Shown here: in pieces, positions 1-47,849 of the stretch
How the letters are laid out: the number at the start of each line of letters is the position of its first letter
Position numbering within the stretch: the stretch's first letter is position 1
Assembly (NCBI GenBank): GCA_030645815.1
Contig: JAUSMW010000267.1
Span: 1 to 47,849 of the forward strand
Length of the DNA stretch: 47,849 nt
From: Candidatus Saccharimonadota bacterium
GTDB lineage: Bacteria > Patescibacteriota > Saccharimonadia > Saccharimonadales > Saccharimonadaceae
Direction: 5' to 3'
The notes under the pieces: model-generated
Seen by the model: only the letters and a program-made list of their open reading frames with translations
What the model was told of the DNA's origin: nothing
Database searches by the model: none
Program-made: the position numbers and the translations under genes

Positions 1-3000
1 CATATGTCGCAGCTGTGACGCCCGTGTTGGCAATGTCAATTGTCCCGCTTGTAGTGATTGTTCCACCAGATAGTCCAGTTCCGGCAGTAATGGATGTAAC
101 TGTACCTCCACTGTTGGTGTCGGTGTCGGCTGCGCACGCCCATAGACTAGTAGTTGAATTGTACTTCAGCAATTGCCCAGTACTACAACCACGCAGTAGT
201 CCAATCTCTCCACTGCTCACTTCGAGGCCTGAACCACTACTAGTAGTTGCTGTGTTAGCATCTCCAGCATCGGATAGGTCAAGGCTGAGATTAATAGTTC
301 CGCCCAAACTAACCGTTGTACCACCAGTCAGTCCACCTGCTGTACCTACCGTAATACTGCTATTCGCTAACTGCGAGTTGGCTATTCCGGTTAGGGTGAC
401 ATTTGTGGTTGATGCTGCGGTCAAACGACCCTGCGCGTCTACTGTTAATTGAGGCAAGGTTAATACTCCACCGCCAGCATTGCTAGGCGCATACGTACCT
501 GCGGTAACTGCGGTGTTCGCCAGTCCAAAACTAATATCATTCGTACTTCGGCTGGCAGTTGTACCTGTACCGTTCACGAAATTAACAGTGTTACCGCTAG
601 CAATATTTTGCCCAGCACCACCGTTGGCAGAGATATTAAAGTTCGTAGTGTCAGTATCAACATCTGTTGCACAACTAAATGCAGTACCGCTCCAAGTTAG
701 TTTGGTTGTGCCAGCACAAGTTGGAGAGTTGATACTAAATGTCGTGCCACCCAGGCTCAAACCATTACCTGCTGAATATGTCGTATCTGTATCAGTATCA
801 ATGTCTGTTCCACAAGCAAATACCCCACCTGACCATTTTGGTATTTGACCTGTTGTACATGCCAAGCCTGTCACTGTATTGCCCGAACGACTAAAGAGGC
901 CGTTGCCTGTAAAGGTTAGAACATTTTCTTTGCCGTTAAATGTATTCCAATCAGTAGATGTCAAGAGTCCGGTTGTGCTAGTGTTGGCTGTTGGTATGGC
1001 TGTTGAAGTTGCACTAGTGATTTGACCTTGAGCATTAACTGCAATAACTGGAATACTGGTTGACGAACCGTATGTAGCAGCTGTTACCCCAGAGCTCGCG
1101 ATAGCGATAGTTCCACTAGATGTAATCGTTCCGCCTGATAGACCGGTTCCAGCAGTAATGCTAGTGACAGTTCCACCACTATTAGTATCAGTATCGACAT
1201 CTGCTGCACATGCCCACTGCTTGCTAGTTGTGTTATATTTCAACAACTCACCAGTTGAACAGCCCCTTAGCAAGCCAACTTCTCCACCACTTACTTCTAA
1301 CCCTGAACCGCTGCTGGTGGTTGCAGTGTTGTTATCACCTGCATCAGATAGGTCTAGTCCTAGGTTTAGGGTTCCACCTAAACTAACTGTGGCTGCACCT
1401 GTTAATCCACCAGCAGTTGTGACCGTAATAGAACTATTTGTTAACTGTGAATTAGCAATACCCGTTAGGGTTACATTGGTCGTACTAGCGGCTGTCAGAC
1501 GACCCTGCGCATCAACTGTAAACTGAGGTAAGGCTAGCGAACCATTGGCATTATCACTTGGTGAATATGTGCCAGATGAAACCGCTGTGTTATTTAGACC
1601 ATATGTAACCGTAGAGCCAGACCTAGTAGCAGTTGTTCCTGTTCCATTACCAAATGTCACAGTACCGCCGCTAGAGATATTTTGACTACCAACAGTTCCA
1701 GCCGCTGCTACATTAAAGTTCGTGGTGTCTGTGTCAGTATCAACATCAGTCGCACAGCTAAAAGCCGTACCTGACCAAGTTAATTTATCTGTACCAGAAC
1801 AGGTTGGTGAATTGACACTAAAGCTTGCGCCGGTTAGAGTTAGCCCATTTCCAGCGCTGTAACTAGATCCGCCACTATCGGCCCCACAAGCAAATGCACC
1901 AGCGGTCCATTTTGGTATCTCACCTGCAGAACAAGCAAGGCCTGTCACTGTGTTTCCTGAACGACTAAATAATCCGTTTCCATTAAAGGTTAGAATGTTT
2001 TCCTTACCGTTGAATGTATTCCAGTCAGTAGAGGTTAGTAGGCCAGTGGTAGATGTATTAGCTGTTGGTATCGCCGATGAGCTCGCCGCTGTTACCTGAC
2101 CCTGTGCATTGACTGTAATAACCGGAATACTAGTGGAGCTACCATATGTAGCAGCCGTCACACCGCTGTTCGAAATTGCAATAGTACCGCTGCTAGTAAT
2201 TGTGCCTCCGCTTAGTCCTGTACCAGCTGTGATGCTAGTGACAGTTCCACCACTGTTTGTGTCTGTATCTGTGTCATTAGCACACTCCCATCGCAAACTA
2301 GTAGAATTCCATTTGAGTAGTTGGCTGCTGCTACAGCCACGAATCAATCCTATTTCACCACCACTCACCTCTAGCCCAGAGCCACTATTTGTAGTTGCCG
2401 TTGCAGTATCTCCACTATCAAACAAGTCTAGGCTGAGATTGATGCTACCACCCAAACTAACAGATGTACCGCCAGTTAGTCCACCAGCAGTATTGACGGT
2501 AATTGCACTGTTAGCTAGTTGTGTGTTTGCAATACCTGTTAATGTCACATTGGTTGTACTGGCAGCAGTTAAACGACCCTGAGCATCAACTGTTAGCTGA
2601 GGTAGTGTTAGCGATCCATTGGCGTTATCAGCAGGCGCATAAGTTCCGGCTGTGACGGCAGTATTATTGAGACCGTAGGTCACAGTACTGCCAGACCTAG
2701 TTGCAGTCGTACCGGTGCCATTGCCAAATGTGACAGTTCCGCCCGATGAAATATTTTGCGAGCCACCAGTTCCTGCAGCAGCTACGTTAAAGTTCGTGGT
2801 ATCTGTGTCAGTATCAACATCAGTCGCACAGCTAAAGGCTGTACCAGACCAAGTTAACTTGTCCGTACCAGAACAGGTTGGTGAATTAATGCTAAATGTT
2901 GTGCTAGCAAGTGACAAGCCGTTACCTGCTGAATATGTCGTATTAGTGTCGGTATCGACATCAGCACCACAGGCAAATGCACCTGCAGTCCATTTCGGTA

Positions 3001-5105
3001 TTTGACCAGTCGTACATGCCAATCCGGTGACTGTATTGCCGCTTCTGCTAAACAAGCCATTACCAGTGAAAGTCAGGATGTTCTCTTTACCATTGAACGT
3101 GTTCCAGTCAGTATTGGTTAGTAAACCTGTTGTCGAAGTGTTTGCGGTAGGGATTGCACTAGAGCTAGCGGCAGTAATCTGACCCTGCGCATTTACAGTT
3201 ATGACGGGTATGCTAGTTGATGAACCATAGGTTGCAGCAGTAACACCAGTGTTGGCGATTGAAACTGTTCCGCTACTTGTAATTGTGCCGCCGGATAGAC
3301 CGGTTCCAGCAGTAATGCTTGTGACAGTTCCACCACTATTAGTGTCTGTGTCGACATCAGCTGCACATTCCCAGCGTAAACTCGAGCTATTCCATTTCAA
3401 CAATTGGCTTGATGAACAGCCACGAATCAAACCAATTTCACCACCACTTACTTCTAGCCCAGAACCGCTGTTAGTTGTAGCAGTTGCACTGTCACCGCTA
3501 TCACTTAAGTCTAACCCTAGATTGAGGGTTCCACCCAAACTAACTGTAGCTGCTCCGGTCAATCCACCTGCTGTTGTAACTGTTATCGAACTGTTAGTTA
3601 GTTGTGAATTAGCAATGCCGGTTAATGTTACGTTTGTTGTTGACGCAGCCGTCAATCTACCTTGAGCATCAACAGTGAATTGAGGCAAAGCTAGTGAGCC
3701 ATTGGCATTATTACTCGGGCTATAAGTACCACTTGTTACTGCTGTATTAGCCAGCCCAAAACTAATATCATTACCAGTACGCGACGCTGATGTACCTGTG
3801 CCGTTTGCAAAGTTCACTGTATTGCCAGCTGCGATATTCTGACCTGCTCCACCGTTTGCAGCAATATTAAAATTCGTCGTATTAGTGTCAGTATCGACAT
3901 CTGTCGCACAACTAAAAGCCGTACCGCTCCAGGTTAATTTGTCGGTGCCACCACATGTCGGCGAATTGATACTAAAACTATTACCACCAAGGCTCAAGCC
4001 ATTGCCTGCTGTGTAGGTAGAGCCGCTATTATCGTCAGCCCCACAAGCGAATGCACCAGCTGTCCATTTTGGTATTTGACCAGCGGTACAAGCAAGACCC
4101 GTCACTGTATTTCCCGAGCGGCTGAATAGTCCGTTACCAGTAAAGGTTAAGACATTTTCTTTACCATTGAATGTGTTCCAGTCAGTTGATGTGATTAGTC
4201 CTGTAGTTGAAGTCGACGCAGTTGGAATAGCTGCCGAACTAGCAGCTGTTATCTGGCCTTGTGCATTAACGGTTATCACTGGAACAGAAGTCGAACTACC
4301 GTAACTAGCAGCAGTCACACCAGTGCTGGCGATATTAATCGTACCGCTACTAGTGATAGTGCCACCTGATAACCCCGTTCCAGCGGTTATACCTGTGACG
4401 GTTCCACCACTGTTCGTGTCTGTGTCAGTATCGCTGGCACATTCCCAGCGCAGACTAGAACTATTCCATTTCAACAATTGACCACTAGTACAACCCCTCA
4501 ACAAGCCAACTTCGTTGCCACTAATTTCCAAACCAGACCCACTGCTAGTTGTTGCAGACGCGCTATCACCAGCATCACTAAGGTCGAGGCTAAGGTTTAA
4601 AGTTCCGCCCAGACTCACCGAACCGCCACCAGTTAACGGTCCAGTTGTATTTACGGTAATTGCACTGTTAGCAAGTTGTGAGTTTGCAATACCAGTTAGC
4701 GTCACGTTGGTTGTACTGGCTGCGGTTAAACGACCTTGAGCATCAACAGTGAATTGAGGCAAAGCTAGTGAGCCATTTCCATTGTTACTCGCTGAATAAG
4801 TCCCGCTGGTGACTGCTGTATTCGCTAATCCAAAACTAATGTCGCTACCACTACGGTTCGCTGTTGTGCCTGTACCGTTTGTGAAATTAACTGTGCCGCC
4901 AGACGAAATGTTTTGACCAGCTCCACCGTTTGCAGCAACGTTAAAGTTCGTCGTGTCTGTGTCGGTATCGACATCAGCCGCACACGTAAAGGCCGTACCA
5001 TTCCATTGTAATTTCGTTGTACCACTACAGGTCGGCGAATTAATGCTAAATGTTGTACCGCTAAGACTCAGTCCGTTTCCAGAGCTATATGTCGTATCGC
5101 TATCA
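1..5105 (-). repeat. Approximately 1.07 kb (~357 aa) tandem coding repeats, five units (the leftmost cut by the window edge)
   Basis: The block encoding DTDTNSGGTVT recurs near 4404, 3330, 2249, 1171 and 106 (spacings about 1065-1081 bp). The block encoding NSPTCSGT recurs near 5040, 3965, 2885, 1805 and 725. Confidence 0.9.
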
Positions 5106-6184
5106 GATATAACTACACTGCCTCCTCCAGTCAAACTCAGTGTTCTCGTGCCGCCAACCCAGCTAAGTGCTTGGCTATCTGTGTTATCTAGGTATCCAGC
5201 CAGGTTAACCGAGTTACCACCGCTAATAGCTAGTATATTAGCCGCAAGTGAAAGCGTTTGGCTATCAGTCCCCGCGACACTGGCACACACCCAATTCGAT
5301 CCATCCCATTGCAAAATTTGTCCACCCAGACATGAGTCGTCAAGACTAAGGTTTTGTCCTGTCAAAATCAGACCGCCGCCAGAAACGGTAGCAATTCCAA
5401 CTGCTCCATCCGCACCGTTTAGACCATTTGCGCCGTCAATCCCATTTGCGCCAGCCGAACCTTGTGGACCAGGAGTTGGTGTACTAGTAACTTGGACGAC
5501 CGTTCCACCCGCGCCACTCAACGCATCTTTGACAAACTGCTCGACATCTTTGGTTTCAATTTTGCCATTCTCGGCAACCAGGACTCCACCACCATCAACC
5601 TGGATTGATGGAGACTGAGCTTTAGCTAAAGCATCGAGGCTACTGACTTTTCCAAAACTCTTATCACCACTACAACCGACTTTTTGCGAGTCGTCCAATT
5701 TATTCCAACCGTTGAGCTGACCAGAAAATCCTGTCGAGTTTGCCGGGACGTAGTATGGACAACTGACTTTGTTGTAGGCTACATCCCCAGACTGTTCTAT
5801 ACAGGATTTTTTAACGGTTGTTGATGGCCCTGCACGTTTATCCAGCGCACATATTTCGATATAAGCAGCTTTCTTCTTTGCTGTTGGTGGTATCTGCCAT
5901 CGAAGTTTTAGCTGACCGTCCTTTACGGTCGCGGTTTGATCTATAGTGTACAGACTTTCTTTTGCGTTCGCGGCATCTATTGCTCGTACCCGAACTTTTA
6001 TGTTTCCGTCTTTGTCTGTCAATCCTTGTGCACTTGTTGCCAATGTTAGGACACCTTGATTTGCACCTTGCACACCAATCCAAATTCCAATAACCAAAAC
6101 AAACACTAGCAATACCCAGAAGAATTTCTTTTTCTCCCCAGGCAATTCCCTCAGATTTTGTCTCGTGTTTTTGTTATTTTCCAT
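1..6184 (-). CDS. Giant repetitive surface/fibre-like protein, truncated at the left window edge (about 2061 codons visible)
   Basis: Reverse-strand translation from ATG at 6184 reads MENNKNTRQNLRELPGEKKKFFWVLLVFVLVIGIWIGVQGANQGVLTL..., i.e. a basic N-terminus plus one TM/signal anchor. A short collagen-like stretch GPQGSAGANGIDGANGLNGADG follows, then long repeats (TCSGTTKLQWNGTAFTCAADVDTDTDT, LTSTDWNTFNGKENVLTFTGNGLFSRSGNTVTG, LPQFTVDAQGRLTAASTTNVTLTGIANSQL). The frame stays open to position 2 (…GVTAATY). It is absent from the ORF track because it has no stop inside the window. Confidence 0.93.
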   Translation of the reverse strand, partial: MENNKNTRQNLRELPGEKKKFFWVLLVFVLVIGIWIGVQGANQGVLTLATSAQGLTDKDGNIKVRVRAIDAANAKESLYTIDQTATVKDGQLKLRWQIPPTAKKKAAYIEICALDKRAGPSTTVKKSCIEQSGDVAYNKVSCPYYVPANSTGFSGQLNGWNKLDDSQKVGCSGDKSFGKVSSLDALAKAQSPSIQVDGGGVLVAENGKIETKDVEQFVKDALSGAGGTVVQVTSTPTPGPQGSAGANGIDGANGLNGADGAVGIATVSGGGLILTGQNLSLDDSCLGGQILQWDGSNWVCASVAGTDSQTLSLAANILAISGGNSVNLAGYLDNTDSQALSWVGGTRTLSLTGGGSVVISDSDTTYSSGNGLSLSGTTFSINSPTCSGTTKLQWNGTAFTCAADVDTDTDTTNFNVAANGGAGQNISSGGTVNFTNGTGTTANRSGSDISFGLANTAVTSGTYSASNNGNGSLALPQFTVDAQGRLTAASTTNVTLTGIANSQLANSAITVNTTGPLTGGGSVSLGGTLNLSLDLSDAGDSASATTSSGSGLEISGNEVGLLRGCTSGQLLKWNSSSLRWECASDTDTDTNSGGTVTGITAGTGLSGGTITSSGTINIASTGVTAASYGSSTSVPVITVNAQGQITAASSAAIPTASTSTTGLITSTDWNTFNGKENVLTFTGNGLFSRSGNTVTGLACTAGQIPKWTAGAFACGADDNSGSTYTAGNGLSLGGNSFSINSPTCGGTDKLTWSGTAFSCATDVDTDTNTTNFNIAANGGAGQNIAAGNTVNFANGTGTSASRTGNDISFGLANTAVTSGTYSPSNNANGSLALPQFTVDAQGRLTAASTTNVTLTGIANSQLTNSSITVTTAGGLTGAATVSLGGTLNLGLDLSDSGDSATATTNSGSGLEVSGGEIGLIRGCSSSQLLKWNSSSLRWECAADVDTDTNSGGTVTSITAGTGLSGGTITSSGTVSIANTGVTAATYGSSTSIPVITVNAQGQITAASSSAIPTANTSTTGLLTNTDWNTFNGKENILTFTGNGLFSRSGNTVTGLACTTGQIPKWTAGAFACGADVDTDTNTTYSAGNGLSLASTTFSINSPTCSGTDKLTWSGTAFSCATDVDTDTDTTNFNVAAAGTGGSQNISSGGTVTFGNGTGTTATRSGSTVTYGLNNTAVTAGTYAPADNANGSLTLPQLTVDAQGRLTAASTTNVTLTGIANTQLANSAITVNTAGGLTGGTSVSLGGSINLSLDLFDSGDTATATTNSGSGLEVSGGEIGLIRGCSSSQLLKWNSTSLRWECANDTDTDTNSGGTVTSITAGTGLSGGTITSSGTIAISNSGVTAATYGSSTSIPVITVNAQGQVTAASSSAIPTANTSTTGLLTSTDWNTFNGKENILTFNGNGLFSRSGNTVTGLACSAGEIPKWTAGAFACGADSGGSSYSAGNGLTLTGASFSVNSPTCSGTDKLTWSGTAFSCATDVDTDTDTTNFNVAAAGTVGSQNISSGGTVTFGNGTGTTATRSGSTVTYGLNNTAVSSGTYSPSDNANGSLALPQFTVDAQGRLTAASTTNVTLTGIANSQLTNSSITVTTAGGLTGAATVSLGGTLNLGLDLSDAGDNNTATTSSGSGLEVSGGEVGLLRGCSTGELLKYNTTSKQWACAADVDTDTNSGGTVTSITAGTGLSGGTITSSGTIAIASSGVTAATYGSSTSIPVIAVNAQGQITSATSTAIPTANTSTTGLLTSTDWNTFNGKENVLTFTGNGLFSRSGNTVTGLACTTGQIPKWSGGVFACGTDIDTDTDTTYSAGNGLSLGGTTFSINSPTCAGTTKLTWSGTAFSCATDVDTDTTNFNISANGGAGQNIASGNTVNFVNGTGTTASRSTNDISFGLANTAVTAGTYAPSNAGGGVLTLPQLTVDAQGRLTAASTTNVTLTGIANSQLANSSITVGTAGGLTGGTTVSLGGTINLSLDLSDAGDANTATTSSGSGLEVSSGEIGLLRGCSTGQLLKYNSTTSLWACAADTDTNSGGTVTSITAGTGLSGGTITTSGTIDIANTGVTAATY

Positions 6185-6264
6185 CTTTTTGATTTGCGAA
6201 GAATTTTAGGTACAATTCTCCTCATAACATAATACCAATTATCAGAGTAAAACACGAGCGTTAT

Positions 6265-7572
6265 CTACAGGTTTTTACTAGGTTTTTCCACAACTAGAAT
6301 TTCACGAACGGCATCGCCGTCGTTCCATGGTATTTTTTCGCCTTTTACAATGCGAAAAACTTCATGTCCCATCCCTGTTATAACAACGCTGTCACCTTTT
6401 TTGGCAATTGATAAAGCTTTTGCTATCGCATCTCGCCGGTCTGCAATTTCTTCAGTTTTAGCATCGCCTTTGGCATTGGAAATACCGTCCAAGACCATTT
6501 TTCGTATGGTTTTTGGGTCTTCGTTATAGCTTTCTTCGTCCGTCACAACTATTCGATCAGCATTTTTGACAGCTACTTCGCCCATAATTGGTCGTTTCAT
6601 CTTGTCCCGGTCACCAGTCGCCCCAAATACTAAAATCACTCGATTTTTCGTGAACTGTCTAACAGCTTGTAAAAGCTGGGTTAAAGCGTCAGGTGTATGT
6701 GCATAATCAACTACAACCTCATACGGCTCTTTTGTTTCTATGATTTCAAATCGTCCAGGAATTGACTCTAGATTCGCTATACCTTCACGTATAGAGTTCA
6801 AATCAATGTGTAGCAAATATGCCAACGTTGCAGCAGCCGTTAAATTATAGACGTTGTATTTTCCGGGCAAACTAGTAGCGATTTTTAACTTGGTTTGATG
6901 ATCAATTTCTAGGCTTACTTCGCTACCTTTTTTATACAGTTTTACATCTGTTATTCGTGTTTCTGCACCTTTGTTTGTACCATAGGTCATTTTCTCGCCA
7001 GGCGTGCCAATATCGTCAAAATAATCGAACCATTCGTCATCACGATTTAACACGGCTATACGTGGATTACTAGCAAACAACTTACCTTTTGCAGCAGCAT
7101 AATTTTCCATAGTGTGGTGATAATCGAGATGGTCTTGTGTGAGATTGGTCATAACAGCGGCTTCAATAGGCACCCCTTCCAGTTTGTACTGGTCCAGAGC
7201 ATGACTAGTAGCCTCCAAAATAACGTAATCCACACCTGCATCTTTTGCGTCCCTAAAGAACTTTTGCAATTCGCTAGTTAAAGGCACTGTAGCATTCTTG
7301 TCGTTGAGTTTTTTCTCGCCATCAAGCTCAATTACTGCTGTGCTAAAAAGTGCTGTTTTTTTGCCCGCTTCCTTTAAAATCTCGTTCAGATAGTTTGCTG
7401 TAGTTGTTTTGCCATTCGTCCCTGTTATAGCGATAACTTTTAAGTCTTTTGCAGGGTGACCATAGCGCGCACTCACTAGCTTTACGCGTGACTTTCGGTA
7501 TTTGCTTTCAAGACGTTTAACAGCACCTTTCGGCAAAACCTTCCTCGTGACCTTTACAACCCCATTCTTCAT
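6265..7572 (-). CDS. murE: MurE-like Mur ligase (UDP-MurNAc-tripeptide synthetase family), short N-terminus
   Basis: P-loop AITGTNGKTTTANYL; LEATSHALDQYKLEGVPIEAAVMTNLTQDHLDYHHTMENYAAAKGKLF; FGATGDRDKMKRPIMGEVAVKNADRIVVTDEESYNEDP. Confidence 0.85.
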   Translation of the reverse strand: MKNGVVKVTRKVLPKGAVKRLESKYRKSRVKLVSARYGHPAKDLKVIAITGTNGKTTTANYLNEILKEAGKKTALFSTAVIELDGEKKLNDKNATVPLTSELQKFFRDAKDAGVDYVILEATSHALDQYKLEGVPIEAAVMTNLTQDHLDYHHTMENYAAAKGKLFASNPRIAVLNRDDEWFDYFDDIGTPGEKMTYGTNKGAETRITDVKLYKKGSEVSLEIDHQTKLKIATSLPGKYNVYNLTAAATLAYLLHIDLNSIREGIANLESIPGRFEIIETKEPYEVVVDYAHTPDALTQLLQAVRQFTKNRVILVFGATGDRDKMKRPIMGEVAVKNADRIVVTDEESYNEDPKTIRKMVLDGISNAKGDAKTEEIADRRDAIAKALSIAKKGDSVVITGMGHEVFRIVKGEKIPWNDGDAVREILVVEKPSKNL

Positions 7573-7673
7573 ACCTCAATTATACAACCGCAAGGCAACA
7601 AAATATAGACCTGTTTTTAATATATTTCACGTGAAAAGTTTTGTATATGTTTGGTAAATGTTACAGTGGTAGT

Positions 7674-8702
7674 ATGAGAATTTTAGGTATTGAAACTAGT
7701 TGTGATGAAACTGCCGCTGCTGTAGTTAGTGATGGTCGCGTATTGCAATCGAACGTTATAAAGTCTCAGATAGACATTCACGCACAATATGGTGGTGTCG
7801 TACCAGAGGTCGCAGCGCGTTCTCATATAGAAGTCATGCTGCCTGTTGTAAACAAAGCTCTGTCAGATGCCAACGCAACTTGGGACGAAATAGATGCTAT
7901 CGCAGTTACCCACGCACCGGGTTTAATAGGTAGTTTATTGGTAGGAACACTCACCGCTCGAACACTAGCTTTGATACATAAAAAACCACTCTACCCTATC
8001 CATCATATAAAGGCTCATGTCTACGCCAATTTTTTACTAGAAAAACCTCCTGAGTTTCCTATTTTGGCACTAATCGTCTCTGGTGGGCATTCACAGTTAG
8101 TATTATTTCAATCACATAGTGACTATCAAATTTTAGGACGCACACAAGACGATGCAGTAGGTGAAGCGTTTGATAAAGTGGCCAAGATTTTAGGACTTTC
8201 ATATCCAGGCGGCCCAAGCATATCCAAGGCAGCATTGAATGGGAATCCAAACAAATACCCACTACCAAAAAGTAAGCTACAAAACCCACTAGACTTTAGT
8301 TTTTCAGGGCTCAAGACGGCTGTTCTGCGTGCGGCTCAACATAGTGTAGGTAAAGATTATACTTTTCCTTCACACCAGCTAGCTGCGTTGTTAACTGATG
8401 AACAGCGAAATGATTTTGCTGCTAGTTTTCAAAAAGTTGCCGTTGAAACTTTGGTAGACAAGACAGAGACAGCATACAAACAATACTCCCCTGCTTCGGT
8501 AGTAATTGCAGGTGGCGTTGCTGCAAACCGTGAGCTCCGAGAACAGTTATCGAAACATTTGTCTATAGAAATTAATTACCCACCAATGGAACTTTGTACT
8601 GACAATGCTGCTATGATTGCGGCTCTTGCCTACTATCAGGCAGATATTGAACCAGCAACGGACCCACGAAAACTCGAGGTATTCCCCAGTTTATCTATAT
8701 AA
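7674..8702 (+). CDS. tsaD: tRNA N6-adenosine threonylcarbamoyltransferase TsaD
   Basis: MRILGIETSCDETAAAVV, HHIKAHVYAN, LIVSGGHSQLVL. Start moved from 7641 to 7674 based on family N-terminus and a -10-like TACAGT 6 nt upstream. Confidence 0.95.
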   Translation: MRILGIETSCDETAAAVVSDGRVLQSNVIKSQIDIHAQYGGVVPEVAARSHIEVMLPVVNKALSDANATWDEIDAIAVTHAPGLIGSLLVGTLTARTLALIHKKPLYPIHHIKAHVYANFLLEKPPEFPILALIVSGGHSQLVLFQSHSDYQILGRTQDDAVGEAFDKVAKILGLSYPGGPSISKAALNGNPNKYPLPKSKLQNPLDFSFSGLKTAVLRAAQHSVGKDYTFPSHQLAALLTDEQRNDFAASFQKVAVETLVDKTETAYKQYSPASVVIAGGVAANRELREQLSKHLSIEINYPPMELCTDNAAMIAALAYYQADIEPATDPRKLEVFPSLSI

Positions 8703-8770
8703 TTTATGATATACTACAACAGATACAAAAGGGTGTAAAAACTGAAGTATTTTAATGTGAAAACAATTTT

Positions 8771-11314
8771 ATGAAACTGTCAAAAACTTACGAACCAAAT
8801 CAGTATGAAACGAACATTTACGCACTATGGGAAGCCAGTGGTGCTTTTGAGCCTACAGGCGTTGGCGACCCCTACTCTATTGTCATGCCTCCACCAAATG
8901 CCAATGGCGACCTACACACCGGCCATGGTTTAACTGTTAGCCTGCAAGACATCCTCATCCGTTATTACCGTATGAAAGGCTTCGACACCATCTACTTACC
9001 AGGAGCCGACCATGCGGGTTTTGAGACCTGGGTTGTGTATGAAAAAGAACTCACAAAACAGGGTAAAAATCGCTTTGATTTTTCACGTGAAGAATTATAC
9101 AAACAGGTATGGGATTTTGTAAAGAAAAAGCGGGGGACTATGGACCTACAGCTGCGAGCACTTGGTGCCAGTGCCTCGTGGCAAAACCTGACATTTACCT
9201 TAGATGAAAAGGTCGTAAAAACTGTCTACAGTACCTTTAAAAAGCTTTGGGACGAAGGATTGATTTACAGGGGTGAGCGAATAGTTAACTACTCGACAGC
9301 CTACCAAACAAGCTATGCCGATATCGAGGTAGACCACAGAAATGTCAAAGGCACACTGTGGAATATCGCTTATCCAATCATCGACGGAGTAGGGGAGCTA
9401 GTTGTTGCAACAACTCGACCCGAAACCCTACTAGGCGACACAGCCGTTGCAGTACATCCAGATGACGAACGATATAAAGCCTTGGTTGGCAAAAAAGTAA
9501 TGGTACCAATTATCGAGCGGGAAGTCCCGATAATCGCTGATGAAGCAGTGGATAAAGACTTTGGAACAGGGGTAGTAAAGGTAACACCTGCTCACGACCC
9601 AAATGACTTTGAAATAGGGGTGAGGCACAATCTAGAACGTATTCAAGTAATTGGTTTTGATGGCAAAATGACTGCTGCTACCAAATATTACGAAGGTCAA
9701 GATGTCGAACAGGCCAGAAAAAGTGTCCTCGCTGCACTGCAAGCCGCTGAACTACGCCGTGGTGAAAAAGAAATCGAACACTCTGTTGGATTTGACTACA
9801 AAAGCGGCCTGCCAATCCAACCACTCATCAAAGACCAGTGGTTTATCAAGGTTCGACCTCTGGCGGACCGCGCAAAACAAGCCGTCGAAGCCGGTGAGAT
9901 TTCATTTTATCCAGCTGGAAAAGGCAGGGTACTCAAGCAATATCTCGACAACCTCCACGACTGGAACATCTCTCGCCAAATTCCATGGGGTATCCCAATC
10001 CCAGCTTTTGTTAATGCCGAGGACCATACTGATTGGATATTTGATGACCGCGTTGACCAGCCAACTATAGAAGTTAATGGCAAAAAATACATACGCGAAG
10101 AAGATACCTTTGATACCTGGTTCTCATCTGGTCAATGGCCATTCATCACTACCGATGTGGCGAGTGGTGGTGAACTCAGTCGCTTTTACCCAACAGATAT
10201 GATGGAGACAGGCCACGACCTGTTAGACCGCTGGGTTGCACGTATGATAATGCTCGGTCTATACGTCACCGACAAGGTACCCTTCAAAAATGTCTACATG
10301 CACGGTATGGTTTTGGATGAAAAAGGCCAAAAAATGAGCAAATCAAAAGGCAATGTCATTAACCCAATGGATATGATAGATAAATACGGCTCAGACGCGC
10401 TGAGACTGGGCGTAGTGGCTAATAGGTCTGCAGGACAGAATCAAGCCTTTGCTGTCGATAAAGTCGTCGCAGGGCGCAATTTTGCTAACAAACTATGGAA
10501 TATCGCTCGGTTTATTGAGGGCAAGATAGGCGAGCAAGAAATGCCACCCCTAGCGGATCCTCAAAATATTGCTGACCATTGGATAATCAGCGAACTTAAT
10601 GATGCTATCGATACAGTGGAGAAGTACTTGGCCGAATATCGTTTTGCCGAAGCCACCGATGTTGTTTACCATACCATCTGGGGTTCTGTTGCCGACTGGT
10701 ATCTAGAAGCCAGCAAGAAAAGCGACAACTTGCCGCTACTCGCCTGGGTACTAGAAACAATCTTGAAAATAACTCATCCGTTTGCTCCCTTTGTTACAGA
10801 AACAATTTGGCAGACCTTAGGCCTACACAAAACACCACTGATATCTCAGAGCTGGCCTGAAAAAGCCAAATACAGCGACATCGCCGCTGCCGAATTTAAC
10901 CAATTAAAAGCTTTGGTGAGCGAGACTCGATATGTCACACACGAGCTCGGGGGCAAAAAACAAATCTTACTATATGGTGAAGACAGCTTGATAGCTGATA
11001 ACGAAGAGCTGGTTGGCGTTCTAGCAGGTTTGGCCGAAGTTAAAAAGGCCGATAACCCTCAAGGGCTGCGCCTAGCCGTAGCTGGTAGAGAAGCCTGGCT
11101 CGATATTGACCAAAAAACCGTAAAACACCACCGTAAAAATCTAGAAAAACGCATAGCTGATATTGAATCTCAAATTAAGAATCTCGAGGGCCGCTTAGCA
11201 AATGAAAGCTACGTCAAAAATGCTCCGGAAGCTGTAGTCACAGAAACTCTCGAAACCCTAGTATCACAGCAGGCGCTCATCGAACGCCTGCAAGCTGAAT
11301 TACAAATTATATAG
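8771..11314 (+). CDS. valS: Valine--tRNA ligase
   Basis: PPPNANGDLHTGHGL (HIGH region), KMSKSKGNVINPMD, GADHAGFETW and a C-terminal coiled-coil (ADIESQIKNLEGRL...). Confidence 0.93.
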   Translation: MKLSKTYEPNQYETNIYALWEASGAFEPTGVGDPYSIVMPPPNANGDLHTGHGLTVSLQDILIRYYRMKGFDTIYLPGADHAGFETWVVYEKELTKQGKNRFDFSREELYKQVWDFVKKKRGTMDLQLRALGASASWQNLTFTLDEKVVKTVYSTFKKLWDEGLIYRGERIVNYSTAYQTSYADIEVDHRNVKGTLWNIAYPIIDGVGELVVATTRPETLLGDTAVAVHPDDERYKALVGKKVMVPIIEREVPIIADEAVDKDFGTGVVKVTPAHDPNDFEIGVRHNLERIQVIGFDGKMTAATKYYEGQDVEQARKSVLAALQAAELRRGEKEIEHSVGFDYKSGLPIQPLIKDQWFIKVRPLADRAKQAVEAGEISFYPAGKGRVLKQYLDNLHDWNISRQIPWGIPIPAFVNAEDHTDWIFDDRVDQPTIEVNGKKYIREEDTFDTWFSSGQWPFITTDVASGGELSRFYPTDMMETGHDLLDRWVARMIMLGLYVTDKVPFKNVYMHGMVLDEKGQKMSKSKGNVINPMDMIDKYGSDALRLGVVANRSAGQNQAFAVDKVVAGRNFANKLWNIARFIEGKIGEQEMPPLADPQNIADHWIISELNDAIDTVEKYLAEYRFAEATDVVYHTIWGSVADWYLEASKKSDNLPLLAWVLETILKITHPFAPFVTETIWQTLGLHKTPLISQSWPEKAKYSDIAAAEFNQLKALVSETRYVTHELGGKKQILLYGEDSLIADNEELVGVLAGLAEVKKADNPQGLRLAVAGREAWLDIDQKTVKHHRKNLEKRIADIESQIKNLEGRLANESYVKNAPEAVVTETLETLVSQQALIERLQAELQII

Positions 11315-12266
11315 CAACTGAGGTAGTTTGTGGTATATCGTCGCTTTTAATAGTTTGACGATCACCAATATTCACCGGACAGATAAACGTTGGAATTGCC
11401 ATTCTACCAACCTTAGCTTTCAATAACCTAGGGGAGGCTTTTTCTCTCAAATCTTCTTCGAACACTACACGGTGTGCTGTTGGCGGGGGAGCAGTAGGCA
11501 AGAATGATTCGGCACTGCCTCGAAAACATGCCACCTCAGTACCAGCATTCACCCATTCTCTAGTTTCAAGATCATAATACTGCAGGCCTGAACTGGTTTG
11601 CACGCTGTCGATTGTGTAGGCAGATTTGTCGTTATGCTGTTTGATGAGCAGCGGTACGCCGTCAGTTTCACCAACCGGTCTCATGCCATCTTTTGCATCA
11701 ATGTGGTACATGATGACCCTTGTTAATGTATGAGGTCTGGTAGCAAATGGATAAAAGTGCTGTAGATATTCGTCCGGATTAACTTCATTTTCTAGTGCCA
11801 CTTGTCGCAAATACGGCCTAGCAATACGTTCTATAATAAAGTTATTAAATAATCTCGCAGCATCCAGAGCCTTCACTACAACTTGCGGAGCACCTTTTTC
11901 TCTAAAGTCATGAACAGCGTCTTTATCTGCGTGGATGACGGTAGTAGGGTTAATTACTCCGTCAAATTCCGGATTAACTCCGCGAATACCGATATCCGTT
12001 GCAGAGTTCCCAGCTACAAATTCGTTGTAGCAAGGTTCACCATTTCTATCAACAAAACTAATATATTTTTCTGGTTCTCGTGGGTCATCGGTAAAAACCG
12101 TGACACTTGAATCTCCTCTTTCGTATGCCTGGTACATCTGTTTATGAGCCTCCAGAGATGTTGCCTCGACAACTTCTCCGAGCGCTACAATAGCAGCTTG
12201 TTCCGAGGCCTTGATTGGCATCGCAAATGGTTTACCGACTTCTAAATGTTGTTTAAGTGTATTCAT
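11307..12266 (-). CDS. Predicted Fe(II)/2-oxoglutarate-dependent (isopenicillin N synthase-like) dioxygenase
   Basis: C-terminal half reads LLIKQHNDKSAYTIDSVQTSSGLQYYDLETREWVNAGTEVACFRGSAESFLPTAPPPTAHRVVF...GRMAIPTFICP. This matches the HxD...(54 aa)...H pattern plus GLQ/WV/HRV landmarks of PF03171-type double-stranded beta-helix oxygenases. SD-like ggaggt upstream of ATG. Confidence 0.7.
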   Translation of the reverse strand: MNTLKQHLEVGKPFAMPIKASEQAAIVALGEVVEATSLEAHKQMYQAYERGDSSVTVFTDDPREPEKYISFVDRNGEPCYNEFVAGNSATDIGIRGVNPEFDGVINPTTVIHADKDAVHDFREKGAPQVVVKALDAARLFNNFIIERIARPYLRQVALENEVNPDEYLQHFYPFATRPHTLTRVIMYHIDAKDGMRPVGETDGVPLLIKQHNDKSAYTIDSVQTSSGLQYYDLETREWVNAGTEVACFRGSAESFLPTAPPPTAHRVVFEEDLREKASPRLLKAKVGRMAIPTFICPVNIGDRQTIKSDDIPQTTSVAI

Positions 12267-12322
12267 ATTGTACCTCCACCCTCAGACTAATTAGTTATGT
12301 AAATAGAGTCAGTGCAGAGGTT

Positions 12323-12346
12323 TTTAGTAAAAAAGTCTTTACTAAA
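12323..12346. promoter_or_regulatory. Perfect inverted repeat TTTAGTAAA-N6-TTTACTAAA (candidate operator)
   Basis: Read directly: tttagtaaa aaagtc tttactaaa, between divergent genes 11307-12266(-) and 12400-13080(+). Confidence 0.6.
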
Positions 12347-12399
12347 GCTCTATATCTAGTGTTGTATAGTGGTTTATAGAAACTAAATACAGAGAGAAT

Positions 12400-13080
12400 A
12401 TGAGTATTCAACGATTCGACCACCACATCCAGGCAGAGATTTTCGCCAAACTGCGTCACAGTCCGACTCTGCGCTACAAAGATCTCAAAAATCCCGAGCT
12501 AGAATCCAGCCAATTCATGTATCATTTGCGTGAACTCATCAAATTAAAATTAGTAGAAAAAACAGATGACGGATATTACAAACTGGCACCAAAGGGCGTG
12601 GAGCTGGCTCAACATTTTTCATCAGAAGTAGCTAATTTACAAGAGGCACCATTAACCTACTCGCTTATATTCCTACGCACTAAAACCAAAAAATGGTTTG
12701 TTAGTCATCGCAAAAGACACCCCTTTATCGGAAAATATGCTTGTATATCGGGTAAAGTTCACATGCAGGAAACCTTACGAACTGCTGCGAAAAGAGAGCT
12801 GAGTGAATTTAGCAAAGGAAAAATTGATATACCATTGATATATTCGGGTTACGTATCTGTTTTGGTGCATCAAAAAAATGCTCTCAACCATGTCACGGGG
12901 CCAGTGTGGTTCGCTGACAATCTAGAAGAAATCGAACTTCCGGAAATTAACAGAGGCGATACAAAATGGGTAGAATGGGAAAAGATAGACTACAACGAAT
13001 TTATCCCCGGCTGGCGTGAAATAGTCGAGATGATAGAATCTGGCAAATCTGATTATCTTGATTTAGAGTTTGACGTCTAA
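12400..13080 (+). CDS. N-terminal winged-helix + C-terminal Nudix-like domain protein
   Basis: N-terminus QAEIFAKLRHSPTLRYKDLKNPELESSQFMYHLRELIKLKLVEKTDDGYYKLAPKGVELA (wHTH). Nudix-like box GKVHMQETLRTAAKRELSEF (G-x5-E-x7-REL-x-E). Confidence 0.75.
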   Translation: MSIQRFDHHIQAEIFAKLRHSPTLRYKDLKNPELESSQFMYHLRELIKLKLVEKTDDGYYKLAPKGVELAQHFSSEVANLQEAPLTYSLIFLRTKTKKWFVSHRKRHPFIGKYACISGKVHMQETLRTAAKRELSEFSKGKIDIPLIYSGYVSVLVHQKNALNHVTGPVWFADNLEEIELPEINRGDTKWVEWEKIDYNEFIPGWREIVEMIESGKSDYLDLEFDV

Positions 13081-13081
13081 T

Positions 13082-13537
13082 CTATTCGTTGTGATAGGGT
13101 AGGCCGCGGTGGATTGATTGAGCCCGATACAACTGCTCTACCAAAATTAGCCTGATTAACTGATGGGGAAAGACGAGAGGGGATAGTGACCACACAATAT
13201 CTGCCCTACTCCGAACTTCTTCGCTGACTCCGTAGGCTCCGCCAATTATGATAACTACATTTTTAGACTGCTCTAATGGTGATACTAATGCTTTCGACAA
13301 AGTAGGTGAGTCGTACATTTTGCCCCGCTCGTCCATTAGCACTATAAAATCATCAGGATTGAGCTTGTTTAATATGTCACCTGACTCGTTTTTGATAGCC
13401 ACTGCGTCCTTTTGCGACGAGTTTGGCAACAATATCCATGACAGATTAAACGGTGTGCTCAAGCGCTTCTGGTACCGCTCAACAGCGTCAGCTAGCCAAG
13501 GTTCGTGCTTTTTACCAATTGCAATAATATTAATCAT
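13082..13537 (-). CDS. rlmH: 23S rRNA (pseudouridine1915-N3)-methyltransferase RlmH
   Basis: MINIIAIGKKHEPWLADAVERYQKRL...VIIIGGAYGVSEEVRSRADIVWSLSPLVFPHQLIRLILVEQLYRAQSIHRGLPYHNE, characteristic SPOUT C-terminus. Confidence 0.95.
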   Translation of the reverse strand: MINIIAIGKKHEPWLADAVERYQKRLSTPFNLSWILLPNSSQKDAVAIKNESGDILNKLNPDDFIVLMDERGKMYDSPTLSKALVSPLEQSKNVVIIIGGAYGVSEEVRSRADIVWSLSPLVFPHQLIRLILVEQLYRAQSIHRGLPYHNE

Positions 13538-13931
13538 CTGTAAATTGTAATTTTTGTGCCATCTCAGCTAGAGCTTTGTGGTCTGGCGGAGATTCCAAAT
13601 CCTGTGGCATTTTAAAATCTTTTATATGATTAAGCGGTATCAAGTGAATATGTACGTGGGGTACGCCAAAACCTTCAACCGCAATTCCGACTCTTTGACA
13701 GCCTGTAGCCTCTTTTATTTTTGGAGCTATTTTCTTGGCTATATCCCATAGATAATGATACGTTGAATCGTCTAAATCCCAGATATAATCAACCTGTTCT
13801 TTGGGAATTAGCAAAGTATGTCCGGGAAATTGTGGGTGAATATCTAGAAAGGCTAAAGTCTTATCATCTTCATAAATTTTATGAGCTGGTATCTCACCTT
13901 TAATGATTTTCGTGAAAACTGATTCTTGCAT
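13530..13931 (-). CDS. HIT family protein
   Basis: FTKIIKGEIPAHKIYEDDKTLAFLDIHPQFPGHTLLIPKEQ and the histidine triad VPHVHIHLIPL. Confidence 0.93.
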   Translation of the reverse strand: MQESVFTKIIKGEIPAHKIYEDDKTLAFLDIHPQFPGHTLLIPKEQVDYIWDLDDSTYHYLWDIAKKIAPKIKEATGCQRVGIAVEGFGVPHVHIHLIPLNHIKDFKMPQDLESPPDHKALAEMAQKLQFTDD

Positions 13932-13974
13932 AATTTAGATTATAACACCTGTCATGGTAGAATTATTTGTACAC

Positions 13975-14064
<90 letters not shown>

Positions 14065-14071
14065 TGAAATT

Positions 14072-14350
14072 ATGCGTATATTGATAACAGCGAGCAAAAG
14101 AAAGCAAATATTAATTGCAATCATAAGTTTGATTGTCGTTATTGGCGCTGTGTTAGTCGCTGTTTATATAAATAGTGAACAAACCAAGCAAATTCAAGAA
14201 GTAAAAAGCGATGAAACGCTAGATGATGGGTACTTTCAAAGTAAATACCATAGCCTAGATGAGGCTGATGCCTGTCATAAAGAATTTAGTGAACACGGAC
14301 GAACTGAAAATAGACTCATTGGTGGTCCTTGCCCTGGTGATGCTCAATAA
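14072..14350 (+). CDS. Small single-TM hypothetical protein
   Basis: MRILITASKRKQILIAIISLIVVIGAVLVAVYINSEQ: basic N-terminus and one TM. No family recognised. Confidence 0.55.
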   Translation: MRILITASKRKQILIAIISLIVVIGAVLVAVYINSEQTKQIQEVKSDETLDDGYFQSKYHSLDEADACHKEFSEHGRTENRLIGGPCPGDAQ

Positions 14351-14387
14351 CCAATAAAGCGCTATCCCGCTCTCTCGAGATTGCTAG

Positions 14388-15224
14388 CTAGTAAGCCCTA
14401 GCTGTCTTCAAAACTTTTATAGCCTCTTGTACCTCAGGCTTATTTATAAACTCATCAAGTGATAAGTTGCCACTTTTCTGCGAAGCTGCAGTCTCTGATT
14501 CAAACGAATAATACGCGTTTATAGTAGCTGAGCTGCTGTTGGGTAATTTTAGGCATGAAACTAGGCAAATAGGATATTGTTTACCCGGAGTATATTCATC
14601 TGTTATAGAGACACTGTACGAAGCGCCGCCAGTATCGGCCATAGTTGTATCGACATATTTTTCAGCCAAGATATGCTTGGTAGTACCCAAACTAACCTCT
14701 CCTACTTGCTTATCCTCCACATAACACTTTTCTTTGTCATAATTAGCTTCGTCAAAGCATGTGGTGCCACCCTTCATACAAGGTTCATGCCCAAGGTTAA
14801 TATATACTTTCATATCCGAGTGCACTAAGTCCAAGAAATCCACATTATTAGTGCCACACGCACCTTCTTCAACCTCAGACTTAGATTCCTTTACCTTCCA
14901 ATATTCCTTATTGTAAGTAACCTGAACTTTATTCATAGTCAGCTTTTTTGTCACCAAGTCTTGGTTTTTTTGACTAGTACTAGTTTTCTTATCTTTTTTG
15001 AGTTCCTTTTTCACAAAACTATTGGCGCTCATTATCATGACTATTATCGGAATGATAACAAAAAATATAACTGCAATTATTATTATGATTTTTATAGTCT
15101 TTTTACTGCCTTTGTTGGGGGGTGGTAAGGGTGTGGTTTGTATTTGTTGAGGAGTAGGTTCTAGTGGTTGAACTGGTGCTTCTGGGTTATTTTGTTGTGA
15201 GTTTTCTGGACTGTTTGGTTCCAT
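14388..15224 (-). CDS. Membrane-anchored hypothetical protein with Pro/Gln-rich N-terminal tail
   Basis: MEPNSPENSQQNNPEAPVQPLEPTPQQ...KKTIKIIIIIAVIFFVIIPIIVMIM, then an exterior domain. Confidence 0.75.
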   Translation of the reverse strand: MEPNSPENSQQNNPEAPVQPLEPTPQQIQTTPLPPPNKGSKKTIKIIIIIAVIFFVIIPIIVMIMSANSFVKKELKKDKKTSTSQKNQDLVTKKLTMNKVQVTYNKEYWKVKESKSEVEEGACGTNNVDFLDLVHSDMKVYINLGHEPCMKGGTTCFDEANYDKEKCYVEDKQVGEVSLGTTKHILAEKYVDTTMADTGGASYSVSITDEYTPGKQYPICLVSCLKLPNSSSATINAYYSFESETAASQKSGNLSLDEFINKPEVQEAIKVLKTARAY

Positions 15225-15300
15225 TTTTTGTATTCTCGTTTATTCTTGTGCTTATTTAAACATGTGTCTGTATTAGGGTCAATAAAGACATCCTCCAACA

Positions 15301-15329
15301 TTGACTTTACATAAGCATTATGCTACAAT
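15301..15329 (+). promoter_or_regulatory. Sigma70-like promoter TTGACT-N17-TACAAT, 6 nt from the ATG at 15336
   Basis: Read directly; the spacing predicts transcription starting at or beside the start codon. Confidence 0.7.
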
Positions 15330-15335
15330 AAACAT

Positions 15336-15812
15336 ATGACAACTGCAGAAATACCAATACCAAAAAGTGAATTCGAAATAAGCCCAAAAGAAGTAGCTGA
15401 CAAGCAAGTTGAGCTAGCGCAGCAATGGGCTAAAAAATACGAAGACCCGAGTCTCGATGAAGCTCCAAAAGACGCCGAGATAATTTTACGTAATCCAGCA
15501 TTTTACTTGGGTGATGTTAATCTAGAAAACTTGCCCGAAGATTTGCAAAAGGAATGGGAAGGCTTTTTGAAATATTGCGACATAATAGTAGACCACTCTA
15601 CAGACGGCGATACGAATGAAGTCACGAACGTAGTAGAGAAGATTCGAACTATGATTGAAAGCGGACAATACGACCCTGACTTTCGCTCAGACATGGCAGA
15701 GGTTATGCGCCAAGCAGCGCAACTATTTGCCAAATCTACGATGTATTCACCTGGCAAAACTAGTTACTACGCCGAAAAAGTACAAGCCGCAGCTACTCGT
15801 TTACCTAGTTAA
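15336..15812 (+). CDS. Hypothetical cytoplasmic protein
   Basis: Complete 158-aa ORF with a strong promoter directly upstream. No recognised domain. Confidence 0.75.
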   Translation: MTTAEIPIPKSEFEISPKEVADKQVELAQQWAKKYEDPSLDEAPKDAEIILRNPAFYLGDVNLENLPEDLQKEWEGFLKYCDIIVDHSTDGDTNEVTNVVEKIRTMIESGQYDPDFRSDMAEVMRQAAQLFAKSTMYSPGKTSYYAEKVQAAATRLPS

Positions 15813-16605
15813 ATTTCAAACTTTTTACTATTTTTTCTATTGTTACGTCGCTGAGTTTGTTTGGCTCAGAGTTTAATATCTCAAATTTAACATATGTGCC
15901 GTCTGCTCTGTAGATACTTATTTTCTGACCGCTATATTGGGTAGTTTTGTGAGTGTCCTTGTCGGTGTCGCTATAGCTATATTTGTAGATAAATCCAAAA
16001 TCATGACCCTCTAGCCCAGTGTAATCAGTCCGCTCAGTGGTATAGCCAACTTTTTTTGCATCATCTTTTTGCTCTTCGGTGAAATATGCTTGATCACTTT
16101 CTGAAAAGCTGGTTTTGAGCTTTTGGAAATCCTCTTCGGAAAAGGCGCTTAGGTTATCCTGACCCGGCTTAATTTCCAGTGTTATCCTCTTTATCTCGTC
16201 ACTAGAAATATCGGGATTAAAGGTTTTCTGACCTTCGATAGGTTCAGTATCTAGTGTTTCTGATATGTCTTTCCATGATTTTGGCACTAGTACACTAACA
16301 GATTTGCCACCCATAGTGACCGTCTGAGTCACAAGCTCGTTGTTTTGTTGCTGTTTCGCCACCTGCACATTTTTCTCAGCCCTCTGTTTTATACCGCTAT
16401 AAGCTGTGACTACCATGGCAGCGAGAACACCCATAACAAGCAGTGCAAATATAGAAGCCACAATAACAATTATTACTGTGTGCTTTTTGTTCGAGCCCTT
16501 GTTACCGCCAGAATTGTATGGCTGTCCATATATTGAATTATCTACAGGCTGGTGGGGTGGTGTGGTATCTGGCTCTGGCGCTACTTGAGGACTATTTGGA
16601 TCCAT
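15805..16605 (-). CDS. Membrane-anchored hypothetical protein (paralogous layout to 14388-15224)
   Basis: MDPNSPQVAPEPDTTPPHQP...KKHTVIIVIVASIFALLVMGVLAAMVVTAYSGIKQRAEKN, then an exterior domain. Confidence 0.75.
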   Translation of the reverse strand: MDPNSPQVAPEPDTTPPHQPVDNSIYGQPYNSGGNKGSNKKHTVIIVIVASIFALLVMGVLAAMVVTAYSGIKQRAEKNVQVAKQQQNNELVTQTVTMGGKSVSVLVPKSWKDISETLDTEPIEGQKTFNPDISSDEIKRITLEIKPGQDNLSAFSEEDFQKLKTSFSESDQAYFTEEQKDDAKKVGYTTERTDYTGLEGHDFGFIYKYSYSDTDKDTHKTTQYSGQKISIYRADGTYVKFEILNSEPNKLSDVTIEKIVKSLKFN

Positions 16606-16607
16606 AT

Positions 16608-17048
16608 CTAGCTCTGCGCAGCCCTATGTTGTATACCGCTAACTGCGACAATGATTGTTGCTAAAACTATTCCTACTACAATAATACCTATCAAAATCAT
16701 TGCTAATATAAATAGCAGCTTGGCCGTAAACGCATCACGCTTGGTCGCAACTAGTGGCTGGCCATCGCCATCTGTGTGCCCCTTGTAAATTGTAATAAAA
16801 TCAACAAAGGCCCATATACCTAGAACAACTGAAAAAATAACTCCTAGTACTGGTATTAGTGCTACAAACCCCAGCGCAAAACGTATCCAAGCCTGCGTTT
16901 TTCTACCCAGATATAGTTGGTGCAGCCCAAATGTACCAAAACTTAGTGTTAATAGCATCGCAGCCAGCAGGTTGCGGGGTTCGCTAGATGTTTGAGGTGC
17001 TGGGGTTGTGGCTACTGTTGGTGTTTGCTGTGGAGTTTGTGGTTCCAT
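16608..17048 (-). CDS. TM2 domain-containing protein
   Basis: LLAAMLLTLSFGTFGLHQLYLGRKTQAWIRFALGF...GIWAFVDFITIYKG. Confidence 0.85.
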   Translation of the reverse strand: MEPQTPQQTPTVATTPAPQTSSEPRNLLAAMLLTLSFGTFGLHQLYLGRKTQAWIRFALGFVALIPVLGVIFSVVLGIWAFVDFITIYKGHTDGDGQPLVATKRDAFTAKLLFILAMILIGIIVVGIVLATIIVAVSGIQHRAAQS

Positions 17049-17136
17049 TTTTGTGTTTCCTTTTTATAAATTTGGTTTTATTCTATCAACTATATGTAAA
17101 TAACACAATAAAGAGCTTGTGCTTTGTAAAACTTGC

Positions 17137-17142
17137 TATAAT
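17137..17142 (+). promoter_or_regulatory. -10 box TATAAT 6 nt upstream of the ATG at 17149
   Basis: tgcTATAATaaacatATG, nearly identical to tgcTACAATaaacatATG at 15321. Confidence 0.6.
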
Positions 17143-17148
17143 AAACAT

Positions 17149-17721
17149 ATGCAGCCAAACAGTGAAAATGGGCAAAATCTATGGCAACCTAACCAGGATG
17201 TGGTACAAACACCTCCTACTCAAAGCGCGCCCCAAGCCACAGTCGAAGAATTACAAAATTCCACATTTGAACCTGTTAGCTGGGAAGCATCCGAGAGTAT
17301 CCATCACGAGCATGATGGTATGTGGTTTATAGGTTTGATTATTGTGGTGTTATCGCTAGTTGGTATATCGGTATGGATGCAACAGTGGAGTTTTACTGCT
17401 CTAATCATCATTATGACAATTGCGTTGATTATCTACATACGTCGACCACCACGAGTTTTGCGCTACAACCTCAGTAGCAATGGCCTACACATAGACCAAC
17501 AATTTCGTGGCTTTGATGAATTTAAATCATTTGGGGTTTTACAAGAAGGCAACTTATTTTCAATTATGCTCATACCAACCAAAAGATTTGGTCAGTCACT
17601 AACAATTTATTTTGATGAGGGTGCAGGCGAAAGAATAGTTGATATCCTGGGTGCATATCTACCTATGGAAGACTTGCGATTAGATACAATGGACGTTTTA
17701 TTAAAGCGTCTACGACTTTAG
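17149..17721 (+). CDS. Membrane protein with two predicted TM segments
   Basis: MQPNSENGQNLWQPNQDVVQTPP...GMWFIGLIIVVLSLVGISVWMQQWSFTALIIIMTIALIIYIRR. Start moved from GTG 17119 because the -10 box lies inside that extension. Confidence 0.75.
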   Translation: MQPNSENGQNLWQPNQDVVQTPPTQSAPQATVEELQNSTFEPVSWEASESIHHEHDGMWFIGLIIVVLSLVGISVWMQQWSFTALIIIMTIALIIYIRRPPRVLRYNLSSNGLHIDQQFRGFDEFKSFGVLQEGNLFSIMLIPTKRFGQSLTIYFDEGAGERIVDILGAYLPMEDLRLDTMDVLLKRLRL

Positions 17722-17812
17722 TGCGTATCTGTTAAATACATGGTACAATTGCACCTGTTCTGCGAGCAGAAAGCACCTTTATTTTTAGTCGTGGCATTTT
17801 GCCACGGCACGA

Positions 17813-17889
17813 GCACCGGTAGCTCAGTGGATTAGAGCATCTGTCTTCGGAACAGAGGGTCGTAGGTTCGAATCCTACCCGGTGTACCA
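17813..17889 (+). tRNA. tRNA-Arg (anticodon UCG), CCA encoded
   Basis: GCACCGG...CCGGTGT acceptor (one G-U), anticodon stem-loop TCTGT-CTTCGGA-ACAGA, GGTTCGAATCC, ACCA end. Confidence 0.93.
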
Positions 17890-17925
17890 TATAAAAATCC
17901 CATGTTCGTCATGGGTTTTTTATAT
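17890..17925. terminator. Symmetric hairpin/terminator after tRNA-Arg
   Basis: atataaaaatCCCATG-ttcgt-CATGGGttttttatat. Confidence 0.8.
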
Positions 17926-17929
17926 GGTT

Positions 17930-18075
17930 GCATGCGTACGCATGCGGGAACCGTAAGGTTCGGCGTAGCGAGAAAGCGCGCAGGAATATATTCCGAGCAC
18001 TTTCGAGTGGAGTAGCGAAGCGATATCCACCCGAGCATGATTGAAGTGGAAAGGGCCGAAGGCTGCTATCCTAAC
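17930..18075. other. Structured non-coding stretch (serial small hairpins and palindromes)
   Basis: Perfect 16-bp palindrome GCATGCGTACGCATGC, then GAACC-gtaa-GGTTC, palindrome GGAATATATTCC, CACT-ttcg-AGTG, GTGGA...TCCAC, GCC-gaa-GGC. Confidence 0.5.
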
Positions 18076-18177
18076 CACCCATCATCCATAAGCCAATAAA
18101 TTTGCTAATTAGGCTTCAATTGTGATACCAAAATGATTATGCTACGATGTAGCTATCATTTAAATCTAAAAATAGTT

Positions 18178-19077
18178 ATGACCCCAGATAAAAATCAACA
18201 ACCATCTCCGAACAACCCAAATATAGTTCCAGCCCAGTCTGACAGCGAATCAAGCACCCCACGAGAAGTGGAAGTAACTACGGCACCCTCACAGGCCGAA
18301 AGCATATCTAATTTCAAGAATCATACAAATATTACACCTATACATTCAGATATAAAGCCCTCAGACATTCATCTCCCGGTTACACCTCCTGTACAACCAC
18401 AAACTGATGCTGTGTCTCCTCAGGCGGCAAGTTCGACTTCATCATTCCCGATATCAACTGATAATCCGGGCAAGGCGACTGGTATTCTAAGCATTGTGTT
18501 TATGTTTGTATTCCCTATCCTAGGAGTCATCTTCGGTATGGTATCACGCAGCAAATCAAATGCGGCCGGTGTGTCGACCAAGCTTGGCTCTATTGGCTTT
18601 ATTGGTAGTATCATCACAACATTGTTATCGATTACCAGCATCGTATTATTTATCATATTTGCCATCAATGCAGGAAACCTACTGAAATCTCAGGGCTCAA
18701 ATTACAGTAACGGCAGTGGCTCAAACGAGTCCATGCCCTGGCAAGAGAAAAAGCTTGTCTCTGATGCAAATAAGCTTTCGAAACTTGCGGAAGCATACCA
18801 TGCAACTAATGGTGACTACCCAAAGACACTCCGAGATTTTGTTACTTATCCTGAGTCGAAGATTCCAGATGACATAAAACTTTCCGGAAATATTGTAACA
18901 GGTGGTGGGGTCGCATACGGATACTGCAGTGCCGGTGCTGCACAAATTGCCTACAGAAGCTGGGCAGGTGAAGGTTCTAACGGAAGAATCTTTTCAGGAA
19001 AAGTAATAATAACTGCACTAGGCTCAGCTAGTTCGTCGCAGGCATGTTCTTCCCTTAACGTAGATTACCATCCTTAG
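18178..19077 (+). CDS. DUF4190-like membrane protein with pilin-like exterior domain (tentative)
   Basis: MTPDKNQQPSPNNPN... tail, ATGILSIVFMFVFPILGVIFGMVSRSKS...IGSIITTLLSITSIVLFIIFAIN, then SDANKLSKLAEAYHATNGDYPKTLRDF. Confidence 0.6.
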   Translation: MTPDKNQQPSPNNPNIVPAQSDSESSTPREVEVTTAPSQAESISNFKNHTNITPIHSDIKPSDIHLPVTPPVQPQTDAVSPQAASSTSSFPISTDNPGKATGILSIVFMFVFPILGVIFGMVSRSKSNAAGVSTKLGSIGFIGSIITTLLSITSIVLFIIFAINAGNLLKSQGSNYSNGSGSNESMPWQEKKLVSDANKLSKLAEAYHATNGDYPKTLRDFVTYPESKIPDDIKLSGNIVTGGGVAYGYCSAGAAQIAYRSWAGEGSNGRIFSGKVIITALGSASSSQACSSLNVDYHP

Positions 19078-19103
19078 TGGTGTATGCGTAACGGATTAAC
19101 AAT

Positions 19104-19132
19104 TTGACAACTACCTTAAAAAAGCGTATATC
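19104..19132 (+). promoter_or_regulatory. Promoter TTGACA-N17-TATATC
   Basis: Consensus -35 and 17-bp spacing upstream of 19166. Confidence 0.55.
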
Positions 19133-19165
19133 TATAGTTAGATACAAAATAATAGGAGGTATCAG

Positions 19166-19705
19166 ATGAGTCAAATATCAAAAGATTTGTGGGGAGTGCT
19201 GGCCCTACGTGGAATCGTAGCGATTCTTTTCGGACTTGCAGCTGTGTTTTGGCCAGCTATTACACTAGTAACATTAGTGTATCTAGTTAGCGCTTTCTTG
19301 CTTGCAAGTGGCGTGGTGGGACTCGTGGTGGGATTGATTAACATCGGTAATGGAAAAGTTTCTTTTCTTTCCCGAGTGCTGTCAATACTAATAAGTGTTG
19401 CTGAAATTGGTGTAGGTGTGTACTTGATACGTCACGCTAGCATCGCTTTTGCAGCGTTCGTGCTAATCGTAGGTCTTGTCCTAATTGCACGCGGAATTGT
19501 TGATATATTTTCAGCAATCTTCGAAGAAGACGCGGCAACCAGCAAAACGATCCTCGTTATTACAGGCGTATTGTCTGTGATCGTTGGTGTTATCCTACTA
19601 ATGCAACCTGTATCAGCAGGCGTTGCGTTTGTGTGGGTACTAGGCCTATACGCATTGATCACCGGACCAATGCTTCTAGCTCTCGCGTACGACATCAAAA
19701 AATAA
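19166..19705 (+). CDS. DUF308/HdeD-family membrane protein
   Basis: LWGVLALRGIVAILFGLAAVFWPAITLVTLVYLVSAFLLASGV; multi-TM; SD aggaggt. Confidence 0.8.
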   Translation: MSQISKDLWGVLALRGIVAILFGLAAVFWPAITLVTLVYLVSAFLLASGVVGLVVGLINIGNGKVSFLSRVLSILISVAEIGVGVYLIRHASIAFAAFVLIVGLVLIARGIVDIFSAIFEEDAATSKTILVITGVLSVIVGVILLMQPVSAGVAFVWVLGLYALITGPMLLALAYDIKK

Positions 19706-19707
19706 CT

Positions 19708-19744
19708 TTGCTTGCCACTGACTAGTTCAGTGGTTGGCGAGCAA
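19708..19744. terminator. Inverted repeat between convergent DUF308 gene and comF
   Basis: TTGCTTGCCACTGA-ctagt-TCAGTGGttGGCGAGCAA (small bulge); T-run on the minus-strand side. Confidence 0.5.
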
Positions 19745-20384
19745 TAGCAGCGACCCAAACCTCATTGGCACCAGCCCCTTTGAGCACTCGGGTCGCTGCT
19801 TTGATTGTTGAACCAGTCGTTACAACATCATCAATTATCAAGTAGGGGACGTTCCTGTCTAGTTTCGTTTTGCAAGCAAAAGCCAACTCAGCCTGCTTGC
19901 GTCTTTCTATTTTAGTTGCCTTGTGTTGAATTGTATTGTTCATGCGACTCAAAGTTGATTGTACATGCAATTTTCGTAAACCAGCAAAGCTACGTGCAAT
20001 TAACTCTGCATGGTCATAACCGCGAATTCTTTTGTGATGAGAAATCGTAGGTATAAACACTACGATTGTGTCCTTCGGCAATATTGGTACTGTTTGGTCT
20101 AGTAGCAATGCCAATGATTGATGTGCTTCGTAGGCTCTGGCCCACTTAAAGTCACCAACCACTCGCGCTAATTCGGCTTCACGCACACCCGTAACCCAAG
20201 CTTTAGTAAACGGTAGATTACAGTCGCTGCAACTACCCACTACAGTAGGCCTACGACACTCAATACACGTGTTTTCGGTCTCATTAGCGATGTTATATAT
20301 ACAACTATCACACAAAATATTGCCTATTTTTTGGCATGAATAACAGTGGTGTGGAGCTATGTTTTGCAATATTTTGTCTATCAT
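19722..20384 (-). CDS. comF: ComF family phosphoribosyltransferase-like protein
   Basis: Zn-ribbon CYSCQKIGNILCDSC..CIECRRP..CSDC and PRTase motif YLIIDDVVTTGSTIKAATRVLKGAGANEVWVAAIAR. Confidence 0.92.
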   Translation of the reverse strand: MIDKILQNIAPHHCYSCQKIGNILCDSCIYNIANETENTCIECRRPTVVGSCSDCNLPFTKAWVTGVREAELARVVGDFKWARAYEAHQSLALLLDQTVPILPKDTIVVFIPTISHHKRIRGYDHAELIARSFAGLRKLHVQSTLSRMNNTIQHKATKIERRKQAELAFACKTKLDRNVPYLIIDDVVTTGSTIKAATRVLKGAGANEVWVAAIARQPLN

Positions 20385-20492
20385 TGTAATTTTTACTTTT
20401 TTTGCTGGATTTTTGCCAATCTATTAGTTATAATCATTCTTAGGACATAAATTGTCAAGCGAGTTATAAACGACAATAAGTGGAGGAGACCC

Positions 20493-20954
20493 ATGGCAAA
20501 GAAAAACAATGATGACGATTTGCTAATCGAAGATGAGTTAGCGGCGGCATTTCTAAATGACGAAGAAGATCAAGGTGGTGCTACAACTACAGTTGTAGAA
20601 GAAACTTGGGAAGAAGCTGACGCGGCAGTTCCAGGACAACTAGCAGTTGATGTCTACGAAACAGATGACCGGCTAATTGTGAAAGCCCGCACAGCAGGTG
20701 TGAGCAAGCAAGACTTAGACGTAAGTATCAGCGATGGTATTTTAACTATCAGCGGTACACTATCTAGTGGTGATGACTCAGCAGCATCACAATGGCACAT
20801 CCAAGAATGTTACTGGGGTGAATTTAGCCGAACACTGGCTCTACCGGTTGCAGTAAAAGAAGATGAAGTAGAAGCAGTTCTAAAAGATGGTGTTCTCACT
20901 ATTGGCTTTACTAAAGTTAAAGCTGAACAAGCTCGTAAGATTCAGATTAACTAA
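20493..20954 (+). CDS. Hsp20/alpha-crystallin family small heat-shock protein
   Basis: GQLAVDVYETDDRLIVKARTAGVSKQDLDVSISDGILTISGTL...CYWGEFSRTLALPVAVKEDEVEAVLKDGVLTIGF; SD ggaggag. Confidence 0.93.
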   Translation: MAKKNNDDDLLIEDELAAAFLNDEEDQGGATTTVVEETWEEADAAVPGQLAVDVYETDDRLIVKARTAGVSKQDLDVSISDGILTISGTLSSGDDSAASQWHIQECYWGEFSRTLALPVAVKEDEVEAVLKDGVLTIGFTKVKAEQARKIQIN

Positions 20955-20971
20955 CAAAACTTTGTGACATT

Positions 20972-21001
20972 AAAAAACCTCCGATTTACCGGAGGTTTTT
21001 T
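20972..21001. terminator. Bidirectional intrinsic terminator
   Basis: aaaaaaCCTCCG-atttac-CGGAGGtttttt between convergent genes. Confidence 0.92.
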
Positions 21002-21023
21002 ATATTGAATCAATAATCAAACT

Positions 21024-21467
21024 TTAGTTACTAGGAACGTCGCTACCTGTAGTTAGGCTAGATGTCACGAATTGTACACCAGCATATGCTAGGAAGGCCA
21101 CGACTATACCGATAATCGCATATAGAATCGTGTTCTTTGCACCGGTAACCGCGTTCTGGTCGCCGTTAGACGTCACGTAACGCAAGCCACCGATAATCAG
21201 CATGATAACTGCCACTGCACCTACTAGGAACAGCAAGATATTAGCTACTACCGCAAACACACCAGTTGGACCAGTTAATGTTTGTGCTGTTGTCTCTGGG
21301 TTTGCACATTGCGTACCACCCTGTAGAGTCGGGGTAGAAGTATCACAGTCAGCTAATACAGGAGCGGATAGTACGATACCACTTACACCAGCAATTACTA
21401 ACGCCACCATTGCAAACTGTGTCACAATCAGCTGCTGCAAACGTGCTTTTATGTTTAGTTTTTTCAT
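21024..21467 (-). CDS. VirB2/TrbC-like pilin-family protein (paralog 1)
   Basis: Signal peptide, then LFLVGAVAVIMLIIGGLRYVTSNGDQNAVTGAKNTILYAIIGIVVAFLAYAGVQFV. Confidence 0.85.
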   Translation of the reverse strand: MKKLNIKARLQQLIVTQFAMVALVIAGVSGIVLSAPVLADCDTSTPTLQGGTQCANPETTAQTLTGPTGVFAVVANILLFLVGAVAVIMLIIGGLRYVTSNGDQNAVTGAKNTILYAIIGIVVAFLAYAGVQFVTSSLTTGSDVPSN

Positions 21468-21516
21468 TTTAACTTTTCTCCTTAATCTATTTATGAGATC
21501 TATACTCTTATTTATA

Positions 21517-21954
21517 TCAAACCACAGCCGTTTTGTGAATACTTGAATTAATAGCCGAGCCCTTTGTACTGGTTCCGGTCAAGCTACCAACTACAAATTG
21601 AACCGCAGCATATGCCAAGAACGCCACAATTATACCGATAATTGCGTATAGGATTGTATTCTTTGCCCCCGTAACTGCATTTTGATCGCCATTACTAGAC
21701 ACATACCTGAGACCGCCAATGATGAGCATGATAACAGCTACTGCACCTACTAGGAACAATATAATGTTGGTGACGTTTACGATGACACTGGCAAGTGCAT
21801 CGCCTTCGTCACAATTTTTTACATTTTTACATGACTCTTGCTTGGTGATCTCTTTTGCTTGGTCAAAGCCTATAGCATGTGTTGCTACAATCGGCACAGC
21901 CGAAAAGACTAGCATCGATACTATCGCTAAAATCATATTTGTAATTTTTTTCAT
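21517..21954 (-). CDS. VirB2/TrbC-like pilin-family protein (paralog 2)
   Basis: LFLVGAVAVIMLIIGGLRYVSSNGDQNAVTGAKNTILYAIIGIIVAFLAYAAVQFV, nearly identical to paralog 1 over the membrane core. Confidence 0.85.
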   Translation of the reverse strand: MKKITNMILAIVSMLVFSAVPIVATHAIGFDQAKEITKQESCKNVKNCDEGDALASVIVNVTNIILFLVGAVAVIMLIIGGLRYVSSNGDQNAVTGAKNTILYAIIGIIVAFLAYAAVQFVVGSLTGTSTKGSAINSSIHKTAVV

Positions 21955-21967
21955 TTTTTTGACCCCT

Positions 21968-22333
21968 TTAGATATTCACTAATATAAAGTTGACTATAGC
22001 ATACGCCATGATAGCAACAACCAGTCCTATAACTGCATATAGTATAGCGTTCCTGGCTTTGCTAGCCGCACCTGCATCGCCGTTACTCAGGACATAGCGA
22101 AGCCCGCCAATAACAATCACAACCACAGCTATGATGCCGGCTATAAAGAGTAGAAGATTGATAATATTCTGTACAAATACGCTAACGGTACTCCCGCTTG
22201 TGCCGCCACTTTTGACTATACCTGTTTCAAAACCAGTCTTTGCTTTGCCATCAAGCGCAAATACCTGAACACTCGCCATAACTGGCACAGCTAGTAGGGT
22301 TACAACTGCCAGTATTGTTTTTATTTTATTCAT
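21968..22333 (-). CDS. VirB2/TrbC-like pilin-family protein (paralog 3)
   Basis: LLFIAGIIAVVVIVIGGLRYVLSNGDAGAASKARNAILYAVIGLVVAIMAYAIVNFI. Confidence 0.85.
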   Translation of the reverse strand: MNKIKTILAVVTLLAVPVMASVQVFALDGKAKTGFETGIVKSGGTSGSTVSVFVQNIINLLLFIAGIIAVVVIVIGGLRYVLSNGDAGAASKARNAILYAVIGLVVAIMAYAIVNFILVNI

Positions 22334-22338
22334 TTTAT

Positions 22339-22743
22339 TTAGGTTAGGTTATCTAATACAAAGTTTACTATGGCGTAGGCCATGACAGCTATAACTATAC
22401 CTATAATCGCATACAAGATTGTGTTACGAGCCGAGGAAACAGTATTTGCATCTCCGTTAGATGTAACGAAACGAAAGCCAGCAATCACTATCATCAGCAC
22501 CGCAATCAAACCAATTAGAAACGATATGATACCAATAACACTCTTGATTACTGCTGTAAAATCATTAGCAGTGTTACCAGAGCCTGTACCACCAGCTTTT
22601 TTAACACCATCCTGAGCTTGATCCTTGGTGTTAACCGCTACAGGTGGTGCAGCGTGTGCTGTAGAAATAATTGGTGTGAATAACAAGCCGAACAAGGCAA
22701 TGATACTGACAAATAAACTACTGGTGATAAAGATTTTTTTCAT
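22339..22743 (-). CDS. VirB2/TrbC-like pilin-family protein (paralog 4)
   Basis: SFLIGLIAVLMIVIAGFRFVTSNGDANTVSSARNTILYAIIGIVIAVMAYAIVNFV. Confidence 0.85.
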   Translation of the reverse strand: MKKIFITSSLFVSIIALFGLLFTPIISTAHAAPPVAVNTKDQAQDGVKKAGGTGSGNTANDFTAVIKSVIGIISFLIGLIAVLMIVIAGFRFVTSNGDANTVSSARNTILYAIIGIVIAVMAYAIVNFVLDNLT

Positions 22744-22746
22744 TTT

Positions 22747-23121
22747 TTATACCTTACTGATTACAAAATTTACTATTGAATAACTCATGATGGCTATCAC
22801 TAAACCAACCAATGCATATATGATGGTGTTTTTGGCCTTACTAGCTGCACCTGCGTCGCCATCTGACGTAATATAGCGAATACCACCAACCACTATAACT
22901 AGCGCAGCAATTGCCCCTGCTAAAAATAGTAACAAGCTAATAACGCTACCGATAATAGTTGCTATATCATCACCAGTTGCTGCACATGGAGCTGAGTTGT
23001 TACCACTACACGCACCAACACCAGTATCTAAGGCAACTGCTGAATGTAGTGGTATAAAGCTCAGCACAAATGCCATAGCTAGTACTATATATGTTCGAAA
23101 AATTTTTGATTTTAGATTCAT
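22747..23121 (-). CDS. VirB2/TrbC-like pilin-family protein (paralog 5)
   Basis: LLFLAGAIAALVIVVGGIRYITSDGDAGAASKAKNTIIYALVGLVIAIMSYSIVNFV. Confidence 0.85.
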   Translation of the reverse strand: MNLKSKIFRTYIVLAMAFVLSFIPLHSAVALDTGVGACSGNNSAPCAATGDDIATIIGSVISLLLFLAGAIAALVIVVGGIRYITSDGDAGAASKAKNTIIYALVGLVIAIMSYSIVNFVISKV

Positions 23122-23489
23122 TTGAATAATCCTATTACTACACCTGTGATTATAAACGCCGAACCGATAATCACCAAACCTATCAGCGCATAGATGATTC
23201 CTTTGCGTGCCGATTGTGTCCGTCCCGGGTCGCCGTCGGACGTTATATAACGAATACCAGATATAACCAACATCAATACCGCAACAATGCCAGATATTTG
23301 ATACACACCGTTCAATATACTGCCAACAACACCATTCGTATGCACCCCAGGGTCTACAGCGTCTCGTTTTTGTAAATCATCTTTATGTATACCTACATCA
23401 ACCGCGGCTAGCGCATCTTGATATAGCGCAGCGCTACTAATAAAACTCAATAGTATTACAAATGCAGATAGAAAAACTTTTAATCTCAT
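23118..23489 (-). CDS. VirB2/TrbC-like pilin-family protein (paralog 6)
   Basis: YQISGIVAVLMLVISGIRYITSDGDPGRTQSARKGIIYALIGLVIIGSAFIITGVV; ATGA-type overlap with the next gene. Confidence 0.85.
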   Translation of the reverse strand: MRLKVFLSAFVILLSFISSAALYQDALAAVDVGIHKDDLQKRDAVDPGVHTNGVVGSILNGVYQISGIVAVLMLVISGIRYITSDGDPGRTQSARKGIIYALIGLVIIGSAFIITGVVIGLFK

Positions 23490-23929
23490 ATCAGTCCCGC
23501 CACAAAATTAACCATAGCAACTGAAGCCAGCACTATGCCTAAACCGATTAACGAGTTTGTGATAATCTTCTTTGCTGATGTCAGTCTGCCTTCATCGCCA
23601 TCGCTGGTCATATATTTAAAACCACCCCATATCACGTATCCAGTCGCAGCATAGCCAGCGATAATCATCGCTGCCTCTGTGACATTCAAAACAATCTTCC
23701 AGGTATCGACAGGACTTTCTAGAACAACACTGGTATCGCCGGGGGTACCACTACATAATCCTCGCCACCAATAGGGGAGGCCTAAAATACCACTGTCGGC
23801 TGCTTTACCTTTGTCGTCTACACATGCGGCAGCAAACACAGTCGACGAAGCTACAATTGGTGCCAACAATCCTGCACTCATAACGACTGCAATAAGTAGT
23901 AATAATGTTTTTTGAAATAATTTACTCAT
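23486..23929 (-). CDS. VirB2/TrbC-like pilin-family protein (paralog 7)
   Basis: MSKLFQKTLLLLIAVVMSAGLLAPIVASSTVFA...GYVIWGGFKYMTSDGDEGRLTSAKKIITNSLIGLGIVLASVAMVNFV. Start moved to 23929 (signal peptide and ATGA overlap with the upstream gene). Confidence 0.82.
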   Translation of the reverse strand: MSKLFQKTLLLLIAVVMSAGLLAPIVASSTVFAAACVDDKGKAADSGILGLPYWWRGLCSGTPGDTSVVLESPVDTWKIVLNVTEAAMIIAGYAATGYVIWGGFKYMTSDGDEGRLTSAKKIITNSLIGLGIVLASVAMVNFVAGLI

Positions 23930-24606
23930 CAACTGTATATCCCACCAGGAATTATAAAGTTTAGGAATGTCCACATCAAGCCAAAGGCTATTAGACCAAT
24001 AACTGCATCGACTATTATGGTAATTCCTTTTTGGGTTTGCCCAGCGTTGTCCTGTGCAGTCATATATAGGAAACCACCGTAGACTATCCCACCAATCACT
24101 GCCACCATAACACCAGCTGTTAGCCATGCAATAATAGTTAGCATTATTCTAAATATAGGATTGTCAGAATCACCACTATTTCTATCTGCATCAGTGCCGC
24201 ACTGAAAGTTAAAGAAAGTTTTGACCTGAGTGCCACAGTCTGTACCGTTAAATGTTTGGTTTTTACTACTAGCTTTCCTCGCATCTAAGCCGGCAATGTA
24301 GCCATCTTTACATGCTTTGAATTGGATATTGTTATCATCATTACTGACTTTCTTGTGACATGTAGCTTTGTTTGTATCAGTCCTGTTGTAGCCAGTTGTA
24401 TAGCCTAGAACACACGCACTTCTCTCGGAATAGTCGTGGGTGTCTTTATTTTTAGTTTCAGGATAGTTTTTACTAGCGCAATAGTCTGTCGCTTGGCTTT
24501 TCGGCGACGCATGAGCCGAATCTGGTGCAGAAAAGCCCAGGACGGTCACCGCAGAAACAAACAATAGCATATATATAGACAGTTTTTGTAATTTTTTGAT
24601 AAACAT
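23929..24606 (-). CDS. Divergent TrbC-like two-TM protein with long Cys-containing exported domain (paralog 8)
   Basis: MFIKKLQKLSIYMLLFVSAVTVLGFSAPDSAHA...CASKNYPE...SACVLGY..ATCHKK..KACKDGY..GTDCGTQ..FQCGTD...VIGGIVYGGFLYMTAQDNAGQTQKGITIIVDAVIGLIAFGLMWTFLNFI. Start 24606 preferred because a TTGCAC-N17-CATAAT promoter overlaps the 24624 ATG. Confidence 0.75.
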   Translation of the reverse strand: MFIKKLQKLSIYMLLFVSAVTVLGFSAPDSAHASPKSQATDYCASKNYPETKNKDTHDYSERSACVLGYTTGYNRTDTNKATCHKKVSNDDNNIQFKACKDGYIAGLDARKASSKNQTFNGTDCGTQVKTFFNFQCGTDADRNSGDSDNPIFRIMLTIIAWLTAGVMVAVIGGIVYGGFLYMTAQDNAGQTQKGITIIVDAVIGLIAFGLMWTFLNFIIPGGIYS

Positions 24607-24615
24607 TTCCCATAA

Positions 24616-24644
24616 ATTATGCATTTTTTATCTCATTAGTGCAA
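24616..24644 (-). promoter_or_regulatory. Promoter TTGCAC-N17-CATAAT for the pilin operon
   Basis: Minus strand: -35 at 24644-24639, -10 at 24621-24616, ATG at 24606. Confidence 0.5.
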
Positions 24645-24650
24645 ATTGAA

Positions 24651-24678
24651 TTGAGCTTGTGTTTATGAATGCTATACT
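24651..24678 (+). promoter_or_regulatory. Promoter TTGAGC-N16-TATACT for the VirB6-like gene
   Basis: Lies 10 nt upstream of ATG 24689 and overlaps the ORF-track start 24659. Confidence 0.5.
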
Positions 24679-24688
24679 TGAAATCAGT

Positions 24689-27274
24689 ATGAACCGTTTA
24701 TTTAGACAAAAATGGGCCTTAGTTTTCCTAGTACCTTTCATGGCATTGTTGCTCGGTGGCGTTGTTCATGCTGCTGCTGGTATTAACAAAGCAGTTTTAT
24801 ACTACGATGACGCTGACAAAAACTCCCTGAGGGATATATTCGAAAACGGGGAAAAGCAAAGTGAAATTGGTGACATGATGAAAGTCGTTGTCAAAGGTGG
24901 CGTATTTGGCAATGGTACTGTTTTCTCATTCACAACAGAAATTAATGACCAGATGAACAAGCGAGGTGTAGGTGGAGCAGATTGGGACCCAACAGGAGAT
25001 GACGACAGTCATGAATACTTTGCTGTCGCTCAGTTGTATTGTGGCAATAATAAAATATCTCTCACCACACCAACAGATAGACCATATTACAAAATAGATT
25101 ATGTTTTAGGTTATAGATTCAACGACTGGAGTGCCGTACAAAGCCCTAATGACTATCAAACACATGCTGGTATAACTAACATAATAAAAATGGGCGCTAC
25201 TGGTGATGCGGACGAAGATGTTCATAGAAAAGGCGCAAACACTTCGTATGCAAACTTGAGTGACAATGACAATAACAACCCTGCTGTGGCGAATGATGGC
25301 AGTTTAGGTAAAGATATAGATAGTGTATTACCTGCTGATTGTAATAACGCTTTACCTAGAGACAAGTTTGATACACGCACAGATAATTATTATGGCGCTA
25401 ATCTCACAGACGATGATAGAAAAGACATCAAAAAAATAGTCGATGCAGCTGGCGGTACAAGCGGTAGTTATAAATCTGGCGACATACCTTGTGTAGGTGG
25501 AGCAATGGGCTGGATACTATGCCCAGTCACAAACTACATGGCCGATGGCATACGGGCAATTGCCAGCTTTATTGACGGTATGATGCAATTCCGATTATTA
25601 ATAGGTAGTAGTTCAGGGTCTGGCATACGAGCAATTATGAATAGTTTTGTAAACCTGGCAAATATCATGCTGGTTATTGCATTCCTGATAGTAATATTCT
25701 CGCAATCCAGCTCTATTGGCCTATCTAACTACAATATAAAGAGGATGCTGCCACGAATCATCATTGCTGCAATACTCATCAACCTCTCGTTCTATATATG
25801 TGCTTTTGCAATCGATTTAACAAACATAATAGGCAACTCAATCCTAGGTTTTGTGTCGGGGCAAGGTAACGACGCTACAATCAGCAGTGGAATAGCCGAG
25901 CACGTACCAAGCCCTAGTGGTTTCCAAAAAGTATTTGGCACAATATTGACAGCCGCAGTGGGTATTATTCTATTGGTAATGTTCTTTACACCATTAATCA
26001 TGGGTATCCTAGTCACATTTATTATATTGGTTGCAAGGCAAGTTATATTGCTGTTCCTAGTTGTTGTAGCGCCGCTAGCATTCGCAGCATGGTTGTTACC
26101 AAATACTGAAAGCTGGTTTAAAAAATGGAAAGACCTGTTTGTGGGTATGCTAATGGCCTACCCAATAGTTATGCTTGTGTTCGGAATAGCATTATTTGCA
26201 GCGGACTTTATATCTAGCCCAGAAATACAAAATGAAGATTTGAGTGGTGGTATTATCACATCCGCAACAGTTGGCCCAATTATACCGCTAGTTGTATTAG
26301 CCATACCGTTACTGGCACTGCCGTTTATATTAAAATCTAGCACCGCAATGCTAGGACGTGTCAGCGCCCAGGCAGATAAATTCTTGCGCGGCGCCAAGGT
26401 TGATAAGGGTCTAGATGCAGCCAAGGCGAGGGGTGTAGAGAGAGGCAAATTTGCAGGCTCAAACGCATATCAAAGTCTATATAAAAAAGCGGATGGTTCT
26501 GATAGGGTTGGCTCTGGTGCACTGAAGTGGGCACAAGATAGGCGTAGACGAAGCGCAGCTTATAGACAAGCACGACAAAAAATTCTCGAAGGTCGCAAGG
26601 CTGAGGCAGAGCATGATATAAATAGCCAAATGCTGGGCGCATTAGGTGAAAAAGGACATTACGAAGGTTTAGCGGGCGAGAAACTACAACAAGCAGTCAT
26701 AGCCGAGGAAGTTAAAGCAAACAAAGCCATCATCGAAAATATGCAGGCTCAATGGAAGCAAGAAGGTATAAGCCCAGATGAAATTGCTAATAAACTCGCA
26801 AAAGCCATTGCTGATGGTGATGCTCACACTATCGAAGCTGGTATGGGAAGCCTCGCGAAAATGGGTGCATATGGGCAAAACCAAATTGCAGAAACAATCG
26901 GAACTGCTGGAGCAATGCCAGATAACAGTCAGGCCGCAGTTGAACGAGCTATGAATGATTCAGGAAACTACGACAGTCTCATTGCTGGGGCTGGTGGAGT
27001 TGCTAAAGGTAAATTTGATGCTAATGGTGAATTCCAGTTAGATTACTTAGGACTAAATACAGAACAAACAATGAAGCAGTCCGCGCAATCTGCTCAATAT
27101 TTCAGTCAGCAGGCAACACATGACCTCAGTAGTGGTGATGCTGATGTGGTCAAAAAAGCCCGTACTGCTGTAGATAATGCGCATCGTATTGTTAGCGACC
27201 CACGCTTGGCTACGCGTGTAGATTCTGCAACCTTAGCGCACCTAGAACAAACAGCTAATTTAAAAACCTGGTAG
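24689..27274 (+). CDS. VirB6/TrbL-like T4SS polytopic membrane protein with long soluble C-terminal tail
   Basis: Signal peptide MNRLFRQKWALVFLVPFMALLLGGVVHAA; several TMs (ANIMLVIAFLIVIFSQSSS..., FTPLIMGILVTFIILVARQVILLFLVVVAPLAFAAWLLPNTESWFKKWKDLFVGMLMAYPIVMLVFGIALFAADFI), then ~300 aa of Ala/Gln/Lys-rich helical sequence. Confidence 0.8.
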   Translation: MNRLFRQKWALVFLVPFMALLLGGVVHAAAGINKAVLYYDDADKNSLRDIFENGEKQSEIGDMMKVVVKGGVFGNGTVFSFTTEINDQMNKRGVGGADWDPTGDDDSHEYFAVAQLYCGNNKISLTTPTDRPYYKIDYVLGYRFNDWSAVQSPNDYQTHAGITNIIKMGATGDADEDVHRKGANTSYANLSDNDNNNPAVANDGSLGKDIDSVLPADCNNALPRDKFDTRTDNYYGANLTDDDRKDIKKIVDAAGGTSGSYKSGDIPCVGGAMGWILCPVTNYMADGIRAIASFIDGMMQFRLLIGSSSGSGIRAIMNSFVNLANIMLVIAFLIVIFSQSSSIGLSNYNIKRMLPRIIIAAILINLSFYICAFAIDLTNIIGNSILGFVSGQGNDATISSGIAEHVPSPSGFQKVFGTILTAAVGIILLVMFFTPLIMGILVTFIILVARQVILLFLVVVAPLAFAAWLLPNTESWFKKWKDLFVGMLMAYPIVMLVFGIALFAADFISSPEIQNEDLSGGIITSATVGPIIPLVVLAIPLLALPFILKSSTAMLGRVSAQADKFLRGAKVDKGLDAAKARGVERGKFAGSNAYQSLYKKADGSDRVGSGALKWAQDRRRRSAAYRQARQKILEGRKAEAEHDINSQMLGALGEKGHYEGLAGEKLQQAVIAEEVKANKAIIENMQAQWKQEGISPDEIANKLAKAIADGDAHTIEAGMGSLAKMGAYGQNQIAETIGTAGAMPDNSQAAVERAMNDSGNYDSLIAGAGGVAKGKFDANGEFQLDYLGLNTEQTMKQSAQSAQYFSQQATHDLSSGDADVVKKARTAVDNAHRIVSDPRLATRVDSATLAHLEQTANLKTW

Positions 27275-27290
27275 TTTAAAACTACATAAG

Positions 27291-28568
27291 CTACTTCTTA
27301 TTGAGTTCTTTGCGCACCTCACGACGTAAAGATGCACTCTTTATTTCTTTAACCAAGCCTAGGCTGTTATGCTGAACAGCTAGTTTCTGAATGGCTTTGT
27401 CTCGTTTTGCTGATGGAAGTTTGTCTAGTATTTTACTTAGTCTATTAACTTGTTCATCGGATAGTTTGTTTTTAAGATGGCGTGACAATGGGCCGTCGAG
27501 ACGCAATTCATCTTTAATAACAGCCAAGCCTAACTGCTCATTTCCTAAACTCTTGGCGTATTGGCTAACTATTTGATTCCTGTATTTTGATCGTGATGGA
27601 CCACGCATTTCACGAGATATTGCTAGGGCTGTTTTCGGTTTTTCTTTCATCATTTCGGTTAAAACCCCAGCCAAGACTTCATTACGGCCATTTCCGCGTA
27701 TTATGGCCTGTGCAGCAATTAGTCTATCCTCATTATGAGCGGTAGAAGATTTAACTATATCTTTCATCGCTCTGTCATGCGCGCTTCTATCTGTACCTGT
27801 TAACCATCGCATAAAGCGCAGTGGATTTTTGTTTTTTGACCCAGATATCCTTGTTATCTTTCGGGCAGCTTCAAGGCTATTGTGCTGTTCTGCAAGCGCA
27901 CGAAGCTGTCTAGCACGTTCAGGCGGCCATTGTATATTATCCGCTTCATCTATCATTTGCTGTAATTCTGCTTGTTCTATTTTTTTTGGCTCTGTTGCTG
28001 ATTGATCAGCCTCATCTGGTTCTGTGGGTAGTTCATTCTTATCAACTTCTTGAGAATTTTGATCATCTTCGGTTTCCTCAAAAACATCTTCTACTTGTTC
28101 ACGAGCTTCGTCTTCACGCTCTTGTTTTTCGTCTAATTTCTCGCCTGAATCTTGTTCTGATTCCTGTATATCACTGTTATGTTTGTCGTGACGAGCAACA
28201 ATCTTTTCGGCAGCTAGGTCGATGACTTCGTTAATATGTTCAGTTGAGGCACCTTTACCGCTTGTCTCGTTATGTACATAATGAGCGAGCTCTTCGGTGT
28301 CTTTGTTGTTTGGCATACGTTTTCCGGTCGCTATAGGTTCATCATCAGCTGTTATTTCAGTGTGACGAGCTGCAATTTTTTCATTCGCAACATCAATTAG
28401 CTCATGAATATGTTCTGTTGAGACACCTTTACCCTCTGTTTCATTGTGTATATAGTGTGCGAGCTGTTCGTCTAGTATGAGGTCTTTTTTAGCCTCAGTA
28501 GCAACGCGCTCCTTTGCAAATTTTGGAGTGTTATCAATATTTTTGTCTAGTGGTGGATGTTCTGACAT
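27291..28568 (-). CDS. Hypothetical acidic/helical protein with an internal duplicated motif
   Basis: MSEHPPLDKNIDNTPKFAKERV... (start moved to 28568; promoter TTGCAA-N17-TAATAT upstream). Carries AHYIHNETEGKGVSTEHIHELIDVANEKIAARH and AHYVHNETSGKGASTEHINEVIDLAAEKIVARH. Confidence 0.75.
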   Translation of the reverse strand: MSEHPPLDKNIDNTPKFAKERVATEAKKDLILDEQLAHYIHNETEGKGVSTEHIHELIDVANEKIAARHTEITADDEPIATGKRMPNNKDTEELAHYVHNETSGKGASTEHINEVIDLAAEKIVARHDKHNSDIQESEQDSGEKLDEKQEREDEAREQVEDVFEETEDDQNSQEVDKNELPTEPDEADQSATEPKKIEQAELQQMIDEADNIQWPPERARQLRALAEQHNSLEAARKITRISGSKNKNPLRFMRWLTGTDRSAHDRAMKDIVKSSTAHNEDRLIAAQAIIRGNGRNEVLAGVLTEMMKEKPKTALAISREMRGPSRSKYRNQIVSQYAKSLGNEQLGLAVIKDELRLDGPLSRHLKNKLSDEQVNRLSKILDKLPSAKRDKAIQKLAVQHNSLGLVKEIKSASLRREVRKELNKK

Positions 28569-28647
28569 TTCGCTATATATATTAGCATAAAAACTATGAT
28601 TTTGCAATACCTGAGAGCTTGATATATGTGGTAAAATAAACATAAGC

Positions 28648-29592
28648 ATGGCAGTATACAAAGTACCCCAGGATGTCGAAGCCGAAGACAAGCTGATAGG
28701 ACCGTTTGGTTTTCGTCAGTTTATATACCTCATTATAGTGGCTTTTGCTTGTTTTGTAGCATATATCATGAGCCAAATTTTTATTGGTCTCATTCTGATA
28801 CCTTTACCATTTATTATATTTTTTGCTGCGCTGGCGTTACCGCTGCGAAAAGACCAACCAACAGAGACATACCTGGCAGCACTATTACAATTTAACCTCA
28901 AGCCAAAAAAACGTTTATGGATGCCTGATGGTGTATTATCGACGGTCGAAATCACTGCACCGAAGATGGTCGAAGAAAGTCGGATAAAAGACATCAGCCA
29001 AGACGAGGCTTTGGAACGACTAGACCGTCTGTCACAAATTATGGATACCCGGGGCTGGGCAGCTCGTGGGGTGTTTAATCCAGATGTCGACAGCACCAGC
29101 AGCACTAGTTTTGCCCAAAGTTTTGTTGCCGAAACGGATAATGCCACAGATATCCTACAAGAAACCTCGTTTGACAAGCTAATTGACGAGCAAAAGGCAG
29201 TCAGCCAACAGGCAGCCAAAGCCCGCATGCAGCAAGCCGCCGCGCCTTCGTCAAAACCAACACCAGTTATGACCGCACCGCCAAAAGCAGATGAGCCAGC
29301 AACAAACTTTAAAACAGACGAAGAAATATTAAAAGGCCTCAAATTTGACCCGTATCCAAACTCGATGCATCAAAAGGTAGTTCAGCCGGCAGGCGCCCAA
29401 AAAACAACTACACCAACAACAGATGACAGCACCGACGACCAAACTATTAAAAGCACTAGCGTCAAGCCCCCGTCTCCTGATATAATAAACCTCGTAGATA
29501 ACAGTGAAGGTTTAAAGGTTAGCACGCTTGCAAAACAGGCGAGTCATATTGCTGACCAACTAGACCAAGAGGTGGAGATAAAGTTGCACTAA
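28648..29592 (+). CDS. PrgI family (VirB3-like) protein
   Basis: MAVYKVPQDVEAEDKLIGPFGFRQFIYLIIVAFACFVAYIMSQIFIGLILIPLPFIIFFAALALPLRKDQPTETYLAALLQFNLKPKKRLW. Confidence 0.88.
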   Translation: MAVYKVPQDVEAEDKLIGPFGFRQFIYLIIVAFACFVAYIMSQIFIGLILIPLPFIIFFAALALPLRKDQPTETYLAALLQFNLKPKKRLWMPDGVLSTVEITAPKMVEESRIKDISQDEALERLDRLSQIMDTRGWAARGVFNPDVDSTSSTSFAQSFVAETDNATDILQETSFDKLIDEQKAVSQQAAKARMQQAAAPSSKPTPVMTAPPKADEPATNFKTDEEILKGLKFDPYPNSMHQKVVQPAGAQKTTTPTTDDSTDDQTIKSTSVKPPSPDIINLVDNSEGLKVSTLAKQASHIADQLDQEVEIKLH

Positions 29593-29638
29593 AACTTGGT
29601 TCCTCCGCCCCAATTATTTCAAGAGGAAACATTAATAG

Positions 29639-30472
29639 ATGCAGCCACAAAAAAATAACTCGCAGCAGCCGGCACCAGCACAAACTGGGGCTCCTCAAAC
29701 AGCTGCAGGTTCAGGCAAGCAACAACAAAAAAATACTCAGCAAGCAAAACGAAACCCAAACAGCTCACAAAATGCACTGTTAATTTCTGAGCTGCGGGAC
29801 AATATGGTTATCATGGGCGATGGTAGTTTTCGTGCTGTTGTAACTTGTAAGTCCATAAACTTTGACCTAATGAGTGCGCGTGAACGTGAGGGTATCGAAT
29901 ATGCCTATCAGAGCTTTTTAAACTCGCTGACCTTTCCTGTCCAGATATTGGTTCGTTCGCAACGTGTTGATATCGCGCCATACCTTGATCGTTTGGATAA
30001 AATGCGTCGCGGCCAAGACAACATGCTACTAGGTGTATTGATGGACAATTACATAGACTTTATTGATCAACTAGCCCAGGAAGCAAACATCATGGACAAG
30101 AGTTTCTTTATGGTGATTCCGTATTACCCAACTGGCGATTTAGATAGCGCAGTTGCCTCTAGTAAAAACTTATTTTCAAACCTATTTAAACCGCAACAAC
30201 AAGTACATGTAAAAATTAACCAAGAAGCATACGAAAAGGGTAAAGACGAGTTACAAAACCGCATAAATACTGTACTAAGTGGGCTATTCCAAATGGGCGT
30301 GCGCTCTGTTCAGCTAAATACCAAAGAACTAGGTGAGCTGTATTACAACTTTTACAATCCCGACACAGCTGTTCGCCAACCACTAGGTGATTTTAGCAAT
30401 ATCACCAATACCTATGTTCAAAAAGGCGCGGGTGAAGCCAAGCGTACTAATTTGTACGGAGACGCTAACTAA
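29639..30472 (+). CDS. TraC-like/VirB4 N-terminal domain protein
   Basis: NALLISELRDNMVIMGDGSFRAVVTCKSINFDLMSAREREGIEYAYQSFLNSLTFPVQILVRSQRVD. Stop overlaps the next ATG (TAATG). Confidence 0.75.
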   Translation: MQPQKNNSQQPAPAQTGAPQTAAGSGKQQQKNTQQAKRNPNSSQNALLISELRDNMVIMGDGSFRAVVTCKSINFDLMSAREREGIEYAYQSFLNSLTFPVQILVRSQRVDIAPYLDRLDKMRRGQDNMLLGVLMDNYIDFIDQLAQEANIMDKSFFMVIPYYPTGDLDSAVASSKNLFSNLFKPQQQVHVKINQEAYEKGKDELQNRINTVLSGLFQMGVRSVQLNTKELGELYYNFYNPDTAVRQPLGDFSNITNTYVQKGAGEAKRTNLYGDAN

Positions 30473-32367
30473 TGGGGGTTTTTGGCGGTAAAAAACAAGA
30501 GGCGATAGATATCGCAGCTCAGCAACGAGCTCGTGAACAAGCAGAGATAGAGCAAGAATTTTTAAAGGGTGTTCGCACACTACGTGATTTGATTGCGCCT
30601 AGCAGTCTAGAGATTAACAGTTCGTACTTTCGTCTGGGCAACAAATACGGACGGACATTATATGTCTATGGATACCCGAGGCAACTGTACACAGGATGGT
30701 TGAGTTCGATTATCAACGCTGATGAAGTGTTAGATATCGCGATGTTTATCTATCCAGTCGAGTCCGAAGTTGTCATGAAAAACTTGCGCCGCAAGGTGAC
30801 TCAGCTAGAGGCTTCGCAAAATATTAACAGCGAAAAAGGCAAAGTTCGTGACCCTAGTCTAGAGGCTGCAATTAGTGATGCCGAGGAGCTTCGTGATCAA
30901 CTACAACTTGGCGCCGAGCGTTTCTTTCGCTATGGACTTTATATCACGCTATATGCAGACAGCTTGGATGAGATGGACTTTATGCAACACAAGATTGAAA
31001 GCACCTTGGGCCAGCAGTTAGTCTTTAGTAAGGTAGCCTCAAGCCAGCAGGAACAAGGTGTGCAAAGTACCTCACCACAACTAGCAGATCAATTGCAAAT
31101 TCGCCACAATATGAACACTGGTGCTATTTCAACTAGCTTTCCATTTACGTCTGCTGATTTAACGCAAGAAAAAGGTGTGTTATATGGGATAAATATGCAC
31201 AACAACGGACTAGTTATTTTTGACAGATTCTCGCTAGAAAATGCCAATATGGTAGTGTTTGCAAAGTCTGGTGCAGGTAAATCATTTGCTGTGAAGCTTG
31301 AGGCTGTGCGTTCTATGATGACCGGAACCGAGGTCATCATCATTGACCCCGAAAACGAGTACCAGAAATTATCCGAAGCAGTAGGTGGTAGCTATGTACA
31401 GATGAGCCTCAACTCTGATGTACGTATAAACCCATTTGATTTGCCGCGTGTGATTGATGAAGAAGACGCCAGTGACTCACTACGCGCGAACTTGATTACT
31501 CTGCATGGGCTCATCAAACTAATGATTAGCAACCAAGCCGTATCGCTGACACCGAACCAAGAGGCAGATTTAGACCAAGCATTAATCGACACCTATGCTC
31601 GAGTTGGTATCACTAGCGACCCATTAACTCATCAATCGACACCACCAACTATCAATGATTTGTATGACACATTACTACACATGGGTGGTTCTGGACCAGA
31701 ATTAGCACAACGCCTGCGCAAATACACAACTGGGACATTTGCCGGTATATTCAGCCAGCAGAGTAACGTCGATATCAACAACAATATGGTGGTATTTAAC
31801 ATTCAAACACTCGAGGATGAACTGCGACCAACTGCAATGTATATTATCCTAAACCATATCTGGAACAAAACCCGTACCGACAAAAAGAAACGAATGTTGA
31901 TTGTTGATGAAGCTTGGCAACTGATGAAATATGAAGATTCCGCAAACTTTATATTCAGCCTAGCAAAGCGTGCCCGAAAATATTACCTAGGTCTCACTAC
32001 AATTACACAAGATGTCGAAGATTTTATGTCTAGCAAAATGGGTCGTGCTATTGTCGCTAACGCCAGTATGCAGTTGCTGCTAAAACAAAGCTCTAGTGCG
32101 GTTGATGTACTAGCCGACGTCTTTAAATTAACGGAGGAAGAGCGCAAGAGACTGAGCAACTTTCCAGTTGGTCAAGGGTTATTCTTTGCCGGTCAAAACC
32201 ATGTGCATATACAGGTCGTTGCCAGCCCAACCGAGCAGACACTCGTAACCACAAATCCACAAGCAGCATTAGATGCGCAAAAGGCAGCGGAACTCGCAAG
32301 CCAAGCAGTAGAAAATCAGGAAGTCGATATACGAAAAGGTTATTTAAGTGAAGGTGAAATAAAGTAG
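30472..32367 (+). CDS. VirB4/TraC-family T4SS ATPase
   Basis: Walker A FAKSGAGKSFAVKLEA, Walker B KRMLIVDEAWQLM, TTITQDVEDF motif, HNNGLVIFDRFSLENANMVVF. Confidence 0.93.
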   Translation: MGVFGGKKQEAIDIAAQQRAREQAEIEQEFLKGVRTLRDLIAPSSLEINSSYFRLGNKYGRTLYVYGYPRQLYTGWLSSIINADEVLDIAMFIYPVESEVVMKNLRRKVTQLEASQNINSEKGKVRDPSLEAAISDAEELRDQLQLGAERFFRYGLYITLYADSLDEMDFMQHKIESTLGQQLVFSKVASSQQEQGVQSTSPQLADQLQIRHNMNTGAISTSFPFTSADLTQEKGVLYGINMHNNGLVIFDRFSLENANMVVFAKSGAGKSFAVKLEAVRSMMTGTEVIIIDPENEYQKLSEAVGGSYVQMSLNSDVRINPFDLPRVIDEEDASDSLRANLITLHGLIKLMISNQAVSLTPNQEADLDQALIDTYARVGITSDPLTHQSTPPTINDLYDTLLHMGGSGPELAQRLRKYTTGTFAGIFSQQSNVDINNNMVVFNIQTLEDELRPTAMYIILNHIWNKTRTDKKKRMLIVDEAWQLMKYEDSANFIFSLAKRARKYYLGLTTITQDVEDFMSSKMGRAIVANASMQLLLKQSSSAVDVLADVFKLTEEERKRLSNFPVGQGLFFAGQNHVHIQVVASPTEQTLVTTNPQAALDAQKAAELASQAVENQEVDIRKGYLSEGEIK

Positions 32368-32380
32368 AGGTTATTGCCTC

Positions 32381-35300
32381 ATGGCAAACACAACACAAAA
32401 ACCAGACCAAGAAGATTTCAACCCAGCACACAATACTGGGCAGGATGATTTTGACAAAATAATCGACAAAAACTTTAGCCCTGGTGATGAAAAGATGATG
32501 GAGGAGCGCGCGGGACAAAGTGATGCTGACAATCTAGAGGACAAAGAAAAAGAAGCTGCTGAAAATGATTCGTTTTCTAAAGATTCAGTAAAATCCTTGG
32601 AGCAGCAAGAATCACAAACTGACGCCTCTTGGAAAAATAATACCAGTACAAAGAATACTCCTAGTCAGTCTAGATTCAGAATGACCAGAAAACGCGGTGC
32701 AGGGCTTGGACTGATTGGCCTATTTATTGGTACGGGGACTATTGTTAACTTACTATTAGGGCCTAGTTTTGGGATAGTTAACCTAAAAGAAATTATGGTG
32801 AAAAAATATGGTGGTCCATGGTCGAGCTATATCGAAGAGCGTCAGAAAATTGGCATGGCAAGAAAAATGAGTAAAGAGATTGTCAAAGGCTGCGGTCTTG
32901 TAAAGGTCAAATGCCGCTACAGAGGTATGACCGAAAAAGAGATAAAGAAATTTGAAAAACGAAACCCTGGAACAATCATACATACCGAAGGTAGTACGGT
33001 TGGTGGTAAGAAAAAAATAAAATCCATAGAATACTACAATGGTTCAGGCACAAAAGTTACCGTTGAAGCTTCGGGTTTCAAGACTGCACTGCTAGATAAA
33101 GGGGACCCGAGCCTCAGAAATACGATACGTAATTTTAATAACCCTAAAGTTGCTCCATGGAGAGATTTTTCTTCGGGCTTTTTCTATCAGATTTTTGAAA
33201 TCGCAAGAGGTAAAGGCAAAAAGATAGACGAAGAAAAAGGCAAAACTGAGGAGGAGCGCAAAAAAAATCGAACTCGTGAAATGGTCAGGAATTATGTAAG
33301 TGGTGAGGATTTTTCCGTTGGTGCAGGAACGAGCAGAAACACCGCGAATGCTAGCGAACAGTCCGCCAGGAACCAAGTAAGTGATAACATCAATGTTGAA
33401 GCAGATAAAATAAAAGCTGATTTTGACGATCCGACAAAGGCAATTGACCCGCTGCCAAACCCTGACGGCTCAACCATTGGTGACTCGGCAAAGGGCATAG
33501 CAAAAGTAGGTCTATCTGGGGTAAAGGGTGCTTTCCTAGGACCAGTAGCTCCTGTAGAGAGGGCCTGTGCCGCAAAAAGGCTTATTTCATCTGTTGGTTA
33601 CATTTCAAAAGCAATAAATGCACGTAACCTCATAGCCTATTCTATGTTATTTATGGTAACTGCTGACCAAATAAAGGCAGGTGATGCTGATGGCGATACA
33701 GCTGAACGTATCGGCGACCTAGGCTCAATACTGAGCAGCCAAGATCCAGAGACCAAATACACCTTTGCGGACTCGTTTGGATACCAGTACGCAGCTGAAA
33801 ATAAACTAGTACAAAATACCAAATCCCATCAAATCGATACCGCTCAAATTTATCCATACAGATTAGGTTCTGGTTTAACCGGAACATTACTAGCGATTGC
33901 AGACGGGATTAACTCCATGATACCCGGGGGAGCATCAACCTGTAAGGTGGTTGGTAATTTATTTTTTCAAATAGGAACTGGGGTTTTAGTAATTGTTTCA
34001 GACTTATTCACTGGTGGTGGTGTGTCGGCCGGTGGTATAGCAATGGGATTGGCAGCCAGCACTGCCTTTGCGTTTGCCGAGCAGATCGCAACACCTATGC
34101 TTGCAAGGTCAGTTGCTGGGGCAATAATAACCGGTGACGAGCGCGGCATGGCTGCTGGTAACGCCATAACATCTGGTTTTGGTATGTCAACATCCATGAA
34201 TAATCGAATGCACGGTGGTTTTCCATTATCAAAGAAACAGGCACTTGCATATGACTCATACAGCGATAAAATTAATCAATCTGTCGCAAGAGATAGAGGC
34301 CTTCAAAAGATATTAGACCCTAAAGACCCCGAATCGTTTACATCTAGGTTTGCTTTTAGTTTGTCGCCTTACTTGCAACAGCCATCGGTTAATTCGATTG
34401 CAAAATTGGGTATCAGTTCGCTAAATCCTTTTGCAAGCATCCCTCAGGTTTCTGCAGCAAACCAAGACCAAGAATATGATTTATGTGGCGATGAAGACTA
34501 TGACAAATTAGATATCGCAGCTGGGCCATTTTGTGACCCTAAATATGGTCTAGACCCATGGAAGTTAAATGATGACAACGGTGATACATATGATCCGGAA
34601 AAAGTTATTGAATACATGTGCGGCACACCAATAGATAGCGAAGCTGGCTGTTTGCCTATGGCTTTCATAGATGATGATGGTGCTCCAAAGGGTGAATATG
34701 CTGACTGGATAACAGAATGTGTGCAAACAGATGAGCCAATCGCCGCAGACGGAGAAGATGAAACACCAAAAGAATGCTTGGACCCAGAAAAAACGAGTGA
34801 TCCGCTGAAATATAACATGTTCCGTATGTATTATTTTGATACAACAATTGATGATGAACATAATGACCGCGATGCTAGTAATGGTAGTGCGGCGAGCGAT
34901 AGTGCAGGCACAGCAGCTCCCGACAAAATTAGCATGGCTGATTTATATGAATCATCAGAAGATATTGCATGTGCTGACGGCTCAAAAGACTTAGGAGTAC
35001 AAGATGGATATCATGCTGGAGAAAAGGTAAAAATTAGAGTTTGTGCACTAGATGATGTACCTGAAACAGGTGAGTTATCTGACGTATCTGGATCGGATGG
35101 CAAACTAGTTGTAAACTCTAGAGTTTCTGCAGTTGTGATAAAAATGGTAAAAGACGCAAAAGATGACGGAGTAAACCCAATTACAGGAGCTGAGGGATTC
35201 CGCTCTATGAAGCGTCAGGAATATCTAGCCAGCTGCGGTTGTACTGGCGGAAACCCAGTAGCAGCCCCAGGAACGTCAAACCACCAAACGGGTGTTGCAA

Positions 35301-35410
35301 TTGACTGGAATGAGCCTATGAATACTTGGATGAGAAGCAATGGCGAAAAATATGGATTTAAGTGGTATGGACAAGGTGACCCACCACACTTTTCACCGGA
35401 TGGTCATTAA
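32381..35410 (+). CDS. Large membrane/exported T4SS-associated protein with C-terminal M15 (VanY-like) peptidase domain
   Basis: N-terminal disordered tail, TM LGLIGLFIGTGTIVNLLLGPSFGIV, further hydrophobic segments. C-terminus VSAVVIKMVKDAKDDGVNPITGAEGFRSMKRQEYL...APGTSNHQTGVAIDWNEPMNTWMRSNGEKYGFKWYGQGDPPHFSPDGH. Confidence 0.8.
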   Translation: MANTTQKPDQEDFNPAHNTGQDDFDKIIDKNFSPGDEKMMEERAGQSDADNLEDKEKEAAENDSFSKDSVKSLEQQESQTDASWKNNTSTKNTPSQSRFRMTRKRGAGLGLIGLFIGTGTIVNLLLGPSFGIVNLKEIMVKKYGGPWSSYIEERQKIGMARKMSKEIVKGCGLVKVKCRYRGMTEKEIKKFEKRNPGTIIHTEGSTVGGKKKIKSIEYYNGSGTKVTVEASGFKTALLDKGDPSLRNTIRNFNNPKVAPWRDFSSGFFYQIFEIARGKGKKIDEEKGKTEEERKKNRTREMVRNYVSGEDFSVGAGTSRNTANASEQSARNQVSDNINVEADKIKADFDDPTKAIDPLPNPDGSTIGDSAKGIAKVGLSGVKGAFLGPVAPVERACAAKRLISSVGYISKAINARNLIAYSMLFMVTADQIKAGDADGDTAERIGDLGSILSSQDPETKYTFADSFGYQYAAENKLVQNTKSHQIDTAQIYPYRLGSGLTGTLLAIADGINSMIPGGASTCKVVGNLFFQIGTGVLVIVSDLFTGGGVSAGGIAMGLAASTAFAFAEQIATPMLARSVAGAIITGDERGMAAGNAITSGFGMSTSMNNRMHGGFPLSKKQALAYDSYSDKINQSVARDRGLQKILDPKDPESFTSRFAFSLSPYLQQPSVNSIAKLGISSLNPFASIPQVSAANQDQEYDLCGDEDYDKLDIAAGPFCDPKYGLDPWKLNDDNGDTYDPEKVIEYMCGTPIDSEAGCLPMAFIDDDGAPKGEYADWITECVQTDEPIAADGEDETPKECLDPEKTSDPLKYNMFRMYYFDTTIDDEHNDRDASNGSAASDSAGTAAPDKISMADLYESSEDIACADGSKDLGVQDGYHAGEKVKIRVCALDDVPETGELSDVSGSDGKLVVNSRVSAVVIKMVKDAKDDGVNPITGAEGFRSMKRQEYLASCGCTGGNPVAAPGTSNHQTGVAIDWNEPMNTWMRSNGEKYGFKWYGQGDPPHFSPDGH

Positions 35411-35411
35411 T

Positions 35412-37187
35412 ATGTATAGAAGAATATTATTATCAATACTCACGATAGCAGTCATTATGCCTTTACCCGTACAAGCTTTTGATGATTTTTACTCTGATTC
35501 TGAAATACAATTTTACGACCCAAATGCTTGTGACCCAAATGGTGGCTCTGGCGATACAGACAACTCCACTGCCGCACCAGGAGAGGGTGTAGATTATGAC
35601 AATACACAAAGTGCCGAGACTGGCTATGAGGTTTCGGTGGAATCAGACGGTGCGGACGGTAGTGCAAGTGGTGATGGTAATTATGCAAGCGGGACTTCAT
35701 ATGGACATAGTCTAGGTTGGAAAACTCACTTTGTAGCTCTTTATCCAGGCTGGGCAAAAGAGAAAAAACTGGAATTGGGTGATGTGGTCAAAATAACATG
35801 GAAAGGAAAAACGGTATTTGGTATATATGGTGATAATGGCTGGGTGGATAATAGTAACAAAAATGTACACACCGAAGTATCATTGAGTGTTAAGAGGGCT
35901 TTTTTGGGAAATAGTGCCAGTGTAGCTACTGGATTTGGTTCAAAACGTGACGTTGTTAAGTTCACTGCCTACCCAAACACGAGTAGTAAAATACATGGTA
36001 ACCCTCCTAGTAATACTTTGATTGACCAGGTTGGTGCTGAGGTATCAGGAGTATCGGCCGACACTGAATCTCCTGAAGAGGCGGGGAGTTGCGTATGTGC
36101 CGACCCAAATTCGGGTAGTACGACAACGTTAGAGGGTGAAAATAATGCTGAAAAAATCTTTAATTTCTTTGTTAGTAAGGGTCTAAAATCTTACCAAGCA
36201 TCTGGTATTTTAGGAAATATGCACGCTGAATCTGGCTGGGAACCACAAAAGGCTGAGGGTATATATGATCGCAAAGTAACTGCCGAGGAATTTTTATCAG
36301 GAACAGGTGGGCCTGGTTGGGGTATTGTGCAGTGGACTCCTGGGTCAAAGTTTATCAACCCAGCAAAGGCTGATAGTAAAGACCCAAACAAACTAGAGGT
36401 TCAGCTAGACTTTTTATGGGACCAGTTGGATGGTAAGGGCCCTATACCTGAAAAACAAGCTGGAGATGATGTGAAATCGACTAAAAATATTACAGAAGCT
36501 GTGCGGGCGTTCCAGGGTGATAATAATATTGGTGGTCATTATACAGGCTACGAAAGGCCGGGAAGTCAATCCGCCACCTTAGCACAGCGAATAGCTCAGG
36601 CGAAAGCAATAGAAAGAAAATATGGTGGAGGCTCGTCGGGCGGCTCATCTTCTGGTGGTTCTTGTACGGGTAATGGTGGGGCTAGTGGAAGTTGTGATGT
36701 TGATAAGCCAGTTAATGGCTCGGGTAATGGCCCCACGACTGAATATACTCAAAATCAGTTAACTACCATTTTTGGTAAACCAGGTACAGCATCTTCACAC
36801 CCAGAAATGGATAAAAATTTAACAGAAGTTGATTTTAATGGTCATAAGGTTAGTGTTAATAAAAAAGCTGCAGGATGTTTAAAAGCCGTGGCGGCGGACA
36901 TAAAATCAAAAGCAATATCATACAGGATAAACGACATGGGTTGTTATAGATATGATGCAGATAACGGCGCCGGTTCTGGTAATATTGGCCTGAGAAGCTA
37001 TCATAGCTATGGTGTTGCTTGTGATATAAACCCAGGTAGCAACCCATTTACATATGATTCTAGTGCTTCGTATGATATGCCGCGAAGTTATGTTGAAGCT
37101 TTTCATGATCACGGTTGGACCTGGGGTGGTAGTTGGAATAGTGTAAAGGATTATATGCATTTTGAATTTAACGGAGTAAAACCATGA
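35412..37187 (+). CDS. Exported multidomain peptidoglycan hydrolase: RlpA-like region + phage tail lysozyme-like domain + C-terminal M15 peptidase
   Basis: Signal peptide MYRRILLSILTIAVIMPLPVQAF; NNAEKIFNFFVSKGLKSYQASGILGNMHAESGWEPQKAEG...GWGIVQWTPG; C-terminal RSYHSYGVACDINPGSNPFTY...FHDHGWTWGGSWNSVKDYMHFEF. Confidence 0.85.
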   Translation: MYRRILLSILTIAVIMPLPVQAFDDFYSDSEIQFYDPNACDPNGGSGDTDNSTAAPGEGVDYDNTQSAETGYEVSVESDGADGSASGDGNYASGTSYGHSLGWKTHFVALYPGWAKEKKLELGDVVKITWKGKTVFGIYGDNGWVDNSNKNVHTEVSLSVKRAFLGNSASVATGFGSKRDVVKFTAYPNTSSKIHGNPPSNTLIDQVGAEVSGVSADTESPEEAGSCVCADPNSGSTTTLEGENNAEKIFNFFVSKGLKSYQASGILGNMHAESGWEPQKAEGIYDRKVTAEEFLSGTGGPGWGIVQWTPGSKFINPAKADSKDPNKLEVQLDFLWDQLDGKGPIPEKQAGDDVKSTKNITEAVRAFQGDNNIGGHYTGYERPGSQSATLAQRIAQAKAIERKYGGGSSGGSSSGGSCTGNGGASGSCDVDKPVNGSGNGPTTEYTQNQLTTIFGKPGTASSHPEMDKNLTEVDFNGHKVSVNKKAAGCLKAVAADIKSKAISYRINDMGCYRYDADNGAGSGNIGLRSYHSYGVACDINPGSNPFTYDSSASYDMPRSYVEAFHDHGWTWGGSWNSVKDYMHFEFNGVKP

Positions 37188-37549
37188 ACAATAGACGACA
37201 ATTTATTATTATAGCGATAGCACTATTTATATTAGTAGCTTTAGTGTCTATTACAATTATTAATAGTGGTGATAGCACGAAAAAAAATAAAGATGAAATT
37301 GCAGAAACTGAAAAGAGCCTGCCCGTACATAGAATATTTTATAGCCCGCCAGTTACTGATATAAATGGACCATTTACATTAGAGTTTATGTATAAAAAAA
37401 ATAATGTAGACTATATAAAAATAACCGATAGCTCACCTCAGGGTAGAATGAATGCTATGCATTGGCTACGTACACGTGGTGTTGATCCAACAGATTTGAG
37501 TATTCGTTTTGATGATTTTAAAAATCCACTAAGTGATAGAGGAAATTAA
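37184..37549 (+). CDS. Small single-TM hypothetical protein of the T4SS operon
   Basis: MNNRRQFIIIAIALFILVALVSITIINSG...; ATGA overlap with the preceding gene. Confidence 0.7.
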   Translation: MNNRRQFIIIAIALFILVALVSITIINSGDSTKKNKDEIAETEKSLPVHRIFYSPPVTDINGPFTLEFMYKKNNVDYIKITDSSPQGRMNAMHWLRTRGVDPTDLSIRFDDFKNPLSDRGN

Positions 37550-37550
37550 T

Positions 37551-38252
37551 ATGGAAAATGACACTATAGTAAATAAAAGAAATATATCATTTTTATTAAT
37601 CATCTTTTTTGTTATTGGCCTAGTTGTATCTATTTTTGGTTATATAAACTCTCAACAAACTGTCTCTGTTAAATATAAAAATATATCAAAAGTGACTATA
37701 CAAAAAATCGGTCAAGGCTCAAAAAGTCTTGGAAAAGAAACTGTATACAAAAAATCTGGCGAAAAAATAACTCTTATGAAAGGTTCTTATTTACTGAAAT
37801 ATACAGGTATTGATGGTTACGCTAGTGACTATGAAAATATTAACCTAAATGAAAAACCTGTATTTATATCATTAGACCCAGATTATTCTAATAGTAGACT
37901 ATCATCTATTTTAGAAGATAATTTTGAAGACATAAAAATAATTTTGAACGCAAAATATAAAAATATGAGTGATTATAATATACAAAAAGGTAAGTTATAT
38001 AAAAAAGGTCAGTGGTACGGCACAACACTACAATATAGTGGTAATGATGTATTTAACTACGACACCCTGAGGTTAGTTATGGAAAAGAAGGGTGATACGT
38101 GGCGACTAGTAACTAGTCCACCAAATATTATATTGAGTTCAAAAGATTATCCAAATATACCTGTAGATGTACTGCGTGATGTAAATAATGTCCAAAATAC
38201 TATGTTTGTCCAAAAGTACACAGACCCAAATAGTAAAGTTTACTTTCCCTAG
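37551..38252 (+). CDS. Single-TM hypothetical protein
   Basis: MENDTIVNKRNISFLLIIFFVIGLVVSIFGYINSQQTVSVKYKNISKVTIQKIGQGSKSLG... Confidence 0.7.
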   Translation: MENDTIVNKRNISFLLIIFFVIGLVVSIFGYINSQQTVSVKYKNISKVTIQKIGQGSKSLGKETVYKKSGEKITLMKGSYLLKYTGIDGYASDYENINLNEKPVFISLDPDYSNSRLSSILEDNFEDIKIILNAKYKNMSDYNIQKGKLYKKGQWYGTTLQYSGNDVFNYDTLRLVMEKKGDTWRLVTSPPNIILSSKDYPNIPVDVLRDVNNVQNTMFVQKYTDPNSKVYFP

Positions 38253-39283
38253 ATTTCAATAATCTTTCCACTCACACCTTTCATTAGTGGTGTGATAGTG
38301 GTTGTCGTTATGATTACTTGATTATCATATAGAAATTCTATTAATTTACCTTGTCGTTCTTCGTCTAGTTCAGAAAAGACATCGTCCAGTAATAGGATTG
38401 GTGCGATGTCTCTAGCGTGTTTGATTAGTTTTGTTTCTATTATTTTCATAGCTAGCAGTAGGGTTCTATTTTCACCGCGAGACGCAGATATATTAGCGCT
38501 CTTACCACTAATCACAAACTCAAAATCATCACGATGCGGGCCAAGTGATGTAAAGCCTGTTTCCTTATCTAATTGTAGGTTTTTTTCTAAGCCTTTTAAT
38601 AGATTATTGGTGTAATTTTGGGCATTAATTTTACTAATATATTCTACTTTTATTTGGTGCTTTTTTGACGCCAATTCACTATACATATCACTAATTGTTT
38701 GGTTTATTTTTTCGATTAATTCTAGTCTGTTAGAAACTATTATTCCACCTAGTTCACTTAGTTTTATATTCCACACAAACATTTCCTCACTCGAAAAATT
38801 TCTGGATTTTAACAGATTATTTCTTTGCGCCAGTGAACGTTTATATTTATTTAAATTAGTTTGGAATGTAGGGTTTATTCTAGATAATAATGAGTCGAAA
38901 TAATCCCTACGCGTATCTGGTCCACGAGCTATAATTTGCATAAACTCTGGTTCAAATAACACGACTGGTATGGTGTGTGTGAATTGCATACGTTTGTATT
39001 TTGAGTTGTTGATGACGTAGTTTTTTTCTTTATCTATGTTAAATTTTACGTTTCGTTCTCGTTCGTCAAATTTACCAATTAATGATGCTGTATTTTCGCT
39101 GTATTTTATTAAATCCCTATCACTCGCACGATATGATTTACCAGATGCCAAAAATAATATAGCTTCTAGTATATTGGTTTTTCCAGCCCCGTTTTTACCT
39201 AGTATGATATTGGTCTTTTCTGAAAAATCAAAACTAGCTGATTTATATGACCGAAAATTAGTCAATTTAATATTGGATATCAT
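38249..39283 (-). CDS. recF: DNA replication and repair protein RecF
   Basis: MISNIKLTNFRSYKSASFDFSEKTNIILGKNGAGKTNILEAILFLASGKSYR; C-terminal ILLLDDVFSELDEERQGKLIEFL. Confidence 0.95.
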   Translation of the reverse strand: MISNIKLTNFRSYKSASFDFSEKTNIILGKNGAGKTNILEAILFLASGKSYRASDRDLIKYSENTASLIGKFDERERNVKFNIDKEKNYVINNSKYKRMQFTHTIPVVLFEPEFMQIIARGPDTRRDYFDSLLSRINPTFQTNLNKYKRSLAQRNNLLKSRNFSSEEMFVWNIKLSELGGIIVSNRLELIEKINQTISDMYSELASKKHQIKVEYISKINAQNYTNNLLKGLEKNLQLDKETGFTSLGPHRDDFEFVISGKSANISASRGENRTLLLAMKIIETKLIKHARDIAPILLLDDVFSELDEERQGKLIEFLYDNQVIITTTTITPLMKGVSGKIIEI

Positions 39284-39289
39284 TGTAAC

Positions 39290-40402
39290 CTAGCTCTTCA
39301 GAGGCATAATAATATGCTGATAATTCGAGTTAGTCTCGTCGGCGTTTGATAGAACACTAGGGGATAGTTTACCGTTGAAACCAAACTCTACATTTTCACC
39401 ATCAACAGAGTTTAATGCTTCTAGTAGGTATCTAGAGTTGAGTGTTATAGAACCTTCACCAACTACTTCATCTGCAGTTGCGCTAGATGTATTTTCACCT
39501 AATTGAGAGGCTACAGAGTGTATAGAAACCGTTTTCTTATCAGGGTCTGTTTTGATAGTTATTCCTCCGGCACTTTCACGAGCAAATAGACTGGCAACTT
39601 TTGTGATTCTAGTAAATTCTTCTTTATTAATAGTCACATTAATATCTAAAGAACCTGGGATTAATTGGCGATAATCAACATATGTGGCATCAATCAATTT
39701 ACTAGTTAACTCAATGTCATTTACACGGAATCTTACTTGATTTTCATCTATTAAAATTTCTACTTCGCCTTGGTCATCAGGAATTATACGTACGACTTCC
39801 TGTAGTGAGGAAACGGGTACAATAGCATCTACTTCGCTCTTTATTTTTATACCGGTTATTTGCCGTTCTGCTAGGCGGTACCCATCTGTTGCGGTTATAT
39901 ATAATTCGTTTTTGTAAGTATGTAAATATGCGCCAGTTAGCATTGGGCGGGTTGTGTCGTGACTTGCAGCAACAACTGTCTGAGAAATTGCTTTTTTGAT
40001 TACATTTGTTGGTATTTTAAATACTACTGCTTTCTTTTCATTAATCTCTGGTAGGTTGGGGAATTCATCAGCTGGTAGGCCGTTGATTGTTGATTCATAC
40101 ATACCAGATTTTATGTTGATATGTAGATTTTTATTTTCAATTTCAATATTATTCTTCGGTAGGTTATTGACAAATTCACTAATCAACTTTGCTGGAATAG
40201 TGAGAGAGCCTTCTTTTTCTATCTTTGTACCTATAAAAACGGTAATAGCAATTTCTAGGTTTGTTGCAGCTAGTAGTAATCTGTTATTTTCAGTTTTTAT
40301 GAGGATATTATTTAAGATTGGTAGAGGAGTTCTACTACCTGCAATACGTGAAACAATAGAGAGTGCTTTGTTTAAGTTTTCTTGTGTGACTGTGAGTTTC
40401 AT
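39290..40402 (-). CDS. dnaN: DNA polymerase III subunit beta (sliding clamp)
   Basis: MKLTVTQENLNKALSIVSRIAGSRTPLPILNNILIKTENNRLLLAATNLEIAI; synteny with dnaA/recF. Confidence 0.96.
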   Translation of the reverse strand: MKLTVTQENLNKALSIVSRIAGSRTPLPILNNILIKTENNRLLLAATNLEIAITVFIGTKIEKEGSLTIPAKLISEFVNNLPKNNIEIENKNLHINIKSGMYESTINGLPADEFPNLPEINEKKAVVFKIPTNVIKKAISQTVVAASHDTTRPMLTGAYLHTYKNELYITATDGYRLAERQITGIKIKSEVDAIVPVSSLQEVVRIIPDDQGEVEILIDENQVRFRVNDIELTSKLIDATYVDYRQLIPGSLDINVTINKEEFTRITKVASLFARESAGGITIKTDPDKKTVSIHSVASQLGENTSSATADEVVGEGSITLNSRYLLEALNSVDGENVEFGFNGKLSPSVLSNADETNSNYQHIIMPLKS

Positions 40403-40645
40403 AGACTTTTCCTTATATCTTTATTTATATAATTAGTAGTGATAGTAGTAGGTGTGGATTGTGTGTAAAAAGCACTATTTAACTGATTTGAAAAAGTAAA
40501 ATTAACCTGTGTATTTATAGTGAATAAACTACGTAAAGTATCTTGTAAAACTTCTTCTTTTTTCATAAATAAACTTTTTATAAACAAATTTTGGTAGTTT
40601 TTACTAGTTTTTTTACGTATATTTTCCAATACATTTACACAACCC

Positions 40646-41998
40646 CTATACATATAATTTCTCCCGAATGTCTGCTACATTTTCACGAATTGTATAATCT
40701 AATTTAATTGCTTTTGTAATCTTTTCAACTGAATGTATAGCTGTTGTGTGGTCTTTACGACCTAACTCACGTGCAATAGACGGAAAGCTCGTGTGTAGCT
40801 CGCTACGCATCAAATACATAGCAATCTGACGCGGAATCATGATATTTCTATCGCGTTTTGGGCTCAGAATATCGTTTACATCTACATTAAAGTGGTAAGC
40901 GACCTTACTAACAATTTGCTTTGGTGTGAGGTGTTTTGGTCGTGCACGAGATACATTACCAATTATTCCCTCGGCAATTTGCTTATCTGGGCTGATTCCA
41001 CGCATTTCACAAAATGCTAATAACTGGTTCAAGGCGCCTTCAAGTTCACGGACATTTGTTTTTATATTACTAGCGATAAATTCTATTGTATCTGGTTCTA
41101 ATTCAAATCCAGCTTGCAGGGCTTTGCTTTGTAATATCGCGCAGCGTGTCTCGAAATCAGGCATATGAATATCAATTGCCATACCCCACTCCAAACGACT
41201 ACGTAGACGGTCTGTTAGGCTAGAAATTCGCTTTGGTGGTTTGTCAGAACTAATCAATATTTGCTTGTTGTTTTGGTGTAGATAATTAAAGATATGGAAA
41301 AAAGCCTCTTCGGTTGTTTCTTTACCAGCGATAAATTGAATATCATCCATTATCAACACATCAATATTTTTGTAGCGGTCAGAAAAGTTATCACGTTTGT
41401 TTTTACTACGTAGATACGACATGAATTTTCCAATAAACGCCTCGGTAGTGGTGTAGTGGACATTTAGTTCTGGTTTTTGTTTTTGCAACTCGCTACCAAT
41501 TGCTTGTATGAGGTGAGTTTTACCTAGACCAACACTACCGTAGACAAACATAGGGTTATACCGCTCGCCCGGCTTTTCGACAATCGCCTGAGCTACGGTA
41601 TATGCCAAATCATTATTGCTACCAACTACAAAAGAATCTAGGGTGTATTTTGGATTAAACTTATTTTCAGCCTGTTCCTGGGTATTTGTTGTGATTGATT
41701 TTGCGCTGCGAAAATCATTTACAACAGGGTCGTGACTACGAGATGGTTTTTTGTCAGAGTTTATTTTATAGACAATAGAGCGTGGGTGAACACTATTTTT
41801 TGCCAGTATTTGCCGTATCTGACCATCAAATTTTGTTTCTAGTTGTTGCTTTGTAAAGATATTTTTAACGCCGATGATCAACTCTTCGTCGGTAGAGTCA
41901 TTATTTAGCTCAGTTTCTTTAAACCACGCTGCAAATGCTGCCTTTGAAACCGAGACCTCTATCTCACCTAGCACTGTTTGCCATAAAACTTGGTTCAC
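40646..41998 (-). CDS. dnaA: Chromosomal replication initiator protein DnaA
   Basis: NPMFVYGSVGLGKTHLIQAIG, IDVLIMDDIQFIAGKETTEEAFFHIFN, RELGRKDHTTAIHSVEKI. Start GTG at 41998 preferred over TTG at 42010, because the latter overlaps a GAGGAG Shine-Dalgarno. Confidence 0.95.
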   Translation of the reverse strand: MNQVLWQTVLGEIEVSVSKAAFAAWFKETELNNDSTDEELIIGVKNIFTKQQLETKFDGQIRQILAKNSVHPRSIVYKINSDKKPSRSHDPVVNDFRSAKSITTNTQEQAENKFNPKYTLDSFVVGSNNDLAYTVAQAIVEKPGERYNPMFVYGSVGLGKTHLIQAIGSELQKQKPELNVHYTTTEAFIGKFMSYLRSKNKRDNFSDRYKNIDVLIMDDIQFIAGKETTEEAFFHIFNYLHQNNKQILISSDKPPKRISSLTDRLRSRLEWGMAIDIHMPDFETRCAILQSKALQAGFELEPDTIEFIASNIKTNVRELEGALNQLLAFCEMRGISPDKQIAEGIIGNVSRARPKHLTPKQIVSKVAYHFNVDVNDILSPKRDRNIMIPRQIAMYLMRSELHTSFPSIARELGRKDHTTAIHSVEKITKAIKLDYTIRENVADIREKLYV

Positions 41999-42010
41999 TT
42001 TTCTCCTCAA

Positions 42011-42250
42011 ACTCTTTAAAACTTATCTATAACTATAAACCAACATATAGGTTTTCCACAACCAAAAGCGTTACGGAATCTCACACACCATCACTTGAGG
42101 TAGAGTTTTACACATTGACTAGTAAACACTTTAAAAACTGTGGAAACTATATCTAAATATGTGTAAAACAAACATTAACCGCTAAATAAAACCGTTATTT
42201 ATGCAAGAAAATTTTGATTTATCTCTGTTTTGTGATACAGTTGTTCGGAT
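42011..42250. other. oriC: Putative oriC (rpmH-dnaA intergenic) with four DnaA-box-like 9-mers
   Basis: TTTTCCACA 42052-42060(+), TTTTACACA 42106-42114(+), GTTTCCACA 42139-42147(-), TTTTACACA 42160-42168(-), followed by an AT-rich tract. Confidence 0.65.
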
Positions 42251-42388
42251 ATGCCAAAGAGAACTCATCAACCAAAAACACGTCGACGTGCCCGTAAACA
42301 CGGGTTCCGCGCTCGTATGTCAACAAAAGCAGGACGCCTAGTCCTAAAAGCTCGTCGCCTGAAACAACGCGCCAAACTAAGCGTCTAA
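42251..42388 (+). CDS. rpmH: 50S ribosomal protein L34
   Basis: [45 protein letters not shown] (45 aa, below the ORF-track length cutoff). Confidence 0.96.
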
Positions 42389-42404
42389 GCGCTATAATAC
42401 CTGT

Positions 42405-42752
42405 ATGTTATCTCACCGAAATCGTTTTCACGGTCATGGTAGTTTGCGCTATCTATATCAACATGGCACAAAGTCACGTAGCCGCGATTTTGGATTGTAT
42501 TATATTGAAAACAAAAACCGTACACATTCACGCTTTGCCATAGTAGTCAGCAAAAAAGTACACAAATCGGCAGTCAAAAGAAACCGCATTCGCCGACGAA
42601 TATACGAAATCATTCGACTAGAGATGGATAGTATCAAAAACCCTTACGACTTCATCATCACTGTGTTTACTCCAGAGCTGGTAGATATCGAACCAGCACA
42701 GCTCAAAAAACTGCTAGTCGAGCTGCTAGTAAAAGAAAAGCTAATCAGTTAA
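42405..42752 (+). CDS. rnpA: Ribonuclease P protein component
   Basis: MLSHRNRFHGHGSLRYLYQHG...FAIVVSKKVHKSAVKRNRIRRRIYEIIR; between rpmH and yidC. Confidence 0.94.
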   Translation: MLSHRNRFHGHGSLRYLYQHGTKSRSRDFGLYYIENKNRTHSRFAIVVSKKVHKSAVKRNRIRRRIYEIIRLEMDSIKNPYDFIITVFTPELVDIEPAQLKKLLVELLVKEKLIS

Positions 42753-42784
42753 AATAGTCTAAAAGACAGGGAGACTTTTACTAG

Positions 42785-43714
42785 ATGGATATAATTAATG
42801 TTTTGATCGTGCAGCCAATTTTTAACGCGTTGCTAATAATTTACGGTATAGTGGGTGATTTTGGGCTCAGCATTATAATCTTTACGATTTTGGTGCGTTT
42901 GGCATTGTGGCCGCTCATTAAAAAACAATTGCACCAAACCAAACTAATGCGCAAGGTTCAGCCAGAGCTAAAAAAAATAAAAGCCCGCACCAAAGGCAAC
43001 AAACAACTAGAAGCTCAACTAATGATGGAGCTGTACCGCGAGCGTGGTATTAAACCATTTAGCTCTATTGGTGTGCTCATCATCCAACTACCAATCTTTA
43101 TTGGTATATACCATGTGATAACTATTATCACTCAACACAAAGACCAGATTGAAGGTCAATTATATGAGTTCACAAAACAATTACCTCAAGTCCAACAAAT
43201 AATTACAGGCGACCACCATTTCAACGAGACTTTACTAGGTTTTATTAACCTAACTCAGACAGCATTGGGTGGTGGCTCTATTCATATTCCGCTAGTTATC
43301 TTGGCACTTATTGCTGCAGCGTTCCAATATATCCAAACCAAGCAGCTGATGCCAAATGATAGTTCGAAAAAGAAACTTCGTGACATCCTAAAAGACGCAT
43401 CTAGTGGTAAAGAAGCTGATCAATCAGAAATCAGTGCCGCTATGAGTAGCAAAATGGCAACATTCATGCCGCTACTACTACTAGTTTTCGCACTATATCT
43501 ACCGGGTGCGGTGGTACTGTACTATGCGACGTCTAGTATCGTTGCTGTATTGCAACAATATTTGGTACTACGCCGCGACGAAGAAGAACTAGAAGTTATA
43601 GCTGACCAAAAAACTAGCAAGAAAAATCCTAAAGCCATAAAGGAAGCTACTGTTGTCACCAGGAAATCTATCAAATCCTCTAAAAAGTCAAAAAAGAATA
43701 GAAAGAAGAGGTAG
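42785..43714 (+). CDS. yidC: YidC/Oxa1 family membrane protein insertase
   Basis: GLSIIIFTILVRLALWPLIKKQLHQTKLMRKVQPELKKIKARTKGNKQLEAQLMMELYRERGIKPFSSIGVLIIQLPIFIGIYHVI. Confidence 0.94.
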   Translation: MDIINVLIVQPIFNALLIIYGIVGDFGLSIIIFTILVRLALWPLIKKQLHQTKLMRKVQPELKKIKARTKGNKQLEAQLMMELYRERGIKPFSSIGVLIIQLPIFIGIYHVITIITQHKDQIEGQLYEFTKQLPQVQQIITGDHHFNETLLGFINLTQTALGGGSIHIPLVILALIAAAFQYIQTKQLMPNDSSKKKLRDILKDASSGKEADQSEISAAMSSKMATFMPLLLLVFALYLPGAVVLYYATSSIVAVLQQYLVLRRDEEELEVIADQKTSKKNPKAIKEATVVTRKSIKSSKKSKKNRKKR

Positions 43715-43717
43715 GAA

Positions 43718-44176
43718 ATGGACAGAGAAGGATCAATTAGCTACGCCAAAAAGTATCTAGAGGACACATTATCTTTCTTTGGACTAAATATCGATGTCAA
43801 AGCTTCTGCTGATGAGGATGTCATCGAGCTAAAGGTTCCTAGCACACACCTCAATGGATTTTTAATTGGTCACAACGGTGATACGCTACGTAGTTTGCAG
43901 TTTTTAGTCTCCACAACTTTGCGTAATCACGATGCCGAACTGCATCGAATAAATATCGACATTGCTGATTACAAGGCGCAGCGAGCTGACCGTCTAGTAA
44001 GCAAAATCAAAGAAACGCTCGATACAATACAAAGTACCGGCGAACCAAAAGCCCTAGAACCTATGAACGCAGCCGATAGGCGAGTCGTACACCAGGCAGT
44101 TAGTGAATATCCTGATTTACAAACTATGTCCGAAGGTGAAGGTCGCGACAGACATATTGTAATCAGCAAAAAATAA
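43718..44176 (+). CDS. Jag/KhpB-like KH-R3H RNA-binding protein
   Basis: GFLIGHNGDTLRSLQFLVSTTLRNHDAELHRINIDIADYKAQRADRL...EPMNAADRRVVHQAVSEYPDLQTMSEGEGRDRHIVI. Confidence 0.9.
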   Translation: MDREGSISYAKKYLEDTLSFFGLNIDVKASADEDVIELKVPSTHLNGFLIGHNGDTLRSLQFLVSTTLRNHDAELHRINIDIADYKAQRADRLVSKIKETLDTIQSTGEPKALEPMNAADRRVVHQAVSEYPDLQTMSEGEGRDRHIVISKK

Positions 44177-44179
44177 ACT

Positions 44180-45706
44180 ATGAAATCAAAGAAATCTAGT
44201 CAATCCAAAACCACACTACTGGCGAAAGTATTTGGTAGCAACTGGTTCTTTGGATTAATCGTTATTTTCTTTTTATTACAAACTATCTGGATAGCATTTT
44301 CTGGTATTTACCCTATGCTATTTGACGAAGAATACCACCTAGGTATTATTGATATTTATTCACGACAAATTTCGCCGTTTATACAAGTCCAGCCACCAGA
44401 AGCAGCATTTCATGGTGATATCACCAGATACGGTTCGTATTTATTTCACTATATTATGAGTGTTCCGTATTCTCTGATAACTCACTTTACACATGACCTA
44501 CAAACAACAGTTATTGCCATGCGTTTAATATGTATCGGGTTTGTTATCGCGGGGTTATTCGTATTTCGTGCATTTTTGCTGCGAGCAGGGCTGACAAAAA
44601 GCCTGACGCACCTAGCTATCGGATTTTTCACACTGATTCCGCTGGTTCCATTTGCATATAGTCAGATTAATTACGACTCATTGGCATTTTTGATGATTGC
44701 TCTGATATTTTATCTGGCGCTGCGGGCTGTTGAAAAGACCGATAAACAAGCCTTGTGGATAATTTTATTGCTATCGACTTCGAGCCTAGCATCGTTGGTA
44801 AAATTCACCATTTTGCCGATAGCTTTTGCAAATGTATTATTTGTATTTATTGTGCTGTGGCGTAAAAGTGGTTCAAAAATGTTCAAAAAATTATTTGTAC
44901 AGTTCAAAAAACTTCCAAAACTTCCGCTGATTCTGAGCTTGCTGTTACTATTCATAGGAATCGGCCTGTTCACCGAACGTTATGGGGTAAATATAGTCCA
45001 ATACCATGCTATTGAACCAAAATGCGACCGTATACATAGTGATGAAGAGTGCGTACAATACACAGTTTGGCGTCGGGACAATAAGTGGAAGCAAAACAAC
45101 GATATGATAGGTCTAAAACGCGACAATCCACTGGTATATACAGCAACATACTGGGCGCCACACATTTATGGTGACTATACGGTGACTGCGGCTTTTGTGT
45201 ATCCACCCGGACAATCACCACAAATTAGATATTTACCTACCAAAATGCAAGCCTCTGCCGGGGCACCAATACTACGAGCGGGTAGTTGGGCTATATTAGT
45301 AGTTTCGGTAATAGTCTTGGCACTTACGTGGCGCAAACTACCAAATCGCAAATTGCGCTATATGGTTGCATTGACGGTGTTGATTTATGCGACGAGCCTA
45401 TGGGTTCGCAACTATACTGACTATCTGCACATAGGCGCCGGTACGGCCGCACAGGGCAGATACTTTATACCATTGATGATACCGATGCTAGCTATTGTAG
45501 GATTGGCGTTTAGGCACATCTTGAAACGCATGCGCTACCAAGCTGCATTTCTAGTTGTATGTCTATTATTACTATCACAAGGTGGTGGTATTGCTACGTA
45601 TATTTTGTATAGCAACTCTAATTGGTACTGGGAAAATGGGCGACAAACAATCAATAGTGTTAATCAATCTGCACGAAATACGCTAAAGCTATTTATTGTT
45701 CGATAA
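44180..45706 (+). CDS. Polytopic membrane protein, GT-C/DUF2142-like putative glycosyltransferase
   Basis: About ten hydrophobic segments; acidic first-loop motif PMLFDEEYHLGIIDIYSR; next to two glycosyltransferase genes. Confidence 0.65.
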   Translation: MKSKKSSQSKTTLLAKVFGSNWFFGLIVIFFLLQTIWIAFSGIYPMLFDEEYHLGIIDIYSRQISPFIQVQPPEAAFHGDITRYGSYLFHYIMSVPYSLITHFTHDLQTTVIAMRLICIGFVIAGLFVFRAFLLRAGLTKSLTHLAIGFFTLIPLVPFAYSQINYDSLAFLMIALIFYLALRAVEKTDKQALWIILLLSTSSLASLVKFTILPIAFANVLFVFIVLWRKSGSKMFKKLFVQFKKLPKLPLILSLLLLFIGIGLFTERYGVNIVQYHAIEPKCDRIHSDEECVQYTVWRRDNKWKQNNDMIGLKRDNPLVYTATYWAPHIYGDYTVTAAFVYPPGQSPQIRYLPTKMQASAGAPILRAGSWAILVVSVIVLALTWRKLPNRKLRYMVALTVLIYATSLWVRNYTDYLHIGAGTAAQGRYFIPLMIPMLAIVGLAFRHILKRMRYQAAFLVVCLLLLSQGGGIATYILYSNSNWYWENGRQTINSVNQSARNTLKLFIVR

Positions 45707-46786
45707 GGCCTTTTTGTAGACATCCAAGGTTTGTTCAGCCGTTTTTGTCCATGAATATTTTTTGACTTGTCGATAACCCTTCGTTATTAAATCACTACGT
45801 AGTTTTTCGTCTGACAATACGTCATCAATTTTGCTAGCCATATCATCGACGCTTTCAGGGTCAAAGTAGTGGGCAGCGTCACCGTTTATTTCTGGTAGAC
45901 ATGTTGCGTTCGAGCTCACCACTGGTGCACCCTGTGCCATAGCCTCTAGTGGTGGTAGACCAAAGCCTTCCATGAGACTAGGAAATACATACACCTCAGT
46001 ATGTTTATATATCCAATCTAATTGTTCATCAGGGACAAAACCAGCAAAATACACATTTTTATAATTATTTTTTTCTACCCAAGCTTTGTTTATCCTAGCT
46101 ATATCGTTCAAACCACCAACCAACACTAATCCTAATTCTGGTCGAGTTTTCAATAACTCTTGATGCGCCAATACTAACCGCTTGATATTTTTGTAATCAC
46201 TTTGTGAGCCGACATACATGATAAATTTTTTGTATGGCAAATCTATTTTCTTTGGCGTCTCAGCTGCAGTATCCGTAGCTAGATAGGTAACGGCAACTTT
46301 ATTCTTATTAATACCCGCAAATTTTACATACTCATTTTTTGTATTTTCCGAGATTGCTATTATTTTTTTCGATGTTCGCCCAATTATCCAAAAAACACCA
46401 CGACCAATAACTTGTTTAATATGATAAATTAACCAGTTTTTATCTGAGTTATAGGTTTTTAGTAGTGTTAAATCATGCACATTAGTCACGTGAGGCTTCA
46501 AGTACAGTATAGGTTGTTGCGGCATACAAAAATGCACCAAATCCGCCTTTAATTTGTACAGTTGCATCGCAAAACCGAACTGCTCACCAAACGAGTAGTT
46601 TTTATAGTTACATTCTTGAACCGAAAAGTTGTTATTAGTTGGTTTCCAGTAATCAAAGTCTTTCTTGGGCACTAAAACTATATATTGGTTTGTTGTATCA
46701 ATCTTTTGTAGATATGTCAGCAAACGCTCAACATATCGGCCAGTAGAGCTGTTAATTATCCGTGCATCTATTACTATTTTTTTCAT
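45689..46786 (-). CDS. Glycosyltransferase family 4-like (GT-B)
   Basis: IDLPYKKFIMYVGSQSDYKNIKRLVLAHQELL...VYVFPSLMEGFGLPPLEAMAQGAPVVSSNATCLPEINGDAAHYFDP. Confidence 0.92.
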   Translation of the reverse strand: MKKIVIDARIINSSTGRYVERLLTYLQKIDTTNQYIVLVPKKDFDYWKPTNNNFSVQECNYKNYSFGEQFGFAMQLYKLKADLVHFCMPQQPILYLKPHVTNVHDLTLLKTYNSDKNWLIYHIKQVIGRGVFWIIGRTSKKIIAISENTKNEYVKFAGINKNKVAVTYLATDTAAETPKKIDLPYKKFIMYVGSQSDYKNIKRLVLAHQELLKTRPELGLVLVGGLNDIARINKAWVEKNNYKNVYFAGFVPDEQLDWIYKHTEVYVFPSLMEGFGLPPLEAMAQGAPVVSSNATCLPEINGDAAHYFDPESVDDMASKIDDVLSDEKLRSDLITKGYRQVKKYSWTKTAEQTLDVYKKALSNNK

Positions 46787-46886
46787 ATATAACTACTAGT
46801 AGTATACATGTTTAGTCGGAGTATTTTTTGTCTTTAAATCCACATTACACCCTAGAGGCTATGGTATAATATTCTGAGTCTAATCT

Positions 46887-47849
46887 ATGAGAAAAGCCAA
46901 AATTATATACAGAGTTTCAAAAAAAGGCGTAAAGAAAGCTTTACGTGGTGACTTAAAGTATCATGAGAAAAACCCACTAGAACTCAGCGCTGCAATGGTG
47001 CGTCAGGTTCGCAAACATGGTCCTGTCGGTTTTGCAAAGAAAGTAAAAAACGAATTTATATCAATTGATAAAAGAATAGGCAATAACCTTGCGTTTCCAA
47101 ATGGTCTTATTAGCGGTGTGGACAAGCCGATGATAGATGCTTGGCACAAAGTACACAAACGAAAGGTAACTATTGTAATACCTAGTTACAACGACCTAGA
47201 TGTACTGGTTCCATGCCTAGAAAGCATCAAAGCAACAACCGACACGGAGTATACAAAAGTAATTGTTGTTGATGATTATTGTCAGCCTGCGCACAGCAAA
47301 AAGTTGAAAAAACTAGAAAATGAGCAAGTAACTATACTTTTTCGCAAAGAAAACGGTGGTTTCGCCAAAGCCGTTAACTCAGGTTTTGAAGCATCACACA
47401 AAAAACAAGATGTAGTACTGCTAAATAGCGACATCGTTGCACATCCTGGTTGGCTAGAAGCGTTGCAGTATGGTGCGTACCACTTTGGTGTCGACACTGG
47501 TATCGTTGGGCCAAAACTACTATATCCAGACGGTAGAATCCAAAGTGCTGGTTCTCATCGTAATACCGACGTACCTGAATTTTTCGATCATTATTACCGT
47601 TTCCAAGAAGAAAACTACGGTCCGGCAAATATCCCGCAGTATTGTATAGGGACAACTGGCGCTTGTATGTATATTAAACGTGATTTTATAAACAAAGTCG
47701 GTATTTTTGATGATAACTTCCAGTTTGCATTTGAAGACATGGACCTCTGTATTCGTGGTTGGGATAAAGGATATAGAACTCTCTATTTCCCAGCATCAAC
47801 ACTGACTCATCACGAATCTGTCACACGTGGTAAAAACGCCAAAATATCT
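46887..47849 (+). CDS. Glycosyltransferase family 2 (rhamnosyltransferase-like), truncated at the right edge
   Basis: VTIVIPSYNDLDVLVPCLESIKATTD...NGGFAKAVNSGFEAS...VVLLNSDIVAHPGWLEAL...GTTGACMYIKRDFINKVGIFDDNFQFAFEDMDLCIRGW. Open to the window end; missing from the ORF track for that reason. Confidence 0.92.
   Translation, partial: MRKAKIIYRVSKKGVKKALRGDLKYHEKNPLELSAAMVRQVRKHGPVGFAKKVKNEFISIDKRIGNNLAFPNGLISGVDKPMIDAWHKVHKRKVTIVIPSYNDLDVLVPCLESIKATTDTEYTKVIVVDDYCQPAHSKKLKKLENEQVTILFRKENGGFAKAVNSGFEASHKKQDVVLLNSDIVAHPGWLEALQYGAYHFGVDTGIVGPKLLYPDGRIQSAGSHRNTDVPEFFDHYYRFQEENYGPANIPQYCIGTTGACMYIKRDFINKVGIFDDNFQFAFEDMDLCIRGWDKGYRTLYFPASTLTHHESVTRGKNAKIS

Follow-up and report, generated by a model that had tools for sequence, protein, structure and literature searches.

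A probably laterally gained, very divergent predicted Fe(II) oxygenase and its putative pseudo-Nudix repressor in a Saccharimonadota genome

The window (the whole 47,849-bp stretch of Candidatus Saccharimonadota DNA that was analysed) contains a divergent pair of genes that appears to have been gained laterally as a unit, and on balance, by a small margin over even, the pair is best read as a local repressor, sensing a nucleotide-like ligand, that controls an IPNS-type oxygenase acting on a nucleobase, nucleoside or nucleotide. The oxygenase gene (11307..12266, minus strand, 319 aa) and the regulator gene (12400..13080, plus strand, 226 aa) are separated by a divergent intergenic region of 133 bp (12267..12399), as the original prediction had it, and both reading frames are intact. 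The cassette (11315..13080, 1,766 bp) lies flush between the stop codons of valS (8771..11314, plus strand), whose end is overlapped by 8 bp of the 3' end of the oxygenase gene, and rlmH (13082..13537, minus strand). These flanking genes adjoin each other in relatives: in G001, a genome of the same genus in which rlmH is 80% identical, valS and rlmH lie end to end, 7 bp apart, with no cassette, and alignment of the window with this empty site is gap-free at the junction of 11314 with 13081. Such a comparison indicates that the pair (11307-13080) is one clean insertion of a two-gene cassette, probably gained laterally. Contamination of the bin (6%) was rejected as the source of the cassette because the flanking valS and rlmH genes are 79–80% identical to those of the same-genus genome and in the same order.

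The oxygenase is divergent enough to escape family models: sequence searches gave no match in Pfam (including PF03171), NCBIfam, PHROGs or the PDB, and the protein falls below the threshold of every family model searched. Its homology was recognised by profile–profile alignment (hhalign) of the protein and its relative from genome G388 with ten IPNS-family proteins (probability 93.9, E-value 1.5e-7); in the controls, the best of 60 column shuffles reached an E-value of 0.0087, the reversed profile 0.022, and the best unrelated protein among 90 tested 0.04. With these controls, the earlier assignment to the IPNS/PF03171 type stands, though PF03171 itself is unmatched, and the motifs on which that assignment had drawn (H211-N-D213, a spacing of 54 residues, H265-R-V, GLQYYD and W238) are all present. 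By homology, the protein is predicted to be a very divergent IPNS-type Fe(II) oxygenase.

The HxD…H triad (H211, D213 and H265) and a later arginine are in register with the IPNS family (DIOX_N / 2OG-FeII_Oxy, PF14226/PF03171), and the triad is invariant in the G388 relative. On the minus strand, H211-N212-D213 (11628..11636, likewise invariant in that relative) aligns with the HxD motif that would provide Fe(II) ligands, H265 (11472..11474) aligns with the histidine of the HRV motif as the predicted third ligand, and R288 (11403..11405) aligns with the arginine of the family's ERxS motif, the serine position of which is occupied by Ala290; R288 and A290 are invariant in the pair. An R-x3-Y strand preceding HxD (R183-VIM-Y187, 11706..11720, minus strand), the GLQ and HRV landmarks, and the preceding helix are also in register. 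The window protein differs from IPNS-type enzymes in having RxA for RxS, a different N-terminal half, and 23 residues from the last histidine to the arginine, compared with 9 in IPNS and 15 in thymine-7-hydroxylase (T7H). T7H is a fungal IPNS-type enzyme that demonstrates the ability of this fold to oxidise nucleobases, and it uses Arg190 and Tyr194 of the R-x3-Y strand for 2OG or substrate (PMC4787775); the window protein shares its triad and has positional equivalents of Arg190, Tyr194 and Arg286, but the equivalent of Ser288 is alanine. The RxS motif serves to hold the C5-carboxylate of 2OG or a carboxylate of the substrate; because its serine is replaced by alanine, 2OG may not be the cosubstrate. 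A GGAGG ribosome-binding site read from the sequence (12273..12277, minus strand) is located 6 bp upstream of the ATG. Structure prediction, which had been proposed as a check on the DSBH fold, neither supports nor refutes it: AlphaFold models reached a pLDDT of 34 with one sequence and 47 with two, leaving the C-terminal half unresolved, and a Foldseek comparison of these poor models with the PDB returned nothing meaningful. An O2-dependent enzyme had been thought unexpected in an apparently fermentative lineage, an objection that no longer holds: the use of O2 is not anomalous, because the window genome and three relatives encode COX1 (heme-copper oxidase) and Saccharibacteria with a bo3 ubiquinol oxidase have been published (PMC8407418, PMC6031116).

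The regulator consists of an N-terminal winged helix (wHTH, residues about 1-75) followed by a Nudix domain (about 85-215), the architecture originally described and the reverse of the order in NrtR. Alone in Pfam, the window protein matches DUF7347 (E=6e-5) and NUDIX (E=1e-3) weakly, both short of the curated cut-offs, but the assignment is firm with a family profile (E=4.7e-77, from a model of 12 rows that includes the window protein), and the regulator relative in G388 is above the Pfam NUDIX cut-off. The signature of active Nudix hydrolases is GX5EX7REUXEEXGU. Alignments place phenylalanine at the second glutamate of REuxEE in the window box GKVHMQETLRTAAKRELSEFSKGKI (12751..12825, plus strand), which retains G118, E124, R132, E133 and E136; the stretch reads RELSEF in the window regulator and RExxEK across its group, whereas sister group A keeps the EE. 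An impaired Nudix box is a hallmark of the NrtR/AraR regulators, which likewise combine it with a winged helix and local operators and sense their ligand in the Nudix cleft (PMC4666351); the likeness is one of architecture, and ligand sensing by the window regulator is a prediction. In the NrtR family, the ligands that control DNA binding are ADP-ribose, NAD or arabinose.

The regulator belongs to a widespread and apparently undescribed family, present in multiple copies in Saccharibacteria with the degenerate box, whose genes are usually divergent from genes of nucleotide metabolism: CYTH-uridine-kinase-like, HD/YfbR-like, MazG, AAA_28 kinase-like, Nudix, NDT and DUF84 NTPase. Of 50 immediate upstream genes, 22 have no assignment to a known partner type, and some have no clear nucleotide role. 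The family-wide operator is the palindrome TTTGASTCAAA. It typically lies 12 bp upstream of the ATG of the regulator gene itself, usually with a TATAAT-like box on its other side, which is the position of a repressor site. It is exact at 30 of 50 validation loci (0.02 expected) and has 8 exact occurrences in the discovery set, none of them in the canonical-box group; in ten genomes, 9 of its 11 sites are at a regulator locus, usually with one site per genome. Unlike NrtR, these regulators have nucleotide enzymes or an oxygenase as likely targets rather than NAD or sugar genes, and their operator is TTTGASTCAAA near the ATG. The large regulator family with its own operator, like the insertion of the whole interval, had been missed by the original prediction. 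To our knowledge, little is known of gene regulation in reduced, host-dependent bacteria; a repressor family with a sequence-readable operator, mostly one site per genome and nucleotide-handling targets offers sets of regulator, operator and ligand that can be tested directly.

The perfect inverted repeat previously noticed between the two window genes is present at 12323..12346 as TTTAGTAAA-N6-TTTACTAAA, two odd palindromes (TTTASTAAA) with centres 15 bp apart and the spacer AAAGTC. Its chance occurrence is moderately unlikely in AT-rich DNA (about 0.03 by mononucleotide shuffles), and nothing else in the 1.46-Mb assembly matches it with 2 mismatches or fewer. The repeat is unlike the family operator TTTGASTCAAA, which TTTTAGTAAAA fits with 2 mismatches (p about 0.14), and a promoter scan found no consensus sigma-70 promoter in the 133 bp. 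By analogy with the palindrome of the paralogues, we infer that the repeat is the operator of the window regulator.

A single relative of the oxygenase was found, in G388, about 44-47% identical and with invariant active-site residues; there were none in plasmids, phages or viral contigs, and genome contigs gave only the G388 record. This gene also is divergent from a wHTH-Nudix gene, and the insertion sites in the two genomes differ. In G246, the locus consists of a Mur ligase gene, mazG, the regulator, a deoxyribosyltransferase gene (NDT) and trmB in conserved order with no oxygenase; in G388, the oxygenase gene alone has been inserted between the regulator and NDT. The nucleotide-related neighbours in G388 predate the oxygenase and are therefore no proof of its substrate. 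A sister relation of the two oxygenase-linked regulators was rejected (AU test, p-AU 1.8e-6), and with it the idea that they are orthologues; the long branch of the window protein calls for caution here. Because each of these regulators has closer relatives than the other, the association appears to have been assembled more than once, by repeated recruitment. In both genomes that carry the oxygenase, the only two found, such a regulator adjoins it; a conserved two-gene module of Saccharibacteria is contradicted, the oxygenase being very rare and the regulator family common and normally serving other genes. An old conserved module is rejected by the distribution and the regulator tree. A candidate DNA fragment for regulator binding in G388 contains TTTGACTCAAA.

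In the mechanism that we favour, a dimer of the regulator on the inverted repeat would switch off both divergent promoters, acting as a repressor rather than an activator, and binding of a nucleotide-like ligand by the Nudix cleft would release it, as ADP-ribose does with NrtR. The oxygenase, with Fe(II), O2 and probably 2-oxoglutarate, would then oxidise a nucleobase, nucleoside or nucleotide, perhaps in salvage or clean-up of modified nucleotides. As to the earlier proposal that a nucleotide-sensing regulator controls the oxygenase, local control is likely, and a nucleotide-type ligand is plausible because paralogues of the regulator sit beside nucleotide enzymes. Points against the favoured mechanism are that only two oxygenase sequences are available, the predicted folds are unusable, the motif is RxA, the window repeat is divergent, no consensus sigma-70 site was found in the gap, many of the upstream genes (22 of 50) lack an assigned partner type, and the nucleotide-related neighbours in G388 predate the oxygenase.

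The same architecture and regulation might instead serve an oxygenase with a non-nucleotide substrate (a host metabolite, an amino acid, or a secondary metabolite of plants or microbes); the nucleotide would then be no more than a regulatory signal that reports, for instance, on growth or the state of the host. The substrates of IPNS-type oxygenases are very diverse, no close relative of the window enzyme has a known function, and the regulator's group includes the members noted above that flank genes of no clear nucleotide role; but the regulators beside the oxygenase in both genomes have relatives that for the most part serve nucleotide enzymes, and the G388 oxygenase has a regulator-MazG unit on one side and a deoxyribosyltransferase on the other. 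This alternative is somewhat unlikely. That the wHTH-Nudix protein is a wholly or partly working nucleotide hydrolase setting its own level, the pair forming a two-enzyme clean-up unit, is improbable: the residues retained in the box and weak MutT-like matches are consistent with it, but the second glutamate is replaced both here and throughout the group and retained in sister group A, impairment of the box marks the NrtR/AraR regulators (PMC4666351), and a conserved operator precedes the genes. Least credible, and hardly to be expected, is a random lateral insertion of two functionally unlinked genes; the rarity of the oxygenase and its differing insertion sites would fit, but in two genomes it is paired head-to-head with regulators that differ yet belong to the same family, both reading frames remain intact, and active-site residues are invariant at about 44% identity.

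More broadly, it is possible, though doubtful, that undescribed single-target repressors of this wHTH-pseudo-Nudix type in Saccharibacteria, with TTTGASTCAAA over the start of a leaderless transcript, sense free nucleotides and have more than once captured Fe(II)/2OG oxygenases that oxidise free nucleotides. If true, this would be a new route of nucleotide oxidation in host-dependent bacteria that depend on scavenged, possibly modified nucleotides. An oxygenase that acted on free nucleotides would extend nucleotide salvage by a new reaction in organisms believed to subsist on scavenged ones. Two further regulators (in L154 and L163) stand opposite members of a different family that has oxygenase-like motifs.

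The oxygenase gene (11307-12266, minus strand, 319 aa) and the divergent wHTH-Nudix regulator gene (12400-13080, plus strand, 226 aa) lie where the original prediction placed them, 133 bp apart; the window is contig C221 of a draft genome of 1.46 Mb (completeness 94%, contamination 6%). In a genome of the same genus (G001), valS and rlmH are end to end, as in most other relatives tested, and alignment with the window is gap-free at the junction when the insert is left out, so the predicted interval is a flush insertion of 1,766 bp (11315-13080), with no obvious target duplication at the junction. Contamination of the genome bin is an unlikely origin of the pair because the flanks are 79-80% identical to G001, and gain is preferred over loss because the oxygenase is so rare: a relative (47% identity) is found in G388 of the same family (JALQVV010000119.1, recorded as Candidatus Saccharimonadia bacterium), and in no further genome among overlapping sets drawn from the order (393 genomes), the phylum (380), the family (394) and the genus of G388 (10).

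The oxygenase has no match in Pfam, NCBIfam or PHROGs family models and no sequence match in the PDB. Its predicted IPNS type was borne out by hhalign comparison of the aligned window and G388 proteins with ten IPNS-family proteins (nine plasmid-encoded, plus fungal IPNS), which gave probability 93.9, E 1.5e-7 and score 57.8, with H211-x-D213 on the HxD, H265 on the HRV and R288 on the RxS positions. The best control scores were 26.2 in sixty column shuffles, 23.6 for the reversed alignment and 21.7 for unrelated proteins of like length; with scores far above controls and motifs in register, the predicted homology is therefore sound. Both proteins have alanine in place of the RxS serine, so 2-oxoglutarate is a likely, though not assured, cosubstrate. 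The R-x3-Y strand is matched by R183 and Y187; there, Arg190 and Tyr194 of thymine-7-hydroxylase bind cosubstrate, Arg190 also binding substrate (PMC4787775). AlphaFold reached pLDDT 34 with a single sequence and 47 with two, and Foldseek with such models found no match. By homology the protein is filed as a divergent member of the IPNS type, with a putative RxS equivalent and a putative fold. The expectation that O2 use would be anomalous in this lineage does not hold: heme-copper oxidase subunit I is encoded in the window's genome and in three relatives tested, and published work describes operons for bo3 ubiquinol oxidase in Saccharibacteria (PMC8407418; PMC6031116), with freshwater CPR as a further case (PMC9166423). 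Elsewhere, bacterial IPNS-like genes adjoin a nucleoside hydrolase or BMP-type transporter gene (L081, Thioclava plasmid p3; L076, pKF715A), and their products are possible nucleoside-oxidising relatives.

The oxygenase gene of G388 likewise diverges from a wHTH-Nudix gene, 101 bp away, in a different genomic place. G246, of the genus of G388, shows the older state of that locus, with Mur ligase, MazG, regulator, nucleoside deoxyribosyltransferase and trmB in this order; Pfam assignments give G388 an identical arrangement except that the oxygenase stands between regulator and deoxyribosyltransferase. A tree uniting the window and G388 regulators as sisters was rejected by the AU test (p-AU 1.8e-6, with the caveat that the window regulator is a long branch); thus two distinct regulators of a single family have each come to lie head-to-head with the oxygenase, which is the best evidence for a functional link.

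Members of this family occur in 30 of 61 genomes searched, often several per genome, and forty-one were divided into group A, whose Nudix box is canonical (REL.EETG), and group B, whose box is impaired. The window regulator, correctly predicted to join a wHTH to a Nudix-like domain, has an impaired box: the second Glu of REuxEE, mostly Lys in group B (RExxEK), is Phe, and some members are more degenerate. An impaired Nudix signature marks NrtR and AraR regulators (PMC4666351). The regulator would work as NrtR does, but it is not filed as NrtR because domain order and targets differ. No description of the family in Saccharibacteria was found in the open-licence literature (coverage incomplete). 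The window's genome has a second wHTH-Nudix gene (L036:4881-6031, contig C159); its Nudix box is canonical, and after the gene comes a weak match to nucleoside deoxyribosyltransferase. G001 has the same pair (L045).

The palindrome TTTGASTCAAA precedes group-B regulator starts in the discovery set (eight exact, four with one mismatch) and, within one mismatch, no group-A gene there. Among 50 independently fetched group-B genes, 30 have it exactly and 38 within one mismatch (shuffle expectation 0.02 and 0.44), these genes being related, so that 30 sites are not 30 independent events. Ten genomes contain 11 exact occurrences, nine at group-B regulator loci and two elsewhere; in G042 it lies between a kinase-regulator operon and a divergent CYTH-like gene. 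The only exact copy in the window's genome (L087, contig C242:51549-51559) has no regulator ORF near and is probably a chance occurrence. Sites typically come straight after a TATAAT-like box and stop one base short of the ATG. They would therefore overlie the point where a leaderless transcript begins, a placement suggestive of a repressor.

The perfect inverted repeat predicted between the window genes is present (TTTAGTAAA-AAAGTC-TTTACTAAA, 12323-12346; p about 0.03 by shuffles) and unique in the assembly, with no second match at up to two mismatches (three for the backwards-read control pattern). It differs from the operator of the family; a symmetric exchange lets TTTTAGTAAAA be read as TTTGAGTCAAA, but a match with two mismatches is not significant by itself. 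A regulator dimer would bind the repeat and block both divergent promoters until released by a nucleotide-like ligand, and the oxygenase would then oxidise a nucleobase, nucleoside or nucleotide. The oxygenase is likely the regulator's target, the regulator likely acts as a local DNA-binding repressor, and a substrate of the nucleotide class is an even prospect.

Group-B regulators often have nucleotide enzymes as neighbours: the 50 validation loci include divergent CYTH-PRK/uridine-kinase-like (13), HD/YfbR-like (8), co-directional AAA_28 kinase-like (4) and downstream MazG (8) partners, with one or two each of deoxyribosyltransferase, Nudix and DUF84 NTPase. Upstream genes at 22 loci could not be placed in these types, and include one further Nudix protein and one 2'-5' RNA ligase-like protein. 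Group-B partners at L055:4098-4910, L181:3916-4578, L043:4337-4930 and L170:2146-2853 have no Pfam match; the last two resemble one family of HD-type hydrolases. A second oxygenase-like family, different from the window oxygenase, is divergent from group-B regulators in two other families (L154:1967-2881, minus strand; L163:3752-4657, plus strand): a 64%-identical pair with an R-x3-Y...HxD...H...RxA pattern (LRLLRYDG...HxD...LWHGVDR...ER-x-A-VILFVDAP), whose score against the IPNS profile (27.6, E 0.005; at most 20.9 in 100 shuffles) is only suggestive of IPNS type. An outlying wHTH-Nudix gene has a ThyX-like gene (L044:3796-4743) immediately downstream. Convergent with one wHTH-Nudix branch that has largely lost its Nudix box are genes for a conserved protein, roughly 250 aa long, with the pattern FDLPTxHL...IPPKAR...EIERRR (L047:5672-6427, L054:4132-4878, L060:4318-5055, L062:2256-2993 and L066:4263-5033).
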